DNA of 56,538 bases from Planctomycetota bacterium (GTDB taxonomy: Bacteria; Planctomycetota; Planctomycetia; Planctomycetales; Planctomycetaceae), in the NCBI GenBank assembly GCA_017859815.1, contig JAFMMM010000006.1:1-56538 (forward strand). The letters are read 5' to 3'. The notes below the pieces were generated by a model, which saw only the letters and a program-made list of their open reading frames with translations, did not search any database and was not told the origin of the DNA. A program made the position numbers and the translations under genes. How positions within the stretch are numbered: the first letter of the stretch is position 1; every line of letters starts with the position of its first letter. This document shows, one piece after another, positions 1 to 56,538 of this stretch.

Positions 1-1261
1 GACCGTCCAGCGCGACCGCACCTGGAGCACCTCCCTGATTGCCGTAATGGGGATACTGCCAAAACAGCGGCCGTTGAAATTGTTCAGCAGCGACACCAGC
101 CAGAAGTGGCCTGAGCGACTGACCATCAAACTTAAGTTCCTGTGGCGTCTCCACATTGCAGAAGTCGAGGATTGTGGGCACGTAATCCATACTGATGATC
201 GGAGCGTCACAGGTGGTCCCTGCTGGAACCTGTCGAGGCAGTCGAACGATCGAGACGACTCGAATCCCACCTTCATAGAGCCATCCTTTTCCGGCCCGCA
301 GCGGCATGTTGGAGGTCGGTGACCCCTCACTGGTGGAAAGACCACCGTTGTCGCTGGTCAGTATCACGAGGGTATTGTCTTTTAAACCCAGTCGTTCAAT
401 CCCGCTGAGTACCCGACCAATCGCCTGGTCCATTGCTTCCACCATTCCGGCGTAGACAGCATGATCCTGGCTCATGCGCACTTTCCGCGGCGGTTCATCA
501 GCAAAGACATCCCGCACTTCCCGTTGCTCTCTCCGTTCCTGATATTTCTTCTTCAGATCTTCACGGGCCATCAGGGGGGTGTGTACGGAGTAGAACGGTA
601 GCCAGACAAGAAATGGAGAGTCCCGGTTCTGCTCCATAAAGGAAACTGCTTCTTGCGCGAGCCGATCCGGCAAATGCTCCCCGGGAGGACCGTCGGTCAG
701 GCGCGGATTTCCGTAGGGAGAAAAGTACCGCTTTCCTCCATACGGACCACCTCGCGCGATGCCACCTCGATTCACGTCAAACCCCTGGTCTTCCGGAAAG
801 AACCCTTCGTCTCCAAGGTGCCACTTTCCTCCGAAGAACGTGGAATAGCCCGCTGGCTTTAAGAATTCTGCAATGGTCTGCTGTTCCAGCGCCAGTTGCA
901 TGCTGTAGGGCGCTGGCAGATGCGGAGTATTGCGTCTCCATCGGTCCGGCTGGGCAGCCCCGATGTAGTCGGTAATTCCGGTTCGCTGGGGATACAGCCC
1001 CGTCACAAGACTTGCTCGTGTTGGAGAACACACAGGGCAGGCAGCATAAGCCTGACTGAACATGACCCCCTCCGATGCAAGGCGATCTGCATTCGGTGTT
1101 TCATAAAATGAACTGCCGTAGCAACCGAGATCACGTTGCCCAAGATCGTCAACGACCAGAACAACAACATTCAGCCGATCTGTTGGTTTCTCTGCCGAGC
1201 ATTGAGCCAGGCAGGGAATCAGGCAAAGTCCGGTCAGCACCAGCAAACGAATCGATTTCAC
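1..1261 (-). CDS. Exported sulfatase (formylglycine-dependent), 3' end outside window
   Basis: Reading the minus strand from a GTG at 1261 gives 420 codons without a stop, so the C-terminus lies beyond position 1. An AGGGAG ribosome site sits about 8 bases upstream of the GTG. The N-terminus is a hydrophobic signal peptide (about residues 1-22). The mature part begins with a metal-site motif (VVDDLG, residues 36-41) and carries the canonical CSPTR motif at residues 78-82, where the cysteine is converted to formylglycine. GKWHLGD and a TSDNGG segment further on are also typical of the alkaline-phosphatase/sulfatase fold. It probably hydrolyses sulfate esters of polysaccharides outside the cytoplasm. 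The substrate cannot be read from the sequence. The next gene upstream (lactonase) is on the same strand, 114 bases away. Confidence 0.9.
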   Translation of the reverse strand, partial: MKSIRLLVLTGLCLIPCLAQCSAEKPTDRLNVVVLVVDDLGQRDLGCYGSSFYETPNADRLASEGVMFSQAYAACPVCSPTRASLVTGLYPQRTGITDYIGAAQPDRWRRNTPHLPAPYSMQLALEQQTIAEFLKPAGYSTFFGGKWHLGDEGFFPEDQGFDVNRGGIARGGPYGGKRYFSPYGNPRLTDGPPGEHLPDRLAQEAVSFMEQNRDSPFLVWLPFYSVHTPLMAREDLKKKYQERREQREVRDVFADEPPRKVRMSQDHAVYAGMVEAMDQAIGRVLSGIERLGLKDNTLVILTSDNGGLSTSEGSPTSNMPLRAGKGWLYEGGIRVVSIVRLPRQVPAGTTCDAPIISMDYVPTILDFCNVETPQELKFDGQSLRPLLAGVAAEQFQRPLFWQYPHYGNQGGAPGAVALDG

Positions 1262-1375
1262 CAGAAGTCTCCCTGAGCACAGGAAAATGAAAGACTGACA
1301 CCGCAGTGGCCAGTCGGCAGCGATGATAGGCAAAACATTGTCCGTTCGCACTCACGCCATTCAGGCTTGGGACGC

Positions 1376-2524
1376 TTATTTCAGGAAACGAATGCATGAG
1401 GGAGACTTCAGCTGCACCTGAGATGCAAACTGCAGACTGCCGTTGCCTGGATCGATGTGAAAGCTCACCACCGAATCGCCCGGCATGTTGGCACAGACAA
1501 GGATCTGTCCATCCTCACTGATTGCCAGGTTCTGCGGCCCGGCACCGCGTGAATCCACCAGTCCTTTTCTTTCCAGAGTCCCGTCGGCCTGCACAGCATA
1601 GACAGCAATACTGTCATGCCCCCGATTTGTTCCGTAGAGAAAGCGGCCATCAGGTGTGAACTTCAGATCTGCACAGTGGCTGACTCCTCCAAAGTCTTTC
1701 GGAAGCGTGGAGATTGTCTGCAGTATCTGCATTCCACCATCCCTGGCGTTCCATGCAAGAGTCGTGATCGTGCAGGCCAGTTCGTTGATGACAGACAGGG
1801 ATTTCTGGTTTGGATGAAAGGAGAGGTGCCGCGGCCCGGAGCCCGGCGGCAATGCAACCGTTGAAACGGCCGCTGGTTCGAGAGCGGCCGTTTCGGGATT
1901 GAGTCTGTAACAGTGCAGATTGTCAGTGCCCAGGTCCGCAGCAATGGCAAATCGACCATCGGGACTGATCACAAAGCAATGAGCGTGGGGTTCCTGCTGC
2001 CGTGCGGGATTCACACTGCTGCCCTGGTGCTGAAAGAAACTCACCGCCGGGGAAAGCCTGGCAGCGGAGGCTTTGAAGGACACGACGCTTCCCGTGAGAT
2101 AATTGGCAACCAGCACGGTTCCCCCGTTTGCGGCGAATTCGACAAAACAGGAGGCAGTCCCCTGAGTGCTGCTGCGGCCGATCGGCTGCAAATGCAGTGA
2201 CTTTGGTTCAAACTGCCAGGCAGCCAACTCTTCGTCCCGGGCTCCGCCGAATGTCTCGGCATGGATGGAACATAACAGATCCTGTTCAGGACTGAGATCG
2301 AAGAAGAACGGGTGTGGAATCTCCGCACATTTGTTGAGCAGTTTGAATTTCCCGCTGTCTGTATTCAGCTGTAGCCCCGTCAAACCACCCTCCGGCAGCG
2401 GAGCAAAAGAAGACACCAGCAGTCGCGGCTCATCAGCCTGAACCTGAACAACAGACAGCGGTAACCCCAGCAGCAACAGAAAACTGCACAGCGTGATCAG
2501 CAACGAATACACAGAATCTGCCAT
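1376..2524 (-). CDS. Exported lactonase-family seven-bladed beta-propeller (6-phosphogluconolactonase-like)
   Basis: The protein has 382 residues from the ATG at 2524, which follows a GGTGGAG ribosome site. A longer reading from 2566 lacks a better site and would spoil the signal peptide. A hydrophobic export signal ends near an ALA-like site before DEPRLLVSSF. Repeated blades carry SPDGRF, TPDGRFLY and SEDGQILV turns, and the segment GSGPRHLSFHPN is typical of the lactonase (YbhE/Pgl-like) family. Cytoplasmic Pgl hydrolyses 6-phosphogluconolactone. This copy is exported, so a periplasmic lactone or simply a binding role is as likely. Fold assignment is firm, substrate unknown. Confidence 0.85.
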   Translation of the reverse strand: MADSVYSLLITLCSFLLLLGLPLSVVQVQADEPRLLVSSFAPLPEGGLTGLQLNTDSGKFKLLNKCAEIPHPFFFDLSPEQDLLCSIHAETFGGARDEELAAWQFEPKSLHLQPIGRSSTQGTASCFVEFAANGGTVLVANYLTGSVVSFKASAARLSPAVSFFQHQGSSVNPARQQEPHAHCFVISPDGRFAIAADLGTDNLHCYRLNPETAALEPAAVSTVALPPGSGPRHLSFHPNQKSLSVINELACTITTLAWNARDGGMQILQTISTLPKDFGGVSHCADLKFTPDGRFLYGTNRGHDSIAVYAVQADGTLERKGLVDSRGAGPQNLAISEDGQILVCANMPGDSVVSFHIDPGNGSLQFASQVQLKSPSCIRFLK

Positions 2525-2681
2525 GAGATGTCTCCACCGGAATTCAGAACCGAGAACCCAAAACAAACCGTATCCACGGTTTATCTCAATCTTCTGCTGA
2601 TCGCCAGCGAATGGTGAAACTCACCAAGCACCAATAAAATTGTCCCGTGTTCACTGACGCCTGCGGCGAGGATGTCAGAAT

Positions 2682-4469
2682 ATGCGTGATTCACTCGAAC
2701 CTTCCCCGATTCCTTCGGAACCTGCCATGAGACAAAAAACGAGATTGATTGCACCAGTTCTGTTGCCGGTCATCGCAGCGTTGCTGCCGTCGTCGCTGCC
2801 GGCACAGCAGGAAACATATCCGGTACCTCCGGAAGCCGTAACGAATGAGGACGTTCCCAGGGGGGCGGTCGAGGGGCCGTTTGAATTCCGCAGTAAGATC
2901 TTTCCAGGCACTGTTCGCAAATACTGGGTCTATGTCCCTGCTCAGTACGACTCTGCAAAGCCGCCATGTCTGATGATTGTTCAGGACGGACTGGGACGTG
3001 CGAAGGGCTGGAAGCTGCCCACCGTTCTGGACAACATGATCCACGACCAGCGGATTCCGGTGCAACTGGGTGTGTTTGTGGAACCCGGCATCGTTCCTGC
3101 ACCGAACGATGACGCAAACCCTCGTTTTAATCGCAGCTTTGAATATGACGGACTGGGTGATCGCTACGCTCGCTTTCTGACAACCGAGCTCCTTCCGGAA
3201 ATTCGCGACCGCTGGACGTTCAGTGACAACCCGGATGATCGCTGCATCGCAGGATCAAGCTCCGGAGCAATCTGCGCATTCAACGCCGCCTGGGAACGCC
3301 CGGACGCATTTCGGCGAGTCATCAGCAGTGTTGGTACGTATGTCTCCCTTCGAGGAGGTGATCAGTTTCCGGCTCTGGTGCGGAAAACGGAGAACAAACC
3401 GCTGCGGATCTTCCTGCAGGACGGCAGCGCAGACCTCGATATTTACGCCGGCTCGTGGTGGCATGCCAATCAGGCGATGCTTTCATCGCTGCAGTTTGCC
3501 GGATACGACGTCAAGAATATCTGGGGACAGGGAGGACACAACTCCCGACACATGGCAGCGGTTGTGCCGCAGGCCCTCGAGTGGATCTGGAGAGACTACC
3601 CTGAACCGCTGCAGCCAGGGCGAGCAAAGGCCCGTCGAACCGATCTGCTCATTGATGGTGAAGACTGGGAACTGGTCAGCGAAGGTCATGGGTTCACGGA
3701 GGGCCCCGCTGTCAGTCCTGACGGGGACTTGTTCTTCACGGACATTCCGAACAACCGAATTCATCGCGTCGATTCAGAGGGACGCGTGTCTGTCTTCGCC
3801 GCAAATACCGGAAAGGCCAACGGTCTGATGTTTGGACCGGATGGAAAACTCTATGCGTGCCGCACCGAAGATGCTGAAATTGTCCGCTACACGATCGATG
3901 GCCGGATGGAAAAATTCATCTCCGGAATCCGAGGGAACGACCTCGTTGTGCTTGCAGACGGCAGCGGATACGTCACGGAACCGGACCAGGGACGCCTGTG
4001 GCATTTTCAGCCTGACGGAGCGACTCAAATTGTTGACACCGGTATTGAATTCCCCAATGGGGTGATTCTGTCACCGGATCAAACCCTTGTAACGGTTTCG
4101 GACACGCGCGGGCGCTTCTGCCTGTCGTGGCAAAAACAGCCCGACGGGACTCTAACGGCTCGGCAGGAATACGGTTGGCTGCACGTCAGCGATCACGTCA
4201 AAAGCAATGCCGACGGCATGACCGGGGATACAGAAGGCAGGATTTATGTGACGACCGCAGCCGGCGTTCAGGTGCTGGACCAGCTGGGCCGAGTTCATTT
4301 CATCATCCGCAGCCCTGGAACAGGCTGGCTTTCCAACGTGACCTTCGGCGGCAGGAACCAGGACATTCTTTACGCAACTTGCGGCAGTGAAGTCTGGAAG
4401 CGACGCCTGAATGCTCGGGGCGTCCGTCTTAGCGCCCCCCCCGTCAAACCCCCCAAACCACGTCTTTAA
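2682..4469 (+). CDS. Exported esterase (enterochelin-esterase-like) fused to SMP-30/gluconolactonase propeller
   Basis: The protein has 595 residues. Residues about 16-43 form a signal peptide. Residues about 60-315 resemble the esterase D/enterochelin esterase alpha/beta-hydrolase family, with a G-S-S-S-G nucleophile elbow (serine 193) and a late GGHNSRH segment that would supply the histidine. Residues about 325-585 are an SMP-30/gluconolactonase-type six-bladed propeller with the metal-site segments FTEGPAV, FPNGV and NADGM. The two parts suggest sequential ester and lactone hydrolysis outside the cytoplasm, which is inference. The ATG at 2682 has a GAGG site 10 bases upstream. The internal ATG at 2727 gives a cleaner signal peptide but no obvious site, so the true start could be either. 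Confidence 0.85.
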   Translation: MRDSLEPSPIPSEPAMRQKTRLIAPVLLPVIAALLPSSLPAQQETYPVPPEAVTNEDVPRGAVEGPFEFRSKIFPGTVRKYWVYVPAQYDSAKPPCLMIVQDGLGRAKGWKLPTVLDNMIHDQRIPVQLGVFVEPGIVPAPNDDANPRFNRSFEYDGLGDRYARFLTTELLPEIRDRWTFSDNPDDRCIAGSSSGAICAFNAAWERPDAFRRVISSVGTYVSLRGGDQFPALVRKTENKPLRIFLQDGSADLDIYAGSWWHANQAMLSSLQFAGYDVKNIWGQGGHNSRHMAAVVPQALEWIWRDYPEPLQPGRAKARRTDLLIDGEDWELVSEGHGFTEGPAVSPDGDLFFTDIPNNRIHRVDSEGRVSVFAANTGKANGLMFGPDGKLYACRTEDAEIVRYTIDGRMEKFISGIRGNDLVVLADGSGYVTEPDQGRLWHFQPDGATQIVDTGIEFPNGVILSPDQTLVTVSDTRGRFCLSWQKQPDGTLTARQEYGWLHVSDHVKSNADGMTGDTEGRIYVTTAAGVQVLDQLGRVHFIIRSPGTGWLSNVTFGGRNQDILYATCGSEVWKRRLNARGVRLSAPPVKPPKPRL

Positions 4470-4640
4470 ACCCTTTCGCTGGCAAAAACTCACGAGTCAG
4501 AGCAGTCCAGCGTTAATCCTCCCGGCAGGCTGCGGTCTTTCCGACACAGCGGCTTGTGGGTGGACTTGAGAGAGTGTCCGCTCACCAGCCGGCTTTATTT
4601 TGGGGATAGAATGGGTCAGCCTTCCCGGAGAGTGCGAAAA

Positions 4641-5153
4641 ATGTTGAACGCAGTCGTACTGCTGATTTCTGCAGCGGCACTAGTGGCAGTCTGCATGCTG
4701 GTGCTGAGCCTGAGTTCACCTCGGCCGTCCAATCTTGGGGTCAAGGACGGTCGGCTCGCGGCCTGTCCGCCCAGCCCGAACTGCGTTTCCACCCAGGCGG
4801 AAGACCGCGATCACTGGATCCAGCCGATTGACGCAGACCACGACCAGGCCCTGAGCGTAATTCTTGAGATTGTACGCAGGATGCCGCGTGTCACGATTGT
4901 GGCCACAACGAACAACTACATTCACGCGGAATTTCGCAGTCGTCTGTTTCGGTTCTGTGACGATGTGGAGTTCTTCCTCGACCCCGAGAGCAACCGGATC
5001 CACTTCCGCTCCGCCTCCCGGCTTGGGCATTCCGACCTCGGTGTGAACCGAGCACGGATGGAGCAGATTCGCGAACAGTTTCTGCGGACCGTCGAGCATT
5101 TCGAAACGAATTTCTCAGCACAGCGGCGCGAACGTGCGGTCGCTGTCGGGTGA
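4641..5153 (+). CDS. DUF1499 family membrane-anchored protein
   Basis: From the ATG at 4641 (GGAGAG 8 bases upstream) the protein has 170 residues. Earlier in-frame starts at 4554 and 4611 are possible but have weaker sites. One hydrophobic segment (about residues 3-25) anchors or exports it. The rest matches what is known of DUF1499: the LAACPPSPNCVST opening with two cysteines, a central TNNYIHAEF(R)SRLFRF strand pair, a DDVEFFLD segment and the ending IHFRSASRLGHSDLGVNRARMEQI. The function of DUF1499 is not established. It converges with the aldo/keto reductase gene, leaving 24 bases between the stops. Confidence 0.85.
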   Translation: MLNAVVLLISAAALVAVCMLVLSLSSPRPSNLGVKDGRLAACPPSPNCVSTQAEDRDHWIQPIDADHDQALSVILEIVRRMPRVTIVATTNNYIHAEFRSRLFRFCDDVEFFLDPESNRIHFRSASRLGHSDLGVNRARMEQIREQFLRTVEHFETNFSAQRRERAVAVG

Positions 5154-5177
5154 GAACCGGCCCAGCTGAACGCTCAC

Positions 5178-6134
5178 TCAAGTGACTACGCTGTCATTAT
5201 TTTCGGGCCTGCCCTCAATGTAGAACCAGTTGTGAATCGGCTGCAGCACGTGTTGCACGTCCGCCAGTAACTCCTGATCAATCGGTTCTACAGCCCAGTC
5301 TGCCCACTGACGAATGCGATCAGGGTTAGCCGACCCCGTGATACAGGTTGTGAAGTCAGGGTTTGCGATCGAAAACTGCAAAGCCAGCTTTGCGATATCG
5401 GATCCGCGGTTGCGACACAGCTCCGCCGCACGAGCAGCCACCTCCCGCACCTCAGCAGTTGCTTTGTGCCACGGGGGCAGAGGAGCATCACAGAGAAGTC
5501 GGGCAGAGAATGGTGCCGCGTTCATAATCCCGACACCTTTTTCCTGACACAACGGGACCAGTTCGAGAGCCATGTCGTTCTGCAGGGTGTAGTGGTTGTA
5601 GGTCAGCAGAACATCAACATCGCTGGAATTCTCCAGCACGTACCGGAACATCTTCATGGGGTATCCGCTGATTCCCACATACCGAACCTTGCCAGCATCC
5701 ACCAGCTTCTTCAGAGCCGGCAGCGTTTCCTCGACGATCTGAGACATCTCCACGAATTCCAGATCGTGACAGAGGACGATGTCCAGATGTTCCACTCGCA
5801 TTCGTTCCAGCGAGATATCGACGCTTTCGGCAACCCTGCGGGCACTGAAGTCGAAGTGATCCGGAGCGTAACGTCCCAGTTTGGTGCCAAGGTAGTATCT
5901 GTCTCGTGGGATTGAAGGAAGAATCTGCCCCAACAACACCTCACTCATTCCACGGCCGTAATACGGTGACGTATCGATGAAATTCATCCCGCAATCGAGT
6001 GCAGTTTCAACACTTCGCAGGCACTCGTTCAGATCAACAGTGCGAAACTCCGCCCCAAGTGACGAGGCCCCGAAGGACAATGGAGTCAGGTCCAAATCTG
6101 TTTTGCCAAGATGACGAACCGGGAGCATGGGCAA
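5178..6134 (-). CDS. Aldo/keto reductase
   Basis: The protein has 318 residues, a normal length for the NADPH-dependent aldo/keto reductase superfamily (TIM barrel). The catalytic tetrad is visible: Asp54 and Tyr59 in FIDTSPYYG, Lys85 in LGTKLGRY, and His123 in VLCHDLEF. The late CITGSANPDRI segment fits the phosphate-binding loop of the cofactor site. The pattern (FGASSLGAEF near the N-terminus, LGRMR-like LERMRVEHLDIV) is closest to the L-galactose/L-fucose dehydrogenase-like branch, but the substrate is inferred only. No export signal, so cytoplasmic. A GCAGG site precedes the ATG at 6134. A second ATG lies two codons later. Confidence 0.9.
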   Translation of the reverse strand: MPMLPVRHLGKTDLDLTPLSFGASSLGAEFRTVDLNECLRSVETALDCGMNFIDTSPYYGRGMSEVLLGQILPSIPRDRYYLGTKLGRYAPDHFDFSARRVAESVDISLERMRVEHLDIVLCHDLEFVEMSQIVEETLPALKKLVDAGKVRYVGISGYPMKMFRYVLENSSDVDVLLTYNHYTLQNDMALELVPLCQEKGVGIMNAAPFSARLLCDAPLPPWHKATAEVREVAARAAELCRNRGSDIAKLALQFSIANPDFTTCITGSANPDRIRQWADWAVEPIDQELLADVQHVLQPIHNWFYIEGRPENNDSVVT

Positions 6135-6561
6135 TGCCTGCAGAAGAATGAGGATTGAAATCAGGTCGTGGTTTGGAGCATAGCATTCAGCGAGACAGTC
6201 TCAACCCGCCCCAAATCCCTCGACTCCATGATCGCCCGAATTCGCGAGGAAAACGCAGGCCTCGTGAAGCGGCAGGATCTGCTCAACCGCACCTCCAATC
6301 GGCAAAGCTGTTCTGAGCAGGCTGCACGAAACCGGCAGAAACACCGGATCTCCCCCGCGTGTGCCAGACACACATGCCTGCAAAAGCCGAAAAACAATTA
6401 CCCTCGTAACAATCGTTACAGTTTGACAATTTGCCTGACCGATACATTCGACAACGCTGTGCCGGCGCACTGATTCTGCATTTGCAGAGCAGATCTCCGG
6501 TGAAATGAGCGGAAACACAGTGAAGGCAGTCACTGACTGCAACTTCTCCAAGGATGGTTCA
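6135..6561. other. Intergenic region between divergent genes (427 bp)
   Basis: This stretch lies between the start of the aldo/keto reductase and the start of the outer-membrane barrel gene and must hold both promoters. Short open frames in it show no recognisable protein features. A TTGACA hexamer at 6423-6428 followed by TACATT is promoter-like on the plus strand, but the spacing of about 14 bases is short, so it is not called. No terminator, repeat or RNA gene was seen. Confidence 0.5.
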
Positions 6562-8253
6562 ATGCGGATTAGGCATTCCCTCAAGGCGATTGTGCCACTT
6601 TTTCTGACACTTGCAGGACAACTTGCATTCGGACAGGGTGCAGCTCCCCCGACAAGTGTTCCTCCGGGATTTCTACCCAGTCCCGGCTCGGGCTCACCGT
6701 ACTCCTCCGGATCTGTGTTCGATCCGCGTTTCTCGCAGACGTATAACGATGCGGGAATGTGGTTTCAGAATTCGCGTAACGGGTTCGGACCAAACAACAG
6801 GGCTCGGAAGCCTTTTCTGAACCTTGACTACACCTACAGCTCAACACGAAATCTCAGCGGCATCCTCGGGAATAGTTCTTCGCAAAGCTATTACCAGCAG
6901 AATGACCCCGACAGCGACGGCATTGTCGATGACCTCGCATACTTTCGTTATATGGACCCCGCTCGCGGTGCGTTCATTCCGGAACTGAATACTCACGGCA
7001 TGAAAGCCAGCGGTGGCTGGTGGAACGTTGACGGCAGCGGGTTCCTGATGGACATCGGCTGGCAGGTCGACGCAACTTCCACCTACGACGCTCGTGCCGG
7101 CGTCATGTCTCAGCGAATCGACACAGCGACGGCACTGGCACTCGCCTCAAACGGTGGCAATGCGATTGCTAAGCCGTTCACAACAAATGGCGGCAGCGAT
7201 CTGGGCCTGACTCTCGGTTTCATTCTTGCCCCAGGCGTTCCCTTTGACGATACGGACTCAGTGGAGTACGGGGCGTGGGGAACGACCTTCAGCATTCTGG
7301 ATCGCACACTGCTGAACCTGCACGGCATCCCGATTGATGACGGCAGCCTGCTGGGTGCCACGATTCCGTATGACCTGCAGTTTCGGATGCAGCACAGTCT
7401 GACCACACTGGGGTCCAGTGGTGCGTTCGCCTTTGCTCCCATCAGAAACTCCGGTGGTATTCGCATCAACCCGACCTTTGGTGGTCGGTATCAGAAAGTC
7501 AAGGAGAACTTCGCCTTCTTTGGCGCAGACAGCGGACTGGCCTACATTGGCAGCGGCGATGATGACACACCCGAGAATGCCAAGGTCTTTCCTCCCTACG
7601 ATGGGATCGACGACGATGACGACTTCATCGCTGACAACCTGGCGGAAGACACTGACCCTGAGTTTGTGCAGATCAATCCTTTCGATCCGGTCATGGTTCG
7701 CGCTTATCACCAGTCTGAAGTCGTCAGTAATCTCGCCGGTCCGGAGTTTGGATTCAATTATCGATTCGGCGATGAAGACGAAGGCATCAGCATTCTTGGC
7801 TTCTCCAAGTTCGCACTGATGTTCAACAACGAACAGGTTCGGGTCTTCGGTGACAATCTGTTCAATCACATGAGTATCGCTGATACGCCGGACCCGGTCA
7901 CCGGGCTGTTTCCAGCCCTTGATGGGTTTGACACCAACAACCTGAACGGGCCCTCGGCCAACGCTTACTCCAGCAGTTCCAGCACCGTGCACCTGTCACC
8001 ACTGTTTGAACAGTCGCTGGTTGCCGAAATCCCGCTCTTCAACCGTGTTCCGGTTCTGTCCGATGTTCGTATTCTTGACGGAGCGAAACTTCGCCTTGGC
8101 TGGACCTTCCTCATCATCGGAGAGATTGCTGATCCACTGCAGTCGGTTCAGTACACATCCAACCCACAGCTCAACATGTTCCCGAAGGCCAGATCCCGTC
8201 GGGATACATTCAGCCAGCACACGCTGAATGCCGGTCTGAGCTGGACATACTGA
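6562..8253 (+). CDS. Putative outer-membrane beta-barrel protein with Asp-rich loops
   Basis: From the ATG at 6562 (AAGGATGG site) the protein has 563 residues with a clear signal peptide ending at AFGQGAAPP. It then alternates short amphipathic strands with glycine/asparagine turns and ends in LSWTY, an aromatic C-terminus typical of outer-membrane barrels. Two Asp-rich insertions, around DPDSDGIVDD (near residue 120) and DGIDDDDDF (near residue 350), resemble thrombospondin-3-like calcium loops. It resembles the large lineage-specific surface/porin-like families of planctomycetes, but I do not recognise a named family. It is probably exported to the outer membrane. Transport or structural role is inference. 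A strong hairpin terminator follows the stop. Confidence 0.7.
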   Translation: MRIRHSLKAIVPLFLTLAGQLAFGQGAAPPTSVPPGFLPSPGSGSPYSSGSVFDPRFSQTYNDAGMWFQNSRNGFGPNNRARKPFLNLDYTYSSTRNLSGILGNSSSQSYYQQNDPDSDGIVDDLAYFRYMDPARGAFIPELNTHGMKASGGWWNVDGSGFLMDIGWQVDATSTYDARAGVMSQRIDTATALALASNGGNAIAKPFTTNGGSDLGLTLGFILAPGVPFDDTDSVEYGAWGTTFSILDRTLLNLHGIPIDDGSLLGATIPYDLQFRMQHSLTTLGSSGAFAFAPIRNSGGIRINPTFGGRYQKVKENFAFFGADSGLAYIGSGDDDTPENAKVFPPYDGIDDDDDFIADNLAEDTDPEFVQINPFDPVMVRAYHQSEVVSNLAGPEFGFNYRFGDEDEGISILGFSKFALMFNNEQVRVFGDNLFNHMSIADTPDPVTGLFPALDGFDTNNLNGPSANAYSSSSSTVHLSPLFEQSLVAEIPLFNRVPVLSDVRILDGAKLRLGWTFLIIGEIADPLQSVQYTSNPQLNMFPKARSRRDTFSQHTLNAGLSWTY

Positions 8254-8283
8254 GCCGCTGCTGATCAGGACAAGTTGTCGATT

Positions 8284-8315
8284 CAGGCCCGACCGATTCC
8301 GGTGCGGGCCTGTTT
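8284..8315 (+). terminator. Rho-independent-like terminator after barrel gene
   Basis: An 8-bp stem CAGGCCCG/CGGGCCTG encloses a further ACCG/CGGT pair with one bulged G, followed by a short T run (TTT). It begins 30 bases after the stop of the barrel gene, and the MazG-like gene starts 17 bases later. Confidence 0.6.
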
Positions 8316-8332
8316 CATAGAACGGTCTTCCA

Positions 8333-8659
8333 GTGAGTCAGAAATACAAAGAACCCATGACGCTTGAAGAACTCCAGGAGATGATTGCCCGCATGTATTC
8401 GCGCAAGGACGAGGCGCGCGGAGTCGAGGGCACGTTCATGTGGCTGATGGAAGAAGTCGGTGAACTGGCTGCCTCACTGCGGGACAATTCACCGCGAGAA
8501 GAAACCGCACGCGAGTTTGCGGATGTGCTGGCGTGGCTGGCAACAATTGCCAACGTGGCCGGAATCAGCCTCACGGAAGCCGTGCAGTTGAAGTACGGCA
8601 ACGGCTGCCCCGGATGTCAGCAGATGGTCTGCGTCTGTGCGGACAGTGAAAAGCCCTGA
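8333..8659 (+). CDS. MazG-like nucleotide pyrophosphohydrolase
   Basis: The protein has 108 residues from a GTG at 8333. The ribosome site is weak, and an ATG at 8357 is an alternative. It carries the all-alpha NTP-PPase motif: E40-E41-x-x-E44 in MEEVGEL and E61-x-x-D64 in EFADVLAWL, the acidic residues that bind Mg2+. Such enzymes remove pyrophosphate from nucleoside triphosphates, often damaged ones. The C-terminal tail GCPGCQQMVCVC adds four cysteines that could bind a metal and is unusual for MazG. It converges with the next gene, 6 bases between stops. Confidence 0.85.
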   Translation: MSQKYKEPMTLEELQEMIARMYSRKDEARGVEGTFMWLMEEVGELAASLRDNSPREETAREFADVLAWLATIANVAGISLTEAVQLKYGNGCPGCQQMVCVCADSEKP

Positions 8660-8665
8660 GTGAAC

Positions 8666-9271
8666 TCACCGCGGCAGCAGCGGTGCAGAAACTTCCAGCA
8701 AGTCAATTGCCGGTGCGCCGTTGCAGAAAATTGTAGCCAGCCTGCCGAACGTGACCTCACCATCCTGCATTGGCAGAAATCGCTTCAGACCAGAACCGGC
8801 GGTAAAACGCAGAATAGCGCCCAGATCGACGTGTCGAAACACGTTATGCTGAATCAGGATTCGCCCCAGCGGAATCTCTTCCGCCTGGATTTCCTTCCGG
8901 ACCTGCTCCGTAACCAGATCCAGATTAAATCTGACGTATCCAAACTGGACGACATCTTCGGTACCACCTCGCAGCAGCTGGATTCTTCGGCAGTAAAGCC
9001 CGTCTGACATACGGGAGTCCAGCACCCGAACATCGACCGAACAACCGTGCCATGATTCCATACTAATGGTCATGTGGTGATCGTGAACCAGCATTCTGTG
9101 GTAGGGTTCGGGGGTTGTCTCTTTCGCCACATGTTCGGCCCGTGAAAACAGAGGGGCATCTGATGGCTCGGCGAACAACGCCAGAAGTTCTTCCAGTTCT
9201 CTCAGGGGATTCAATTTCAACGCTCCATTGAGCAGGGCCGCTTTGCAAACAAAGAGCTTGAAGATGGTCAT
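8666..9271 (-). CDS. Chorismate-lyase-like (UbiC-fold) protein
   Basis: The protein has 201 residues and no export signal. The segment PEPYHRMLVHDHHMTISMESWHG, then YCRRIQLL, the later IPLGRIL and the final GRLATIFCNGAPAIDLLEV follow the order of the UbiC/chorismate pyruvate-lyase fold: a conserved arginine in the RxxxL strand, the PLG turn, and a glutamate in the last strand. UbiC turns chorismate into 4-hydroxybenzoate for quinone synthesis. Planctomycetes are generally thought to make menaquinone, so a different chorismate-derived product or a binding role is possible. No neighbouring quinone gene helps decide. Family membership is from remembered motif order only. Confidence 0.6.
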   Translation of the reverse strand: MTIFKLFVCKAALLNGALKLNPLRELEELLALFAEPSDAPLFSRAEHVAKETTPEPYHRMLVHDHHMTISMESWHGCSVDVRVLDSRMSDGLYCRRIQLLRGGTEDVVQFGYVRFNLDLVTEQVRKEIQAEEIPLGRILIQHNVFRHVDLGAILRFTAGSGLKRFLPMQDGEVTFGRLATIFCNGAPAIDLLEVSAPLLPR

Positions 9272-9534
9272 TCAGCGACAATCTTTTCACTTTGGTTGCC
9301 GTTCAGTCTAACGCAGTGCGATTTGGTGGAAAACAAACGCAACAGGCTTTTGCTGTCAACGCGGTCAGAGTTTCGTTTTTTGGCCATTCAATCCTATGAT
9401 GTCCGGGACAAATCCGTGGCAAGCGGGACTAACATTCACGTCACATCATCGCAGATCATCACATCAACAGTCGTCGGATCAATCACTGCTGCAGGACTGT
9501 CGCCTCATCGGTAGCGCGGCAGCAAGGGGAAATC

Positions 9535-10572
9535 ATGAGACCAATCACTCCCGCGATCCTTCTGATCCTGCTGGCCCGGTGGCTTCCCTCTGTTTCTGCA
9601 CAACCCCCTGCGGTCATTTGGGGACTCAGCGAGGGCGACCAGTTCAATGTTACTCAAAATCACAGCCGAACGACTCAGCTCAGCATCGAGAATCGCGAAC
9701 CCGTCATCGTACGTTCGAGCGACCGACTTTCCATGACCTACCGTCTTGAACGTGTCTCATCCAACGGCGACGCACATTTCCGCATCACAATCGTCAATGC
9801 TCAACGTGATCATGCTGACGTCAGAAGTCTCGAAACTCCCGAATCCACGCTCAGCAATCTTGGAAAATATCCGGTTCGCATCATTGTGGAGCCGGATGGT
9901 CATGTGCGCGTTGAGTCCGCAGAAATGCATCAGGGTCTGTTACAGCATCTGGCTGGCAACGACCGCAGCATCCTGAAGTATCTGAAGCGATCATGTCCCG
10001 AAGAAATCTACTCGTCGTGGTTCGGTCGCCCCTTTCTGATTCCACAGCAGGAACAGCTCAATTCAGATGCAGAACCGTGGGATGTGTCATTCACAGACAG
10101 CGTGGGCAGTTCCGGGATCGTTGAATGGAATATGACGTGGCAGGCAGGACAGGATGATTCCGGCCAGGTGGCCGCCAGCATGAGGCAGGGCAGCGGTCGA
10201 TTTCTGCCACTCGTTCTGCCCGCAGATTCAGACTTCACCGATGATGCCCCCGCAGCACCAGCCCTGCAGCTCCGGATTGAGCGTACTTCTGTGTCAGGAA
10301 AGACAGTCAACAAGCGCTTGCCTCTGCGACAACCTGTTCAACAGCTGAAGCCCCCTTTTGATGCGATGCTGATCAGCACTTTGCTGGCTGGGGAAGCGAC
10401 TTTAGACGGGGCCGCTGCACAGCGACTGGGCGCGAAGACCGCCGCCTTTGAGCACACGCACGAATGTGTGCTGGTGATCGACGGTTTCCGGTTTCGAGCC
10501 AACGATCGCCTGCAGCAGATTGCGCCACGCGGGCTGCAGCAACGCCCGCCAATCCCGGCGCCTCCGAATTAA
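9535..10572 (+). CDS. Exported protein of unknown function
   Basis: The protein has 345 residues with a signal peptide (about residues 1-22, ending SVSAQ). An AAGGGGA site precedes the ATG. The mature protein opens with WGLSEGDQFNVTQNHSRTTQLSI, a pattern seen in planctomycete exported families whose members read 'kegdkf.v......': this recalls DUF6263, but the resemblance is weak. It contains two halves of beta-rich sequence, a PFDAMLISTLLAG segment and a proline-rich end. There are no catalytic motifs that I recognise. It converges with the CDGSH gene. Confidence 0.75.
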   Translation: MRPITPAILLILLARWLPSVSAQPPAVIWGLSEGDQFNVTQNHSRTTQLSIENREPVIVRSSDRLSMTYRLERVSSNGDAHFRITIVNAQRDHADVRSLETPESTLSNLGKYPVRIIVEPDGHVRVESAEMHQGLLQHLAGNDRSILKYLKRSCPEEIYSSWFGRPFLIPQQEQLNSDAEPWDVSFTDSVGSSGIVEWNMTWQAGQDDSGQVAASMRQGSGRFLPLVLPADSDFTDDAPAAPALQLRIERTSVSGKTVNKRLPLRQPVQQLKPPFDAMLISTLLAGEATLDGAAAQRLGAKTAAFEHTHECVLVIDGFRFRANDRLQQIAPRGLQQRPPIPAPPN

Positions 10573-10597
10573 TCAGCCCGCAGAGGAATCGGTGACG

Positions 10598-10807
10598 TCA
10601 GGATCCGGCCCGCTCTGCGGACTCAAAGCTGCAGTCCTTGTGTGCACCGTCACAGAACGGACGATTCTTTGAGACACCGCAGCGGCACAGTGCGATGGTT
10701 TCCTTGCCCTTCAGATCAAAGGTGTTGCCATCGGCATCGGTAACCTCCACCGCGCCGGTCACCAGAAACGGACCGTTATCACGTACCGCTATTTTCACGT
10801 CAGCCAT
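10598..10807 (-). CDS. CDGSH-type iron-sulfur protein
   Basis: From the ATG at 10807, preceded by a perfect GAGGAG site, the protein has 69 residues. It holds the complete CDGSH signature C41-x-C43-x2-S-x3-P-x-C52-D-G-A-H56, whose three cysteines and one histidine bind a [2Fe-2S] cluster. The N-terminal half (DNGPFLVTGAVEVTDADG) is the usual beta-strand lead-in of bacterial single-CDGSH proteins. Such proteins are thought to act in electron or cluster transfer in the cytoplasm. The frame stays open upstream to 11128, but that extension has no protein-like character and lacks a ribosome site. Confidence 0.92.
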   Translation of the reverse strand: MADVKIAVRDNGPFLVTGAVEVTDADGNTFDLKGKETIALCRCGVSKNRPFCDGAHKDCSFESAERAGS

Positions 10808-11129
10808 GTTGTTCTCCTCGACCGCATCGCTGTTCAGCCTGACGGAACTTGTGATCGCTTCGCAGCAGACCTTGATGCAGTTTCTCTTAAGTGACATCTT
10901 TTCTGTGAATTCATGCAGGGATCTCCTGCGACTGCGGGATCGTAGCCAGCATCGCTGCAAATCGAAAGTGGACGGCACGGAAGAATCCTGACATCGCCCA
11001 GCCCCAGCCAGGACTGTGATTGTTTTCAGCGACTCGACGCCCGCAGCAGCAAACCGTATGCTCAAAGACTGCGTCGCATTGATCGCAACCTCACCGGAGC
11101 TCCCATCCTCTGTTGTAAAGGCCCTCACG
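10808..11129. other. Intergenic region between divergent genes (322 bp)
   Basis: This region lies between the CDGSH gene start and the NHL propeller start and should hold both promoters. No convincing -35/-10 pair, hairpin or repeat was recognised. The open frames crossing it read as extensions of the neighbours without ribosome sites. Confidence 0.45.
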
Positions 11130-12194
11130 ATGTCGTTGTCCCGTCGGTTTCCTGTTTGGATTTCCCTGAACGCGGTCCTGCTGTTGTCGAGTTCTGCTTC
11201 TGCATGGGCGCAGCTGGCCGAAGACAGCCCCGAAGCAAAGGGGAACTCCCCGGATTATCCGCAGACCGTGACCGGACCGGTCTACAGCGTTGATCCCGCA
11301 TGGCCTGAGAAACCCAAAGACTTTGAATGGGCCGCCATGCCTGGGATTGCGGTTGACGACAAAGATCAGATCTGGACCTTCACCCGCTCCACACCCCCGA
11401 TTCAGGTGTATACCGCGGAAGGCAAACTGGTGCGTGCCTGGGGCAGCAAGACCATCAGGACGGCTCATCACCTGAAAATCGATCACGAGGGGAATGTATG
11501 GGTTGCCGACATCGGCCTGCACATCGTTCGAAAATTCAACCCATGGGGAGAAGTGCTGCTGACGATTGGCACACCCGGTGAACCTGGAAACGACCGCACC
11601 CATTTGGACAAACCCACAGACATGGCGATTTCTCCCGGCGGTGACGTTTTCGTTGCCGACGGTTATGGAAACAATCGAGTTGTCCACTTCAACGCGGCGG
11701 GCCAGTTCGTGAAGGCATGGGGAAGTCTGGGCAATGGCCCGGATCAGTTCAGTCTCCCGCATGCTGTTGCTATGGACTCCACCGGACGGCTTTATGTTGC
11801 AGACCGAAACAACACCCGAATTCAGGTGTACAGCCAGGCAGGAAAACTGCTGGATAGCTGGGGAGATGTCATCATCCCGTGGGGTTTTTGGATGACCGCC
11901 GATGATCAGTTGTGGGTCTGCGGCTGTTCACCGATGCCATGGCTGGAACACCCCGATTATCCCGGTGCACCGCTCAGCTGTCCTCCCAAAGATCAGATCC
12001 TGCTGCGTTTCGATACCGGTGGCAGGGTCAGGCAGCTTTGGACACTGCCGAAGGGAGAAGACGGAAAAGAACAACCCGGCGATGTCAACTGGCTGCACGC
12101 AATGGCGTTGGACTCCCGCGGCAATATCTACGTTGGTGATATCATCGGGAAGCGGGCGCAAAAGCTGGTTCGGCACGATCCGCCTGCGAAGTGA
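11130..12194 (+). CDS. Exported NHL-repeat beta-propeller protein
   Basis: From the ATG at 11130 the protein has 354 residues with a signal peptide ending at SASAWAQ. The mature part is a six-bladed NHL propeller: repeated blades such as LDKPTDMAISPGGDVFVADGYGNNRVVHF, then LPHAVAMDSTGRLYVADRNNTRIQVY and HAMALDSRGNIYVGDI. Cysteines cluster in VCGCSPMPW and LSCPPKD. This arrangement recalls the lyase domain of peptidyl-glycine alpha-amidating enzymes, but bacterial relatives are mostly uncharacterised. It probably acts in the periplasm or on the cell surface. The function is not inferable beyond a propeller scaffold. Confidence 0.85.
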   Translation: MSLSRRFPVWISLNAVLLLSSSASAWAQLAEDSPEAKGNSPDYPQTVTGPVYSVDPAWPEKPKDFEWAAMPGIAVDDKDQIWTFTRSTPPIQVYTAEGKLVRAWGSKTIRTAHHLKIDHEGNVWVADIGLHIVRKFNPWGEVLLTIGTPGEPGNDRTHLDKPTDMAISPGGDVFVADGYGNNRVVHFNAAGQFVKAWGSLGNGPDQFSLPHAVAMDSTGRLYVADRNNTRIQVYSQAGKLLDSWGDVIIPWGFWMTADDQLWVCGCSPMPWLEHPDYPGAPLSCPPKDQILLRFDTGGRVRQLWTLPKGEDGKEQPGDVNWLHAMALDSRGNIYVGDIIGKRAQKLVRHDPPAK

Positions 12195-12454
12195 CCGCCG
12201 TTTTTGACATCGCAGCATACTGAAAACACTGGGGTTTCTGATTCATGGGATTGAGAAATTAGCCCCGAAACCCGGTGAGCCGGGGCCTGCATTTGCAATT
12301 GTTCCGGCAGATTTGAATACTCCGCAGGGCTGGTTTTTCAGCGGTGAGGGTCGTGCGTAAAGCGTGCGCCGTCGGACCGCTCTTTGATGATATTTGACGC
12401 ACAACGGGACGCCTGCCGCTTTTGCGGCTGCAGACCGCCCCGAGGGAGAACCCC

Positions 12455-14389
12455 ATGGCTGTTTCGGCTGACTTTCCGATTCCACTTCACCAGTATCGGG
12501 CGATCGCACTCGATCCCTCCAACCCAGAGTTGTCAGCGGAACAGAAAGAGATCCTGCAGAACAATATCAGCATTTGTCGCGATGCCATCATTTTCTTCAC
12601 GGCCATCGCCGATGCGAAAGGCCTGGGTGGTCACACCGGAGGTCCTTTCGACACGGTGCCCGAAGTTTGCATCATGCATGCGTTCATGCAGCATGCGGCT
12701 CAGGGGGGAACTCCCGACGTTCTGCCAATCTTCTTCGATGAAGCCGGGCATCGCGTTGCCACTCAATATCTGATGGCTGTTCTTGAAGGGGACATGCCTG
12801 TCGAAAAACTGTATCACTACCGTGAGTATCTGTCTCATCTTCCCGGCCATCCGGAACGCGGGTTTACACCGGGCGTAAAATTTTCGTCAGGTCGTCTTGG
12901 CCACATGTGGCCATTCGTCAATGGTGTCGCAATCGCCAACCCCAACAAAGTGGTCTTCATGCTGGGATCTGACGGATCGCAGATGGAAGGCAACGATGCA
13001 GAAGCGGCTCGACTGGCTGTCGCGCAGCAACTGAATGTGAAACTGCTGATTGATGACAACGACGTCACAATCGCCGGACATCCCTCCGACTACCTGCAGG
13101 GGTTCAGTGTTGCCAAAACGCTCGAAGGTCACGGCTTGCAGACGGATATTGGTGACGGTGAAGATATCGACGGGCTGTACCGCCGCATGTGTGCTGCTGT
13201 CACCGCCAGCGGGCCAGTTGCCCTGATCAATCGCCGCAAGATGTGCGTGGGAATCGAGGGGCTCGAAGGCAGTGCTCATGGACACGACGTCATCAAGGTG
13301 GGCACCGCGAAGGAATACCTGACCGGTCGTGGACACTCGGCCGCGGTGGAGTATCTGGAAGCGGTCACCAAGGGGCCGTCAGGACCGCAGCACAAGGGTT
13401 CCGATGCTTCCAGCGTTGGCAAGAACCGTGACCTGTTCGGCCGTATTCTCAATGATATTCTGGACGAAATTCCAGAGCAGCAGCGGATTGCCAGCGTACG
13501 CGTCTTCGACAGTGACCTGGAAGGATCCTGTGGATTGAACCACGTGCGTGCTCAGCATCCTGAAGTGTTTGTGCGTGGCGGAATCATGGAACGCGGTAAC
13601 TATTCCGCCGCCGCTGGTTTCGGATTCGAAGCCGGTCGTCAGGGCATATTTGCGACGTTCTCCGCGTTCCTCGAAATGGTGGTTTCCGAAATCACGATGG
13701 CGCGGCTGAACGACTCCAATGTGCTGGCGCATTTCTCCCATGCCGGCTGTGACGACATGGCCGATAACACCTGTCACTTCGGCCTGAACAATATGTACGC
13801 CGCAAATGGACTTCCCAATGAGGGCAAGGATACAACGCGGCTGTACTTCCCGGCAGACCAGCATCAGTTCCGTGCCTGCCTGAAGCGGATCTACGGCGAT
13901 TCCGGACTGCGATTCATTTTCTCCACGCGATCCGGGGTTCCGGACCTGCTGACTGAAGACGGCCAACGCCTGTACTCCGACGACTACGTGTTCGAGCCGG
14001 GCCGCGACGACCTCGTTCGAGAGGGCAGTGACGGCTATGTCGTGTCCTTCGGAGAGACCACCTATCGCGCGCTCGATGCAGTCACAAATCTGCGGGAACA
14101 GGGCATCAACGTGGGACTGATTAACAAAGCGACCCTGAATATCTGTGACGAAGAAATGATGACGCGACTGGCAGCTGCTCCGGCGGTCCTCGTAGCCGAG
14201 TCATTCAACGTCAATACAGGGCTGGGTTCTCGATTTGGTTCAGAACTTCTGAAACGGGGCTTCCGCGGCGCCTATAATCATATCGGCACACACCGGGAAG
14301 GCTCCGGCGGGCTGTGGCAGCAGATGGGATATCAGGGCGTCGACTCCGAGGGAATCAGCGCTGCTGTGCGAACGCTGCTCAACCGCTGA
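12455..14389 (+). CDS. Transketolase-family thiamine-diphosphate enzyme
   Basis: The ATG at 12455 with GAGGGAG upstream gives 644 residues, full transketolase length with the TPP-binding, pyrimidine-binding and C-terminal domains in one chain. Landmarks are GLGGHTGGPFDT (about 55-66), GRLGHM (near 150) and the TPP/Mg motif GSDGSQMEGN (171-180) followed by LLIDDNDVTI. In the second domain MERGNYSAAAGFGFEAGRQGIFATFSAFLE corresponds to the conserved glutamate and aromatic region that activates the cofactor. The sequence is divergent from Escherichia coli TktA, so a pentose-phosphate role is likely but a related ketose or acyloin reaction is possible. No pathway neighbours. Confidence 0.82.
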   Translation: MAVSADFPIPLHQYRAIALDPSNPELSAEQKEILQNNISICRDAIIFFTAIADAKGLGGHTGGPFDTVPEVCIMHAFMQHAAQGGTPDVLPIFFDEAGHRVATQYLMAVLEGDMPVEKLYHYREYLSHLPGHPERGFTPGVKFSSGRLGHMWPFVNGVAIANPNKVVFMLGSDGSQMEGNDAEAARLAVAQQLNVKLLIDDNDVTIAGHPSDYLQGFSVAKTLEGHGLQTDIGDGEDIDGLYRRMCAAVTASGPVALINRRKMCVGIEGLEGSAHGHDVIKVGTAKEYLTGRGHSAAVEYLEAVTKGPSGPQHKGSDASSVGKNRDLFGRILNDILDEIPEQQRIASVRVFDSDLEGSCGLNHVRAQHPEVFVRGGIMERGNYSAAAGFGFEAGRQGIFATFSAFLEMVVSEITMARLNDSNVLAHFSHAGCDDMADNTCHFGLNNMYAANGLPNEGKDTTRLYFPADQHQFRACLKRIYGDSGLRFIFSTRSGVPDLLTEDGQRLYSDDYVFEPGRDDLVREGSDGYVVSFGETTYRALDAVTNLREQGINVGLINKATLNICDEEMMTRLAAAPAVLVAESFNVNTGLGSRFGSELLKRGFRGAYNHIGTHREGSGGLWQQMGYQGVDSEGISAAVRTLLNR

Positions 14390-14411
14390 ATCCTGTCCAC
14401 CGTTCTTCATT

Positions 14412-14447
14412 CTGCGGCGACCCGCCAGAGGATGGGTTCAGCCGCAG
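14412..14447 (+). terminator. Hairpin after transketolase gene, possible terminator
   Basis: A 7-bp stem CTGCGGC/GCCGCAG with an inner CCC/GGG pairing lies 22 bases after the transketolase stop. No T run follows, so termination is only a possibility. Confidence 0.3.
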
Positions 14448-14540
14448 GATTTGGCTGGACAGGGCCTCAAATGCTGCATCCTGCAGATTCAGTTCCTGCT
14501 CATTGATTACCGGTGAGCACCAGCAGCGAGTACTCAGGCG

Positions 14541-15038
14541 ATGTTCAAGACGGGTTTTTTGGGCTACCAAACCACGTTCATGCTGGATTTCGTGGTGGTC
14601 GCACTGTTGTTGGTCGTTCCACTGCTTCTGTTCAGCCTCTGGCAGGTGCGGGTGCGGCGGAACTACCTGCTGCACATGCAGCTCCAGATTACCCTCGGTG
14701 TGATCCTGCTTGTCGCCGTTTCCGCTTTCGAGATTGATGTTCAGATTGTCCATGGCGGCTGGGAGCAGATTGTTGCACAGCAGCAACTGGACGATGCGGC
14801 GCTGGCCGCAAAGATTGCCGCCAGTCGTCCGTGGCTGCTGGTTCATCTCGTTTTTGCTGTCACCACGCCGATTCTTTGGATCATCACCATGGTGCTTGCC
14901 CTGCGTAAATTCAGCAGGCAGCCCAAACCGGGGCCTCACAGCCGCACTCATCGCCTGCTGGGCTGGGCCTCCACGATTGATATCACACTGACAAGTGTCA
15001 CCGGACTCGCGTTCTACTACGTGACATTTATGAGCTGA
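14541..15038 (+). CDS. DUF420-like four-helix membrane protein
   Basis: The protein has 165 residues and four likely membrane helices (about 13-35, 47-67, 97-121, 140-162). Histidines sit near helix ends: His45, His71, His102 and His137. This matches the DUF420 (YozB/CtaM-like) family, a small membrane protein with conserved histidines. Some members are needed for haem-copper oxidase assembly, but no oxidase gene is visible here. An earlier in-frame start is not supported. The ribosome site of the chosen ATG is weak (CAGGCG). Confidence 0.7.
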   Translation: MFKTGFLGYQTTFMLDFVVVALLLVVPLLLFSLWQVRVRRNYLLHMQLQITLGVILLVAVSAFEIDVQIVHGGWEQIVAQQQLDDAALAAKIAASRPWLLVHLVFAVTTPILWIITMVLALRKFSRQPKPGPHSRTHRLLGWASTIDITLTSVTGLAFYYVTFMS

Positions 15039-15109
15039 AATGCTGCAGACCCTCCGCTTTAGGAGCGGCAGCCAACCGGACATTGGTCCCTTGAAACCAG
15101 GTTCGTTTT

Positions 15110-16120
15110 ATGAGCACGATGCAGGGTGTATTTTATCGCCAAACCGGGCCCCCGGATGTTCTTGAATTCGGAACTCTCCCGAAGCCTGAGATTCGCCCCA
15201 ACCAGGTTCTGGTGCGTACCGAAGCCGTCTCAGTCAATCCGATTGACACCTACATCAGATCTGGAGCCGTTGCTGCGGACCTGACGAATCCTGCGATACC
15301 CGGATGCGATCTGGCAGGCACTGTGGAGAACATCGGCGACTCCGTGACAGCGTTCAGCCCCGGCGACCGGGTTTGGGGAAGCAATCAAAGTCTGTTCGGA
15401 CGACAGGGCACATTCGCCGAATACTGCGCTGTCGATGAAGAGTGGCTTTACCCCATTCCGAAGAACGTCAGCTTTGAATCGGCCGCAGCCGGAGCGCTCA
15501 CCGGAATCACTGCACACCTCGGCCTGTTTCTGCATGCCGGATTGCAGCCTGGCGAAATAGTTTTCGTAAATGGCGGCAGCGGTGGCGTTGGATCTGCGGT
15601 CGTGCAACTGGCCAAAACAGCCGGGGCAACCGTGATCACAACGGCCGGTTCGGAAGACAAGGCTGCTCAATGTCGCGCATCCGGCGCTGACCACGTCATT
15701 CTGTATCGCAGTGAAGACGTCATTGCTCGTCTGACCGAAATGACAACAGAGATCGGTCTGATCAATCTTTGGTTTGAAACACTGCGGAATCCGGAGCCGA
15801 TGAACAGCATCCCGCTGCTGGCCAGACGAGGTCGCATGGTGCTGATGGCCGGCCGGGACGCAAGACCCGAATTCCCCGTCGGTCCATTTTATGTGAAGGA
15901 CCTTCGAATGCTTGGATTTGCAATGTTCAACGCAACTTCAGAGGAGCAGCGGGAAAGTGCGGTAAGACTTAATGAGTTGCTTGCCAGTACAGCCTGGAAT
16001 CCACCGATAGGTGCCGGATTTACGTTCTCGGAAGCGGCCGCTGCACATCGGTTGCAGGAAGAGAATACTCTGAATAACGCCGGAACGCTGTCCGGAAAAA
16101 TTGTGTTGACTCCTCGTTAG
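15110..16120 (+). CDS. Quinone-reductase-type MDR oxidoreductase (zinc-independent)
   Basis: The protein has 336 residues, standard for the medium-chain dehydrogenase/reductase superfamily. The N-terminal GroES-like half contains VNPIDTYIRSG and PGCDLAGTVENIG. The Rossmann half has the NADPH-binding GGSGGVGSAVVQLAK motif. The catalytic and structural zinc cysteines of alcohol dehydrogenases are absent, which places it with NADPH:quinone oxidoreductases (QOR/zeta-crystallin). It probably reduces quinones or enones in the cytoplasm. The DUF420 gene ends 71 bases upstream on the same strand. Confidence 0.9.
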   Translation: MSTMQGVFYRQTGPPDVLEFGTLPKPEIRPNQVLVRTEAVSVNPIDTYIRSGAVAADLTNPAIPGCDLAGTVENIGDSVTAFSPGDRVWGSNQSLFGRQGTFAEYCAVDEEWLYPIPKNVSFESAAAGALTGITAHLGLFLHAGLQPGEIVFVNGGSGGVGSAVVQLAKTAGATVITTAGSEDKAAQCRASGADHVILYRSEDVIARLTEMTTEIGLINLWFETLRNPEPMNSIPLLARRGRMVLMAGRDARPEFPVGPFYVKDLRMLGFAMFNATSEEQRESAVRLNELLASTAWNPPIGAGFTFSEAAAAHRLQEENTLNNAGTLSGKIVLTPR

Positions 16121-16198
16121 CTCGCGTCGCACTGCATCAGGAGTGAAGCGTTGTTCGACCATCGCCATCGCCCACTTTTCACAGCCCGGTTCAATTCG

Positions 16199-16546
16199 AT
16201 GAACGAGGCGTTTCGATCGCAGCTTTTCTCCGGTCGGCGTTCGTCGCCGGTCATGCGACTTCTGTTCACCGTGGTCCTTTCAGTGGTCTTTGTTTCCGTC
16301 GCCGTCATCGCCGTCTTTGCCTTTCTGGCAATGCTGACGTTATTCCTCGTAATGCGTCTTTATAACTCCCTGCGGAGACTGTGGTCCGCACCCGGAGACG
16401 CCAATGCAGCCAGCTCGCAATCGTTTGGAACCGCAGCGCATTCTCACGCGACCGACACATCCACATTTCAACAGCAGCGAGGCCGGCCGAGGATTATCGA
16501 GGTTCGCGCGAAACCATCGCGGGATGCAGCCGATCCGGATGCCTGA
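16199..16546 (+). CDS. Small single-pass membrane protein, unknown
   Basis: From the ATG at 16199 the protein has 115 residues. A basic N-terminus (FRSQLFSGRRSS) is followed by one long hydrophobic segment (about residues 19-53, possibly two short helices) and a polar, low-complexity tail rich in Ala, Ser and Arg. The orientation suggested by the positive-inside rule is a cytoplasmic N-terminus. No family recognised. A longer frame begins at a TTG at 16151 with no ribosome site. The gene is called because codon use resembles its neighbours and the membrane segment is coherent. Confidence 0.5.
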   Translation: MNEAFRSQLFSGRRSSPVMRLLFTVVLSVVFVSVAVIAVFAFLAMLTLFLVMRLYNSLRRLWSAPGDANAASSQSFGTAAHSHATDTSTFQQQRGRPRIIEVRAKPSRDAADPDA

Positions 16547-16996
16547 GCTGGTTTCAGCGGATCGCCTCAGGCATGATTCTCTTCCTGCGGATCCGGCGGC
16601 CAGCTGATTTTTTTCGATGACGGCCGGACCAACTGGTGAAGTGCATCCATGCTGCGCGACTTAAGAGCAGAGCCTGCCCGCCATTGACTAACGTCGCAGC
16701 GTCCAATACGTGCAGATCTTTCCCCTTTCGCCGCCAACGGCGGTCCGGTAATCACGTCTGTGACGGAAAGTCCGTCTTACACCCCGGTCTCTTACTCGGC
16801 TTGCTTCACGGCCAAAGCTTTGCCGCCTCCTGGACAGGCCAGCCTCACCAGAATTGCTGCTTGTCCCCATCGTTGACAATTAGCTTAAGAAGAATTGAGG
16901 CCCAACAAATAACAGGTGTATTCCCCTGATGTCGCTGCCAATAATCGACCCGTCACTGGCCAGCCGATCGCCTTTTCTCAACGAGGAAGCTTTCAC
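16547..16996. other. Intergenic region before the repeat-protein gene (450 bp)
   Basis: No gene is supported here. A TTGACA hexamer occurs at about 16874-16879, but no matching -10 was found. A short CCGCC/GGCGG hairpin lies near 16730. The region presumably holds the promoter of the downstream surface protein. Confidence 0.45.
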
Positions 16997-19000
16997 ATGT
17001 ACCGATACGCCCGCCGACGACGCGCCTGTCTTGAAGCCGCATCTGTTGCCACGATCATTGAGTTGCCCGAATCTCGAACACTGCTGTCTGCAGAGAATAC
17101 TCTTTCAGCAGTACTCTCAGGATCTCAGGCCGTTATGGCGAAGGCCGAATTCTCGCAGGACGAGTCCGGAGACGAACTTGAGATTGAAATGTTCAACGCC
17201 ACCCCCGGAATTTATTCCGTGGTCGTTGACGACGTTGTGATTGGATCGCTGCAGGTTTTCTCTCGCACGAGGGGAAACTACGGCGAGGTCGAGTTTTCTG
17301 AAACAGGTGGCGATGACGCATGGGAATTTCAGTTTCCCCCGCAGTGGCCGGGAGTCAGTTCGGGCAGTGTGATCCGGCTGCAGCCGGAGTCGCAGAATGG
17401 TTCTGCCGCGATCAGTGGTATCATGCAGACAGACGCGGACGAGGAGACTCCGGAGGATCATTTCGCTGCATCGCAACTGACGGCCACGGGCGCAGTACTG
17501 ACCGCGCGATATGAGCGCGAGATTGATCACGGTGTCCTGAAACGAAAGTTTCGGATGACTGGCTACAACCTGCCGGCTGAAACAACCATGCCGGTGCTGA
17601 TCAATGGAGTTCAAATCGGCACACTGAAAAGTAACAGTCTTGGTACGGCAGTGCTGCAGTATTCATCTCGCGACAAGCGTGGCTTTGCCCCATTTCCTGA
17701 ACAGTTTCCCGACATTCAGCAGGGAACCAGCCTTACTGCAGGCAATCTCTTCAGCACACAATTTGTTTCGGGTGAGGATGACCGCGACGCCCTGACTCCC
17801 GATGGCCTGCACCTGCAGTTGCGACTCACGGGCAATGGTGCTGAACAAGGTTTTGTCACCTGGGAACAGTATACTTCTCAAAAAACAGGGCGAATCAAAC
17901 GCGAATTTGAAGCTGAGGTTTGGGGAGGACAGCCAGGAACAACGGTGCCGGTCAAAGTTGGAAATCTGACCGTCGGAGCCATTCAGTTCAACGTTCGCGG
18001 TGGGGGACGGTTCAAACTGGATTCTGAAAGCCCTGCGCATGCCTTTCCGACCGGCTTTCCTTCCTCCATCCTGAACTCTGCCATCTCCATTGGTGAAAGT
18101 CTGGTTGGGATCTTCACCGAACCCGATCTGAATCAGCTGGGATCCATTAATGAAAATGCGCGGGAAGCTTACGAACTGGATCAGTCGCTGAAACTTCGCC
18201 CCGCCTCCGACGACTTTCTGAACTGGGGTGGCACAGGAGAAAAGTGGCTGTTGGGAGAAGGCAATGTCTGGTACATCCTGCGGCCGGACGGGCAATTGCT
18301 GAAGTGGAACGGCAGCAATCTTCCGGATGGCCCACAGGTTGCCGTACTGGACGAGAGTTTCTTCCTGAGGCCTGAACTGTTACACAATGCGGCCCCCGCT
18401 CCGGATACGTCGGTCTCTGAGGACCTCGTTATTGTCATGGCTGCTCAGCTGGATCGCGAGGCACAATTCCGAACAGGCTATGATTCGTGGGACAACTGGG
18501 GAGGCCGCCAGGAAAAGTGGATTCGCTCAAAAGACAATCGCTGGTTCTTCATCTCGCCGGACGGAACTGTTCACCGCTGGGATGGAAAGAGTGGGGCCAA
18601 TGGAGTTGTTGTCGCCCGACTGGACTCCCGCTTCCATCACAATCCCGCAATGATCACTGCAGCGAAACAGCAACTCACCGACGACGATCTTCGATACGCT
18701 GCCACCAAATCCTTTGATCTCGACCTCGCACGAGGACGAGTCAAAGGATGGGAATTCAACGGGATCGAAGTGGAGTGGTTACGCGGCCGCGATGCCAGCT
18801 GGTATTTCGTCACCCGCGACGGCGATCTGCATCGCTGGAATGGTTCATGGAATCCGAACCTCGCGGCCGAGCACCGCCAGCCTGTCGTACGCCTGGCGAA
18901 CGGCTGGGATGACCCGCAGAGGATTCTGAATGCGGTCAGTCTGAAGAGCTCTGAGGCGTTGGCTGTGCTCGACCAGCTGTTTGCCGACTTTGATCTCTAG
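16997..19000 (+). CDS. Surface protein with LEPR-XLL-like N-terminus and two triplicated domains
   Basis: The ATG at 16997 with GAGGAAG upstream gives 667 residues. The N-terminus is arginine-rich (YRYARRRRACLE) and continues into IIELPESRTLLSAENTL, a variant of the planctomycete 'LEPR..LLS' motif found at the start of large secreted proteins. Then come three degenerate copies of a roughly 110-residue beta-rich unit (about residues 35-145, 160-255, 270-375), each with a V-x-I/V-G-x-L/I-x turn and an FP.Q/GFP.I segment. Next are three copies of a roughly 75-90-residue unit (about 390-465, 480-555, 565-645) with the pattern NWGG..EKW, W(Y/F)..(R/S)PDG...(K/R)W(N/D)G. It is probably exported and cell-surface or matrix-associated. 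No enzyme motif. Confidence 0.8.
   Translation: MYRYARRRRACLEAASVATIIELPESRTLLSAENTLSAVLSGSQAVMAKAEFSQDESGDELEIEMFNATPGIYSVVVDDVVIGSLQVFSRTRGNYGEVEFSETGGDDAWEFQFPPQWPGVSSGSVIRLQPESQNGSAAISGIMQTDADEETPEDHFAASQLTATGAVLTARYEREIDHGVLKRKFRMTGYNLPAETTMPVLINGVQIGTLKSNSLGTAVLQYSSRDKRGFAPFPEQFPDIQQGTSLTAGNLFSTQFVSGEDDRDALTPDGLHLQLRLTGNGAEQGFVTWEQYTSQKTGRIKREFEAEVWGGQPGTTVPVKVGNLTVGAIQFNVRGGGRFKLDSESPAHAFPTGFPSSILNSAISIGESLVGIFTEPDLNQLGSINENAREAYELDQSLKLRPASDDFLNWGGTGEKWLLGEGNVWYILRPDGQLLKWNGSNLPDGPQVAVLDESFFLRPELLHNAAPAPDTSVSEDLVIVMAAQLDREAQFRTGYDSWDNWGGRQEKWIRSKDNRWFFISPDGTVHRWDGKSGANGVVVARLDSRFHHNPAMITAAKQQLTDDDLRYAATKSFDLDLARGRVKGWEFNGIEVEWLRGRDASWYFVTRDGDLHRWNGSWNPNLAAEHRQPVVRLANGWDDPQRILNAVSLKSSEALAVLDQLFADFDL
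17100..18125 (+). repeat. Three internal copies of a ~110-residue beta-rich domain
   Basis: Within the surface protein, three segments align by eye on GIYSVVVDDVVIGSLQV / TTMPVLINGVQIGTLKS / TTVPVKVGNLTVGAIQF, each followed about 25 residues later by FPPQWPGV / FPEQFPDI / FPTGFPSS. The copies are diverged, so this is an old tandem triplication. Confidence 0.65.
18160..18920 (+). repeat. Three internal copies of a Trp-rich ~80-residue domain
   Basis: The copies centre on LNWGGTGEKWLLGEGNVWYI, DNWGGRQEKWIRSKDNRWFF and FNGIEVEWLRGRDASWYFV, each followed by (R/S)PDG or RDG and a KWNG/RWDG/RWNG motif. Conserved tryptophans in each copy suggest a repeated ligand-binding or propeller-blade-like unit. 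The third copy has lost NWGG. Confidence 0.7.
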
Positions 19001-19031
19001 GCAAAGAGTTCGGCACTCGGCCAGGAATAAT

Positions 19032-19071
19032 GCAAGCCGGTTTCCGGGAAGATCTCCGGAAGCCGGCTTGC
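19032..19071. terminator. Strong symmetric hairpin between convergent genes
   Basis: A 16-bp stem (19032-19047 with 19056-19071, one G-U pair) and an 8-base loop sits between the stops of the surface protein (plus) and the amidotransferase homologue (minus). There is no T run on either side, but the position and strength fit a bidirectional terminator. Confidence 0.55.
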
Positions 19072-19098
19072 TGCTGAAATTACTCCGTTGATGTCGGC

Positions 19099-19878
19099 TC
19101 AGGCCGCACGCCGGCGGGCTGATTCCATCGAAATGACATCGCTGGACTCCGTTACCGGAGCACACGAATCCACCAGCGCCTCGAAGATCTGCAGGTCCAG
19201 CGCTGAAGCCGTAGAGCTTTCCGGATGCCACTGAACACCAATGCAGAACCAGTCATCTTCGGTTGATTCGTAAGCCTCAATGACACCATCGGGACACGTG
19301 GCACTCACACGCAGCTGACGAGCGAGATCGCGCACCGCCATGTGATGCGAACTGTTGACACGCACTTCTCCGGGGCCGTAGATCGCATCCAGCCTCGTCC
19401 CGGGAACGACATCCAGAACATGACGCAGGTTCTTTTCGACAGCATCGCGATGATGCAGCGAACGAGTCACATCTTCAGGCACATGCTGGAACAGATTGCC
19501 TCCACACAACACATTGACAAGCTGCATCCCTGAACCAATGGCAAGGATTGGCATACGACGATCGATTGCAATCTGAGCCACGCGACGATCGAAATCTTCC
19601 CGCCGTCTGGGCATGACTCGAACAGACGGATGCGGATGAAGCTTCATGCGGACCGGATCCAGATCAAGATTGCACCCGCTCAGCACAACCCCGGACATCT
19701 GATCCATCATTTCCTGAATTGCTTCGTCGTCCTCCAGGGGCGACATCAGGAACGGCAATCCACCTGCATTCGCCACACTGTCGTAATAGCCGGTATTAAA
19801 CCAGCTCAGTGCTGCTCCGTTGTAACGTTCCGGACGAAAATCTCCCGTAACTCCAATCAACGGCTTGCCTGTGCTCAT
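19099..19878 (-). CDS. Class I glutamine-amidotransferase homologue (peptidase C26/PuuD-like) lacking the catalytic cysteine
   Basis: The protein has 259 residues. The fold is that of gamma-glutamyl-gamma-aminobutyrate hydrolases: PLIGVTGD start, SGVVLSGCNLDLDP, DRRVAQIAIDRRMPILAIG, and the terminal dyad QWHPE (His218, Glu220). The nucleophile elbow, normally I-C-R-G-x-Q, reads I-G-S-G-M-Q at 114-119, so the catalytic cysteine is replaced by glycine (codon at 19534-19536). The surrounding protein is intact, so this is not an obvious decayed gene. It may have a binding role or a different chemistry. No export signal. No polyamine or amino-acid pathway gene adjoins it. Confidence 0.8.
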   Translation of the reverse strand: MSTGKPLIGVTGDFRPERYNGAALSWFNTGYYDSVANAGGLPFLMSPLEDDEAIQEMMDQMSGVVLSGCNLDLDPVRMKLHPHPSVRVMPRRREDFDRRVAQIAIDRRMPILAIGSGMQLVNVLCGGNLFQHVPEDVTRSLHHRDAVEKNLRHVLDVVPGTRLDAIYGPGEVRVNSSHHMAVRDLARQLRVSATCPDGVIEAYESTEDDWFCIGVQWHPESSTASALDLQIFEALVDSCAPVTESSDVISMESARRRAA

Positions 19879-20899
19879 GAAACGGACTCCTTCCCGCTTA
19901 GATCAGTAACGTAATGGCCTTGACGGCCAGGAAACTCATCCGATGGATGGAGATCAGCGGAGGCAGAGTTCATACAAGCGTGGAGTCTGGTTTCTGCAGC
20001 CCCGCTCTGAAGAGCAGGGTCGACAGCGTCACCGAATCATTCACCGATATGACCACGGCAGGAATGCCGGGGCAGTCGCAAAATCAACGGCACCAGTCTT
20101 TCGCTTGTCAACTGCAACTGGCTTCAAAGCAGCATTTCGGCATCGCTAGTGGAAATCGAAACCACGGTTTGACGTCCGCTCGGGGATATTGAGCAGCAAT
20201 CGCACGCATGAGTGACCTGAAATGAACGGCGGCGTCGCATTGCGGCTTTACACCGTGGCGTCGCATTGGGATCTGCCGCGGCGGCCGATAGTTGGCGACT
20301 GCCTGACAGAATTCCAGCAGATTTCAGACAATATGAGACCATGTTGACAGTCGCATGCCGGCGGCAGCCGTCATCGCGCCAGACGCGATCTCACTCTGAA
20401 ACACCATTGATCAGGTGTGCTTTTCAGGCAGGTGCAGACTCCTTTCTGCTGTTAAAACCGAATCCATTCGGAGTTGTCCGCAAGCCTTCCCGGACTTTCG
20501 GACAGAATTCTGCAGGAATGCCTGCGGAATCAGTCGTCCTGTGCGGCTCAGCCGACAGGCGACGGGGCGAAGGTTAGATCGGCAGAAAGTGCCTGTAAAC
20601 AACTTCGCCGATTTTGTGCTCAAAACTTTTTGAACCACTATATCCAGGGATGTCAACACGCGATATCTGAGTTGAGACCCGCCCCGGGGCATGACTGACG
20701 CCGCTTCCCGGAGGTGACCCACCGTCACGGAGTCACAGCGGTGACGGTCGTGAAGCACTGGCAGCCGAATCGATATTCCGAAACAGCAATCCTGTGCTTC
20801 CTTACAGATCAGGGCCATGCAGGTGCATGATGCCCAGTTTTGGGGTACATTGGGGAGCAGCGGAACAAGTCTTCAATTGAATCCTCGGCGGGGCAGACG
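19879..20899. other. Large intergenic region without recognisable genes (1021 bp)
   Basis: No supported gene was found on either strand. Several open frames of 60-135 codons overlap each other in different frames and show no domain, signal or codon bias that stands out. A 12-base direct repeat lies at 20231-20242 and 20257-20268. The region separates the divergent amidotransferase homologue and zinc-ribbon/RDD gene and may hold their regulatory DNA, a small RNA or a decayed gene. Confidence 0.5.
20231..20268 (+). repeat. 12-bp direct repeat GGCGTCGCATTG, two copies
   Basis: Identical 12-mers begin at 20231 and 20257, 26 bases apart, within the large intergenic region. With two copies only, this could be chance or an operator pair. 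Confidence 0.4.
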
Positions 20900-22741
20900 A
20901 TGCCAATTAGTGTCCAGTGTCAGGAATGTGAAACGGTCCACAAGGTCCCTGAAAAGGCCGCTGGGAAGGCGATTAAATGCCGCCAGTGTGGCACTCGCGT
21001 CCGCGTTCCGGGGGGATCCGGGAAGCCGGATCGTCCTCAGCGCCGCCGACGTCCTGCCGCGGCAGCGGCAGATGCCGATGACATTTTCGCTGGCGTCGAT
21101 CTCGACCAGGCCGAGGACACTCGTCGAAAGATTTGTCCAAACTGTGCGAATCCGGTGCGTGATGAAGAGGTGGAGTGCCCGAAATGCGGCGTCAACATCG
21201 CTACTGGCGCGCTAAGCGATCGTCAGAAGATCCGCCGTCAGCGTCAGGGACCACCACCTGAAGAATTCTATGAGAAGGTCTGGTCAAACAGCTGGAAGTT
21301 TCTGAAGAAGCATAAAAGCTACGCGGTGCGAACCGCGGTGATCTGGTCGATGTGTATTTCCATGGCTCTTACGTGCGCGTACGCGTTGCACTTCTACGTG
21401 ACCTCTCGCACAGCAGACCTGCAGGCAAAAGTTGCGGCTGATACGACAAACATCAAAGTCTCCGGCAACTGGTTGTTTATCACCGTTCCGGAAGGCAAAG
21501 GTTCCAAGGTGGACTTCGATGATAAATTCTACCAGCAAAATGCGGTGCTTCCGGCGCCTCATCTGATGCCCTGGTATGAACCACCGGCGTGGTTTTGGAC
21601 TGGCATGACAGCAGTATTCTCTTTGGGCTTCGGTGGCTGGTTCTGGACAATCGCAACAACCATTGCCCGAACGACGATGGCAGGTGAGAAGAAGATCAAG
21701 CGTTTCCAGTTTGACTTCTTCGCCAATCTAACTCTTGGCGTTCGCTTTTATGCATGGCCGACGATCCTGATGTTACCGCTGTTACTGATTCCTGCTGGTC
21801 TTGCAGCGGTGAATCCTCTTATTGCGGGAATTCTTGCCGGGGTCATGCTGATCTTCCCCGTGCTTGCCCTGCCGTCTGCCATTGTCCACATGGCTCAGAA
21901 TTATTCCTACCGCGCGTGGTTGTTGTCGTGGATGGGGCGCGACCTTGGCCGCACCTTTGGCGCATCTCTGTATGTTTTTGCCATGTTCTTCGGTCTGGTC
22001 CTTCTGGTTCCTGGCGGGATCGCTGGCGCGGCAGCGGCCATGAATACGAAGCTTGCAGCATTCCTCACCGGACAGGAAACTGCCGCACTGGACTGGCTGA
22101 AGGGGACGATCGGTGACATGGGCGACGGGGCCTGGCGATTCGCGTTTTACCAGATGCCACTGACATTCTCCGCCTGTTTCGTCACATTTGGAATTCTGTT
22201 TTCGCTGATTTCCTTCCCGCTCGTTTTCATGCTGCGTGCGATTGGGTTGTTCGGACTCTATTTCCGTTCGGATCTGTCACTGGCCAATGAATTTGCGGAC
22301 TTTGAGCAGGCCACATTTGGGCCGCGCTACCTCGCATTCCTCGTCGACATCATCATCATGGTCCTGCTCGCGGTACCCGGCATGGTCGTCGGCCAGTTCC
22401 TCGGCTTTGTTTATGGGATGTATGGTGGCCCGCATCAGAGCCCGGTATCACTTGGTTTGGGCGGATTTGCCTCGATGATCCTCTGGGGAATGTACTATGC
22501 CCTCGGAGAATCCGGGGCCGCGCGTGCAACGCTCGGAAAGTGGAGTATTGGTACAGTCGTCATGCGAGACGACAACCTTCCTTTGGATCGCAAGCTGGCA
22601 TGGAAACGGGCCGTCTGGTCACTGGTGTCTCTGATTCTTGTATTCCTGCCGTTCCTCAGTTGTATTTTCCGAACGGACCGCAAGGCGTTACAGGACCAGA
22701 TGACCGGGACCAAGGTGGTCTGGCAGCCGGAACAAACTTGA
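20900..22741 (+). CDS. Double zinc-ribbon, multi-pass membrane protein with RDD domain
   Basis: From the ATG at 20900 the protein has 613 residues. An MJ0042-type zinc ribbon occupies about residues 1-36 (Cys7, Cys10, Cys27, Cys30) and a second ribbon about 78-97 (Cys79, Cys82, Cys93, Cys96), separated by an Arg/Pro/Ala-rich linker. Several membrane helices follow, including clusters near 150-170, 240-265, 290-345, 360-390 and 415-450. The last about 130 residues (GPRYLAFLVDIIIMVLLAVPGM...) are an RDD domain, with an acidic residue inside the first helix. The function of such planctomycete proteins is unknown. RDD domains are sometimes linked to ion exchange. Confidence 0.8.
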   Translation: MPISVQCQECETVHKVPEKAAGKAIKCRQCGTRVRVPGGSGKPDRPQRRRRPAAAAADADDIFAGVDLDQAEDTRRKICPNCANPVRDEEVECPKCGVNIATGALSDRQKIRRQRQGPPPEEFYEKVWSNSWKFLKKHKSYAVRTAVIWSMCISMALTCAYALHFYVTSRTADLQAKVAADTTNIKVSGNWLFITVPEGKGSKVDFDDKFYQQNAVLPAPHLMPWYEPPAWFWTGMTAVFSLGFGGWFWTIATTIARTTMAGEKKIKRFQFDFFANLTLGVRFYAWPTILMLPLLLIPAGLAAVNPLIAGILAGVMLIFPVLALPSAIVHMAQNYSYRAWLLSWMGRDLGRTFGASLYVFAMFFGLVLLVPGGIAGAAAAMNTKLAAFLTGQETAALDWLKGTIGDMGDGAWRFAFYQMPLTFSACFVTFGILFSLISFPLVFMLRAIGLFGLYFRSDLSLANEFADFEQATFGPRYLAFLVDIIIMVLLAVPGMVVGQFLGFVYGMYGGPHQSPVSLGLGGFASMILWGMYYALGESGAARATLGKWSIGTVVMRDDNLPLDRKLAWKRAVWSLVSLILVFLPFLSCIFRTDRKALQDQMTGTKVVWQPEQT

Positions 22742-22846
22742 TTTGTTTCATCAGACGCGATGGTTTCGTGACAGGGATGCATGGAATTTGGGCATCCCCG
22801 ATCATGTGAAACTCCGTCCCAGCAGTCTTTTTCCTGCAGCGGAAAT

Positions 22847-22886
22847 GGGAATCTGCCGATGAGGCTGGAACTTCCAGCAGATTCCC
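22847..22886 (+). promoter_or_regulatory. 10-bp hairpin upstream of rpsT
   Basis: GGGAATCTGC (22847-22856) pairs with GCAGATTCCC (22877-22886). The loop contains a second potential hairpin CTGGAA-C-TTCCAG (22865-22877) that shares one base with the outer stem. It lies about 105 bases upstream of the S20 start and about 105 bases after the RDD gene stop, so it may be a terminator for the latter or an RNA leader for rpsT. No T run follows. Confidence 0.35.
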
Positions 22887-22990
22887 GGTAAATTGCTCGG
22901 CCCGGGTCTGTCTTGCGCAGGCCTTCTGTTTTGCCCGGCGTCGGGTAAACACACTCGATTTTTCAGTATTTTCCCAAGTGCGTTAGCTCT

Positions 22991-23263
22991 ATGCCCAACT
23001 CAGCTTCTGCCGAAAAGGCTCACCGTCAGTCTCTGATTCGTCGTGATCGGAATCGCCACCGTCGTAGTGCGCTGCGTTCACGCTTGAAGCAGTTTCGATC
23101 ACTGCTGGCATCGGGAGCGTCCCAGGAAGAAGCTGATACGCAGTTTTCTCAAGTGGTCAAGGCCTTAGATCAGGCTGCAGCCAAGCACCTGATTCATAAA
23201 AACGCTGCATCTCGAGTGAAGTCACGCCTGGCTGCATTGAAAAAGAAGACCTTCGTCAGCTGA
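22991..23263 (+). CDS. rpsT: 30S ribosomal protein S20
   Basis: The 90-residue, strongly basic protein matches S20: the N-terminus is MPNSASAEKAHRQSLIRRDRNRHRRSALRS, then an alpha-helical central part and the end HKNAASRVKSRLAALKKK, which corresponds to the conserved IHKNKAARxKSRL region. S20 binds 16S rRNA early in small-subunit assembly. The start lacks a clear Shine-Dalgarno site, as reported for rpsT in some bacteria. A hairpin lies upstream and a terminator downstream, so it is probably a single-gene transcript. Confidence 0.95.
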   Translation: MPNSASAEKAHRQSLIRRDRNRHRRSALRSRLKQFRSLLASGASQEEADTQFSQVVKALDQAAAKHLIHKNAASRVKSRLAALKKKTFVS

Positions 23264-23367
23264 GACCGCCAGTCAACGCCCACCTTCCGTGGTGCAGGCT
23301 CCCTGTCGGGCCATCCCAGCCGATGCAAAATGCCCCGGGTTGCGTCAGCAACGTAACGAGTCACAGA

Positions 23368-23402
23368 CTGTTCCCCCAAATTTCGGGGAACAGTTTTTTT
23401 TT
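23368..23402 (+). terminator. Rho-independent terminator of rpsT
   Basis: A perfect 9-bp stem CTGTTCCCC/GGGGAACAG with an 8-base loop is followed by nine T residues, about 105 bases after the S20 stop. This is one of the clearest intrinsic terminators in the window. Confidence 0.85.
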
Positions 23403-23558
23403 GGGCTGTTCGCTGACATCCAAATTCACTCCCGCCATGATCCGGTCGATTTGCAGTCAGGAAATACAGGCGGTATTCTGCCTGCCAACAGAATCAAAGA
23501 ATTCCGGAGGTCCTGAGTGAGCCCTGCCAGTCGCAGACAATCAGGATTTCCGCTGTTA

Positions 23559-23577
23559 CCGAGAGTCGAACTCTCGG
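23559..23577 (+). promoter_or_regulatory. Short perfect inverted repeat upstream of oxidoreductase
   Basis: CCGAGAGT and ACTCTCGG flank a CGA loop. At 37 bases before the start codon it could be an operator or a leader hairpin. Function not known. Confidence 0.3.
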
Positions 23578-23613
23578 AAGTACTCGACACAGAGATTTGA
23601 TCCGGGGACCAAA

Positions 23614-24816
23614 ATGACAGAAACAACCAATGGCAGTCTGAATCGTAAGCTCCGCATGGCCCTGGTCGGTGGGGGTCAGGGATCATTCATTGGTCGAGTT
23701 CATGCGACGGCAGCCGTGCTGGATAATCGTGCCGCTTTGGTTGCCGGAGCGTTGTCATCCAATCCCGAGCGTGCTCGTGCGAGTGCTCCGTCCTACGACA
23801 TTCCAGAGTCGCGAGCTTATGGTTCGGTTGACGAGATGCTGGAAACGGAAAAAGCTCTGCCGGAAGATCAGCGAATTGACTTCGTCAGCGTGGCAACCCC
23901 GAATCACACTCACTTCGAAATCGCCAAAGCCGCAGCAGCGGCCGGTTTTAATGTCATTTGTGACAAACCGATGACCTTCGATTTTGCACAGGCAGAAGAG
24001 TTGGTCTCGGCGGTGGAGCAGAGTGATGTCGTGTTCGCTGTTAGCCACAACTACACGGGCTACCCGCTGGTCCGACAGGCTCGGGAAATGATCCTCAGCG
24101 GTGAATTGGGGGAGATTAACGCGATCCGATCCAATTACATTCAGGGTTGGCTGCGGACTCGACTGGAATCCGAGGATCAAAAGCAGGCAGCGTGGCGAAC
24201 CGATCCCACCAAGTCCGGGGCTGCTGGTTGTTTCGGTGACATCGGAACTCATGCATACAACCTGGGTCGCTACATGACCGGGCTGTTGCCGGCAGAAATT
24301 TCCTGCAACCTGAATGTCTTTGCAGAGGGCCGCGCATTGGACGACTATGGCCACGCAGTTGTTCGTTACCAAAACGGCGCCATGGGCACAGTAACTGCCA
24401 GTCAAATCTCACACGGTCGCGAGAATGACCTGTTCATTGAAGTTGACGGCACGAAAGGTGCGTTGCAGTGGCGACAGGAAGAGCCCAACGTGATGATCGT
24501 GCGGAAGAATGGGTCCCCGCATCAAATGTATACACGCGATCCCAACGCCCCCTTCATGAATGATATGGGCAGGGCCGCCTGTCGCCTGCCATCCGGTCAC
24601 CCGGAGGCATTCTTCGAAGCGTTTGCCAACGTCTATCGGTTTGCATATGACGCGATGGTTGCTCGTGCCGCAGGAGAATCCTTTGAGAAGCGCGACACCA
24701 TCTACCCCAACGTTTATGACGGTGCGGAAGGCATGTTCTTTATTCAGCAATGCGTTGCCAGCAGCCAGCAGAACGGAGCGTGGCTGCCGATGGCCTATGC
24801 CGGGGCCCGCAGCTGA
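23614..24816 (+). CDS. Gfo/Idh/MocA-family NAD(P)-dependent oxidoreductase
   Basis: The protein has 400 residues. An N-terminal Rossmann fold opens with ALVGGGQGSFIGRVHA (about residues 16-31). The family lysine motif (E/D)KP appears as CDKPMTF (near 120), and the catalytic GDIGTHAYNL segment (near 210) supplies the conserved Asp and His. No signal peptide or Tat motif, so it is cytoplasmic, unlike many planctomycete relatives. It probably oxidises or reduces a sugar or cyclitol. The exact substrate is not readable. The start has a GGGGA site 8 bases upstream. Confidence 0.92.
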   Translation: MTETTNGSLNRKLRMALVGGGQGSFIGRVHATAAVLDNRAALVAGALSSNPERARASAPSYDIPESRAYGSVDEMLETEKALPEDQRIDFVSVATPNHTHFEIAKAAAAAGFNVICDKPMTFDFAQAEELVSAVEQSDVVFAVSHNYTGYPLVRQAREMILSGELGEINAIRSNYIQGWLRTRLESEDQKQAAWRTDPTKSGAAGCFGDIGTHAYNLGRYMTGLLPAEISCNLNVFAEGRALDDYGHAVVRYQNGAMGTVTASQISHGRENDLFIEVDGTKGALQWRQEEPNVMIVRKNGSPHQMYTRDPNAPFMNDMGRAACRLPSGHPEAFFEAFANVYRFAYDAMVARAAGESFEKRDTIYPNVYDGAEGMFFIQQCVASSQQNGAWLPMAYAGARS

Positions 24817-24924
24817 AGTTTGATGACTCGACGGGCCGCCGGTGACTGAAAAGTGGTTCGCTTCACACTGACCGGCGACCGTGGATTCTCACCTGATCTT
24901 CCTTCACATTCAGGATGGATAAAA

Positions 24925-26004
24925 GTGCCCTCCGCTGAACAACGGGCCGCTGTTGAAGCGTTTGTCCGAACAATCCAGTCGCGTGTTCTTCCCGACACGG
25001 TTGATTCATGGCCGGCTGCAGAGCTTGCGGAAATGCGTCAGCTGGGAGCCGACCGTTGGAATATCCCCACGAAGTTTGGAGGAGACGGACTTGCGGGCCC
25101 TGAGTTATTACAGCTGTATCGGCAGCTATCCCGGGGCAGCCTGCTACTGACATTCATCCTGACCCAGCGGAACGCAGCCTGTCAGAGAATTATCAGTTCG
25201 ACAAATGTCGCGCTCGCAGAGGAGTTACTTCCCCGGCTGGCTCGCAGTGAGCTGTTTGCAACCGTCGGTATCTCTCACCTGACAACCTCGCGACAGCACC
25301 TCAGCACACCTCCCGTACAGGTCGTTCATGATGCTTCTTCAGAGAGCTATGTGCTGAACGGAACTGTGCCATGGGCTTCTGCAGTCACTGCAGCAGACGT
25401 GGTCGTGACAGGAGGTACGCTGCCAGATGGTACTCAGTTACTGGCCGCCATCCCAACAGTGCGTACTGGGATGGAAGTCCAGGCGCCGGTCAGCCTGCTG
25501 GGGATGAGTGCCTCGCACACCGCTTCAATTCTTCTGCACGACGTTCGCATAGCGGCAGATGAGATCCTTCATGGCCCCGTCGAGAGAGTCATGTCTCAGG
25601 GGGCCGGAGGCGGCGCAGGTTCACTGGGAACAACCGCTGTTGCGCTCGGCAGTGCCGAAGGATATCTGGAACGATTTGAACAGGAAATCACCTCCCGCCC
25701 GGGGCTGCAGCAGTATCTGCAGCCACTTCAGCAGGAAGCTCTGAACCTTGGGCATGATTTTTCAGCAGCGATCGCAGCAGACCAGCCAACTCCGGAACTT
25801 GCACCGGAAGTACTGCGGCAGCGTGCCAACTCCCTTGTCATGCGAGTTTCCCAGGCATGGCTGGCATCAACAAAGGGTGCCGGTTATGTGTCGGGACATG
25901 CGGCTGAGCAGGCTGTTCGAGAGAGTCTGTTTTTTCTGGTCTGGTCGTGCCCTCAGCCCGTTCTTGAGGGCAATTTGCGTGAGCTTTCCTGCTCCGGGGC
26001 CTGA
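24925..26004 (+). CDS. Acyl-CoA dehydrogenase-family flavoprotein
   Basis: A GTG at 24925 with AGGATGG upstream gives 359 residues. A reading from 24853 would add 24 residues without a site. The helical N-terminal domain (about 1-100) includes NIPTKFGGDGLAGPELL. The beta domain contains LNGTVPWASAVTAADVVVTGG, the flavin-contacting strand pattern, and VSLLGMSASHTASILLHDVRI. The helical C-terminal part ends ASTKGAGYVSGHAAEQAVRESLFFLVW. It is shorter and more divergent than typical fatty-acyl-CoA dehydrogenases, and the usual active-site glutamate could not be placed with confidence, so substrate and even activity are uncertain. Confidence 0.78.
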   Translation: MPSAEQRAAVEAFVRTIQSRVLPDTVDSWPAAELAEMRQLGADRWNIPTKFGGDGLAGPELLQLYRQLSRGSLLLTFILTQRNAACQRIISSTNVALAEELLPRLARSELFATVGISHLTTSRQHLSTPPVQVVHDASSESYVLNGTVPWASAVTAADVVVTGGTLPDGTQLLAAIPTVRTGMEVQAPVSLLGMSASHTASILLHDVRIAADEILHGPVERVMSQGAGGGAGSLGTTAVALGSAEGYLERFEQEITSRPGLQQYLQPLQQEALNLGHDFSAAIAADQPTPELAPEVLRQRANSLVMRVSQAWLASTKGAGYVSGHAAEQAVRESLFFLVWSCPQPVLEGNLRELSCSGA

Positions 26005-26057
26005 GCATTTCCACACCGATCGCCTCTGACTTTTTCCAACTGCGAAGCCGCTGCCCT

Positions 26058-26843
26058 ATGAATTTAAAGTCGACAGCAGTTGAGGCTGCCCAGGCAGCCG
26101 GAAGAATCCTGCGGACTCATTTTGAACAGGGGACCGTTGTCAGAAACAAGGGCCCGGTCGACCTTGTCACCGACGCCGACATTGCGTCCGAACGAAAAAT
26201 TGCCGAAATCCTGCGGGAAACCTTTCCGGATCACTCCATCATGGGTGAGGAAGAGGAGCGTGGCGATCCGGATGCGGAATTCCTCTGGGTGATTGATCCG
26301 CTCGACGGAACCACAAATTTCGCCCACGGCATCCCGCACTTTGCCGTATCGATCGCCTGCCTTTGTCGCGGACAGGCCGAGGTTGGAGTGATCTGGAATC
26401 CGATGCACGAGGATCTGTATGTGGCATCCCGCGGGCAGGGGGCTTTTCACAACGGAGCAGCCATCTCCGTCAACGCTGAAGAACACCTCAGCCACACACT
26501 GATCGGCACTGGATTCTACTATGATCGCGGCGCTGTGATGCAGGCAACCCTGGCGGCGATCGGTGATTGTTTTCGCCGCAATATCCACGGAATTCGTCGC
26601 TGCGGGACAGCGTCCCTCGATCTGGCGAGTGTTGCAGCCGGCCAGTATGGTGCCTACTTTGAGTACCAGTTGTCTGCATGGGACTTTGCCGCCGGCATGC
26701 TGCTGGTGACCGAGGCTGGCGGGCATGTCAGCACGTGCACCGGAGAGACATTACCACTGGGCCGTACCAGCATCCTCGCATCCAACGGTTTATTGCACGA
26801 GTCAGTGCTTGAAATCGTCACGCAGCATTTCCTCGCAGGCTGA
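26058..26843 (+). CDS. Inositol-monophosphatase-family phosphatase
   Basis: The protein has 261 residues. The metal-binding residues of the family are all present: Glu65 in GEEEE, Asp80 and Asp83 in IDPLDGTTNF, and the late WDFAAGMLLVTEAGG aspartate. It is a cytoplasmic Mg2+-dependent, lithium-sensitive-type phosphatase. Substrates in the family include inositol phosphates, 3'-phosphoadenosine phosphates, fructose-1,6-bisphosphate and histidinol phosphate, and the sequence does not separate them firmly. No good ribosome site precedes the ATG. The preceding gene stops 54 bases upstream. Confidence 0.92.
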   Translation: MNLKSTAVEAAQAAGRILRTHFEQGTVVRNKGPVDLVTDADIASERKIAEILRETFPDHSIMGEEEERGDPDAEFLWVIDPLDGTTNFAHGIPHFAVSIACLCRGQAEVGVIWNPMHEDLYVASRGQGAFHNGAAISVNAEEHLSHTLIGTGFYYDRGAVMQATLAAIGDCFRRNIHGIRRCGTASLDLASVAAGQYGAYFEYQLSAWDFAAGMLLVTEAGGHVSTCTGETLPLGRTSILASNGLLHESVLEIVTQHFLAG

Positions 26844-26900
26844 CTATTCATGAATTCAGGCAGGGCACGATTCAGAAATTCTGCAATCCGGAGAAAACAC

Positions 26901-28823
26901 ATGAGACGATTTTGCATGCCCCCCATTCTGATTGTTGCAGGGATTCTGTCCCTCTCATGCCTGCAGGCAGACGAACCCGCGCAGCCCTTTGGCCCGGAGT
27001 TTCCCAGCCTCGATTCTGATGCAACCGGGGAATGGTGGAAACCCCGTCCAATCACCACGGGGAAGAGGAAAGGGCAGACCGGTGCTCCACGTTTGCTGGT
27101 GCCTCGTGATGAGGTCATGGCGTTTGCTGTCTACACGCACGATCAGGGTATCCTCAAGCTTTCGGCTCAGTTGTACCCTCTCAAGCCTGATGAGCCCCGC
27201 ACGGTCACTCTGGAGTTTTATCGCGAAGGCAAGTGGCAGGTGCAGGCTGAGGAACCGGTGATTTACCCCGGCTGGTCTGCGCATTTTCGAGTCGAGAACT
27301 GGGATGGAAGCAGCAGCGTGAGATATCGCGTGCGACTGCAGAACTTGTCGAATTTTGAGGGAGTGATCCGCCGGGATCCATCTGAAAAAGATGAAATTCG
27401 CGTTGCAGTCCTGTCCTGTAACTCCAGTCGGACGCCCGGACCACGGGAAACAATTGTTGACAACCTCCGGGCGCAGGATCCGGACCTGCTGTTCTTCGCA
27501 GGAGACCAATCGTATCACCACACACAGCACACGTTTGGGTGGATTGAGTGGGGAATGCAGTTTCGCGATGTTCTGAGAGATCGTCCAACCGTAACCATTC
27601 CGGATGACCATGATGTGGGGCACCCGAATATCTGGGGAGAAAACGGTATTCGAACCATGAAGAAGACCGGTTCCGACGGGGGTTATTACTACCCCGCGGC
27701 CTACGTCAACATGGTGGAGCGTTGTCAGACGTGGCATTTACCGGATCCGGTTGACCCGGAACCAATTCAGCAGGGGATTGGTGTGTACTTTACGCGGCTG
27801 CGGGTCGGTGGCATCGACTTCGCCATCCTCGAAGACCGGAAATTCAAGACCGGCCCGGAGGGAACGATTCCGCCGCTGGGGCCGCGTCCGGACCACATCA
27901 ATGATCCCTCTTATGATCGCAAAGCCGTTGATCTGCCCGGGCTGCAACTGCTGGGTGAACGGCAGATGAAATTTCTGCAGGACTGGTCGCAGGACTGGAA
28001 AGGCGCTGACATTAAATGCGTACTTTCCCAGACGGCATTCTGTGGAGCTGTGCACCTGCATGGAAGTCCGAACAATCGGCTGCTGGCCGATCTGGACTGC
28101 AATGGCTGGCCCCAGACTCCTCGACGTGATGCTCTGCGACTGTTGCGACAGGCACGTGCATTGCACCTGTGCGGCGACCAGCATCTGGCCGTGGTCGTGC
28201 AGCATGGGATCGACGAATTTGGAGATGGCCCATGGGGATTTACCTCCCCGGCCATCGTGAACACAATCTACGGTCGCTGGTGGCACCCGGAAAATGAGCA
28301 GGCCGGGCCGAACGCCGTTCCCGACAGCCCTTTGCCGTGGACCGGAGACTACCTCGACGGCCTTGGTAATCAGATTCGCATGGTTGCCTACGCCAACCCG
28401 GAAGATCGCATGGATGAGATGAAGCGGTCCGACGGTTATGGAATAGTACGGTTTCATCGCAGCAGCCGTGAAATTGTCATGGAGTGCTGGCCTCGTTTTA
28501 GCCGTGTGGAAGACGGAGATCGGGCACAGTTTCCCGGCTGGCCCGTCACAATCTCCGTTGATGACAATGATGGTCGTAAGCCTGCAGGATGGTTGCCGAA
28601 CATCCGCTTTTCTAATGCGAAGAATGCTGTTGTTCAGGTGATCTCAGAACAGTCCGGTGAAATCCTTTACACGGTGCGAACGCCCGGAAAAACATGTCGT
28701 CTGCCTGTCTATGGCGACGGAACATGGACCGTCAGAATTGGACGGGATCAGCCAGGTCAACAGGTACTTACTGGCCTGAAAGCCACCGATCAGCCAGCTC
28801 AAATCGACGTCAATCTGCCCTGA
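26901..28823 (+). CDS. Exported PhoD-like alkaline phosphatase/phosphodiesterase
   Basis: From the ATG at 26901 (GGAG site) the protein has 640 residues with a signal peptide ending at CLQADEP. A beta-sandwich N-terminal part (to about 165) is followed by the PhoD-like metallophosphatase core: VAVLSCNSSRTPG, FFAGDQSYHH (near 199), TIPDDHDVGHPNIWGENG (near 234), and later LHLCGDQHLAVVVQHG. Aspartate and histidine ligands for the two metals are visible in these blocks. A C-terminal beta domain follows. It probably releases phosphate from organic phosphoesters outside the cytoplasm. It follows the inositol-monophosphatase-type gene by 57 bases. Confidence 0.85.
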   Translation: MRRFCMPPILIVAGILSLSCLQADEPAQPFGPEFPSLDSDATGEWWKPRPITTGKRKGQTGAPRLLVPRDEVMAFAVYTHDQGILKLSAQLYPLKPDEPRTVTLEFYREGKWQVQAEEPVIYPGWSAHFRVENWDGSSSVRYRVRLQNLSNFEGVIRRDPSEKDEIRVAVLSCNSSRTPGPRETIVDNLRAQDPDLLFFAGDQSYHHTQHTFGWIEWGMQFRDVLRDRPTVTIPDDHDVGHPNIWGENGIRTMKKTGSDGGYYYPAAYVNMVERCQTWHLPDPVDPEPIQQGIGVYFTRLRVGGIDFAILEDRKFKTGPEGTIPPLGPRPDHINDPSYDRKAVDLPGLQLLGERQMKFLQDWSQDWKGADIKCVLSQTAFCGAVHLHGSPNNRLLADLDCNGWPQTPRRDALRLLRQARALHLCGDQHLAVVVQHGIDEFGDGPWGFTSPAIVNTIYGRWWHPENEQAGPNAVPDSPLPWTGDYLDGLGNQIRMVAYANPEDRMDEMKRSDGYGIVRFHRSSREIVMECWPRFSRVEDGDRAQFPGWPVTISVDDNDGRKPAGWLPNIRFSNAKNAVVQVISEQSGEILYTVRTPGKTCRLPVYGDGTWTVRIGRDQPGQQVLTGLKATDQPAQIDVNLP

Positions 28824-28981
28824 GTTCTTCTGGAAAACCAGGAGTCTGTCGGACTGCAACAATTCAGGAAAAATCTTTCCGCTTTTCTTGAGAGATTCAT
28901 GATTTACTGCCGGTCCGACGAAAACGCAATTTGTGAGTTCATTCTCCGAATTAGCCTCTGCAATAATTGTGGCTCGGGGGG

Positions 28982-29008
28982 TTGACAAATCTTTCGAATG
29001 GTCATTAT
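28982..29008 (+). promoter_or_regulatory. Candidate sigma70-like promoter of the acidic-tail gene
   Basis: TTGACA (28982-28987) and CATTAT (29003-29008, 4 of 6 matches to TATAAT) are separated by 15 bases, slightly short. If active, transcription would begin near 29015, upstream of the chosen ATG at 29068 and downstream of the earlier GTG at 28933. Confidence 0.35.
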
Positions 29009-29067
29009 CACACGCTCGTTTAAAAACCCCTGTCAGGATAATGGGTCACAAGTTAAGGGTTGCTACC

Positions 29068-29382
29068 ATGTTGTTGACTGCTGGTGAAGGCTCAATTGAG
29101 ACCGTTGGTGGTGTGTCATTGCTTACAGGATCGTTCACCGAAACTGATGTTCAGGAGTGGCCGTCGGAAGTTCAACTGAGTCTGGATGATGACGAAGAAG
29201 AATTTTCGGGCTTTGAAGATGACGACAACAACGACGATGACAATGACGACGAAGAAGAAGAGGACGATTTCGAAGAAGAATTCGAGGACGACTTCGAGGA
29301 GGAAGACGACTTCGAGGACGACTTCGAGGATGACGACGAGGATGACGAGGATGATTTCGACGACGATGACGACGATTTCTGA
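29068..29382 (+). CDS. Small protein with extremely acidic Asp/Glu/Phe C-terminal tail
   Basis: From the ATG at 29068 (AAGGG 9 bases upstream) the protein has 104 residues. Residues 1-38 form a conventional head (MLLTAGEGSIETVGGVSLLTGSF...). From about residue 39 to the end almost every residue is Asp or Glu, interrupted by Phe at intervals of about 3-6 and a few Asn. The last residues are six Asp and a Phe. Longer starts exist at 28933 and 29041, but 28933 lies before the likely promoter and 29041 has an ill-spaced site. No signal peptide. The tail should be disordered and bind cations or basic proteins. This is inference. It appears to have its own promoter and a strong terminator. Confidence 0.7.
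   Translation: MLLTAGEGSIETVGGVSLLTGSFTETDVQEWPSEVQLSLDDDEEEFSGFEDDDNNDDDNDDEEEEDDFEEEFEDDFEEEDDFEDDFEDDDEDDEDDFDDDDDDF
29185..29382 (+). repeat. Low-complexity GAx/GAC codon tract encoding the acidic tail
   Basis: About 200 bases of mostly GAC, GAT, GAA and GAG codons with regular TTC codons. Units such as GAGGACGACTTCGAGGA recur several times, so the tract probably grew by local duplication or slippage. Confidence 0.75.
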
Positions 29383-29438
29383 ATCATCAGTTGAACAGCG
29401 AGCATGACTGTTGCAGGTTTCTGCAATTGAAGCCATGG

Positions 29439-29470
29439 AAGGCACTTCAGAAATGAAGTGCCTTTTTTTT
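29439..29470 (+). terminator. Rho-independent terminator of the acidic-tail gene
   Basis: A perfect 10-bp stem AAGGCACTTC/GAAGTGCCTT with a 6-base loop runs into eight T residues, 57 bases after the stop codon and 36 bases before the next start. Confidence 0.9.
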
Positions 29471-29505
29471 CAGAGGTCAAGGCGATATCGATCGGGGGAG
29501 CAGGT

Positions 29506-30348
29506 ATGAAGGCACTATGGGACCGAATTCAGGAGTCCAGGGACTTCATTGCAGCTCGCTGGGAAACAGCTCCGCAAGCAGGGCTGATTCTGGGAACCGG
29601 ACTGGGCGAATTGGCGAGGCAAATCTCCGTCGAGGCAGAGATCCCGTATGAAGAAATACCGCATTTCCCAAGGTCTACTGCTCCTTCCCATTCCGGAAAG
29701 TTGATTTGCGGTACTCTGTTCGATGTCCCGCTGATGGTGATGGAGGGACGTGTTCATTACTACGAAGGTTACTCTCTGCAGGAAGTAACTTTTCCAGTCC
29801 GGGTCATGAAAGCACTGGGGACACAGACACTTGTCCTGACAAGTGCGGTCGGTGGAATGAACCCGCAATTCGAACTGGCAGACATCGCTGTCATCGAGGA
29901 TCACATTTGTCTGATGCCGGACAATCCACTCCGCGGTCCCAACGACGATCGACTGGGGCCTCGCTTTCCCGATATGAGCCAGCCCTACGACCGCAGGCTG
30001 ATCAATCTGTCCTGTGAAACGGCACTGCAACTGGGAATTCCGGCACACAAGTCAGTACTTGTTGCTGTTCCGGGACCAAATCTGGAAACACGTGCGGAAT
30101 ATCGCATGCTCCGTCAAATGGGGGCAGACATTGTCGGTATGTCGACGGTTCCTGAGTGCATCACTGCAGTGCATGCGGGAATGCGGGTTGCCGCATTTTC
30201 TGTTGTGACGGATATGTGTCTTCCTGACGCACTGGAACCAGCAAATATCGATCAGATCATCGCTGTCGCTGAGCGCGGCGGCCGAAAGCTGCAGGAACTG
30301 ATTCTTGAACTATTCAGGACTCACGGGAAACAACTTGCTGCTGGGTGA
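29506..30348 (+). CDS. Purine nucleoside phosphorylase (trimeric type)
   Basis: From the ATG at 29506 (GGGGGAG site) the protein has 280 residues. The family landmarks are the phosphate-binding [11 protein letters not shown] (28-38), HSGKL and [10 protein letters not shown] (82-90), the purine-site glutamate Glu194 in [12 protein letters not shown], and [12 protein letters not shown] with the ribose-contacting Met. The position that is Asn243 in human PNP is Asp236 here (SVVTDMC), which in the related MTA phosphorylases favours 6-amino purines. The enzyme cleaves purine nucleosides with phosphate to base and ribose-1-phosphate. Whether it prefers adenosine, inosine or guanosine is open. HemQ follows 69 bases downstream. 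Confidence 0.88.
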
Positions 30349-30416
30349 GGCTGAAATGCTCACAGCTGCAGAAAAGAGTCCAGTCAGGTATTCACCAAAA
30401 GAAAGGGTGCACAATC

Positions 30417-31259
30417 GTGGGAAGACCTCCGGGACACCAAACACAACTGCCAGACCCAACCGTGAAGATGACCGAAGGATGGCACTGTCTCCATATGTAC
30501 TATCGCATCAACCAGGGTGCTCTGGCGGCGATGAGGGGGAGAAATATTGCGATTGGTCGAGCGGAGGTTGCCGAAATCCTGAACCCTGCAGCGGCTAACG
30601 CCCCTGAACGCCTGCAGACGCTTGCGATCTCCGGACATCGGGCCGATCTTGGTGTCATCATGATGGATCCTGACCCCTTAAAGATCAATACGCTGCGTCA
30701 GCGAGTGCGGGCAAGCCGACTTGGCGCTGTCCTGGAGCCGGCATGGTCATTTGTCTCCATCACAGAAATCAGCGAATACGTCCCGACTGTGGAGCAGTAT
30801 TCGGAACGACTGCAGCGCGAGGGAACAGCGACCGATGACCCGGCCTTTGAGGCGAAAATCAACGCCTACAAACAGCGACTGCCCGCAATGAACAAACAAC
30901 GACTTTACCCCGAAATCCCGCCGTTTCCTGTCGTGACGTTCTACCCGATGAACAAGATTCGTATTCCGGATGCGAACTGGTATCTGGAACCGTTCAGTGC
31001 TCGAAGTGAATTGATGGCGGAACATGCCACATCCGGTATCAAGTTTGCCGGACGTGTCTCCCAGCTGATCACGGCTTCGACGGGATTTGACGACTGGGAA
31101 TGGGGAGTCACTCTTTGGAGCCGGGCACCTGAACACGTGAAGGAAATTGTGTACGGGATGCGATTCGACAAAGCATCAGCGAAATATGCTGAGTTCGGGC
31201 CTTTTTATCTTGGTTACGTGATGACACCCGCCGAAGCCCTGAATCACGTTCAGATCTGA
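30417..31259 (+). CDS. hemQ: HemQ/chlorite-dismutase-family coproheme decarboxylase
   Basis: A GTG at 30417 with AAAGGG upstream gives 280 residues. The open frame extends to 30345 without a better start. The C-terminal half matches HemQ: TFYPMNK (Tyr176, Lys180), NWYLEPFSARSELMAEHATSG with the proximal haem histidine His203, then a DDWEWGVTLWSRAP segment and RFDKASAKYAEFGPFYLGY. Tyr-Lys spacing (4) and Tyr-His spacing (27) equal those of the active-site Tyr145/Lys149/His172 of the Geobacillus enzyme as I recall it. HemQ converts coproheme III to haem b in the coproporphyrin-dependent pathway. The distal arginine that chlorite dismutases need was not identified. Other haem genes are not in the window. 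Confidence 0.88.
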   Translation: MGRPPGHQTQLPDPTVKMTEGWHCLHMYYRINQGALAAMRGRNIAIGRAEVAEILNPAAANAPERLQTLAISGHRADLGVIMMDPDPLKINTLRQRVRASRLGAVLEPAWSFVSITEISEYVPTVEQYSERLQREGTATDDPAFEAKINAYKQRLPAMNKQRLYPEIPPFPVVTFYPMNKIRIPDANWYLEPFSARSELMAEHATSGIKFAGRVSQLITASTGFDDWEWGVTLWSRAPEHVKEIVYGMRFDKASAKYAEFGPFYLGYVMTPAEALNHVQI

Positions 31260-31632
31260 GCCCGAGGATGACGGCAGCAGCCAGAAATCACGTGCAGCAG
31301 ATCGGGCCAAGCCTGCTGCACGTTGAAACATGCAGGCACAGACCTCCCAAATTGGACTTCCCGCCCGCAAAAAACACCGAGGTACCGCAAAGTGCCCAGA
31401 ATTCCGAACCCGCAGAACCACCAACTTTGTTGCAATCTGCATCACAGTAAGCCTTGTCCGGCTTTTCCGGACGCTTCAAGCCAACCGATATTCTGACTGT
31501 CCGAGAATCCAGGGGCGACCGACCAGGTATCGCCTGCTGGCTGTCCATTCCGAAACGGATGACTGGTTACTGTCGTGTCTGCAGGACCTTGTCTGAAAGA
31601 CTTCCGGAATGGAAACTGGGGGAGCAGCGGCG
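31260..31632. other. Intergenic region (373 bp), no feature recognised
   Basis: Overlapping short frames exist on both strands but none resembles a protein. No terminator follows HemQ, so read-through into the next gene is possible. Confidence 0.45.
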
Positions 31633-33174
31633 GTGAAACAGGATCGAAGAGACAAACGGGGAATTCGGTGCGACGCGCGAGGCATGCTTGTCGTCATTCT
31701 TTCCGGCCTTTTGATTTCGACGGCAGGATGTTCTGCAGCTCGATTTCGCCAGCTGTTCAGTGGCCGTGCCTCAGATCTGTGCGTTGAAGAACCGCAACCG
31801 TCCTACGATGCACGCCTTGAAACTGAAACTGAGCAGCCTGTTGCTACTTCAGGAGATCACGGTAACGATTTGGGTTCGGAGCCTGAATTATCACTGATGA
31901 TGGCACCGGACCCGTTTCTTGTGGCCGAAGCTCTCCAAAACGATCAGTCTGAACAGATTGCTCCCCCTTCTGCAGCGGACGAACAGAATTCCGTAATTGC
32001 CGCCGCCCCTTCAAGAGCAGCAGTCCAGTCGCCGGATGAGAGCAGCTTGCGGGTGCAACAGGTTGATCACTTGCAGCATCTTGCCGAGCTCGACCATCTG
32101 CTTCAACAATCCGCAGCCAAACCTGCAACAGTTGAGAGTCACCGGCATTTCGGAGCGGTTCAGCAAAGTGACGCTGCAGAGGTCACCTCATCGACCGACG
32201 GTTCAGAGCAGTTTGATTCGATGCTGGCCACATCCCAGCATAACACCGCCGCCCGAAGCGGACTTTCACAAAGTCCTGCAGATCTCGCTGTCGCATCATC
32301 GGTCACGCAAACACGGTGGATTGAGGGTGCAAATTCGACCGATACCAGCCCGGTCAGACTGATGGGCGCGAGTCAGGCAGATGACACAGAATTGCCGGAT
32401 CTCACAACACTGGAAGACCTGTTAAGCCAGCCTGCGGAACCAGCCATTACGCAGCATCAGATTGAAACGGAGCCACAAAGCCCTGTTCCGCCGGTGCCCA
32501 CCACACCGATTCCTCCGATTCCTTCGATGAATTCGGCATCTTTGAAAACAACCGAGAATGAAGATGCTGGGGAAGCCGGCCATCTGCCCGCAGCCGCTGT
32601 TTCCCAAAGGCATGAATCTGCCTGGGAGCCAGAGCAGCCGCCAATCGAGGAAGTACCGCAGGGTGACAGTACGGAAGAGAGATTTGCAGACACTGTGACA
32701 ACCGAAACGGTGACCCGATCGACAGCGTCCGAGGAGTCGTGGTCCATGGGGCGGGATTCGATCCCCGCAACGTCTGCTTCCGAAACGCGTGTGCTGCCGC
32801 GACGCCGAGCAGCTCTCTCCGCTTCCATGGTTCGGTCGCTGCCCGCTCCGGCGGCACTGCAGGACCTGCCGGTTAAGAAGCAGCAGCCAGCTGCAGAAGT
32901 TGATCTGGTGAGGACCATCATGTCTCAGCCCCCCCGGACTTCCGAGCCGGCAGCGGGCTGGGAAATGCCTGTACCGGAAGAGATGGCCCCCGTGCCACCG
33001 CAGGCTCATTCAGCAGTCGATCCCGGCGCGGTCAGTGAGTCAATTTCCGATCGCACCTGGGCGTTAATCGCCGTATGCGGGCTGATCCTGATGGGGTTGT
33101 ATCTGCCTGCTCGTCGTAACGAGCCGAACGTGGCCGCAGGGGGCCCGAGTTCCGGAAGTGACGCAACGGTTTGA
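31633..33174 (+). CDS. Putative lipoprotein with long disordered region and C-terminal membrane helix
   Basis: A GTG at 31633 lies about 9 bases after GGGGGAG and gives 513 residues. An ATG at 31609 or 31684 is possible. The N-terminus (residues about 18-33) is hydrophobic and ends in STAGCS, a plausible lipobox with Cys33. About 430 residues of Ser, Glu, Gln, Pro and Ala-rich low-complexity sequence follow, including QSPVPPVPTTPIPPIPSM and repeated EP/QP stretches. A single membrane helix (about 475-492, TWALIAVCGLILMGLYL) precedes a short basic/polar tail. Two anchors flanking a disordered spacer suggest a spanning envelope protein. No known domain recognised. Confidence 0.6.
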   Translation: MKQDRRDKRGIRCDARGMLVVILSGLLISTAGCSAARFRQLFSGRASDLCVEEPQPSYDARLETETEQPVATSGDHGNDLGSEPELSLMMAPDPFLVAEALQNDQSEQIAPPSAADEQNSVIAAAPSRAAVQSPDESSLRVQQVDHLQHLAELDHLLQQSAAKPATVESHRHFGAVQQSDAAEVTSSTDGSEQFDSMLATSQHNTAARSGLSQSPADLAVASSVTQTRWIEGANSTDTSPVRLMGASQADDTELPDLTTLEDLLSQPAEPAITQHQIETEPQSPVPPVPTTPIPPIPSMNSASLKTTENEDAGEAGHLPAAAVSQRHESAWEPEQPPIEEVPQGDSTEERFADTVTTETVTRSTASEESWSMGRDSIPATSASETRVLPRRRAALSASMVRSLPAPAALQDLPVKKQQPAAEVDLVRTIMSQPPRTSEPAAGWEMPVPEEMAPVPPQAHSAVDPGAVSESISDRTWALIAVCGLILMGLYLPARRNEPNVAAGGPSSGSDATV

Positions 33175-33412
33175 TTTCGCAACCTGAGTGCCTCAGATCT
33201 GTTGCATGCGAGAAACGCAGTTTTCAGATGACTCGCAATGCCCCCAAAATCACTACAACTGGCGGGTAACCGCGATTTTGTCTCTTCACTTCCTGCACCT
33301 GTGAACCAGCAGGTTTTTTGCGTAGTAAGCTACCGGAGATTGGCTTGAGGTTAATCCGCACGACCAATCCAACCAGTCAACACAAACTGAATCGAGACTT
33401 TCGGAACGCGGC

Positions 33413-33772
33413 ATGACATCTGATCCTTGGAGCCGTCCCACCTCAGAAGATCTGAAGCGGGTTATCGCAGCGCTGGAACCATCTTCCGGCGGTGGGGTCA
33501 ATACTCGGCAGGCAGAGCGACTCAATTTTGCAGTCCCGGCCGAAATTAAGACGCCACGAGGCGGCACCGTACCGGCAATCACAAGGGAAATCAGTTCTTC
33601 CGGCATTGGTCTGTTGCATCGCGGATCGATCCCGCTGGATGAGGTAACAATACGCATTGCCAGTGAGAGCCGGGATTACTTCTACCGTGTTCAGATTGAG
33701 TGGTGTACGCCCTGTGATGAAGGCATGTTTCTGAGTGGCGGTCGCTTTCTGCCCTCAGCAGATCTCCAGTGA
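33413..33772 (+). CDS. PilZ-domain protein
   Basis: The protein has 119 residues. A PilZ fold is indicated by R32-x3-R36 (RQAER) followed by strands NFAVPAEIKTPRG, the turn EISSSGIG (Glu59, Ser61, Gly64) and VQIEWCTPCDEGMFLSGGRF. Canonical PilZ proteins bind cyclic di-GMP through RxxxR and (D/N)xSxxG. Here the second motif begins with Glu, so binding may be kept, weakened or lost. No partner motility or polysaccharide gene is next to it, but a GT2 glycosyltransferase lies 1.7 kb downstream. Confidence 0.78.
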   Translation: MTSDPWSRPTSEDLKRVIAALEPSSGGGVNTRQAERLNFAVPAEIKTPRGGTVPAITREISSSGIGLLHRGSIPLDEVTIRIASESRDYFYRVQIEWCTPCDEGMFLSGGRFLPSADLQ

Positions 33773-33982
33773 AGCAGCATCTGCAGCACGACGGCAACAC
33801 GGTCATGCCATCGCTTGTTGACGGATCGCATGCCTCCTCCGGTTGCCTCTCCAACACGACTTGAACTAAGCTCACGGCAGTATCTTGAGATCGGTACGCC
33901 ACGCGTTCCTGCAGGCGGTGAACTGAACCCTGTATCAGCTCACCGCTGCGGCGTGCCCGGAATCCCCCCCGGAGCCAACAAA

Positions 33983-35356
33983 ATGCTTGCTAGTCGTCGC
34001 GGATTTCTCACAGCTGCCGGTAGCCTGGCCCTCGCGCCATCATTGACATCGGCAAGCAGGGCTGCCCTGCGAATCGCAGGAGCGGTCGCCTCTGAACAAC
34101 ACTTCGAAATCACCCGCGTTGAACGAACAACGGTCAAGCTGGAGTTTCGCGAAGTTCCCCGACGCAATATGGATCGCGAGATACCTCACTGGCGATACGC
34201 GGAAGTCATCGACGTCACATTGAAATGTGGAGTGCAGGGAAGCGGAGAAACTCTTCTGTTCTACACGTGGGGTGTCCCGTCCGACGAATCAATCCAGCGT
34301 GTTGTCGGTCGCAGCGCGCTGGAACTGCTGTGGGATGACGATCTCGGTGCGGGTCTGCAGATGGCACTGTTTGACGCTGTTGGTCGAGCCGCAGAGATTC
34401 CGGTGCATGCACTTCTTGGCAGCAAAGTCCACCAGCGTACTCCGCTTTCATGGTGGAACATCGACACATCCGCTGCGGATATGGCATCGGAATGTCGCGA
34501 GGCACTTCGTTTGGGATACATGTCCTACAAGACCAAGGGGCGTCCCTGGTTCGACGTGTTCCACCAGGTCGAGACCGCTTGCCGGGAAGTACCGGAGAAC
34601 TTCCGCATCGACATGGACTTTAACGACACACTTTTGGACGCAGACCGCGGGCTGCCGATCCTGAAGAAGCTGGGGAAACACCCGCAGGTCGACATTTTTG
34701 AAACGCCGATTCCGCAAAAAGATGTCGAAGGAAACCGGCGGATTACAGAGGCTACTCATGTCAACGTGGCGATGCACTATGGAAATCCATCACCATCAAC
34801 GGTTGTCTCCACCGGCTGTTGTGACGGGTTCGTCGTCGGCGGCGGAGCCTCTCGCCTGATGACAACCGGGCGATTCTGTCGAGAGACTGAACTCCCGTTC
34901 TGGCTGCAGCTTGTCGGCACCGGTCTCACTGCTGCATTCTCGCTGCATTTTGGAGGCGTCCTGGAGCAGGCTCTCTGGCCAGCAGTCAATTGCCATCAAT
35001 TATTCGAGGAGAATACGCTCACAGCCCCCATTCTGCTGAGCGATGGCCACGCGGATGTCCCGGATCGACCGGGGCTTGGTTACGAAGTCAATCGCGATGT
35101 TATTGCGCACAATCGAGTTGATCGGCCGGAATCACGACCTGAACCTCAACGATTGATCGAAACGACCTGGCCCGACGGTCGCCGCATGCTCACAGCCAGC
35201 AATGGCTCTGTGAATTTCATGCTAAAGGCTGCAAATAACGACCTGTACCCCTATTTCGAAACGGGAGCAGATACCAGACTGATTCCGGACGACGGATCTG
35301 CAGAATGGAAGATGCAGTACAGCAAAGCGCGGGCCGAAGGTCCCATCAGCGTTTGA
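33983..35356 (+). CDS. Tat-exported enolase-superfamily (mandelate racemase/muconate-lactonizing-like) protein
   Basis: The ATG at 33983 (GGAG 10 bases upstream) gives 457 residues. The N-terminus MLASRRGFLTAAGSLALAPS is a twin-arginine signal. The core shows the superfamily capping domain and barrel: SYKTKGRPW with the lysine pair K183/K185, RIDMDFN (Asp210/Asp212) as first metal ligand region and IFETPIP with Glu240 as second. At the place of the usual third acidic ligand the sequence reads VNVAMHYGNP. It is therefore an enolase-fold protein that may use an altered metal site. Substrates of the superfamily are sugar acids and related carboxylates. Export with a folded metal centre fits Tat. 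Confidence 0.78.
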   Translation: MLASRRGFLTAAGSLALAPSLTSASRAALRIAGAVASEQHFEITRVERTTVKLEFREVPRRNMDREIPHWRYAEVIDVTLKCGVQGSGETLLFYTWGVPSDESIQRVVGRSALELLWDDDLGAGLQMALFDAVGRAAEIPVHALLGSKVHQRTPLSWWNIDTSAADMASECREALRLGYMSYKTKGRPWFDVFHQVETACREVPENFRIDMDFNDTLLDADRGLPILKKLGKHPQVDIFETPIPQKDVEGNRRITEATHVNVAMHYGNPSPSTVVSTGCCDGFVVGGGASRLMTTGRFCRETELPFWLQLVGTGLTAAFSLHFGGVLEQALWPAVNCHQLFEENTLTAPILLSDGHADVPDRPGLGYEVNRDVIAHNRVDRPESRPEPQRLIETTWPDGRRMLTASNGSVNFMLKAANNDLYPYFETGADTRLIPDDGSAEWKMQYSKARAEGPISV

Positions 35357-35379
35357 GTGAGTTTTCGGTTAATCCCGGC

Positions 35380-35397
35380 GTGCTCCTGCGGGAGCAC
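35380..35397 (+). terminator. Hairpin after the enolase-fold gene
   Basis: A perfect 7-bp stem GTGCTCC/GGAGCAC with a TGCG loop lies 23 bases after the stop. No T run follows, so it may stabilise the 3' end or be inert. Confidence 0.35.
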
Positions 35398-35462
35398 ACG
35401 GGTGTCCGTTTTCTCCGGACCTGACGAATTCTCCCTTAACGCAACTCCTGCGGGGTCGTGTC

Positions 35463-36635
35463 GTGGTGACATTTGCTTTTATCACCGGGTGGGCCATCTT
35501 CGCAGGCATTCTGATTCTTTCCGTGCCCCCCATCGCGGCACTGCGAAACCGTCGGATGCGCGATCCTGATCCGGATGCAATGAACCACAGGACATCGCTG
35601 GTCTCTGTGATCATGCCGGCACGGAACGAAGGTGAGATGATCGCTGAGTCGATTCGTTCGATCCTCGCATCCACATCCGTGAATCTCGAACTGATCACCG
35701 TTAATGACCGCTCTTCCGATAACACCGGGGCAGTGATGGATGCCGCTGCGGCCACCGACGGCCGAGTTCAGGTGATTCACATCAGCGAGTTACCGGATGG
35801 CTGGCTTGGCAAGAACCATGCAATGCACTGTGCAGCTCAGCAGGCCAAAGGAGATTACCTGCTGTTTACGGATGGTGACATCATCTATCAACCGGAGACA
35901 ATTGCTGCTGCACTGCAATACAAGACGAGGGAGAAGCTTGATCATTTATGCCTGCTTCCGCGCATGATCCCCGGCAGCCTGATCGAGAATGTCCTGACCA
36001 CCTTTTTCGGAATGTGCTTTGCCATCGGAATGCAGCTGCATCTCATTCGCACAAAGTTTCCGCTTTCCTACGCGGGCGTGGGCGCATTCAACATGATCCG
36101 AACGGACTTCTATCGCAAGTGCGGAGGCCACACTCCAATCCGCATGGATGTCCTCGATGACGTCAAACTTGGGAAGCTCGTCAAACGGTCGGGGGGCAAC
36201 AGTGATTTCCTGCTCGCGGAAGACTGGCTCTCCGTGCGATGGCAGCCATCGCTGTGGGGTGTGGTCTGTGGACTCGAGAAAAACGGTTTCGCGTCGCTCA
36301 ACTATTCGCTGATCCAGATCAGCCTTGTCACCGTTCTCTTCACAGCCATCTTTGTGCTGCCGTTCGCAGTCCCGCTGGCCGCTGCCGGCGGACTGGTCGA
36401 CTGGTCAACGGCCTCCGGCTTTCTGGCAGCAGGATTGTCGTGGCACCTGCTCTTTCTGTGGCTGGTTTATTCGATGCCAAAAGGACTGCGAATGGTGCCG
36501 TTTTTTCTTGCCGGCCCGTGGCTGATGGCCTTCGCCTACTGGAGATCGGCTGTCATCACACTGCGGCAGGGCGGTGTTCGCTGGCGTGATTCCTTCTATT
36601 CACTGCGGCAGCTGCGCAGCGAAATCTATCGTTGA
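35463..36635 (+). CDS. Membrane glycosyltransferase family 2
   Basis: A GTG at 35463 gives 390 residues. After one N-terminal helix (about 5-27) the GT-A domain starts with SVIMPARNEGEMIAESIRSIL, has NDRSSDNT (about 81-88), the DGWLGKNHAM segment and the TDGDI (D137-x-D139) metal site, and an acceptor-side DVLDDVKLGKLVKRSG. Three or four C-terminal membrane helices follow. The arrangement resembles HpnB and carotenoid/sterol-lipid GT2 enzymes, so a lipid acceptor is plausible but not proven. It converges with PlsC, with 4 bases between stops. Confidence 0.85.
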   Translation: MVTFAFITGWAIFAGILILSVPPIAALRNRRMRDPDPDAMNHRTSLVSVIMPARNEGEMIAESIRSILASTSVNLELITVNDRSSDNTGAVMDAAAATDGRVQVIHISELPDGWLGKNHAMHCAAQQAKGDYLLFTDGDIIYQPETIAAALQYKTREKLDHLCLLPRMIPGSLIENVLTTFFGMCFAIGMQLHLIRTKFPLSYAGVGAFNMIRTDFYRKCGGHTPIRMDVLDDVKLGKLVKRSGGNSDFLLAEDWLSVRWQPSLWGVVCGLEKNGFASLNYSLIQISLVTVLFTAIFVLPFAVPLAAAGGLVDWSTASGFLAAGLSWHLLFLWLVYSMPKGLRMVPFFLAGPWLMAFAYWRSAVITLRQGGVRWRDSFYSLRQLRSEIYR

Positions 36636-36639
36636 GCGT

Positions 36640-37383
36640 TCAACTTCTGATTTGCTCCGCTGATCGTCGCATTTGCTCCTGAACCAGCAACCGAACGTCC
36701 TCGCACAACTTCTGATCGTCGTCACCGGCACTGATCCGCTGCCGCATCTCGGCTGACAGCGACGGACCATAGTGCACATGAATTCGACGAGGCCTCAGCC
36801 AGAAGCTGTCTCGCGGCAGCGCGAGTCCCGATCCAGCAATTCCAACCGGATGCACCGGCTGATCTGTACGACGGGCGATCGCGAGAAATCCGGGGCGAAA
36901 CTCCAGCGTCGCGCCGGCTGCGGAGCGGGTTCCTTCCGGAAAGATCCCGACCAGGTGATCTTCGCGAAGCCGCTCCCCGGCAGCCCGGATACTACTACTG
37001 CGAGCCGCTCGACGACTGATCGGAATGACGAATGTCCATGTCAACAGCCACTTCAGAACAGGTACGCGAAACAGTGTATCCCGCGCCAGGAAACAGACCG
37101 GGCGATTCAACCTGACCCCTGCGACAATTGGATCAAGGTAGCTTTCATGGTTGATCAGCAACAAAGCCCCGCGGTCCGGATCGATATTCTCAGTGCCGGA
37201 AGCCGTGATTCGCAGCCAACTGCTGCAGAACCACCGCATTGGAATTCTCAGCAGATCCCAAACCAGCGAACTGTGTGAGGACGCAGCGACAACCTGGCCT
37301 TTTTGAACATCATGAACACCGGGACGGTCACGACTATGATCGAGTTCGCCGTTCTCCTGGTCGCTCATCGTTTGCATCCACAC
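36640..37383 (-). CDS. plsC: 1-acyl-sn-glycerol-3-phosphate acyltransferase
   Basis: The protein has 247 residues from a GTG at 37383 (AGGA 8 bases upstream). An ATG at 37368 is an alternative start. The acyltransferase motifs are the catalytic H79-x4-D84 in NHESYLD, the RDTLFRVPVLKWLL segment, IPISRR, and FPEGTRS (148-154). The enzyme acylates lysophosphatidic acid to phosphatidic acid at the inner membrane. A hydrophobic stretch near residues 42-60 may anchor it. It belongs to the same lipid pathway as PlsX at the end of the window. Confidence 0.88.
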   Translation of the reverse strand: MWMQTMSDQENGELDHSRDRPGVHDVQKGQVVAASSHSSLVWDLLRIPMRWFCSSWLRITASGTENIDPDRGALLLINHESYLDPIVAGVRLNRPVCFLARDTLFRVPVLKWLLTWTFVIPISRRAARSSSIRAAGERLREDHLVGIFPEGTRSAAGATLEFRPGFLAIARRTDQPVHPVGIAGSGLALPRDSFWLRPRRIHVHYGPSLSAEMRQRISAGDDDQKLCEDVRLLVQEQMRRSAEQIRS

Positions 37384-37439
37384 TGAAGATGTCCTGCGGC
37401 TTTGAATCGCCGCATTATGAGCATCGCGAAGGGATCTGT

Positions 37440-39017
37440 CTAAGGAGCTGCGGGCTTTGCCGCCCCGTCCATAGTCAGCAGATCACTGACCTGCAGAATC
37501 TCCGCCAGATCCACAGCAGCTGTCCATTCTTCATCGAGGGAACGAGTGTAGTCCTCGATCACATTCCCGAGTGTCTGCTGAGCATTCACGACCCCCGTGA
37601 AATCGACAAGTTGCCCATCGATCAGAAAGTTGTTGTAGATCCCGCGGTAGGCCCGCACCTGATCGGGAACGATCTCTGTGCGGTAGCTTGCAGAAACCGC
37701 TCGGCCCGTCTGATAGCGACCAAAACGCTCCGCGACTTCAGACATCAACCGATTTTGTATTGCGGTGTAGTCCTGCTTTGCTCGCACCAGTTCTGCATGA
37801 GCCGCCTGGATGTTTCCCTGATTACGATTGAAAACCGGAAATTCTGTCGACAGCATCAGATTTGTGGAAAGCCCGGCATCCGGCGTGGTGTCGTCATGTT
37901 GCAGGACTGCACCAAACAGCAGATTGGGTGTGGCCTCGGCTTCCTGCAGCAGCAATTTCTTTTGAGCCGCCGAGATACCGGCGGTGGCTGCCTGAAGATC
38001 TGAATGCTCCTGCACCATGGCAACGGCATCTTCGTAGCTGATTTCGGGAGCTGGCATTCCCACGAATCCGCTGAGCTTGTGTCGTGGAAGCGAAGGTCGG
38101 CCGGTGGCGGCAGCCAGCTGACGCCACGCCGCCTCCAGTTGATTGCCCGCTCGAATCACCTTGTTCCCCGCAGCGACGACATTCACACGCAGCTGCAGCG
38201 GCTCGTAGGGTGCGGACTCCCCGCTGGCAACACGATTCACCTGAGCCTGATAGGATTCTCTATTCAGCTGCAGCAATGCCCGCGAGTACTCCAGTTCCTG
38301 CTGGGCAACCAGCACCTTGAAGTATCCTCGGCGAATACTTGTTGCCAACTGGATTCCTGCCTTCCTGAAGTTTGCTTCAGCAGCGATGACCCGTTGCCAC
38401 TGAGCGGACTCAGCCAGCCCAAGCTTGCCAGCCGTGACAATCTCCTGACTCATTGAAATGCCGTTGTATCCCGCCGAGTCGGCGGTGCCGATGGTATCGC
38501 CCTGGTAACCAATCGTTGGGTTAGGGCTCAGGCCAGCCTGGACGGTCAGCCCCCGGGCACGCTCCACATCAGCTGCTGCCTGATGCAGGATCGGACTGTA
38601 CTCAACGGCCAGCCCCTGCAATTGACTCAGTGATATTCGCGGCAACTCCAAATCTGACTGCTCTGGCGGTGCCTGAGGAGGCGGAAAGAATTCCGTCATC
38701 ACGTCCATGCGTTCTTCCGGAGTTTGCCCTGGATCAGGCACTGGGACGCTCAATGGCGCTACACGAGCCCCAGGGAGTACCCCGGGGACCTGAAAAAAAC
38801 TGCCCGCCGCCTGTTCCTCCGAAACGGCTTCAGGATCCACGGCTGCAGAACCTGGTGCCTCTGGCATCCTGGTCGAATCGGCAATCGTTGCCGTTCCGGG
38901 AACAAACGCTGCAGGCACGGGATCGGGAACGACATGACAGCCAGCAGCCACCAGAATCAGAATCGTTTGCCATATTCTGCACTGGAGACTTTTGGCTGCG
39001 GGTCGACGTTTTCTCAT
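37440..39017 (-). CDS. TolC-family outer-membrane efflux lipoprotein
   Basis: From the ATG at 39017 (AGGA site) the protein has 525 residues. The N-terminus ends in LVAAGC (Cys27), a good lipobox. A proline-rich linker (about 35-135) leads into two outer-membrane-efflux-protein repeats: LSQLQGLAVEYSPILHQAAADVERARG and ISYEDAVAMVQEHSDLQAATAGISAAQ, each with long heptad-like helices. The pattern is closest to CusC/CzcC-type factors of heavy-metal RND systems. No RND pump or membrane-fusion gene lies beside it, so its partner is elsewhere. Confidence 0.88.
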   Translation of the reverse strand: MRKRRPAAKSLQCRIWQTILILVAAGCHVVPDPVPAAFVPGTATIADSTRMPEAPGSAAVDPEAVSEEQAAGSFFQVPGVLPGARVAPLSVPVPDPGQTPEERMDVMTEFFPPPQAPPEQSDLELPRISLSQLQGLAVEYSPILHQAAADVERARGLTVQAGLSPNPTIGYQGDTIGTADSAGYNGISMSQEIVTAGKLGLAESAQWQRVIAAEANFRKAGIQLATSIRRGYFKVLVAQQELEYSRALLQLNRESYQAQVNRVASGESAPYEPLQLRVNVVAAGNKVIRAGNQLEAAWRQLAAATGRPSLPRHKLSGFVGMPAPEISYEDAVAMVQEHSDLQAATAGISAAQKKLLLQEAEATPNLLFGAVLQHDDTTPDAGLSTNLMLSTEFPVFNRNQGNIQAAHAELVRAKQDYTAIQNRLMSEVAERFGRYQTGRAVSASYRTEIVPDQVRAYRGIYNNFLIDGQLVDFTGVVNAQQTLGNVIEDYTRSLDEEWTAAVDLAEILQVSDLLTMDGAAKPAAP

Positions 39018-39345
39018 GGATCCTGAGTTCCAGTCATGGCGATTTGTGCTGCGATCAAAACGTATTGTGACACCCAGCGATCGACAAAACGCACCGCGTA
39101 ACTGCAACAATCAAACTGAAACTCATCTTCAGAACAAACAATACAACCAATAGTGTCAATAGAATCGCTAAAGTCCGCCCTGTTTCACACGATGTCCCGG
39201 GTGGCTTGTCACCGCTGGCTGCGCCAATGCTGTTTGGATCTTGCTAAACACGGCTGTCAAGCATGTTTGCAATGACTCCCGTCACCTGCTGCACTAATCT
39301 GCGTCAGACTGCGTTTGTATCCAATTCAGAATTCGCGAGATCACC
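39018..39345. other. Intergenic region between divergent TolC and helicase-nuclease genes (328 bp)
   Basis: This region should contain promoters for both genes. No clear promoter pair, operator repeat or terminator was recognised. It is somewhat AT-rich around 39120-39180. Confidence 0.45.
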
Positions 39346-42300
39346 ATGTCTTCCGAACACTCCAGTAGTGAATTCCCTGAATCCGGCGATGCTCCGGAAT
39401 CGGAAGTACCACGATTATCCGCTGCGCTTGAACAACGCTTTAGTTACGCCTGCTGGCAAAACAACATTCCGCTGTTCAAATCTCTGCAGGTCAACAATTC
39501 GACCACACAACCAACTTCGGAGCTGACGATCGATCTCCTTGCCAGCCCGGAATTCCTGCTCCCGCGACAATGGCGAATTGGAACGCTGGAGCCGAGCCAA
39601 AGCTGTTCTGTCGCAGACTGCAACCCGGCCATCAACGGCCACTTCTTCGAATCGCTGAATGAGGCACAGACGTGCACGGTCACCCTGCGACTGCAGGATA
39701 ATGACAGGACACTGGCAACCTGGCACCAGGACGTCCGATTGCTGGCCCGGGATGAGTGGACCGGGGGCAACACCGCACCCGAGACGCTCGCCGCCTTTGT
39801 CAGGCCCAACGGACCCGGGATTTCGGAACTCCTGAATCAGGCGTCCCGCAGACTGAGTGCGGGAGGTCAGGAGAATTCTCTCGAAGGCTATCAGTCCGGC
39901 AATCCTCACCGAGCCTGGCTGCAGGTTGCTGCAATCTGGTCTGCACTGGCCAGTCATCGTCTGACTTATGTCAATCCCCCCGGCAGCTTTGAACGCACGG
40001 GACAGAAAATCCGTTCGGTTGCTGACGTGCTTCAGTGCCGGCAGGCCTGCTGTCTCGATCTCTCCGTTTTGCTGGCTTCCGCCTGCGAGGCCGCTGGTCT
40101 CAACACCACGGTGATTCTGCAGGACAGTCATTGTTTGATTGGCGTCTGGCTGGTTGACCGCTCGTTTGCGAGCCTCCTTGAACATGAACCGGCAGAAATT
40201 CGTAAAGCGGCAACGGCCAACGAACTGCTGCTGCTGGAAACAACACTGCTCACAGGAGAAAGTCCGTCGTCACTGACGCAGGCCCGCGAGGCCGCTGTGG
40301 CAGCATTGCAGTTGCAGCATGATGCTCGCTTCTTCTGTGCGGTTGATTTGCGCCGCGCTCGAATGGCCAGAATTCTTCCCATGGCATCGCCGGTCGAACC
40401 AGGGTTCGACGACAGTCCGGATCCTGCTGTGCCCGAAGAATTCGACCTGCCGCTGCCCCCGCTGCCATCCGCCGATCAACTGCCCTCAGAGTATGCATCC
40501 GATCAGCCCCGGTCTGCAGCCCAGCGTTTGGATCGATGGCAGCGTAAGCTCCTTGACCTGACACTGCGAAACCAGTTGCTGAACTTTCGCCCGGGGCGAA
40601 GTTCGGTCCCGTTCCTGTGCCCGCCGCTGTCCCGCCTGGAAGATCGTCTGGCTTCCGGACGTCGTGTCACGCTGGTTTCACTCTCGGATCACATCCCCGC
40701 AGCCACGCAGGATCACGAGGAGTCTCTGTCAGCAGCGGCCACCAATCCACATTTCATGGCGGATGCTGTCGGTCGAGGTGAACTGCCGGCGGACCTGAGC
40801 CCGGAGGAACTGACTCGTCGCCTGACAGTCCTGTATCGCCGCAGCCGTAATGATCTTGCCGAAGGAGGATCAAACACTCTGTTTTTGGCGATTGGGTTCT
40901 TACGCTGGAAGCAATCAACAACGGACCAGCGTTCTTTCGTTGCCCCTCTGCTGTTGCTTCCCGTCAGCCTCAAGCGACGGAATGCACGATCAGCTTTCCA
41001 GCTAGTCAGTCACGAAGACGATGTTCGAGTCAACTCAACTCTTCTGCAGATGCTCCGTCAGGATTTTTCCGCAGATCTGCAGTACCTCGAATCTGATCTT
41101 CCTCGGGACGATGAGGGGATTGATGTTCAACGACTGCTGCAGCAGATTCGCGCCGATGTTCGCGAATTGCCCGGATTCGAAGTTCTTGAAGATGCCGCAC
41201 TCTCCACATTCTCTTTTGCCAAATATCTGATGTGGAAAGATTTGATGGATCGCAGCGAACTGCTGCGGGAGAACCGCGTCGTCAGGCACCTGGCCGACAA
41301 TCCGGAGATGGCTTTTCTTTCAGGTGGAACAGGCAGCCTGCCCAGACCACACACTCTTGATCAACTTTATTCACCGGATCAGCTGGTCTTTCCACTTCCG
41401 GCCGACTCTTCCCAGTTGGCGGCGATCGCTGCTGCTTCCGAAGGGCAGGACTTCGTCATTATTGGCCCGCCAGGAACAGGGAAGAGCCAGACGATTGCCA
41501 ACATGATTGCGCACTGCCTGGCACACCAAAAAACAGTCCTGTTCGTTGCTGAAAAAACCGCGGCACTGGACGTCGTATACCGCCGGCTCTGCCAACAGGG
41601 GTTGTCTGAACTCTGCATCGAACTTCATTCTTCGCGAGCAGACCGCCGCAGATTTCTCGAGCAAATGCGCAATGCATGGGAATCGGCAAGCCGTTCTCAG
41701 GACGGGCAATGGCAGTCAGTTTGCGGTCGGCTGCATCTGAAACGGGAAGAGCTGAATCGCTACGTCAACGAACTGCATCAGGCAAGAAGCTGCGGCCTGA
41801 GCCTGTTCGAGGCAATGGGATTCAGCGTTCTTCATGCTGACAAAGAACTGCCTCAGCTGAACTGGCCCGACTCAACCGAACTCAACGCCGAACAACTGGA
41901 GCGAATGCGTGGTCTGATGCAGGATCTTGCGGTTGCCGCCCCCGCGGCTCGCAGTCCGCGGATCCCGCAGTTTCTCTGCCACGACGAGTGGACTCCGGAA
42001 TGGGAATCCGGGTTACTCGAAGCCAGCGGAAAAACTGCGAAGGCAGCGCAGCAATTCTCGACAGCTCTTCAGCAGATCGCCACGTCCACAGCACTCCCGG
42101 TCATTGGCACTGTCTTCAGATCCGAATTCGATCCGTTTTGCCAGCTCCTGCGGGACCTGCAACAACGACAGCCGCAGCAGATTGCATTTCTTCTGGAAAC
42201 TGATGCAGATCGTCAGATTCGAGTTCTGCGGAGTTGTCGGGAGCAGGCGCTTGAGATCAGAGCTTTTCAGCAGCGGCTCAGCACCAATTATCCGCCACCA

Positions 42301-44631
42301 AACCTGCTGCGATTACCGGCGCAGCAGCTGGAAGCGGAATACCGAGCAGCCGCTGCCGCCTTCTGGCCACTTTCCGTTTTTCGCCAGTGGCAGACAGCGC
42401 GGAAACTACGGACCTGGACGGATGGCTCGCCCGCCCAGCCGCAACAGGACCTGCCGTTACTGCTGAAAATTTCCACCCTGATCCACCGCGTTGAAGACAG
42501 CGGTGTTCTGAAGTTGACACCGTTTCAGGACACCTGGCTCGAGTCTGCAGACGACTTTGTCGCATGGATTGATGAAACCGTTGCTCTGCACAAGTCTCTG
42601 TCCGGATTTGGAAGTCGTCTTCGGGACGCCTGCCGGTCTCTTGCAGAAATGATGTACCATGAGACCGTGCCGTCACTCCGGGATGCGCTGCAAAGCACCA
42701 TCGACTCCGCGGCCATTTTGAACAGGCTGTTGTCCGCGTGGGAAGGATTGCTGGGCGGGTCGCCGGTTTCCTCTGAATCTGCCGCACTGTCTGACCAGGT
42801 CATCGATGCGGCGGAAACAATGACAAGGCACCGCGATCAACTGCGAGACTGGACCGCGTGGAATGCCGTCTCACAGCCGGCTGCGCGACTGGGTCTTGCC
42901 CCTCTCAGCGACGCGCTCCTGAACGGTGACCTGACTGTGGACGAGGCAGTGTCAGGGTTTGATCTGGCGTGGATCCGTTGGTGGCTTCCAAAGGAAATCA
43001 GCCGAAATGCTCTGTTGTGCAGCTTTCGGGGCTTCACACATGAGGAAGCAGTGTCTGAGTTTCGCCGGCTGGATGATGCAGTGCGGAAGGCGGCAGTTCC
43101 ACATATTCTCTCTGCCGGACGAAAGAAAATCCCGCAGATCAGCGAAGTGCCTCGCAGATCTGAACTGGGACTATTGAGGCATCAGATGCAACTGCAGCGG
43201 CCCAGTAAATCGATCCGGACAGTGATCGAATCAATGCCTGAATACTTCACTCAGCTGGCGCCGTGTCTGCTGATGTCGCCACTGTCGGTGTCTCAGTATC
43301 TGCCGGCAGACCATACCGGATTCGACGTCGTTATCCTTGACGAAGCCTCGCAGATTACGACCTGGGATGCCATTGGCGCGATTGCCCGCGGTAAGCAAAC
43401 CGTCGTTGTAGGGGACCCCAAACAGCTGCCGCCAACGAACTTCTTTGGCCGAAATGAAAGTGACGAAGAAAGTCACGAACTTGACTACTTTGAGCAGGAT
43501 CTGGAGAGCATTCTTGATGAGGCTCAGGCCGCGGGACTACCGGCGATTCAGCTCAGCTGGCATTACCGCAGCCGTCATGAATCGCTGATTGCGTTTTCCA
43601 ACCGCCACTACTACGAAAATCAGCTGCTGACTTTCCCTTCGGCTGTCACAGCCGACAGCGCCGTTGCCCTGAACTTCGTGGAAGATGGAGTTTTTGATCG
43701 CGGGAAATCGCGGACCAATCGCCGCGAAGCCGAAGCTGTTTCACAATACTGCACGGAAAGGCTGCTGGCGATGCTGCTGCTGCCCGAACCGCAGCGGCTG
43801 AGCATTGGCGTGATTACATTCAACGTGCAACAGCAAACACTGATCGAGGACCTGATGGATGCCGCACGCCGTAGTCATCCGGAAATTGAATGGTTTTTTG
43901 ATGAAGCACGGGAAGAGCCATTCGTGGTCAAGAATCTCGAAAATGTTCAGGGGGATGAAAGAGACTGCATTCTGTTTTCCATTACTTACGGCCCGGATTC
44001 GTCTGCGCGACTCACCCGGAATTTCGGCCCACTGAATCGGCAGGGAGGTCAGCGCAGACTCAATGTCGCTGTCACCCGCGCCCGCAGAGAACTGCGAGTC
44101 TTCTCCTCCTTCAAAGCGGAGCAGTTAAGCACCGACGGTATTCGACACATCGGAGTCAGTCATCTGAAGAATTTTCTCGACTATGCGGAACGCGGAGTCG
44201 CGGCACTTCCGGAATCCTCTGTCTCAGAATCTGACGTGACCGAATCTTCTCTGGAAACTGCCGTGGCCAGGGCGTTGGAAGAACGCGGCTGGATACTACG
44301 TCGCAGCGTGGGTGTTTCACGCTTCCGCATTGGCATTGGCGTCGTCCACCCGCATGATCACAAGCGGTTTCTGGCCGGCATCGAGTGTGATGGAACAGTC
44401 TACCGCGATGCCGCAGCGGCGAGGGATCGGGATCGGATTCGCGGCGAAGTCCTGCATGGACTCGGCTGGCAGGTATTGCGAATTTGGTCTCCGGACTGGT
44501 GGTATTCTCCGGAGCAGGAGGCGAATCGTCTGCACGAAGAACTGAACGGGCTGTTGGCAGCCAACGCGGAATCACCCACTAACGACGCATCTGCAGAGAC
44601 CGACGCGTCGCCCAAGACTGCGAATTCCTGA
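39346..44631 (+). CDS. DUF4011/SF1-helicase/PD-(D/E)xK nuclease protein (Hhe-like candidate defence protein)
   Basis: The protein has 1761 residues. Residues 226-271 form a transglutaminase-like segment with Cys235/Cys236 and His262. The DUF4011 entry motif RLDRWQRKLLDLTLRNQLLNFR is at 394-415. The AAA_11 core has Walker A GPPGTGKS (707-714) and the segment VAEKTAALDVVYRRL. The second helicase half has Walker B VVILDEASQ (1328-1336), GDPKQLPPTNFF (near 1357), the SWHYRSRHESLI motif (near 1405), NVQGDERD (near 1532) and RRLNVAVTRARREL (1570 on). The C-terminus (about 1636-1745) is a Vsr/MTES_1575-type nuclease with IECDG (1679-1683) and RDRDRIR. As I recall, published defence screens named DUF4011-helicase-Vsr proteins Hhe. 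Defence is inferred by this match. Confidence 0.88.
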   Translation: MSSEHSSSEFPESGDAPESEVPRLSAALEQRFSYACWQNNIPLFKSLQVNNSTTQPTSELTIDLLASPEFLLPRQWRIGTLEPSQSCSVADCNPAINGHFFESLNEAQTCTVTLRLQDNDRTLATWHQDVRLLARDEWTGGNTAPETLAAFVRPNGPGISELLNQASRRLSAGGQENSLEGYQSGNPHRAWLQVAAIWSALASHRLTYVNPPGSFERTGQKIRSVADVLQCRQACCLDLSVLLASACEAAGLNTTVILQDSHCLIGVWLVDRSFASLLEHEPAEIRKAATANELLLLETTLLTGESPSSLTQAREAAVAALQLQHDARFFCAVDLRRARMARILPMASPVEPGFDDSPDPAVPEEFDLPLPPLPSADQLPSEYASDQPRSAAQRLDRWQRKLLDLTLRNQLLNFRPGRSSVPFLCPPLSRLEDRLASGRRVTLVSLSDHIPAATQDHEESLSAAATNPHFMADAVGRGELPADLSPEELTRRLTVLYRRSRNDLAEGGSNTLFLAIGFLRWKQSTTDQRSFVAPLLLLPVSLKRRNARSAFQLVSHEDDVRVNSTLLQMLRQDFSADLQYLESDLPRDDEGIDVQRLLQQIRADVRELPGFEVLEDAALSTFSFAKYLMWKDLMDRSELLRENRVVRHLADNPEMAFLSGGTGSLPRPHTLDQLYSPDQLVFPLPADSSQLAAIAAASEGQDFVIIGPPGTGKSQTIANMIAHCLAHQKTVLFVAEKTAALDVVYRRLCQQGLSELCIELHSSRADRRRFLEQMRNAWESASRSQDGQWQSVCGRLHLKREELNRYVNELHQARSCGLSLFEAMGFSVLHADKELPQLNWPDSTELNAEQLERMRGLMQDLAVAAPAARSPRIPQFLCHDEWTPEWESGLLEASGKTAKAAQQFSTALQQIATSTALPVIGTVFRSEFDPFCQLLRDLQQRQPQQIAFLLETDADRQIRVLRSCREQALEIRAFQQRLSTNYPPPNLLRLPAQQLEAEYRAAAAAFWPLSVFRQWQTARKLRTWTDGSPAQPQQDLPLLLKISTLIHRVEDSGVLKLTPFQDTWLESADDFVAWIDETVALHKSLSGFGSRLRDACRSLAEMMYHETVPSLRDALQSTIDSAAILNRLLSAWEGLLGGSPVSSESAALSDQVIDAAETMTRHRDQLRDWTAWNAVSQPAARLGLAPLSDALLNGDLTVDEAVSGFDLAWIRWWLPKEISRNALLCSFRGFTHEEAVSEFRRLDDAVRKAAVPHILSAGRKKIPQISEVPRRSELGLLRHQMQLQRPSKSIRTVIESMPEYFTQLAPCLLMSPLSVSQYLPADHTGFDVVILDEASQITTWDAIGAIARGKQTVVVGDPKQLPPTNFFGRNESDEESHELDYFEQDLESILDEAQAAGLPAIQLSWHYRSRHESLIAFSNRHYYENQLLTFPSAVTADSAVALNFVEDGVFDRGKSRTNRREAEAVSQYCTERLLAMLLLPEPQRLSIGVITFNVQQQTLIEDLMDAARRSHPEIEWFFDEAREEPFVVKNLENVQGDERDCILFSITYGPDSSARLTRNFGPLNRQGGQRRLNVAVTRARRELRVFSSFKAEQLSTDGIRHIGVSHLKNFLDYAERGVAALPESSVSESDVTESSLETAVARALEERGWILRRSVGVSRFRIGIGVVHPHDHKRFLAGIECDGTVYRDAAAARDRDRIRGEVLHGLGWQVLRIWSPDWWYSPEQEANRLHEELNGLLAANAESPTNDASAETDASPKTANS

Positions 44632-44741
44632 GGTATGTGGATTTCAGCGTCCGTTTGCATACACTGATGCTGCGCGGCACAGGCTTCCGGCCTGCCGCAC
44701 TGAACACAGACGATCACTTATGTGAAAGGGATTCCTTCCAG

Positions 44742-46130
44742 ATGCGATCAGCATTTTCCCATTTTCTGTTTGCGGCCCTGCTGCTTCAGAACAGTTCCTG
44801 TCTTCGAGCCGCTCAGCCGGAAGCAGAAACACCCCCCAACGTGCTTCTGATTATCTCTGACGATCAGGCGTGGACCGACTATGGGTTCATGAATCACGAC
44901 GTCATTCAGACTCCCCGACTGGACCAGCTGGCGTCTCGCAGTGCCCTGTTTCGCCGCGGGTATACTCCGACCCCGCTCTGTCGCCCGTCGCTCATGTCAA
45001 TCATCACCGGACGTTACGCACATCAGCATCAAATTATCGGCAACGACCCCACACCCGACCGTTCGCTCAGCAAGGAGGAGTCGGCGGCACGGCGTGCTGA
45101 TCTGATCGCTCGAGTCGACAACTGGGAGACGATTCCACGCCGACTAAGTGAACGAGGCTACCTAAGCCTGCAAACGGGGAAGTGGTGGGAAGGCAACTGG
45201 TCACGCGGTGGTTTCACACACGGGATGACTCGCGGATTTCCACAGCCGGGCGGCCGACACGGCGACGATGGCCTGCAGATCGGTCGCACTGGAATGGACC
45301 CGGTTTACAATTTCATCGATGAAAGTGTGAAGCAGGAAAAGCCGTTCTTCATCTGGTACGCACCGTTCCTGCCACACACACCTCACAATCCTCCGGAGCG
45401 ATTGCTGCAAAAATACCAGCAGGAGAATCGCCCCGAACCACTGGCAAAGTACTACGCGATGTGTGAGTGGTTTGATGAGTCCTGCGGACAGATTCTTGAC
45501 CACATTGACGACCGCAAACTGACTGAAAACACCATCGTGATTTATGTCACTGATAATGGCTGGATTCAGCGCACTCCCGATATGGATCTGCCGGACAACT
45601 GGAAGCAGAGCTTTGCCCCCCGTTCAAAGCAAAGTACATACGAGGGTGGAACTCGCACTCCTTTCATGGTCAGCTGGCCGGGACATATCCAGCCCGCCGA
45701 TCGACCGGAACTGGTCACAACACTGGATGTCTACCCCACGATTCTGGCAGCCGCCGGACTCGAATTCAGGGACGATCTGCCGGGCCTGAATCTGCTGCCT
45801 GCGGTTCTGAACGGCCAGCCACTGGATCGCAACATCGTTCTGGGAGAAGGCTTTACGCACGACATCCCGGATCCTGCACAGCCGGAAATCAGCCTGCAGA
45901 CTCGCTGGTGTATTGAGGGCGACTGGAAACTGATTCTGTCGTATGAGGCTCCGGCGGACCGCTACGCTGTGGTCCACAGCGTCTGTCCTCCAAAACCGCA
46001 GCTGTTCGATCTTTCCAGTGATCCGTTTGAACGAAAAGATCTTGCTGCAATCTACCCGGATGTTGTCAGTCGACTGGCCGGACATCTGCAGAATTCATGG
46101 AAGGTCTCCAAGAAGCCTCTCGGATTCTGA
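44742..46130 (+). CDS. Exported sulfatase with non-canonical CxPSL motif
   Basis: From the ATG at 44742 (AAAGGG about 12 bases upstream) the protein has 462 residues with a signal peptide ending near CLRAAQPEAE. Sulfatase landmarks are LLIISDDQAW (metal site), GKWWEGNW, a YVTDNGW segment and STYEGGTRTPFMVSWPG. The formylglycine motif reads C80-R-P-S-L84, so the arginine of CxPxR is leucine. I recall a planctomycete subgroup with LCRPSL, but whether the standard formylglycine-generating enzyme accepts it is unknown. It probably acts on sulfated polysaccharides outside the cytoplasm. A longer frame begins at a GTG at 44637. Confidence 0.85.
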   Translation: MRSAFSHFLFAALLLQNSSCLRAAQPEAETPPNVLLIISDDQAWTDYGFMNHDVIQTPRLDQLASRSALFRRGYTPTPLCRPSLMSIITGRYAHQHQIIGNDPTPDRSLSKEESAARRADLIARVDNWETIPRRLSERGYLSLQTGKWWEGNWSRGGFTHGMTRGFPQPGGRHGDDGLQIGRTGMDPVYNFIDESVKQEKPFFIWYAPFLPHTPHNPPERLLQKYQQENRPEPLAKYYAMCEWFDESCGQILDHIDDRKLTENTIVIYVTDNGWIQRTPDMDLPDNWKQSFAPRSKQSTYEGGTRTPFMVSWPGHIQPADRPELVTTLDVYPTILAAAGLEFRDDLPGLNLLPAVLNGQPLDRNIVLGEGFTHDIPDPAQPEISLQTRWCIEGDWKLILSYEAPADRYAVVHSVCPPKPQLFDLSSDPFERKDLAAIYPDVVSRLAGHLQNSWKVSKKPLGF

Positions 46131-46323
46131 CATCCCAATTACACAGCGTTTTGAAGTCACAGTGTGTTTGGGCCGTTGGATTTACATTTGACTGCCAGCC
46201 TGAGACAGTTTGCAATGTAAACGAACCCGGTTCTGTCAGCTCTATCGCCACACACCGTGCAGGCCTGTCAATCAGTTCGTGGTCAATGCCTGCCTGGTCC
46301 TTCAGTCTGAGTCAGAGACAACC

Positions 46324-48756
46324 ATGTGGATCATTCGTCCTGCCAGTCTGGTGATTGGTGATCAGCGCTGGATCATTCCTGCCGCTGCCATTGCCATGAC
46401 CGGATTGCTGCTGACACTGTGGCTGAATCGCCATCGTCTGCAGGTTCGTTCCCAGCTGATCGGCACATGCCTGCGATTAACCGCCTGGCTGCTGCTCTGC
46501 GTCTGTCTGCTGAATCCTCTCTGGAGTGGTTCACGACCTCGTTCCGGAGCCAATGTGCTGGCGGTTGTTGCGGACGTCAGTCGCAGCCATCTGATCGGCG
46601 TTCAGGACGCCACCTCAACACGCGCGGATGAACTGAAAGCAACCCTCGAACGGGGCGAACGAACAGAGCCCGCGGGCTGGCTGACCGAACTCGACCAGGA
46701 CTTCGAACTTCGCCGCTACACGATTGCCGACCGTCTGTTGCAGTTGGAACAGCTTTCAGACGTCACATTCGACGGTGCGGCCTCGTCTCTTGGAACAGCA
46801 TTGCAGAGTCTGCAGCAGCGTTATCAGGGACAACCTCTGGCGGGCATTGTCCTGCTCACCGACGGGAACTCAACAGACGCTGTCCCGGACCCCGATATCC
46901 TCCGCCAACTGCCACCGATCCACGTGGTTGTGCCCGGCGAGAACAACCAGCTGCCAGACATTTCCGTTGGCGAAATCAGCACTTCGCAGTCAGCATTTGA
47001 TGATGCCCCCCTGACCGTGCTCGTCACTCCGCACACAGAGGGTCAGGTCAACGGTCGCATTTCAGTCACCCTGGAAGACGCATCCGGCGTGCCGCTCGAG
47101 ACTCAAATACGCGCTGCAGCAGAAACGGAACCCATTCGCTTCACACATCGACCGACAGAGCGGGGGACTGTCTTTTATCGAGTCCGCACTGCGCTGTTGA
47201 ATGAGTCGGACGGCACCCCTGTCGAGGAAGCGACGGAGATCAACAACAGCCGTCTGATCAGTGTCGATCGCGGCTCAGAGCCTCGACGAATCCTCTACGT
47301 CTCCGGTCGGCCAAACTGGGACTTCAAATTCCTGCGTCGTGCCGTGCAGACCGATACGCAGCTGGACCTCGTTGCTCTCATCCGCATTGCTCGCAAGGAA
47401 GCCCGCTTTGACTTCCGCGGACGCGAGGGAGAGTCTGCGAACTCACTGTTTCGGGGCTTTGATCGTGCCGACCCGGATACGGTAGAAGAATACGACGAGG
47501 CGGTGATGGTGCGTCTGAACACAAAGGACAGCGACGAACTCTCCGGTGGTTTCCCGGAAACTGCACAAGAGCTGTTCCGATACGATGCACTGGTGATTGA
47601 TGATGTGGAAGCTGACTTTTTCACAGCCGACCAACACTCTCTGATTCACGATTTTGTGTCCCGCCGGGGTGGCGGTTTTCTGATGCTGGGTGGTCAGGAG
47701 TCATTCCGCCAGGGGAATTTCGATCGCACACAGATCGGTGAACTGCTGCCGGTCGATCTGAGTCGCCCTGCCGACTTTCCTGATACTCCCCTGCGAATCA
47801 CACTCACCCGCGATGGCTGGCTTCAGCCGTGGGTCAGGCTGCGGGACGATGAACAACTGGAAGAGGAGCGACTGGCAGAGATGCCGGAATTTCTCACCCT
47901 CAATCCGACCGGGTACGTGCGTCCGGGTGCCGTTGTGATGTCACATGTTGAAGACGCCACCGGAACCAGGTGGCCCGCCCTGGTGACCCAGCGATTCGGG
48001 CGAGGCCGGACAGGTGCACTCTGTGTCGGTGACTTCTGGAGATGGCGGCTTCGTCAGGGCTTGAACGAGTACCAGGCCGCAATGGAGAGTCCGTTGCCGC
48101 TGGAGACCAGTGTCAGTCCCACGGCCGAATCTGCGGACGATGATTTGAGCGATCATGCACGAGCCAGCCGGCAGATGATTCGTTGGCTGGTTGCCGACGT
48201 TCCCCGACGCCTGAACGTCACGGTTCGCGAGGACAGTGGAATCGGCACGGGGGCGATGCTGCTGACAGCCGAAGTCCTGAGCAGTGTTTTCGAACCCAGC
48301 GACAATGCCGAGGTGGACTTTGTCGTTACTTCGCCATCAGGCGAACAACTGGAACTCAGCGGCACTCCTTCGGAGACATCCAGCGGCGTCTGGGAGGCCC
48401 CGTTGACAGCGCTTGAAGCAGGCCAGTGGTCCGTCGCCGTCAAGGCCACCACCGGCGAAGGCGACGAAGCAGAAATTCTTAATGCGGAGTCAGGCTGGGC
48501 CAGCCAGCCCGACCAGGAGGAAATGGCTCGGGCTTCCGTTAATCGCCCTTTCCTTGAAGAGTTAACCTCGGCCACCGGGGGCCGCATCTGGACCACCAGT
48601 GAAGTGGATGAACTGACCGATTTTATTCCGGGAGAAGCGGTGCCACTGTCCGAAGTCTGGTCGTGGCCAATCTGGAATACATGGGGAGTCTTCCTGCTTG
48701 CTGTCGGGCTGCTCTCCGCAGACTGGACCCTGCGTCGACGAGGAGGAATGCCATGA
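46324..48756 (+). CDS. Membrane protein with vWA/glutamine-amidotransferase-like core
   Basis: From the ATG at 46324 the protein has 810 residues. Two N-terminal helices (about 17-32 and 45-66) are followed by a vWA-like segment (ANVLAVVADVSRSHLIGVQD; GIVLLTDGNSTDAVPD), an Ig-like beta region, RRILYVSGRPNWDFKFLRRAV, and a GATase1-like domain (DALVIDDVEADFFTADQHSLIHDFVSRRGGGFLMLGGQESF). Another beta domain and one C-terminal helix (WNTWGVFLLAVGLL) follow. In planctomycetes, as recalled, such proteins sit with MoxR/BatA genes. No MoxR gene is in this window. The vWA MIDAS pattern (DxSxS) is incomplete, so ion binding is uncertain. The stop overlaps the next start by ATGA. Confidence 0.75.
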   Translation: MWIIRPASLVIGDQRWIIPAAAIAMTGLLLTLWLNRHRLQVRSQLIGTCLRLTAWLLLCVCLLNPLWSGSRPRSGANVLAVVADVSRSHLIGVQDATSTRADELKATLERGERTEPAGWLTELDQDFELRRYTIADRLLQLEQLSDVTFDGAASSLGTALQSLQQRYQGQPLAGIVLLTDGNSTDAVPDPDILRQLPPIHVVVPGENNQLPDISVGEISTSQSAFDDAPLTVLVTPHTEGQVNGRISVTLEDASGVPLETQIRAAAETEPIRFTHRPTERGTVFYRVRTALLNESDGTPVEEATEINNSRLISVDRGSEPRRILYVSGRPNWDFKFLRRAVQTDTQLDLVALIRIARKEARFDFRGREGESANSLFRGFDRADPDTVEEYDEAVMVRLNTKDSDELSGGFPETAQELFRYDALVIDDVEADFFTADQHSLIHDFVSRRGGGFLMLGGQESFRQGNFDRTQIGELLPVDLSRPADFPDTPLRITLTRDGWLQPWVRLRDDEQLEEERLAEMPEFLTLNPTGYVRPGAVVMSHVEDATGTRWPALVTQRFGRGRTGALCVGDFWRWRLRQGLNEYQAAMESPLPLETSVSPTAESADDDLSDHARASRQMIRWLVADVPRRLNVTVREDSGIGTGAMLLTAEVLSSVFEPSDNAEVDFVVTSPSGEQLELSGTPSETSSGVWEAPLTALEAGQWSVAVKATTGEGDEAEILNAESGWASQPDQEEMARASVNRPFLEELTSATGGRIWTTSEVDELTDFIPGEAVPLSEVWSWPIWNTWGVFLLAVGLLSADWTLRRRGGMP

Positions 48757-49775
48757 GCGGTCGAACTGCCATTCTGCAGATCGTGTTTCTGCTGGTCTGT
48801 GTACTGTCAGTGCCTCTGCAGACAACCCGATTGCGGGGTGAGGATTCAACGAGGCCGGAACTGCTGCTCGTAATGGGTGCACCCGGGCTGCGGGAGTATG
48901 AGCCTGTTTTCCGGGAGTGGGCTGATCGCTGGATCACTGCAGCAAAACTTGCAGATGCTGACCTTGTCACAGTTGGTCTGCCATCCTCCACGGAACCGTC
49001 AACGGACACGACTTTCGACGGCGAGAACTCAGAAACGGAGCGCGATCGGCTGTTGCATGCGTTAGCGGCAGCATCGATCAGTAAATCGCGGGAGCCTCTG
49101 TGGCTGATCTTTATCGGGCATGCCACATGGGACCAGAAGACCGCGAGGCTGAATCTGAATGGTCCGGATGTCTCCGCCGACGAAATGGCAGCGGCGCTGG
49201 CAGGGTGTTCTCGCCCGGTTATTGCCGCATTCTGTTCTTCCAGCTCATCTCCGTTTCTGAACGCGTTGTCTGCTCGCGGACGGGTGATCATCACAGCAAC
49301 CCGAGACGGTACGCAGAGTCAGTACAGCCGATTTGGAGATGCGTTCTCAGCGGCCATCACGAGTACCGAAGCCGATCGTGACCAGGACGGGCAAACATCC
49401 GTTCTGGAAGCCTGGCGATATGCTTCTCGACGAACCGCGGAGTTCTACGAGGAAGATGGCCGTCTGGCCACAGAACACTCACTACTGGATGACACAGGTG
49501 ATCAACGCGGCATTCGTGCTGAGGCACTGGATTCCACCGACAGTCAGCAGGACTCCGAGATCGACGGAGCGCTTGCGGCAACCATTTGCTTTGTTCGCAG
49601 CGCGGCCGAACGCCGCATGTCGGCCGAACAGCGGTTAGTCCGCGATGCCCTGGAAGCCCGCCTGCGTGACCTGCGAAGAAGACGCTCAGAAATGGATGAA
49701 ACAGATTACCTGCAGCGACTCGAGGATCTGCTGGTGCCGCTGTCCCGACTCTACGAGACTGCCGCCGCGCCCTGA
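48753..49775 (+). CDS. Exported legumain/caspase-like (C13-type) protein
   Basis: The ATG at 48753 overlaps the preceding stop (ATGA), giving 340 residues and translational coupling. A signal peptide covers about residues 1-29. The fold clues are PLWLIFIGHATWD with His123, RPVIAAFCSSSSSPF with Cys161, then RGRVIITATRDGTQSQYSRFGDAFSAAI, an Asp-rich DRDQDGQTSVLEAWRYAS loop and TEHSLLDDTGDQRG. This is the caspase-like/legumain layout, with His and Cys as the expected dyad. As I recall, many planctomycete relatives have Thr/Ser at the Cys position, so activity is not assured. It pairs functionally with the upstream membrane protein by coupling. Confidence 0.72.
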   Translation: MSGRTAILQIVFLLVCVLSVPLQTTRLRGEDSTRPELLLVMGAPGLREYEPVFREWADRWITAAKLADADLVTVGLPSSTEPSTDTTFDGENSETERDRLLHALAAASISKSREPLWLIFIGHATWDQKTARLNLNGPDVSADEMAAALAGCSRPVIAAFCSSSSSPFLNALSARGRVIITATRDGTQSQYSRFGDAFSAAITSTEADRDQDGQTSVLEAWRYASRRTAEFYEEDGRLATEHSLLDDTGDQRGIRAEALDSTDSQQDSEIDGALAATICFVRSAAERRMSAEQRLVRDALEARLRDLRRRRSEMDETDYLQRLEDLLVPLSRLYETAAAP

Positions 49776-49781
49776 TCCGAA

Positions 49782-51035
49782 TTATTCATCGCCGTTCCCT
49801 GCAACAACAGAATTGCTGTCTGAATTCAGACAACGATCAATCTGTCGCACAGACTGCCGCAAACGCTGAGTGTTCTCAACAATCGCCAGCCTCAGGAACC
49901 CCTCTCCATCCGGACCAAAACCGCGTCCCGGACTCACTGCGACCCCGCCTTCGTTGAGCAGCTTCATGGAGAACTCGATCGATCCCATCGACTTCCACTG
50001 TTCCGGGATTTCGCTCCAGACAAACATGCCTGCTTTGGGCACGATTGGATTCCAGCCGATTCGGCGAAGGCCATCACACAGTGCATCCCGGCGAATCTGA
50101 TACTCCTCCGCAATCTCCTCAATAAAGTGGTCGCAGTGCCTCATGGCCACGATTGCAGCAATCTGGATTGGTTGGAAGATTCCGTAGTCGTAATACCCTT
50201 TGATCGTCGCCAGTGCCCGCACCATCTCCCGGTTACCGCAACAGAATCCAATTCGCCAGCCGGCCATGCTGTATGACTTGCTCATCGACGTCATTTCCAC
50301 CCCGACGTCCAGCGCCCCGGGAGTGGCCAGAAAACTCGGCGCCCGATAACCGTCGAAACAGATGTCTGCATAGGCGAAGTCACTGATCACGAGAAAGCCA
50401 TGCTTCTTCGCCAGACCCACCAGCTCGACATAGAAGTCCTGCTCAATCACGGTTGAAGAGGGATTGTGCGGAAAGTTGACGATGACAACTTTCGGCTTCG
50501 GAACAAGGTTCTCGCAGGTATAAGCAACGTTTCGCAGAAATGCCTGCGGGTCTCGAACATCCAGGGTGATCACATTTCCGGAAGCAAGCATCACGGAATA
50601 CACATGGATTGGAAAAGACGGTGAAGGGACAATTGCAGTATCCCCCGGGCCCATCAGCGACAGGCACATGTGGCTGAAGCCTTCCTTGGACCCGAGACAG
50701 GCAAGGACTTCACTGGCGGGATCGAGTGTCACGCCGTAGCGTTTTTGGTAACGACTGGAAACTTCCTTCCGCAGATTTCCGATCCCGTTGGAAACGGAGT
50801 AGCGATGATTGCGGGAATCAGCCAGCGCTTCTTCGATCTTCTGGACGATCATGGGATCCGGCGGATCTGTCGGATTCCCCATCCCCAGATCAATCACATC
50901 CACGCCGGCAACCCGCAGTTGGTGCTTGCGTTTGTTGATGGCCCCGAACAGATAAGGGGGAAGTCTCTTCACCCGCTCCGCAACCTGAATCGAAAATGGA
51001 TTGTCCTCAAACAGAACTTCTGATTCGCTGCGCAT
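49782..51035 (-). CDS. Class I/II PLP aminotransferase (AlaC-like)
   Basis: The protein has 417 residues. It is a fold-type I aminotransferase: [57 protein letters not shown], the Schiff-base Lys253 in [16 protein letters not shown], and the substrate-carboxylate arginine region near LRLAI. The similarity is to alanine/glutamate-pyruvate transaminase AlaC and the LL-diaminopimelate aminotransferase group. It probably moves amino groups between alanine or aspartate-type amino acids and 2-oxoglutarate. No biosynthetic cluster adjoins. A GGGAAG site precedes the ATG. Confidence 0.92.
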
Positions 51036-51214
51036 GACGCTTCCCGAGTGGAACCAATTTCCAAGGATTCAAACAACATTCGCCAGGTGCCGAATTCTAA
51101 AAGCTTTCGGCCCCGGCTCCAGAACTTTCGTTTTGGGGCAGTGCACTTCACCAACCATGGCAATAGATCCGCCTGACATCTCTGATGATCGGCAGTTCGC
51201 CGATTCAGACAACA

Positions 51215-52537
51215 TCAATCCCCGGAATCCACTGACGCACCGCCCCCATAATGGGCGCACAAATTCTCAATTTGCTGCAACCGCGAGAGTTGCCGGATGC
51301 GATTCCGGGAGGATCGCATCCCCAGCACAGGGGAATACCCAAAGTTGTGATCCAGAATCGCCAGAGCGGAGTGAATATCTGCAAGGCGGATGGCCTGCTC
51401 ACCGGCCTGCAGGGCCCGCACAGCAGCGGTCCAGATCGTCGCCGGGTACATCAGCGCCAGAGACCGAAAACCGTCAAGAATCCCATAGTTGTAGAACGCC
51501 GGCCCGCAAAAATGCAGGCCCTGCAGCTTCACATGAAAATACCTGCCAAACAACTCGTCGACACCATCAGGAACATCCTGACAAAGCTGTTCCGCCATTG
51601 CAAAACTGGCTCGCAGGGTCCCGGAACCATGTTCCCGGCCGAAGGCAACATGCACCGAATCAGGGTCTTCCAGCAGCGGGATCCTGCCCATTCCAAGCGT
51701 GTAACGCAGGCCCTCCGACAGCGAATTCAGCCGATGTAACCAGCCAGACGCCGCGACGGCCCTTGTGTCGTGCCGAATGAGCTGCGCTACAAACTGCCGA
51801 AACATGACTCGAGCGATGGAATTTGGGGGCTTGCTTCCGAAAGCTCGGTCGACCCTGGCTCTGCGAGCGGCTTCCTGAAGAACCTTCAGCAGGCTGCCCA
51901 GACTTTCCGCCGACAACATTTCCGGGGCAGCCCCCTCCAGAAACTGCATCCACGCCAGTGTTCTCAACAGGCGTTCACGAAAGCTCAGAGTGATGTCGGA
52001 CAGGCCGCGTTCCATGAATGCCAGCAAAATCCGAAAGTCAGCCCAACCAACCTCTTTCCCATGCGAAAACAGAAACGTGCGATGCGTGCCGAATTCCGCG
52101 GGTACCACTTCCCGACAAAGCGATTCCACGATCTCACGCTGCGAAGAAACAGACGATCCAAGATTCGAAACGACCGAGGGGCAACTAAATCTCAGGCTGA
52201 CCGTGACACCCGAACCAGCCGGATGAACTGCGTACGGGTAAAGACGGCAAGCGAGGGGCTTTGCCGGTTCTCCAAATCTTGAGTGAATACGACAGAGCCC
52301 GGATTCATCAAGGAAGACACACGCTCCGTCGTCACGGTGATTCAACCGCCAGCCATCACCGAGCGGAACCACGAGTGGACGATCTCCAGGAACTCCATGC
52401 GATGAATTCCACGACTGCTGCTCAATCTGTTTTTTCTCTGCAACAGAGATATTGATTTCGTGCTCGCGACAGCAGCCGCCACAGTTGTGGCAACTCCAGT
52501 TTTGCAGCACTGGCAGCAGGGCACCGGTCACGTCCAT
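51215..52537 (-). CDS. YkgJ-like cysteine-cluster protein
   Basis: The protein has 440 residues from an ATG preceded by AGGAGGAG. The N-terminal cluster C16-x2-C19-x2-C22-C23 and the later C73-x8-C82 and C97 in CVFLDESGLCRIH and ACRLYPY match the YkgJ-family metal-cluster domain (about residues 10-145). The remaining 300 residues are helical, with no membrane segment, and unknown to me. The family binds zinc or an iron-sulfur centre and its role is not established. The gene is separated from the ferredoxin by a strong terminator. Confidence 0.82.
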   Translation of the reverse strand: MDVTGALLPVLQNWSCHNCGGCCREHEINISVAEKKQIEQQSWNSSHGVPGDRPLVVPLGDGWRLNHRDDGACVFLDESGLCRIHSRFGEPAKPLACRLYPYAVHPAGSGVTVSLRFSCPSVVSNLGSSVSSQREIVESLCREVVPAEFGTHRTFLFSHGKEVGWADFRILLAFMERGLSDITLSFRERLLRTLAWMQFLEGAAPEMLSAESLGSLLKVLQEAARRARVDRAFGSKPPNSIARVMFRQFVAQLIRHDTRAVAASGWLHRLNSLSEGLRYTLGMGRIPLLEDPDSVHVAFGREHGSGTLRASFAMAEQLCQDVPDGVDELFGRYFHVKLQGLHFCGPAFYNYGILDGFRSLALMYPATIWTAAVRALQAGEQAIRLADIHSALAILDHNFGYSPVLGMRSSRNRIRQLSRLQQIENLCAHYGGGASVDSGD

Positions 52538-52591
52538 CGTTCGAAGGCTCCTCCTGCCGGTGGTTCTGCCACCCTGGTTAGATCGAACTCA

Positions 52592-52627
52592 AAAAAAAAG
52601 CTCTGGCGATCCAGCCAGAGCTTTTTT
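52592..52627 (-). terminator. Rho-independent terminator of the ferredoxin gene
   Basis: An 8-bp stem GCTCTGGC/GCCAGAGC with a 6-base loop is extended by A-T pairs. Read on the minus strand it is followed by nine T residues, about 20 bases after the ferredoxin stop. It separates ferredoxin from the YkgJ-like gene downstream on the same strand. Confidence 0.88.
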
Positions 52628-52644
52628 CAATGGCAAGTGTCTGC

Positions 52645-52953
52645 TCAGGAACGCTTCTCTGCTGTGCAGGTTCCGTCTGTTTCCGCCATGGAAGCCTTCT
52701 GCTCCGTGATGCCAGGGCACTGTGGGGCCATGTCGGCATTCAATTCCTTGTAAGCAGCCCACTCTTCCGGCAGATTGTCTTCGTGAAAAATCGCCGCGAC
52801 CGGGCACTCCGGCACACAGGCTTCGCAGTCAATGCATTCTTCAGCGTGGATAAAGAGGATCGCTTCACCTTCATAGAAGCATTCCACCGGGCAAACGACG
52901 ACGCAGTCTGTGTACTTGCAGTTGAAGCAAGGTTCAGCAACAACATGAGTCAT
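52645..52953 (-). CDS. fdxA: 7Fe (3Fe-4S plus 4Fe-4S) ferredoxin
   Basis: The protein has 102 residues. Cysteines follow the Azotobacter FdI pattern: Cys9, Cys17 and Cys50 for a [3Fe-4S] cluster and Cys21, Cys40, Cys43 and Cys46 for a [4Fe-4S] cluster, with CPVECF after the third. The C-terminus ([14 protein letters not shown]...) adds the helix that covers the cluster face. It is a cytoplasmic electron carrier, partner unknown. An AAAGG site precedes the ATG at 52953. It is transcribed alone, since a strong terminator follows. Confidence 0.93.
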
Positions 52954-53260
52954 GAACGGAGACCTTTCATGCCTGACGGCCTGGAGCAGAGATTCACGGC
53001 ATTGATGCCGGTGTTGTAATCATTCACGCGGGTTCCTGGTTGGCAACCCCGCGACACGTGTTATATGCCAACGATTTCGGCATTTTCCAGACTCGTTTTG
53101 CTTCCGAATTCCTGCCATTCCAAATTGAGACACAGTCTCGAAAGAATCTAGTGATCGCAGCGTTCAGATCATTCCTTCGGATGGGTGAATCCGAGCCAGA
53201 TGCGGCAGGATCTGCCGATTATCATCGCAGGATAATCGGCAACCCAACAGCGTGTCCCCC
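52954..53260. other. Intergenic region upstream of ferredoxin (307 bp)
   Basis: It contains the inverted repeat at 53213-53241 just after the methyltransferase stop and presumably the ferredoxin promoter on the minus strand. No other feature was recognised. Confidence 0.45.
53213..53241 (-). terminator. 11-bp inverted repeat after methyltransferase gene
   Basis: TGCCGATTATC/GATAATCGGCA with a 7-base loop lies 20 bases after the methyltransferase stop on the minus strand. No T run follows, so its terminator role is likely but not certain. Confidence 0.5.
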
Positions 53261-54232
53261 TCAGGCCACCTTCTGAATATAAAACGAGGTGGGGGTTGAC
53301 CGCTGATCCAGTGTCGGAACAGCACGCTGCAGTTCGGAATAATGATCGTGCCGCAGAAAATTGAGAGCGGCTACGATTTTCCAACTGGAATTCCCGCTCA
53401 GAAATGCTTCCAACAGATACTGTTCATTCCAGAATCGCACCTTGTCAACGACCCATTCCTTCAGGTAGTCACGGGGTGTGAAGATGTCGTGGATGTGCAC
53501 AATGACCCCGGGATTCAACCGCGGTAAAAGTTCCAGGTATTCGCACAGCACGTCACCCTGTGGCCTGATGACATGAGAGGAATCAATAAACAGCAGATCT
53601 CCCTCCTGCAGACTGTCAAAGACTGCCCGATCCACAGTCTCCACTCGTTCGCGCAACACGCGCACACCACTGCGTTCCAGCCACGGTCTCTCGTAGGGTT
53701 CTACACACACGTGATCGCACTCAAAGGTGCTGTCTTCCTGACGATTTCGTCGGACTGCAGCAACAGCGGCAAGCGTCGAAAAACCGCTGCCAATCTCCAC
53801 AATTCGGCGGGGCTTCCTGTGCCGAATGATGCCGTACCAGAATTCCGCGTCTCCGGAATCAAAAAAGCCGTTGCCGGGGCGATAAACCCGTAAGCCACCA
53901 ACTTCCTCGGGGCCCTCCGACATCAACTCCTGCAGCTCTTCACCGGAATTGAACTGCTCCAGCAAACTTAACTGCCCATCCTCGTTCAGATCGATGCCGG
54001 GCAGGGGCCGGGGCTGATCCAATTCCTGATGCAACTGATCAAAATCAATCAGAGGCTCGTAGTAATGGCTGGAAATCGGGAAGACTCCCGCTATGTCCAG
54101 AGCCCGCCGGCAAAGCGGCATGCGTTCCACGCCAGCCCTCCGCAAGACTCGCATCAGCACCGATGATGGCAACATGAACGGGGCCATCGACAAATCCAGT
54201 GCCTTCAGAATCGATCTCTTGATCCCGTTCAC
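53261..54232 (-). CDS. Class I SAM-dependent methyltransferase (Methyltransf_24-like)
   Basis: The protein has 323 residues. The SAM-binding glycine loop appears as RIVEIGSGFSTLAAV (near 147-160), followed by CVEPYERPWL and the DLLFIDSSHV and IVHIHDIFTPRDYLKEW segments seen in Methyltransf_24-type enzymes. The N-terminal 130 residues are less conserved and contain an acidic helix. There is no signal peptide. The target could be a glycan, lipid or small molecule. Neighbouring fabD and plsX do not settle it. Confidence 0.82.
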   Translation of the reverse strand: MNGIKRSILKALDLSMAPFMLPSSVLMRVLRRAGVERMPLCRRALDIAGVFPISSHYYEPLIDFDQLHQELDQPRPLPGIDLNEDGQLSLLEQFNSGEELQELMSEGPEEVGGLRVYRPGNGFFDSGDAEFWYGIIRHRKPRRIVEIGSGFSTLAAVAAVRRNRQEDSTFECDHVCVEPYERPWLERSGVRVLRERVETVDRAVFDSLQEGDLLFIDSSHVIRPQGDVLCEYLELLPRLNPGVIVHIHDIFTPRDYLKEWVVDKVRFWNEQYLLEAFLSGNSSWKIVAALNFLRHDHYSELQRAVPTLDQRSTPTSFYIQKVA

Positions 54233-54272
54233 CCGACACCCTCCCTGACAATCGAGCCGGGGCTCACATACA

Positions 54273-54312
54273 AACAGACTCCGAGCATCCTTGTTCGGAG
54301 GTGGAGTCTGTT
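54273..54312 (-). terminator. Possible terminator downstream of fabD
   Basis: A 10-bp stem AACAGACTCC/GGAGTCTGTT lies about 40 bases beyond the fabD stop on the minus strand, with a 20-base loop and only a short T-rich tail. Confidence 0.4.
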
Positions 54313-54350
54313 GTGCAGGGTTTCAAGTGTTGATGAACACGCTGCGGAGT

Positions 54351-55280
54351 TCAGACTCCGCCGGTTTCATCGAATGAATCGTTAATCGTTGTGCAGGCTG
54401 TTTTGCGGCTGATGCGGCGAAGGAGGCCTTTTAGGACTTTGCCGGGGCCAACTTCGTAAAAATCGTCACAGCCGTTATCGAGCATAACTCTTACAGAATC
54501 CTCCCATCTGACAGGACTGATAACCTGCCTGACCAGCAAATCCCGAATTTCTTCCGGGTCTGTGTGGGTCTGAGCATCCACGTTGGAGACGACCGGTATC
54601 TGGGGAGTCCGTAATTCCACGGTGCTCAACGCTTCCGCCAGTGCCTCGTCTGCCGGACACATAATCGATGTGTGAAAGGCACCGGCCACCGCCAGAGGAA
54701 TCGCACGACCACCAGCTGCAGCAGCCAGCTCGGCGGCTCGCTCACAGGCAGCATTTTCGCCGCTGACCACAAGATTGCCAGGACACAGGAAATTCGCGAT
54801 GCGAATCGGTCCGTGTGCCGACGCCTCTTCGCAAATCTGCTCAACCTGCTCCCGATCCAGCAGCAGAATGCTGACCATCCCGGACGGATTGGCGTCAGCA
54901 GCAGCCTGCATCGCCTCGCCACGCCGCTTCACAACCCGCAGCCCATCCTCAAAGGACATGGCACCGGCAAACACTAAAGCTGTATATTCCCCCAGGCTTA
55001 ACCCGGCTGCCATTTCGCACGAAAGCAGTACGTCAGGTGACTCCTGTTTCAACAACTCCAGCGCTGCCAGACTGGTCACAAACAATGCCGGTTGACTAAT
55101 GACCGTGGAATCAAGCTGTTCCGCAGGACCGTTGATGCAAAGCGAAGCCAGGTCGTAGCCAAGAATCTCAGCCGCACTGCTGTAAAGATCACGCACCGCC
55201 GGAATCGTCTCGCAAAGACGTCGTCCCATACCGATGTGCTGAGCGCCCTGGCCAGGAAAAAACACCGCAATTCTTGACAT
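54351..55280 (-). CDS. fabD: Malonyl-CoA:ACP transacylase
   Basis: From the ATG at 55280 (GAGGGAA site) the protein has 309 residues, standard for FabD. It begins FFPGQGAQHIGMG. The nucleophile Ser95 lies in GLSLGEY, where the usual GHSxG histidine is replaced by leucine, and Arg120 and His203 (AGAFHT) complete the active site. The reaction moves malonyl from CoA to acyl carrier protein for fatty-acid elongation. PlsX is 213 bases upstream on the same strand. FabH, FabG and AcpP are not in the window. Confidence 0.94.
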   Translation of the reverse strand: MSRIAVFFPGQGAQHIGMGRRLCETIPAVRDLYSSAAEILGYDLASLCINGPAEQLDSTVISQPALFVTSLAALELLKQESPDVLLSCEMAAGLSLGEYTALVFAGAMSFEDGLRVVKRRGEAMQAAADANPSGMVSILLLDREQVEQICEEASAHGPIRIANFLCPGNLVVSGENAACERAAELAAAAGGRAIPLAVAGAFHTSIMCPADEALAEALSTVELRTPQIPVVSNVDAQTHTDPEEIRDLLVRQVISPVRWEDSVRVMLDNGCDDFYEVGPGKVLKGLLRRISRKTACTTINDSFDETGGV

Positions 55281-55493
55281 CTTGTTCCCTCGATTCTTCC
55301 AGCAAATCAAACAGCCGCCTGAGGCCAGCAGGCCCTCTGAAGACAGGCAAAACCGCTGACAGAGGTGCTCTGCCCAGGTCCCAGCCTTCTACTCTGGGTG
55401 CATTCTGAGTTTCAGGCTGAGGAATTCAGCTGATCGAGGTCCTGTTCTGCACTTTTCCCGCAGAAACCAGGAGAACCGGCCAGACGCGTCTAC

Positions 55494-56510
55494 TCAGATG
55501 GTCTCACCGGGCACACTGCGTGGCTGCCCCAACAACTCGGTAATCTGAGCGTTGATGTGCTGGTTGTCGAATTCCGCCGCCATTCGCAGAGCATTGCGAA
55601 TCGATCGGGGGTCGCTGGACCCGTGGCAAATGATGCAAACACCATCAACACCCAGCAATGGTGCCCCGCCAGACTCGCGATAGTGGAACTGATCGGTCAG
55701 ACGCCCCACCAGTTGGCGAGCCAGGTCACGTTCGGTTGACAACTCCTGTACCAGCGTATGACCAACAGTCTTGAGCATGAACTCTGCCATGCTCTCACTG
55801 ACCTTGAGGACGACGTTCCCAACGAACCCTTCGCAGACAATCACATCTGCATTGCCGTGGTAGACGTCTCTTCCCTCAATGTTGCCGATGTACTGATCGC
55901 GGATGACTGATTGCAGCAGTCCCGCGTGCGTTTCGCGATACAGATCGGTGCCTTTTCCGTCTTCGCTGCCAATGTTCATCAGCCCGACGCGAGGTGACTC
56001 AATTCCCAGCATTTTCTGAGCGTAAACCACGCCCATCAGGCCATACTGCACGAGGTGCTCCGGGCGGGCAGCCGGGTTAGCCCCCACGTCAATGAGCACG
56101 CAGGAGCCATTCATCGTTGGAAGACGAACTGCAATTCCCGGACGTCGAACGCCGCGAAGGAATCTTCTTGTGCGTAATCCCGCCGCCACAACGGCACCGG
56201 TGTTACCCGCACTGACGACAGCGTCAGCGGTCCCGGTTGCCAGGAGTTGCCAGGCACGGGCAATTGAACAGTTCGGCTTTTCGCGAAGGGCTGTCGTGGG
56301 TTTCTCGTCCATCCCGACGAAGCCTTCGGACTCCACAATCGTGATGGCGGACGGAAGTTCCCCAACTTTTGCGACGGCTTCCTGTAACGGCTCGACATCA
56401 CCGACCAGCGAAATTCGCAGATCCGGATTCAACTCGACCGCTTCCAGAGCCCCCTCAAGATTCGGAGTCGGCCCGTAGTCACCACCCATTGCGTCCAGTG
56501 CAATTCGCAT
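55494..56510 (-). CDS. plsX: Phosphate acyltransferase
   Basis: The protein has 338 residues and matches PlsX throughout: MRIALDAMGGDYGP at the start, AVVSAGNTGAVVAAG, GRIMERGV-like RPGIAVRLPTMNG, DVGANPAARPEHLVQYGLMG, NADVIVCEGFVGNVVLKVSE and the end HINAQITELL. It makes acyl-phosphate from acyl-ACP for PlsY-type glycerol-3-phosphate acylation. It is probably co-transcribed with fabD. The end of an upstream gene lies 5 bases before the start codon. Confidence 0.96.
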   Translation of the reverse strand: MRIALDAMGGDYGPTPNLEGALEAVELNPDLRISLVGDVEPLQEAVAKVGELPSAITIVESEGFVGMDEKPTTALREKPNCSIARAWQLLATGTADAVVSAGNTGAVVAAGLRTRRFLRGVRRPGIAVRLPTMNGSCVLIDVGANPAARPEHLVQYGLMGVVYAQKMLGIESPRVGLMNIGSEDGKGTDLYRETHAGLLQSVIRDQYIGNIEGRDVYHGNADVIVCEGFVGNVVLKVSESMAEFMLKTVGHTLVQELSTERDLARQLVGRLTDQFHYRESGGAPLLGVDGVCIICHGSSDPRSIRNALRMAAEFDNQHINAQITELLGQPRSVPGETI

Positions 56511-56515
56511 CAGGA

Positions 56516-56538
56516 CTAGTCCTCACCTTCCTCGATGA
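56516..56538 (-). CDS. 3' end of upstream gene (possibly rpmF, L32)
   Basis: On the minus strand the frame reads I-E-E-G-E-D and a TAG stop (56516-56518), just upstream of plsX. In many bacteria rpmF directly precedes plsX, so L32 is a reasonable guess, but seven codons do not prove it. Confidence 0.3.

What the first reader, a model, noticed from the sequence alone, without database searches (positions are those of the whole stretch)
39346..44631. Large single-gene helicase-nuclease resembling the Hhe defence family
The sequence shows DUF4011 (394-415), a split SF1 helicase (Walker A 707-714, Walker B 1328-1336, RRLNVAVTRARR at 1570) and a C-terminal Vsr/MTES_1575-type nuclease with IECDG and RDRDRIR (1679-1699). 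Established: SF1 motor and PD-(D/E)xK families, and published defence screens that named DUF4011-helicase-Vsr proteins. Inference: this gene protects against phage. It stands alone between TolC and a sulfatase with no integrase, so it is not on an obvious island.
Basis: partly seen in the sequence, partly recalled or inferred. Interest (0 to 1): 0.7.

Follow-up and report, generated by a model that had tools for sequence, protein, structure and literature searches.

The report
Nuclease-dead ProA-family defence helicase
The gene belongs to ProA, a recently named family of large single-gene anti-phage helicase proteins, but in this bacterium and two sister species its DNA-cutting domain has lost two active-site residues that relatives keep, so it probably no longer cuts DNA and may work differently.

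Summary
The gene is real: window 39346-44631 (+), 1761 aa, with DUF4011, a complete split SF1 motor and a C-terminal Vsr-like nuclease fold. It is not an Hhe. It passes the curated NCBIfam cut-off for anti-phage ProA (1876 bits, cut-off 1500) and fails the one for Hhe (749, cut-off 2000). The region before DUF4011 is a beta-sandwich plus a transglutaminase-like domain whose Cys-His-Asp/Glu residues are kept in about 95% of 74 relatives.

First, the first catalytic Asp of the nuclease (column 1663) is D in 72 of 74 relatives but Gly here and Ser in both sister species; the His at 1687 is Arg in all three, and the DUF3320 tail is missing. The nuclease is probably catalytically dead, although its fold is conserved. 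Second, in 15 of 75 ProA loci elsewhere an Mre11/SbcD-like gene, usually with an SbcC/Rad50-like partner, lies within 10 kb; the window's genome has no such gene.

In this genus the gene is inherited vertically, in an ordinary context (TolC, sulfatase). Family-level defence function is likely, but no phenotype was tested for this lineage. The ProA paper was not in the library.

The parts
39346..44631 (+). ProA-family protein, 1761 aa
   Evidence: NF058533 1876.4 bits (cut-off 1500), residues 33-1754 on model positions 1-1724 of 1903
39400..39744 (+). N-terminal beta-sandwich, about residues 19-133
   Evidence: AlphaFold2 model of 1-395, mean pLDDT 92; PDB matches to Ig-like/transglutaminase beta-barrel domains, Z about 10
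39766..40380 (+). Transglutaminase/cysteine-protease-like domain, about residues 141-345; C236, H262, E281
   Evidence: Sub-threshold Transglut_core 217-257; Foldseek 3kd4 and 3isr putative cysteine proteases; C 70/74, H 70/74, D/E 72/74
40546..41055 (+). DUF4011, residues 401-570
   Evidence: PF13195 E 9e-45
41464..41487 (+). Walker A GPPGTGKS, residues 707-714
   Evidence: Invariant in 74 of 74
41743..43185 (+). Variable insert splitting the SF1 motor, about residues 800-1280
   Evidence: Lowest identity of any region, 0.35-0.70 in close pairs; Pfam AAA hits lie only on either side
43186..44145 (+). Second half of SF1 motor (AAA_11 end and AAA_12), DEASQ 1332-1336, motif VI VAVTRARR
   Evidence: PF13086/PF13087; invariant motif residues
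44254..44544 (+). Vsr/MTES_1575-like nuclease fold, residues 1637-1733, predicted inactive (D1663 to G, H1687 to R)
   Evidence: PF18741 E 3e-27; model matches I-Bth0305I Z 12.3 and Vsr 1cw0 Z 10.9 over 102 residues; substitutions
44332..44334 (+). Codon 1663: Gly where 72 of 74 relatives have the first catalytic Asp

Best explanation
This is a ProA-family anti-phage type protein. An UPF1/IGHMBP2-like SF1 motor, split by a long variable insert and preceded by DUF4011 and a transglutaminase-like domain, probably loads on DNA ends or single-stranded DNA such as phage replication intermediates and uses ATP to move. In most relatives the C-terminal Vsr-like domain would then cut. In this three-species planctomycete lineage that domain has lost its first metal-binding Asp and a conserved His, and the DUF3320 tail is gone, so it most likely acts as a non-cutting DNA-binding module. 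The effect would then come from the motor itself (stripping or blocking phage DNA), from the cysteine-enzyme-like N-terminal domain, or from a separate nuclease; the motor is the likeliest of the three. Shown: architecture, family membership, substitutions shared by three species, conserved motor and triad residues. Inferred: DNA sensing, loss of cutting, and defence as the purpose.
For: Membership: 1876 bits against a cut-off of 1500 for NF058533. Motor intact: all motif residues invariant in 74 members. Nuclease loss: D1663 is G/S/S and H1687 is R/R/R in three separately assembled species, a single change on the tree; the model puts 1663 at the start of the second core strand, the usual place of the PD Asp, with E1680 and D1682 at the third, and the profile aligns that column to the D of VDF in endonuclease-like 3hrl. 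Fold retained: nuclease domain 68% identical between the two full-length sister proteins at 62% overall, similar to pairs that keep the Asp. DNA-end link at family level: SbcD/Mre11-like gene in 15 of 75 loci, in several arrangements and with different SbcC types. Some loci neighbour CRISPR I-G, a Cas1c, type I RM, PifA, PD-Lambda-3 or RT genes.
Against: No phage phenotype is known for this lineage, and the ProA publication could not be read. The PADLOC neighbour control was not clean: control windows also gave hits such as Csx1, RtcR and mad3. In this genus the gene sits in an ordinary chromosomal context, its divergence tracks a neighbouring gene as expected for vertical inheritance, and there is no SbcD-like partner of this type in the own genome. 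Residual activity with other acidic residues (E1680, D1682) is possible.
Confidence: 0.55

Rival explanations
1. Ordinary active ProA: the C-terminal domain still cuts DNA using the remaining acidic residues, and the gene is a standard anti-phage helicase-nuclease.
For: E1680, D1682, R1695 and the aromatic core are kept and the domain is not decaying.
Against: The first Asp is D in 72 of 74 relatives and absent in exactly this clade, together with the His change.
Confidence: 0.15
2. Domesticated helper: in this lineage the gene has left defence and serves DNA repair or another housekeeping role as a non-cutting motor.
For: Stable site TolC-ProA-sulfatase in the lineage, loss of cutting residues and tail, vertical divergence and a ProA/neighbour distance ratio of 1.02 in this clade against 0.59-0.85 in genus mates that keep the Asp.
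Against: The gene is missing from several genomes of the genus, so it is not essential. The neighbouring gene also evolves faster in this lineage, so the rate excess is small. Some planctomycete copies are broken, as expected of an accessory gene.
Confidence: 0.2
3. The transglutaminase-like N-terminal domain is the effector: on DNA sensing it cleaves or cross-links a protein, while the nuclease fold only helps to bind DNA.
For: Cys-His-Asp/Glu kept in about 95% of 74 members from many phyla; confident model with Foldseek matches to putative cysteine proteases.
Against: No substrate is known. Stand-alone planctomycete relatives of this domain appear to be secreted proteins of unknown role. A few family members lack the triad.
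Confidence: 0.15

Closest known systems
ProA (NCBIfam NF058533, anti-phage protein ProA; PADLOC PDC-S37)
   Same: Near full-length match above the curated cut-off; best PADLOC model, 1116 bits
   Different: Lacks the last 180 or so model positions (DUF3320), and lacks the nuclease Asp1663 and His1687 found in most members
Hhe (NF042953; PADLOC Hhe)
   Same: DUF4011, split SF1 motor and Vsr-like nuclease shared
   Different: 749 bits against a cut-off of 2000; the matched parts are the DUF4011-motor region and the C-terminal half only
Vsr mismatch endonuclease / I-Bth0305I / RAP domains
   Same: Fold of the C-terminal domain: Z 10.9 to Vsr 1cw0, 12.3 to I-Bth0305I, about 10-12 to RAP-domain and mitoribosomal proteins
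   Different: A domain of a large motor protein; in this lineage the catalytic residues are gone (RAP domains, from general knowledge, also use this fold without acting as restriction-type nucleases)
Hachiman HamAB and Hna
   Same: Defence by a helicase activity coupled to a nuclease (PMC12278908, PMC13381803)
   Different: Different helicase and nuclease families; similarity is in working principle only, not tested here

Membership tests
ProA (NF058533) | Whole-protein score above the curated cut-off of 1500 bits | tested here: met
   1876.4 bits, residues 33-1754
ProA (NF058533) | Full model length including the C-terminal DUF3320 part (not part of the curated definition) | tested here: not met
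   Match ends at model position 1724 of 1903; tail absent here but also missing in 17 of 74 rows, a few of them cut by contig ends
ProA (NF058533) | Intact PD-(D/E)xK/Vsr-like active site as in other members (not part of the curated definition) | tested here: not met
   D1663 to G, H1687 to R
ProA (NF058533) | Anti-phage activity | not testable with these tools
   Needs phage challenge
Hhe (NF042953) | Score above curated cut-off of 2000 bits | tested here: not met
   748.7 bits; also below the cut-off in the genome search
SF1 helicase (UPF1/IGHMBP2-like) | Walker A, DExx box, motifs III-VI | tested here: met
Transglutaminase-like superfamily | Pfam Transglut_core above the gathering score | tested here: not met
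   17.0 bits, gathering score 23
Transglutaminase-like superfamily | Fold and conserved Cys-His-Asp | tested here: inconclusive
   Triad columns conserved and Foldseek hits to putative cysteine proteases, but VIA matches are dominated by the beta-sandwich
Vsr-like/MTES_1575 nuclease fold | PF18741 above the cut-off and alpha-beta-beta-beta-alpha-beta core | tested here: met
   95 bits, cut-off 38.2; model and Z values

The most novel reading that the evidence does not exclude
A branch of the ProA defence family has swapped effectors: the cutting domain was inactivated and kept as a DNA-binding module, and the conserved cysteine-enzyme domain at the N-terminus, switched by the DNA motor, carries out defence by acting on proteins.
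Probability: 0.15. Interest if true: 0.7.

Novelty: new variant of a known kind. Interest (0 to 1): 0.42.

Why it matters
It gives a natural experiment: three species keep a ProA whose nuclease active site is lost while the motor and the cysteine-enzyme-like residues stay. Comparing it with its closest relatives that keep the Asp (G009, G003 and G016, about 50% identical to it) would show whether ProA defence needs DNA cutting at all. The repeated pairing of ProA with Mre11-Rad50-like genes elsewhere points to DNA ends as the likely trigger or substrate, and I found no report of it in the papers that could be searched.

Tried and rejected
Hhe membership: rejected by the curated cut-off. Literature on ProA or PDC-S37: none found in the library; the DefensePredictor paper does not mention it. 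Defence-island enrichment by PADLOC over 318 neighbour ORFs: suggestive, but the control of 98 ORFs was not clean and only the top 25 families are listed, so no enrichment value is claimed. Strong lineage-specific acceleration of ProA, suggested by a long stem branch: largely explained by the lineage as a whole, since a neighbouring gene is faster there too. SbcD-like partner elsewhere in the own genome: none at E 1e-6. Sequencing error as the cause of the Asp loss: rejected, three species share it. Base composition: GC 0.54-0.59 across the gene, no island signal.

Full report
What is there. The ORF at 39346-44631 (+) encodes 1761 aa with no internal stop and is single-copy in a 5.6 Mb planctomycete-type draft genome (the lineage is inferred from neighbours and relatives). 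Pfam gives DUF4011 (401-570), two halves of an SF1 helicase and REase_MTES_1575 (1637-1733). The closest solved motors are IGHMBP2/SMUBP-2, Sen1 and UPF1.

Family. NCBIfam places it in anti-phage ProA (NF058533, 1876 bits, cut-off 1500) and well under the cut-off for Hhe (749 against 2000). PADLOC agrees: PDC-S37 1116 bits, Hhe 513. The ProA publication was not found in the library, so what was shown experimentally for ProA is unknown to me.

N-terminal part. A confident model of residues 1-395 (mean pLDDT 92) shows a beta-sandwich followed by a transglutaminase/cysteine-protease-like domain. Pfam Transglut_core is below its threshold, but Foldseek finds putative cysteine proteases 3kd4 and 3isr as well as transglutaminases. 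C236 is kept in 70 of 74, H262 in 70 of 74 and D/E281 in 72 of 74 members. Similar domains occur in stand-alone proteins of related planctomycetes that look secreted.

C-terminal part. A model of 1590-1748 (mean pLDDT 83) has the PD-(D/E)xK core and aligns with I-Bth0305I (Z 12.3), endonuclease-like 3hrl (11.5) and Vsr 1cw0 (10.9, 102 residues, 2.6 A). Residue 1663 opens the second core strand, and E1680/D1682 lie at the third. The profile alignment puts column 1663 on the Asp of VDF in 3hrl. In 74 members this column is D in 72, G in the window and S in its sister; the half-gene of a third species also has S. Column 1687, H in 54 of 74, is R in all three. From general knowledge of Vsr, these columns correspond to its metal-binding Asp51 and to His69; that equivalence was not computed residue by residue here. 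The change maps to one event on a tree built without the nuclease columns. The domain is not decaying: 68% identical between the window and G013 against 62% overall. The DUF3320 tail seen in relatives is absent here; this loss has happened repeatedly in the family (up to 13 changes).

Genomic context. In this lineage the gene lies between a TolC-like gene and a sulfatase. The same arrangement occurs in G013, and the parts held for G002, which are on separate contigs, fit it. Genus mates G003, G009 and G016 share a second site, and G010 and G007 have others. Distances of ProA and of the GATase1-like gene at 46210-48756 run in parallel, so the gene is vertically inherited in this genus; the distance ratio is somewhat higher in the window clade (1.02 against 0.59-0.85). 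Eight of the 18 genus genomes held carry it by the full-length or split matches. In a more distant relative (G092) two near-identical integrase-core ORFs bracket the ProA copy.

Partners elsewhere. In 75 loci from many phyla, an SbcD/Mre11-like gene occurs within 10 kb in 15, mostly with an SbcC/Rad50-like gene, on either side and with at least two SbcC types. No such gene was found in 144 kb of control sequence, in the 13 planctomycete regions or in the window. The probability of 15 or more by chance is about 1e-16 if such genes number three per 5 Mb; that rate is an assumption, some loci are closely related, and the profile was built from 12 of the hits, so this is a rough guide. The own genome has no SbcD of this type at E 1e-6. 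PADLOC hits next to some loci include CRISPR I-G, a Cas1c, type I RM, PifA, PD-Lambda-3 and RT genes, but the control was not clean.

Mechanism. The parts suggest ATP-driven sensing of DNA ends or single strands. Defence by coupled helicase and nuclease activities is established for Hachiman and Hna (PMC12278908, PMC13381803), which are different families. In this lineage cutting is probably lost, so the output is the motor, the cysteine-enzyme-like domain or an outside nuclease. I rank the motor first, but the evidence does not decide.

Verdict. The gene and architecture are confirmed, the family is corrected to ProA, and defence is plausible but untested. The new points are a conserved, probably nuclease-dead branch and a family-level link to Mre11-Rad50-like genes.

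Noticed in passing
L118:3411-4472 and L118:13572-14633 (genome G092): Two near-identical integrase-core (rve) ORFs in the same orientation bracket the ProA copy, like a composite transposon.
   Followed up: partly
L119 (G084) and L123 (G078): ProA copies with an in-frame stop or split over frames: decay or assembly errors in planctomycete relatives.
   Followed up: partly
L032-L036, L049, L051, L052, L084, L037, L102: ProA next to SbcD/SbcC-like pairs of at least two subfamilies, in both gene orders; a possible three-gene system not found in the searched papers.
   Followed up: partly
L141-L149: Stand-alone planctomycete proteins, several with apparent signal peptides, carry a transglutaminase-like domain related to the ProA N-terminus, with conserved Cys and His.
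   Followed up: partly
L120:12780-15737: Next to the ProA copy of G035 lies an RNase_H_2 plus SF1 helicase protein; the MkoA (Mokosh) PADLOC hit in that set may be this one.
   Followed up: no
PMC10250203: A DUF4011 gene is a core flank of defence hotspot cDHS1 in all P. aeruginosa isolates; whether it is ProA or Hhe was not tested.
   Followed up: no
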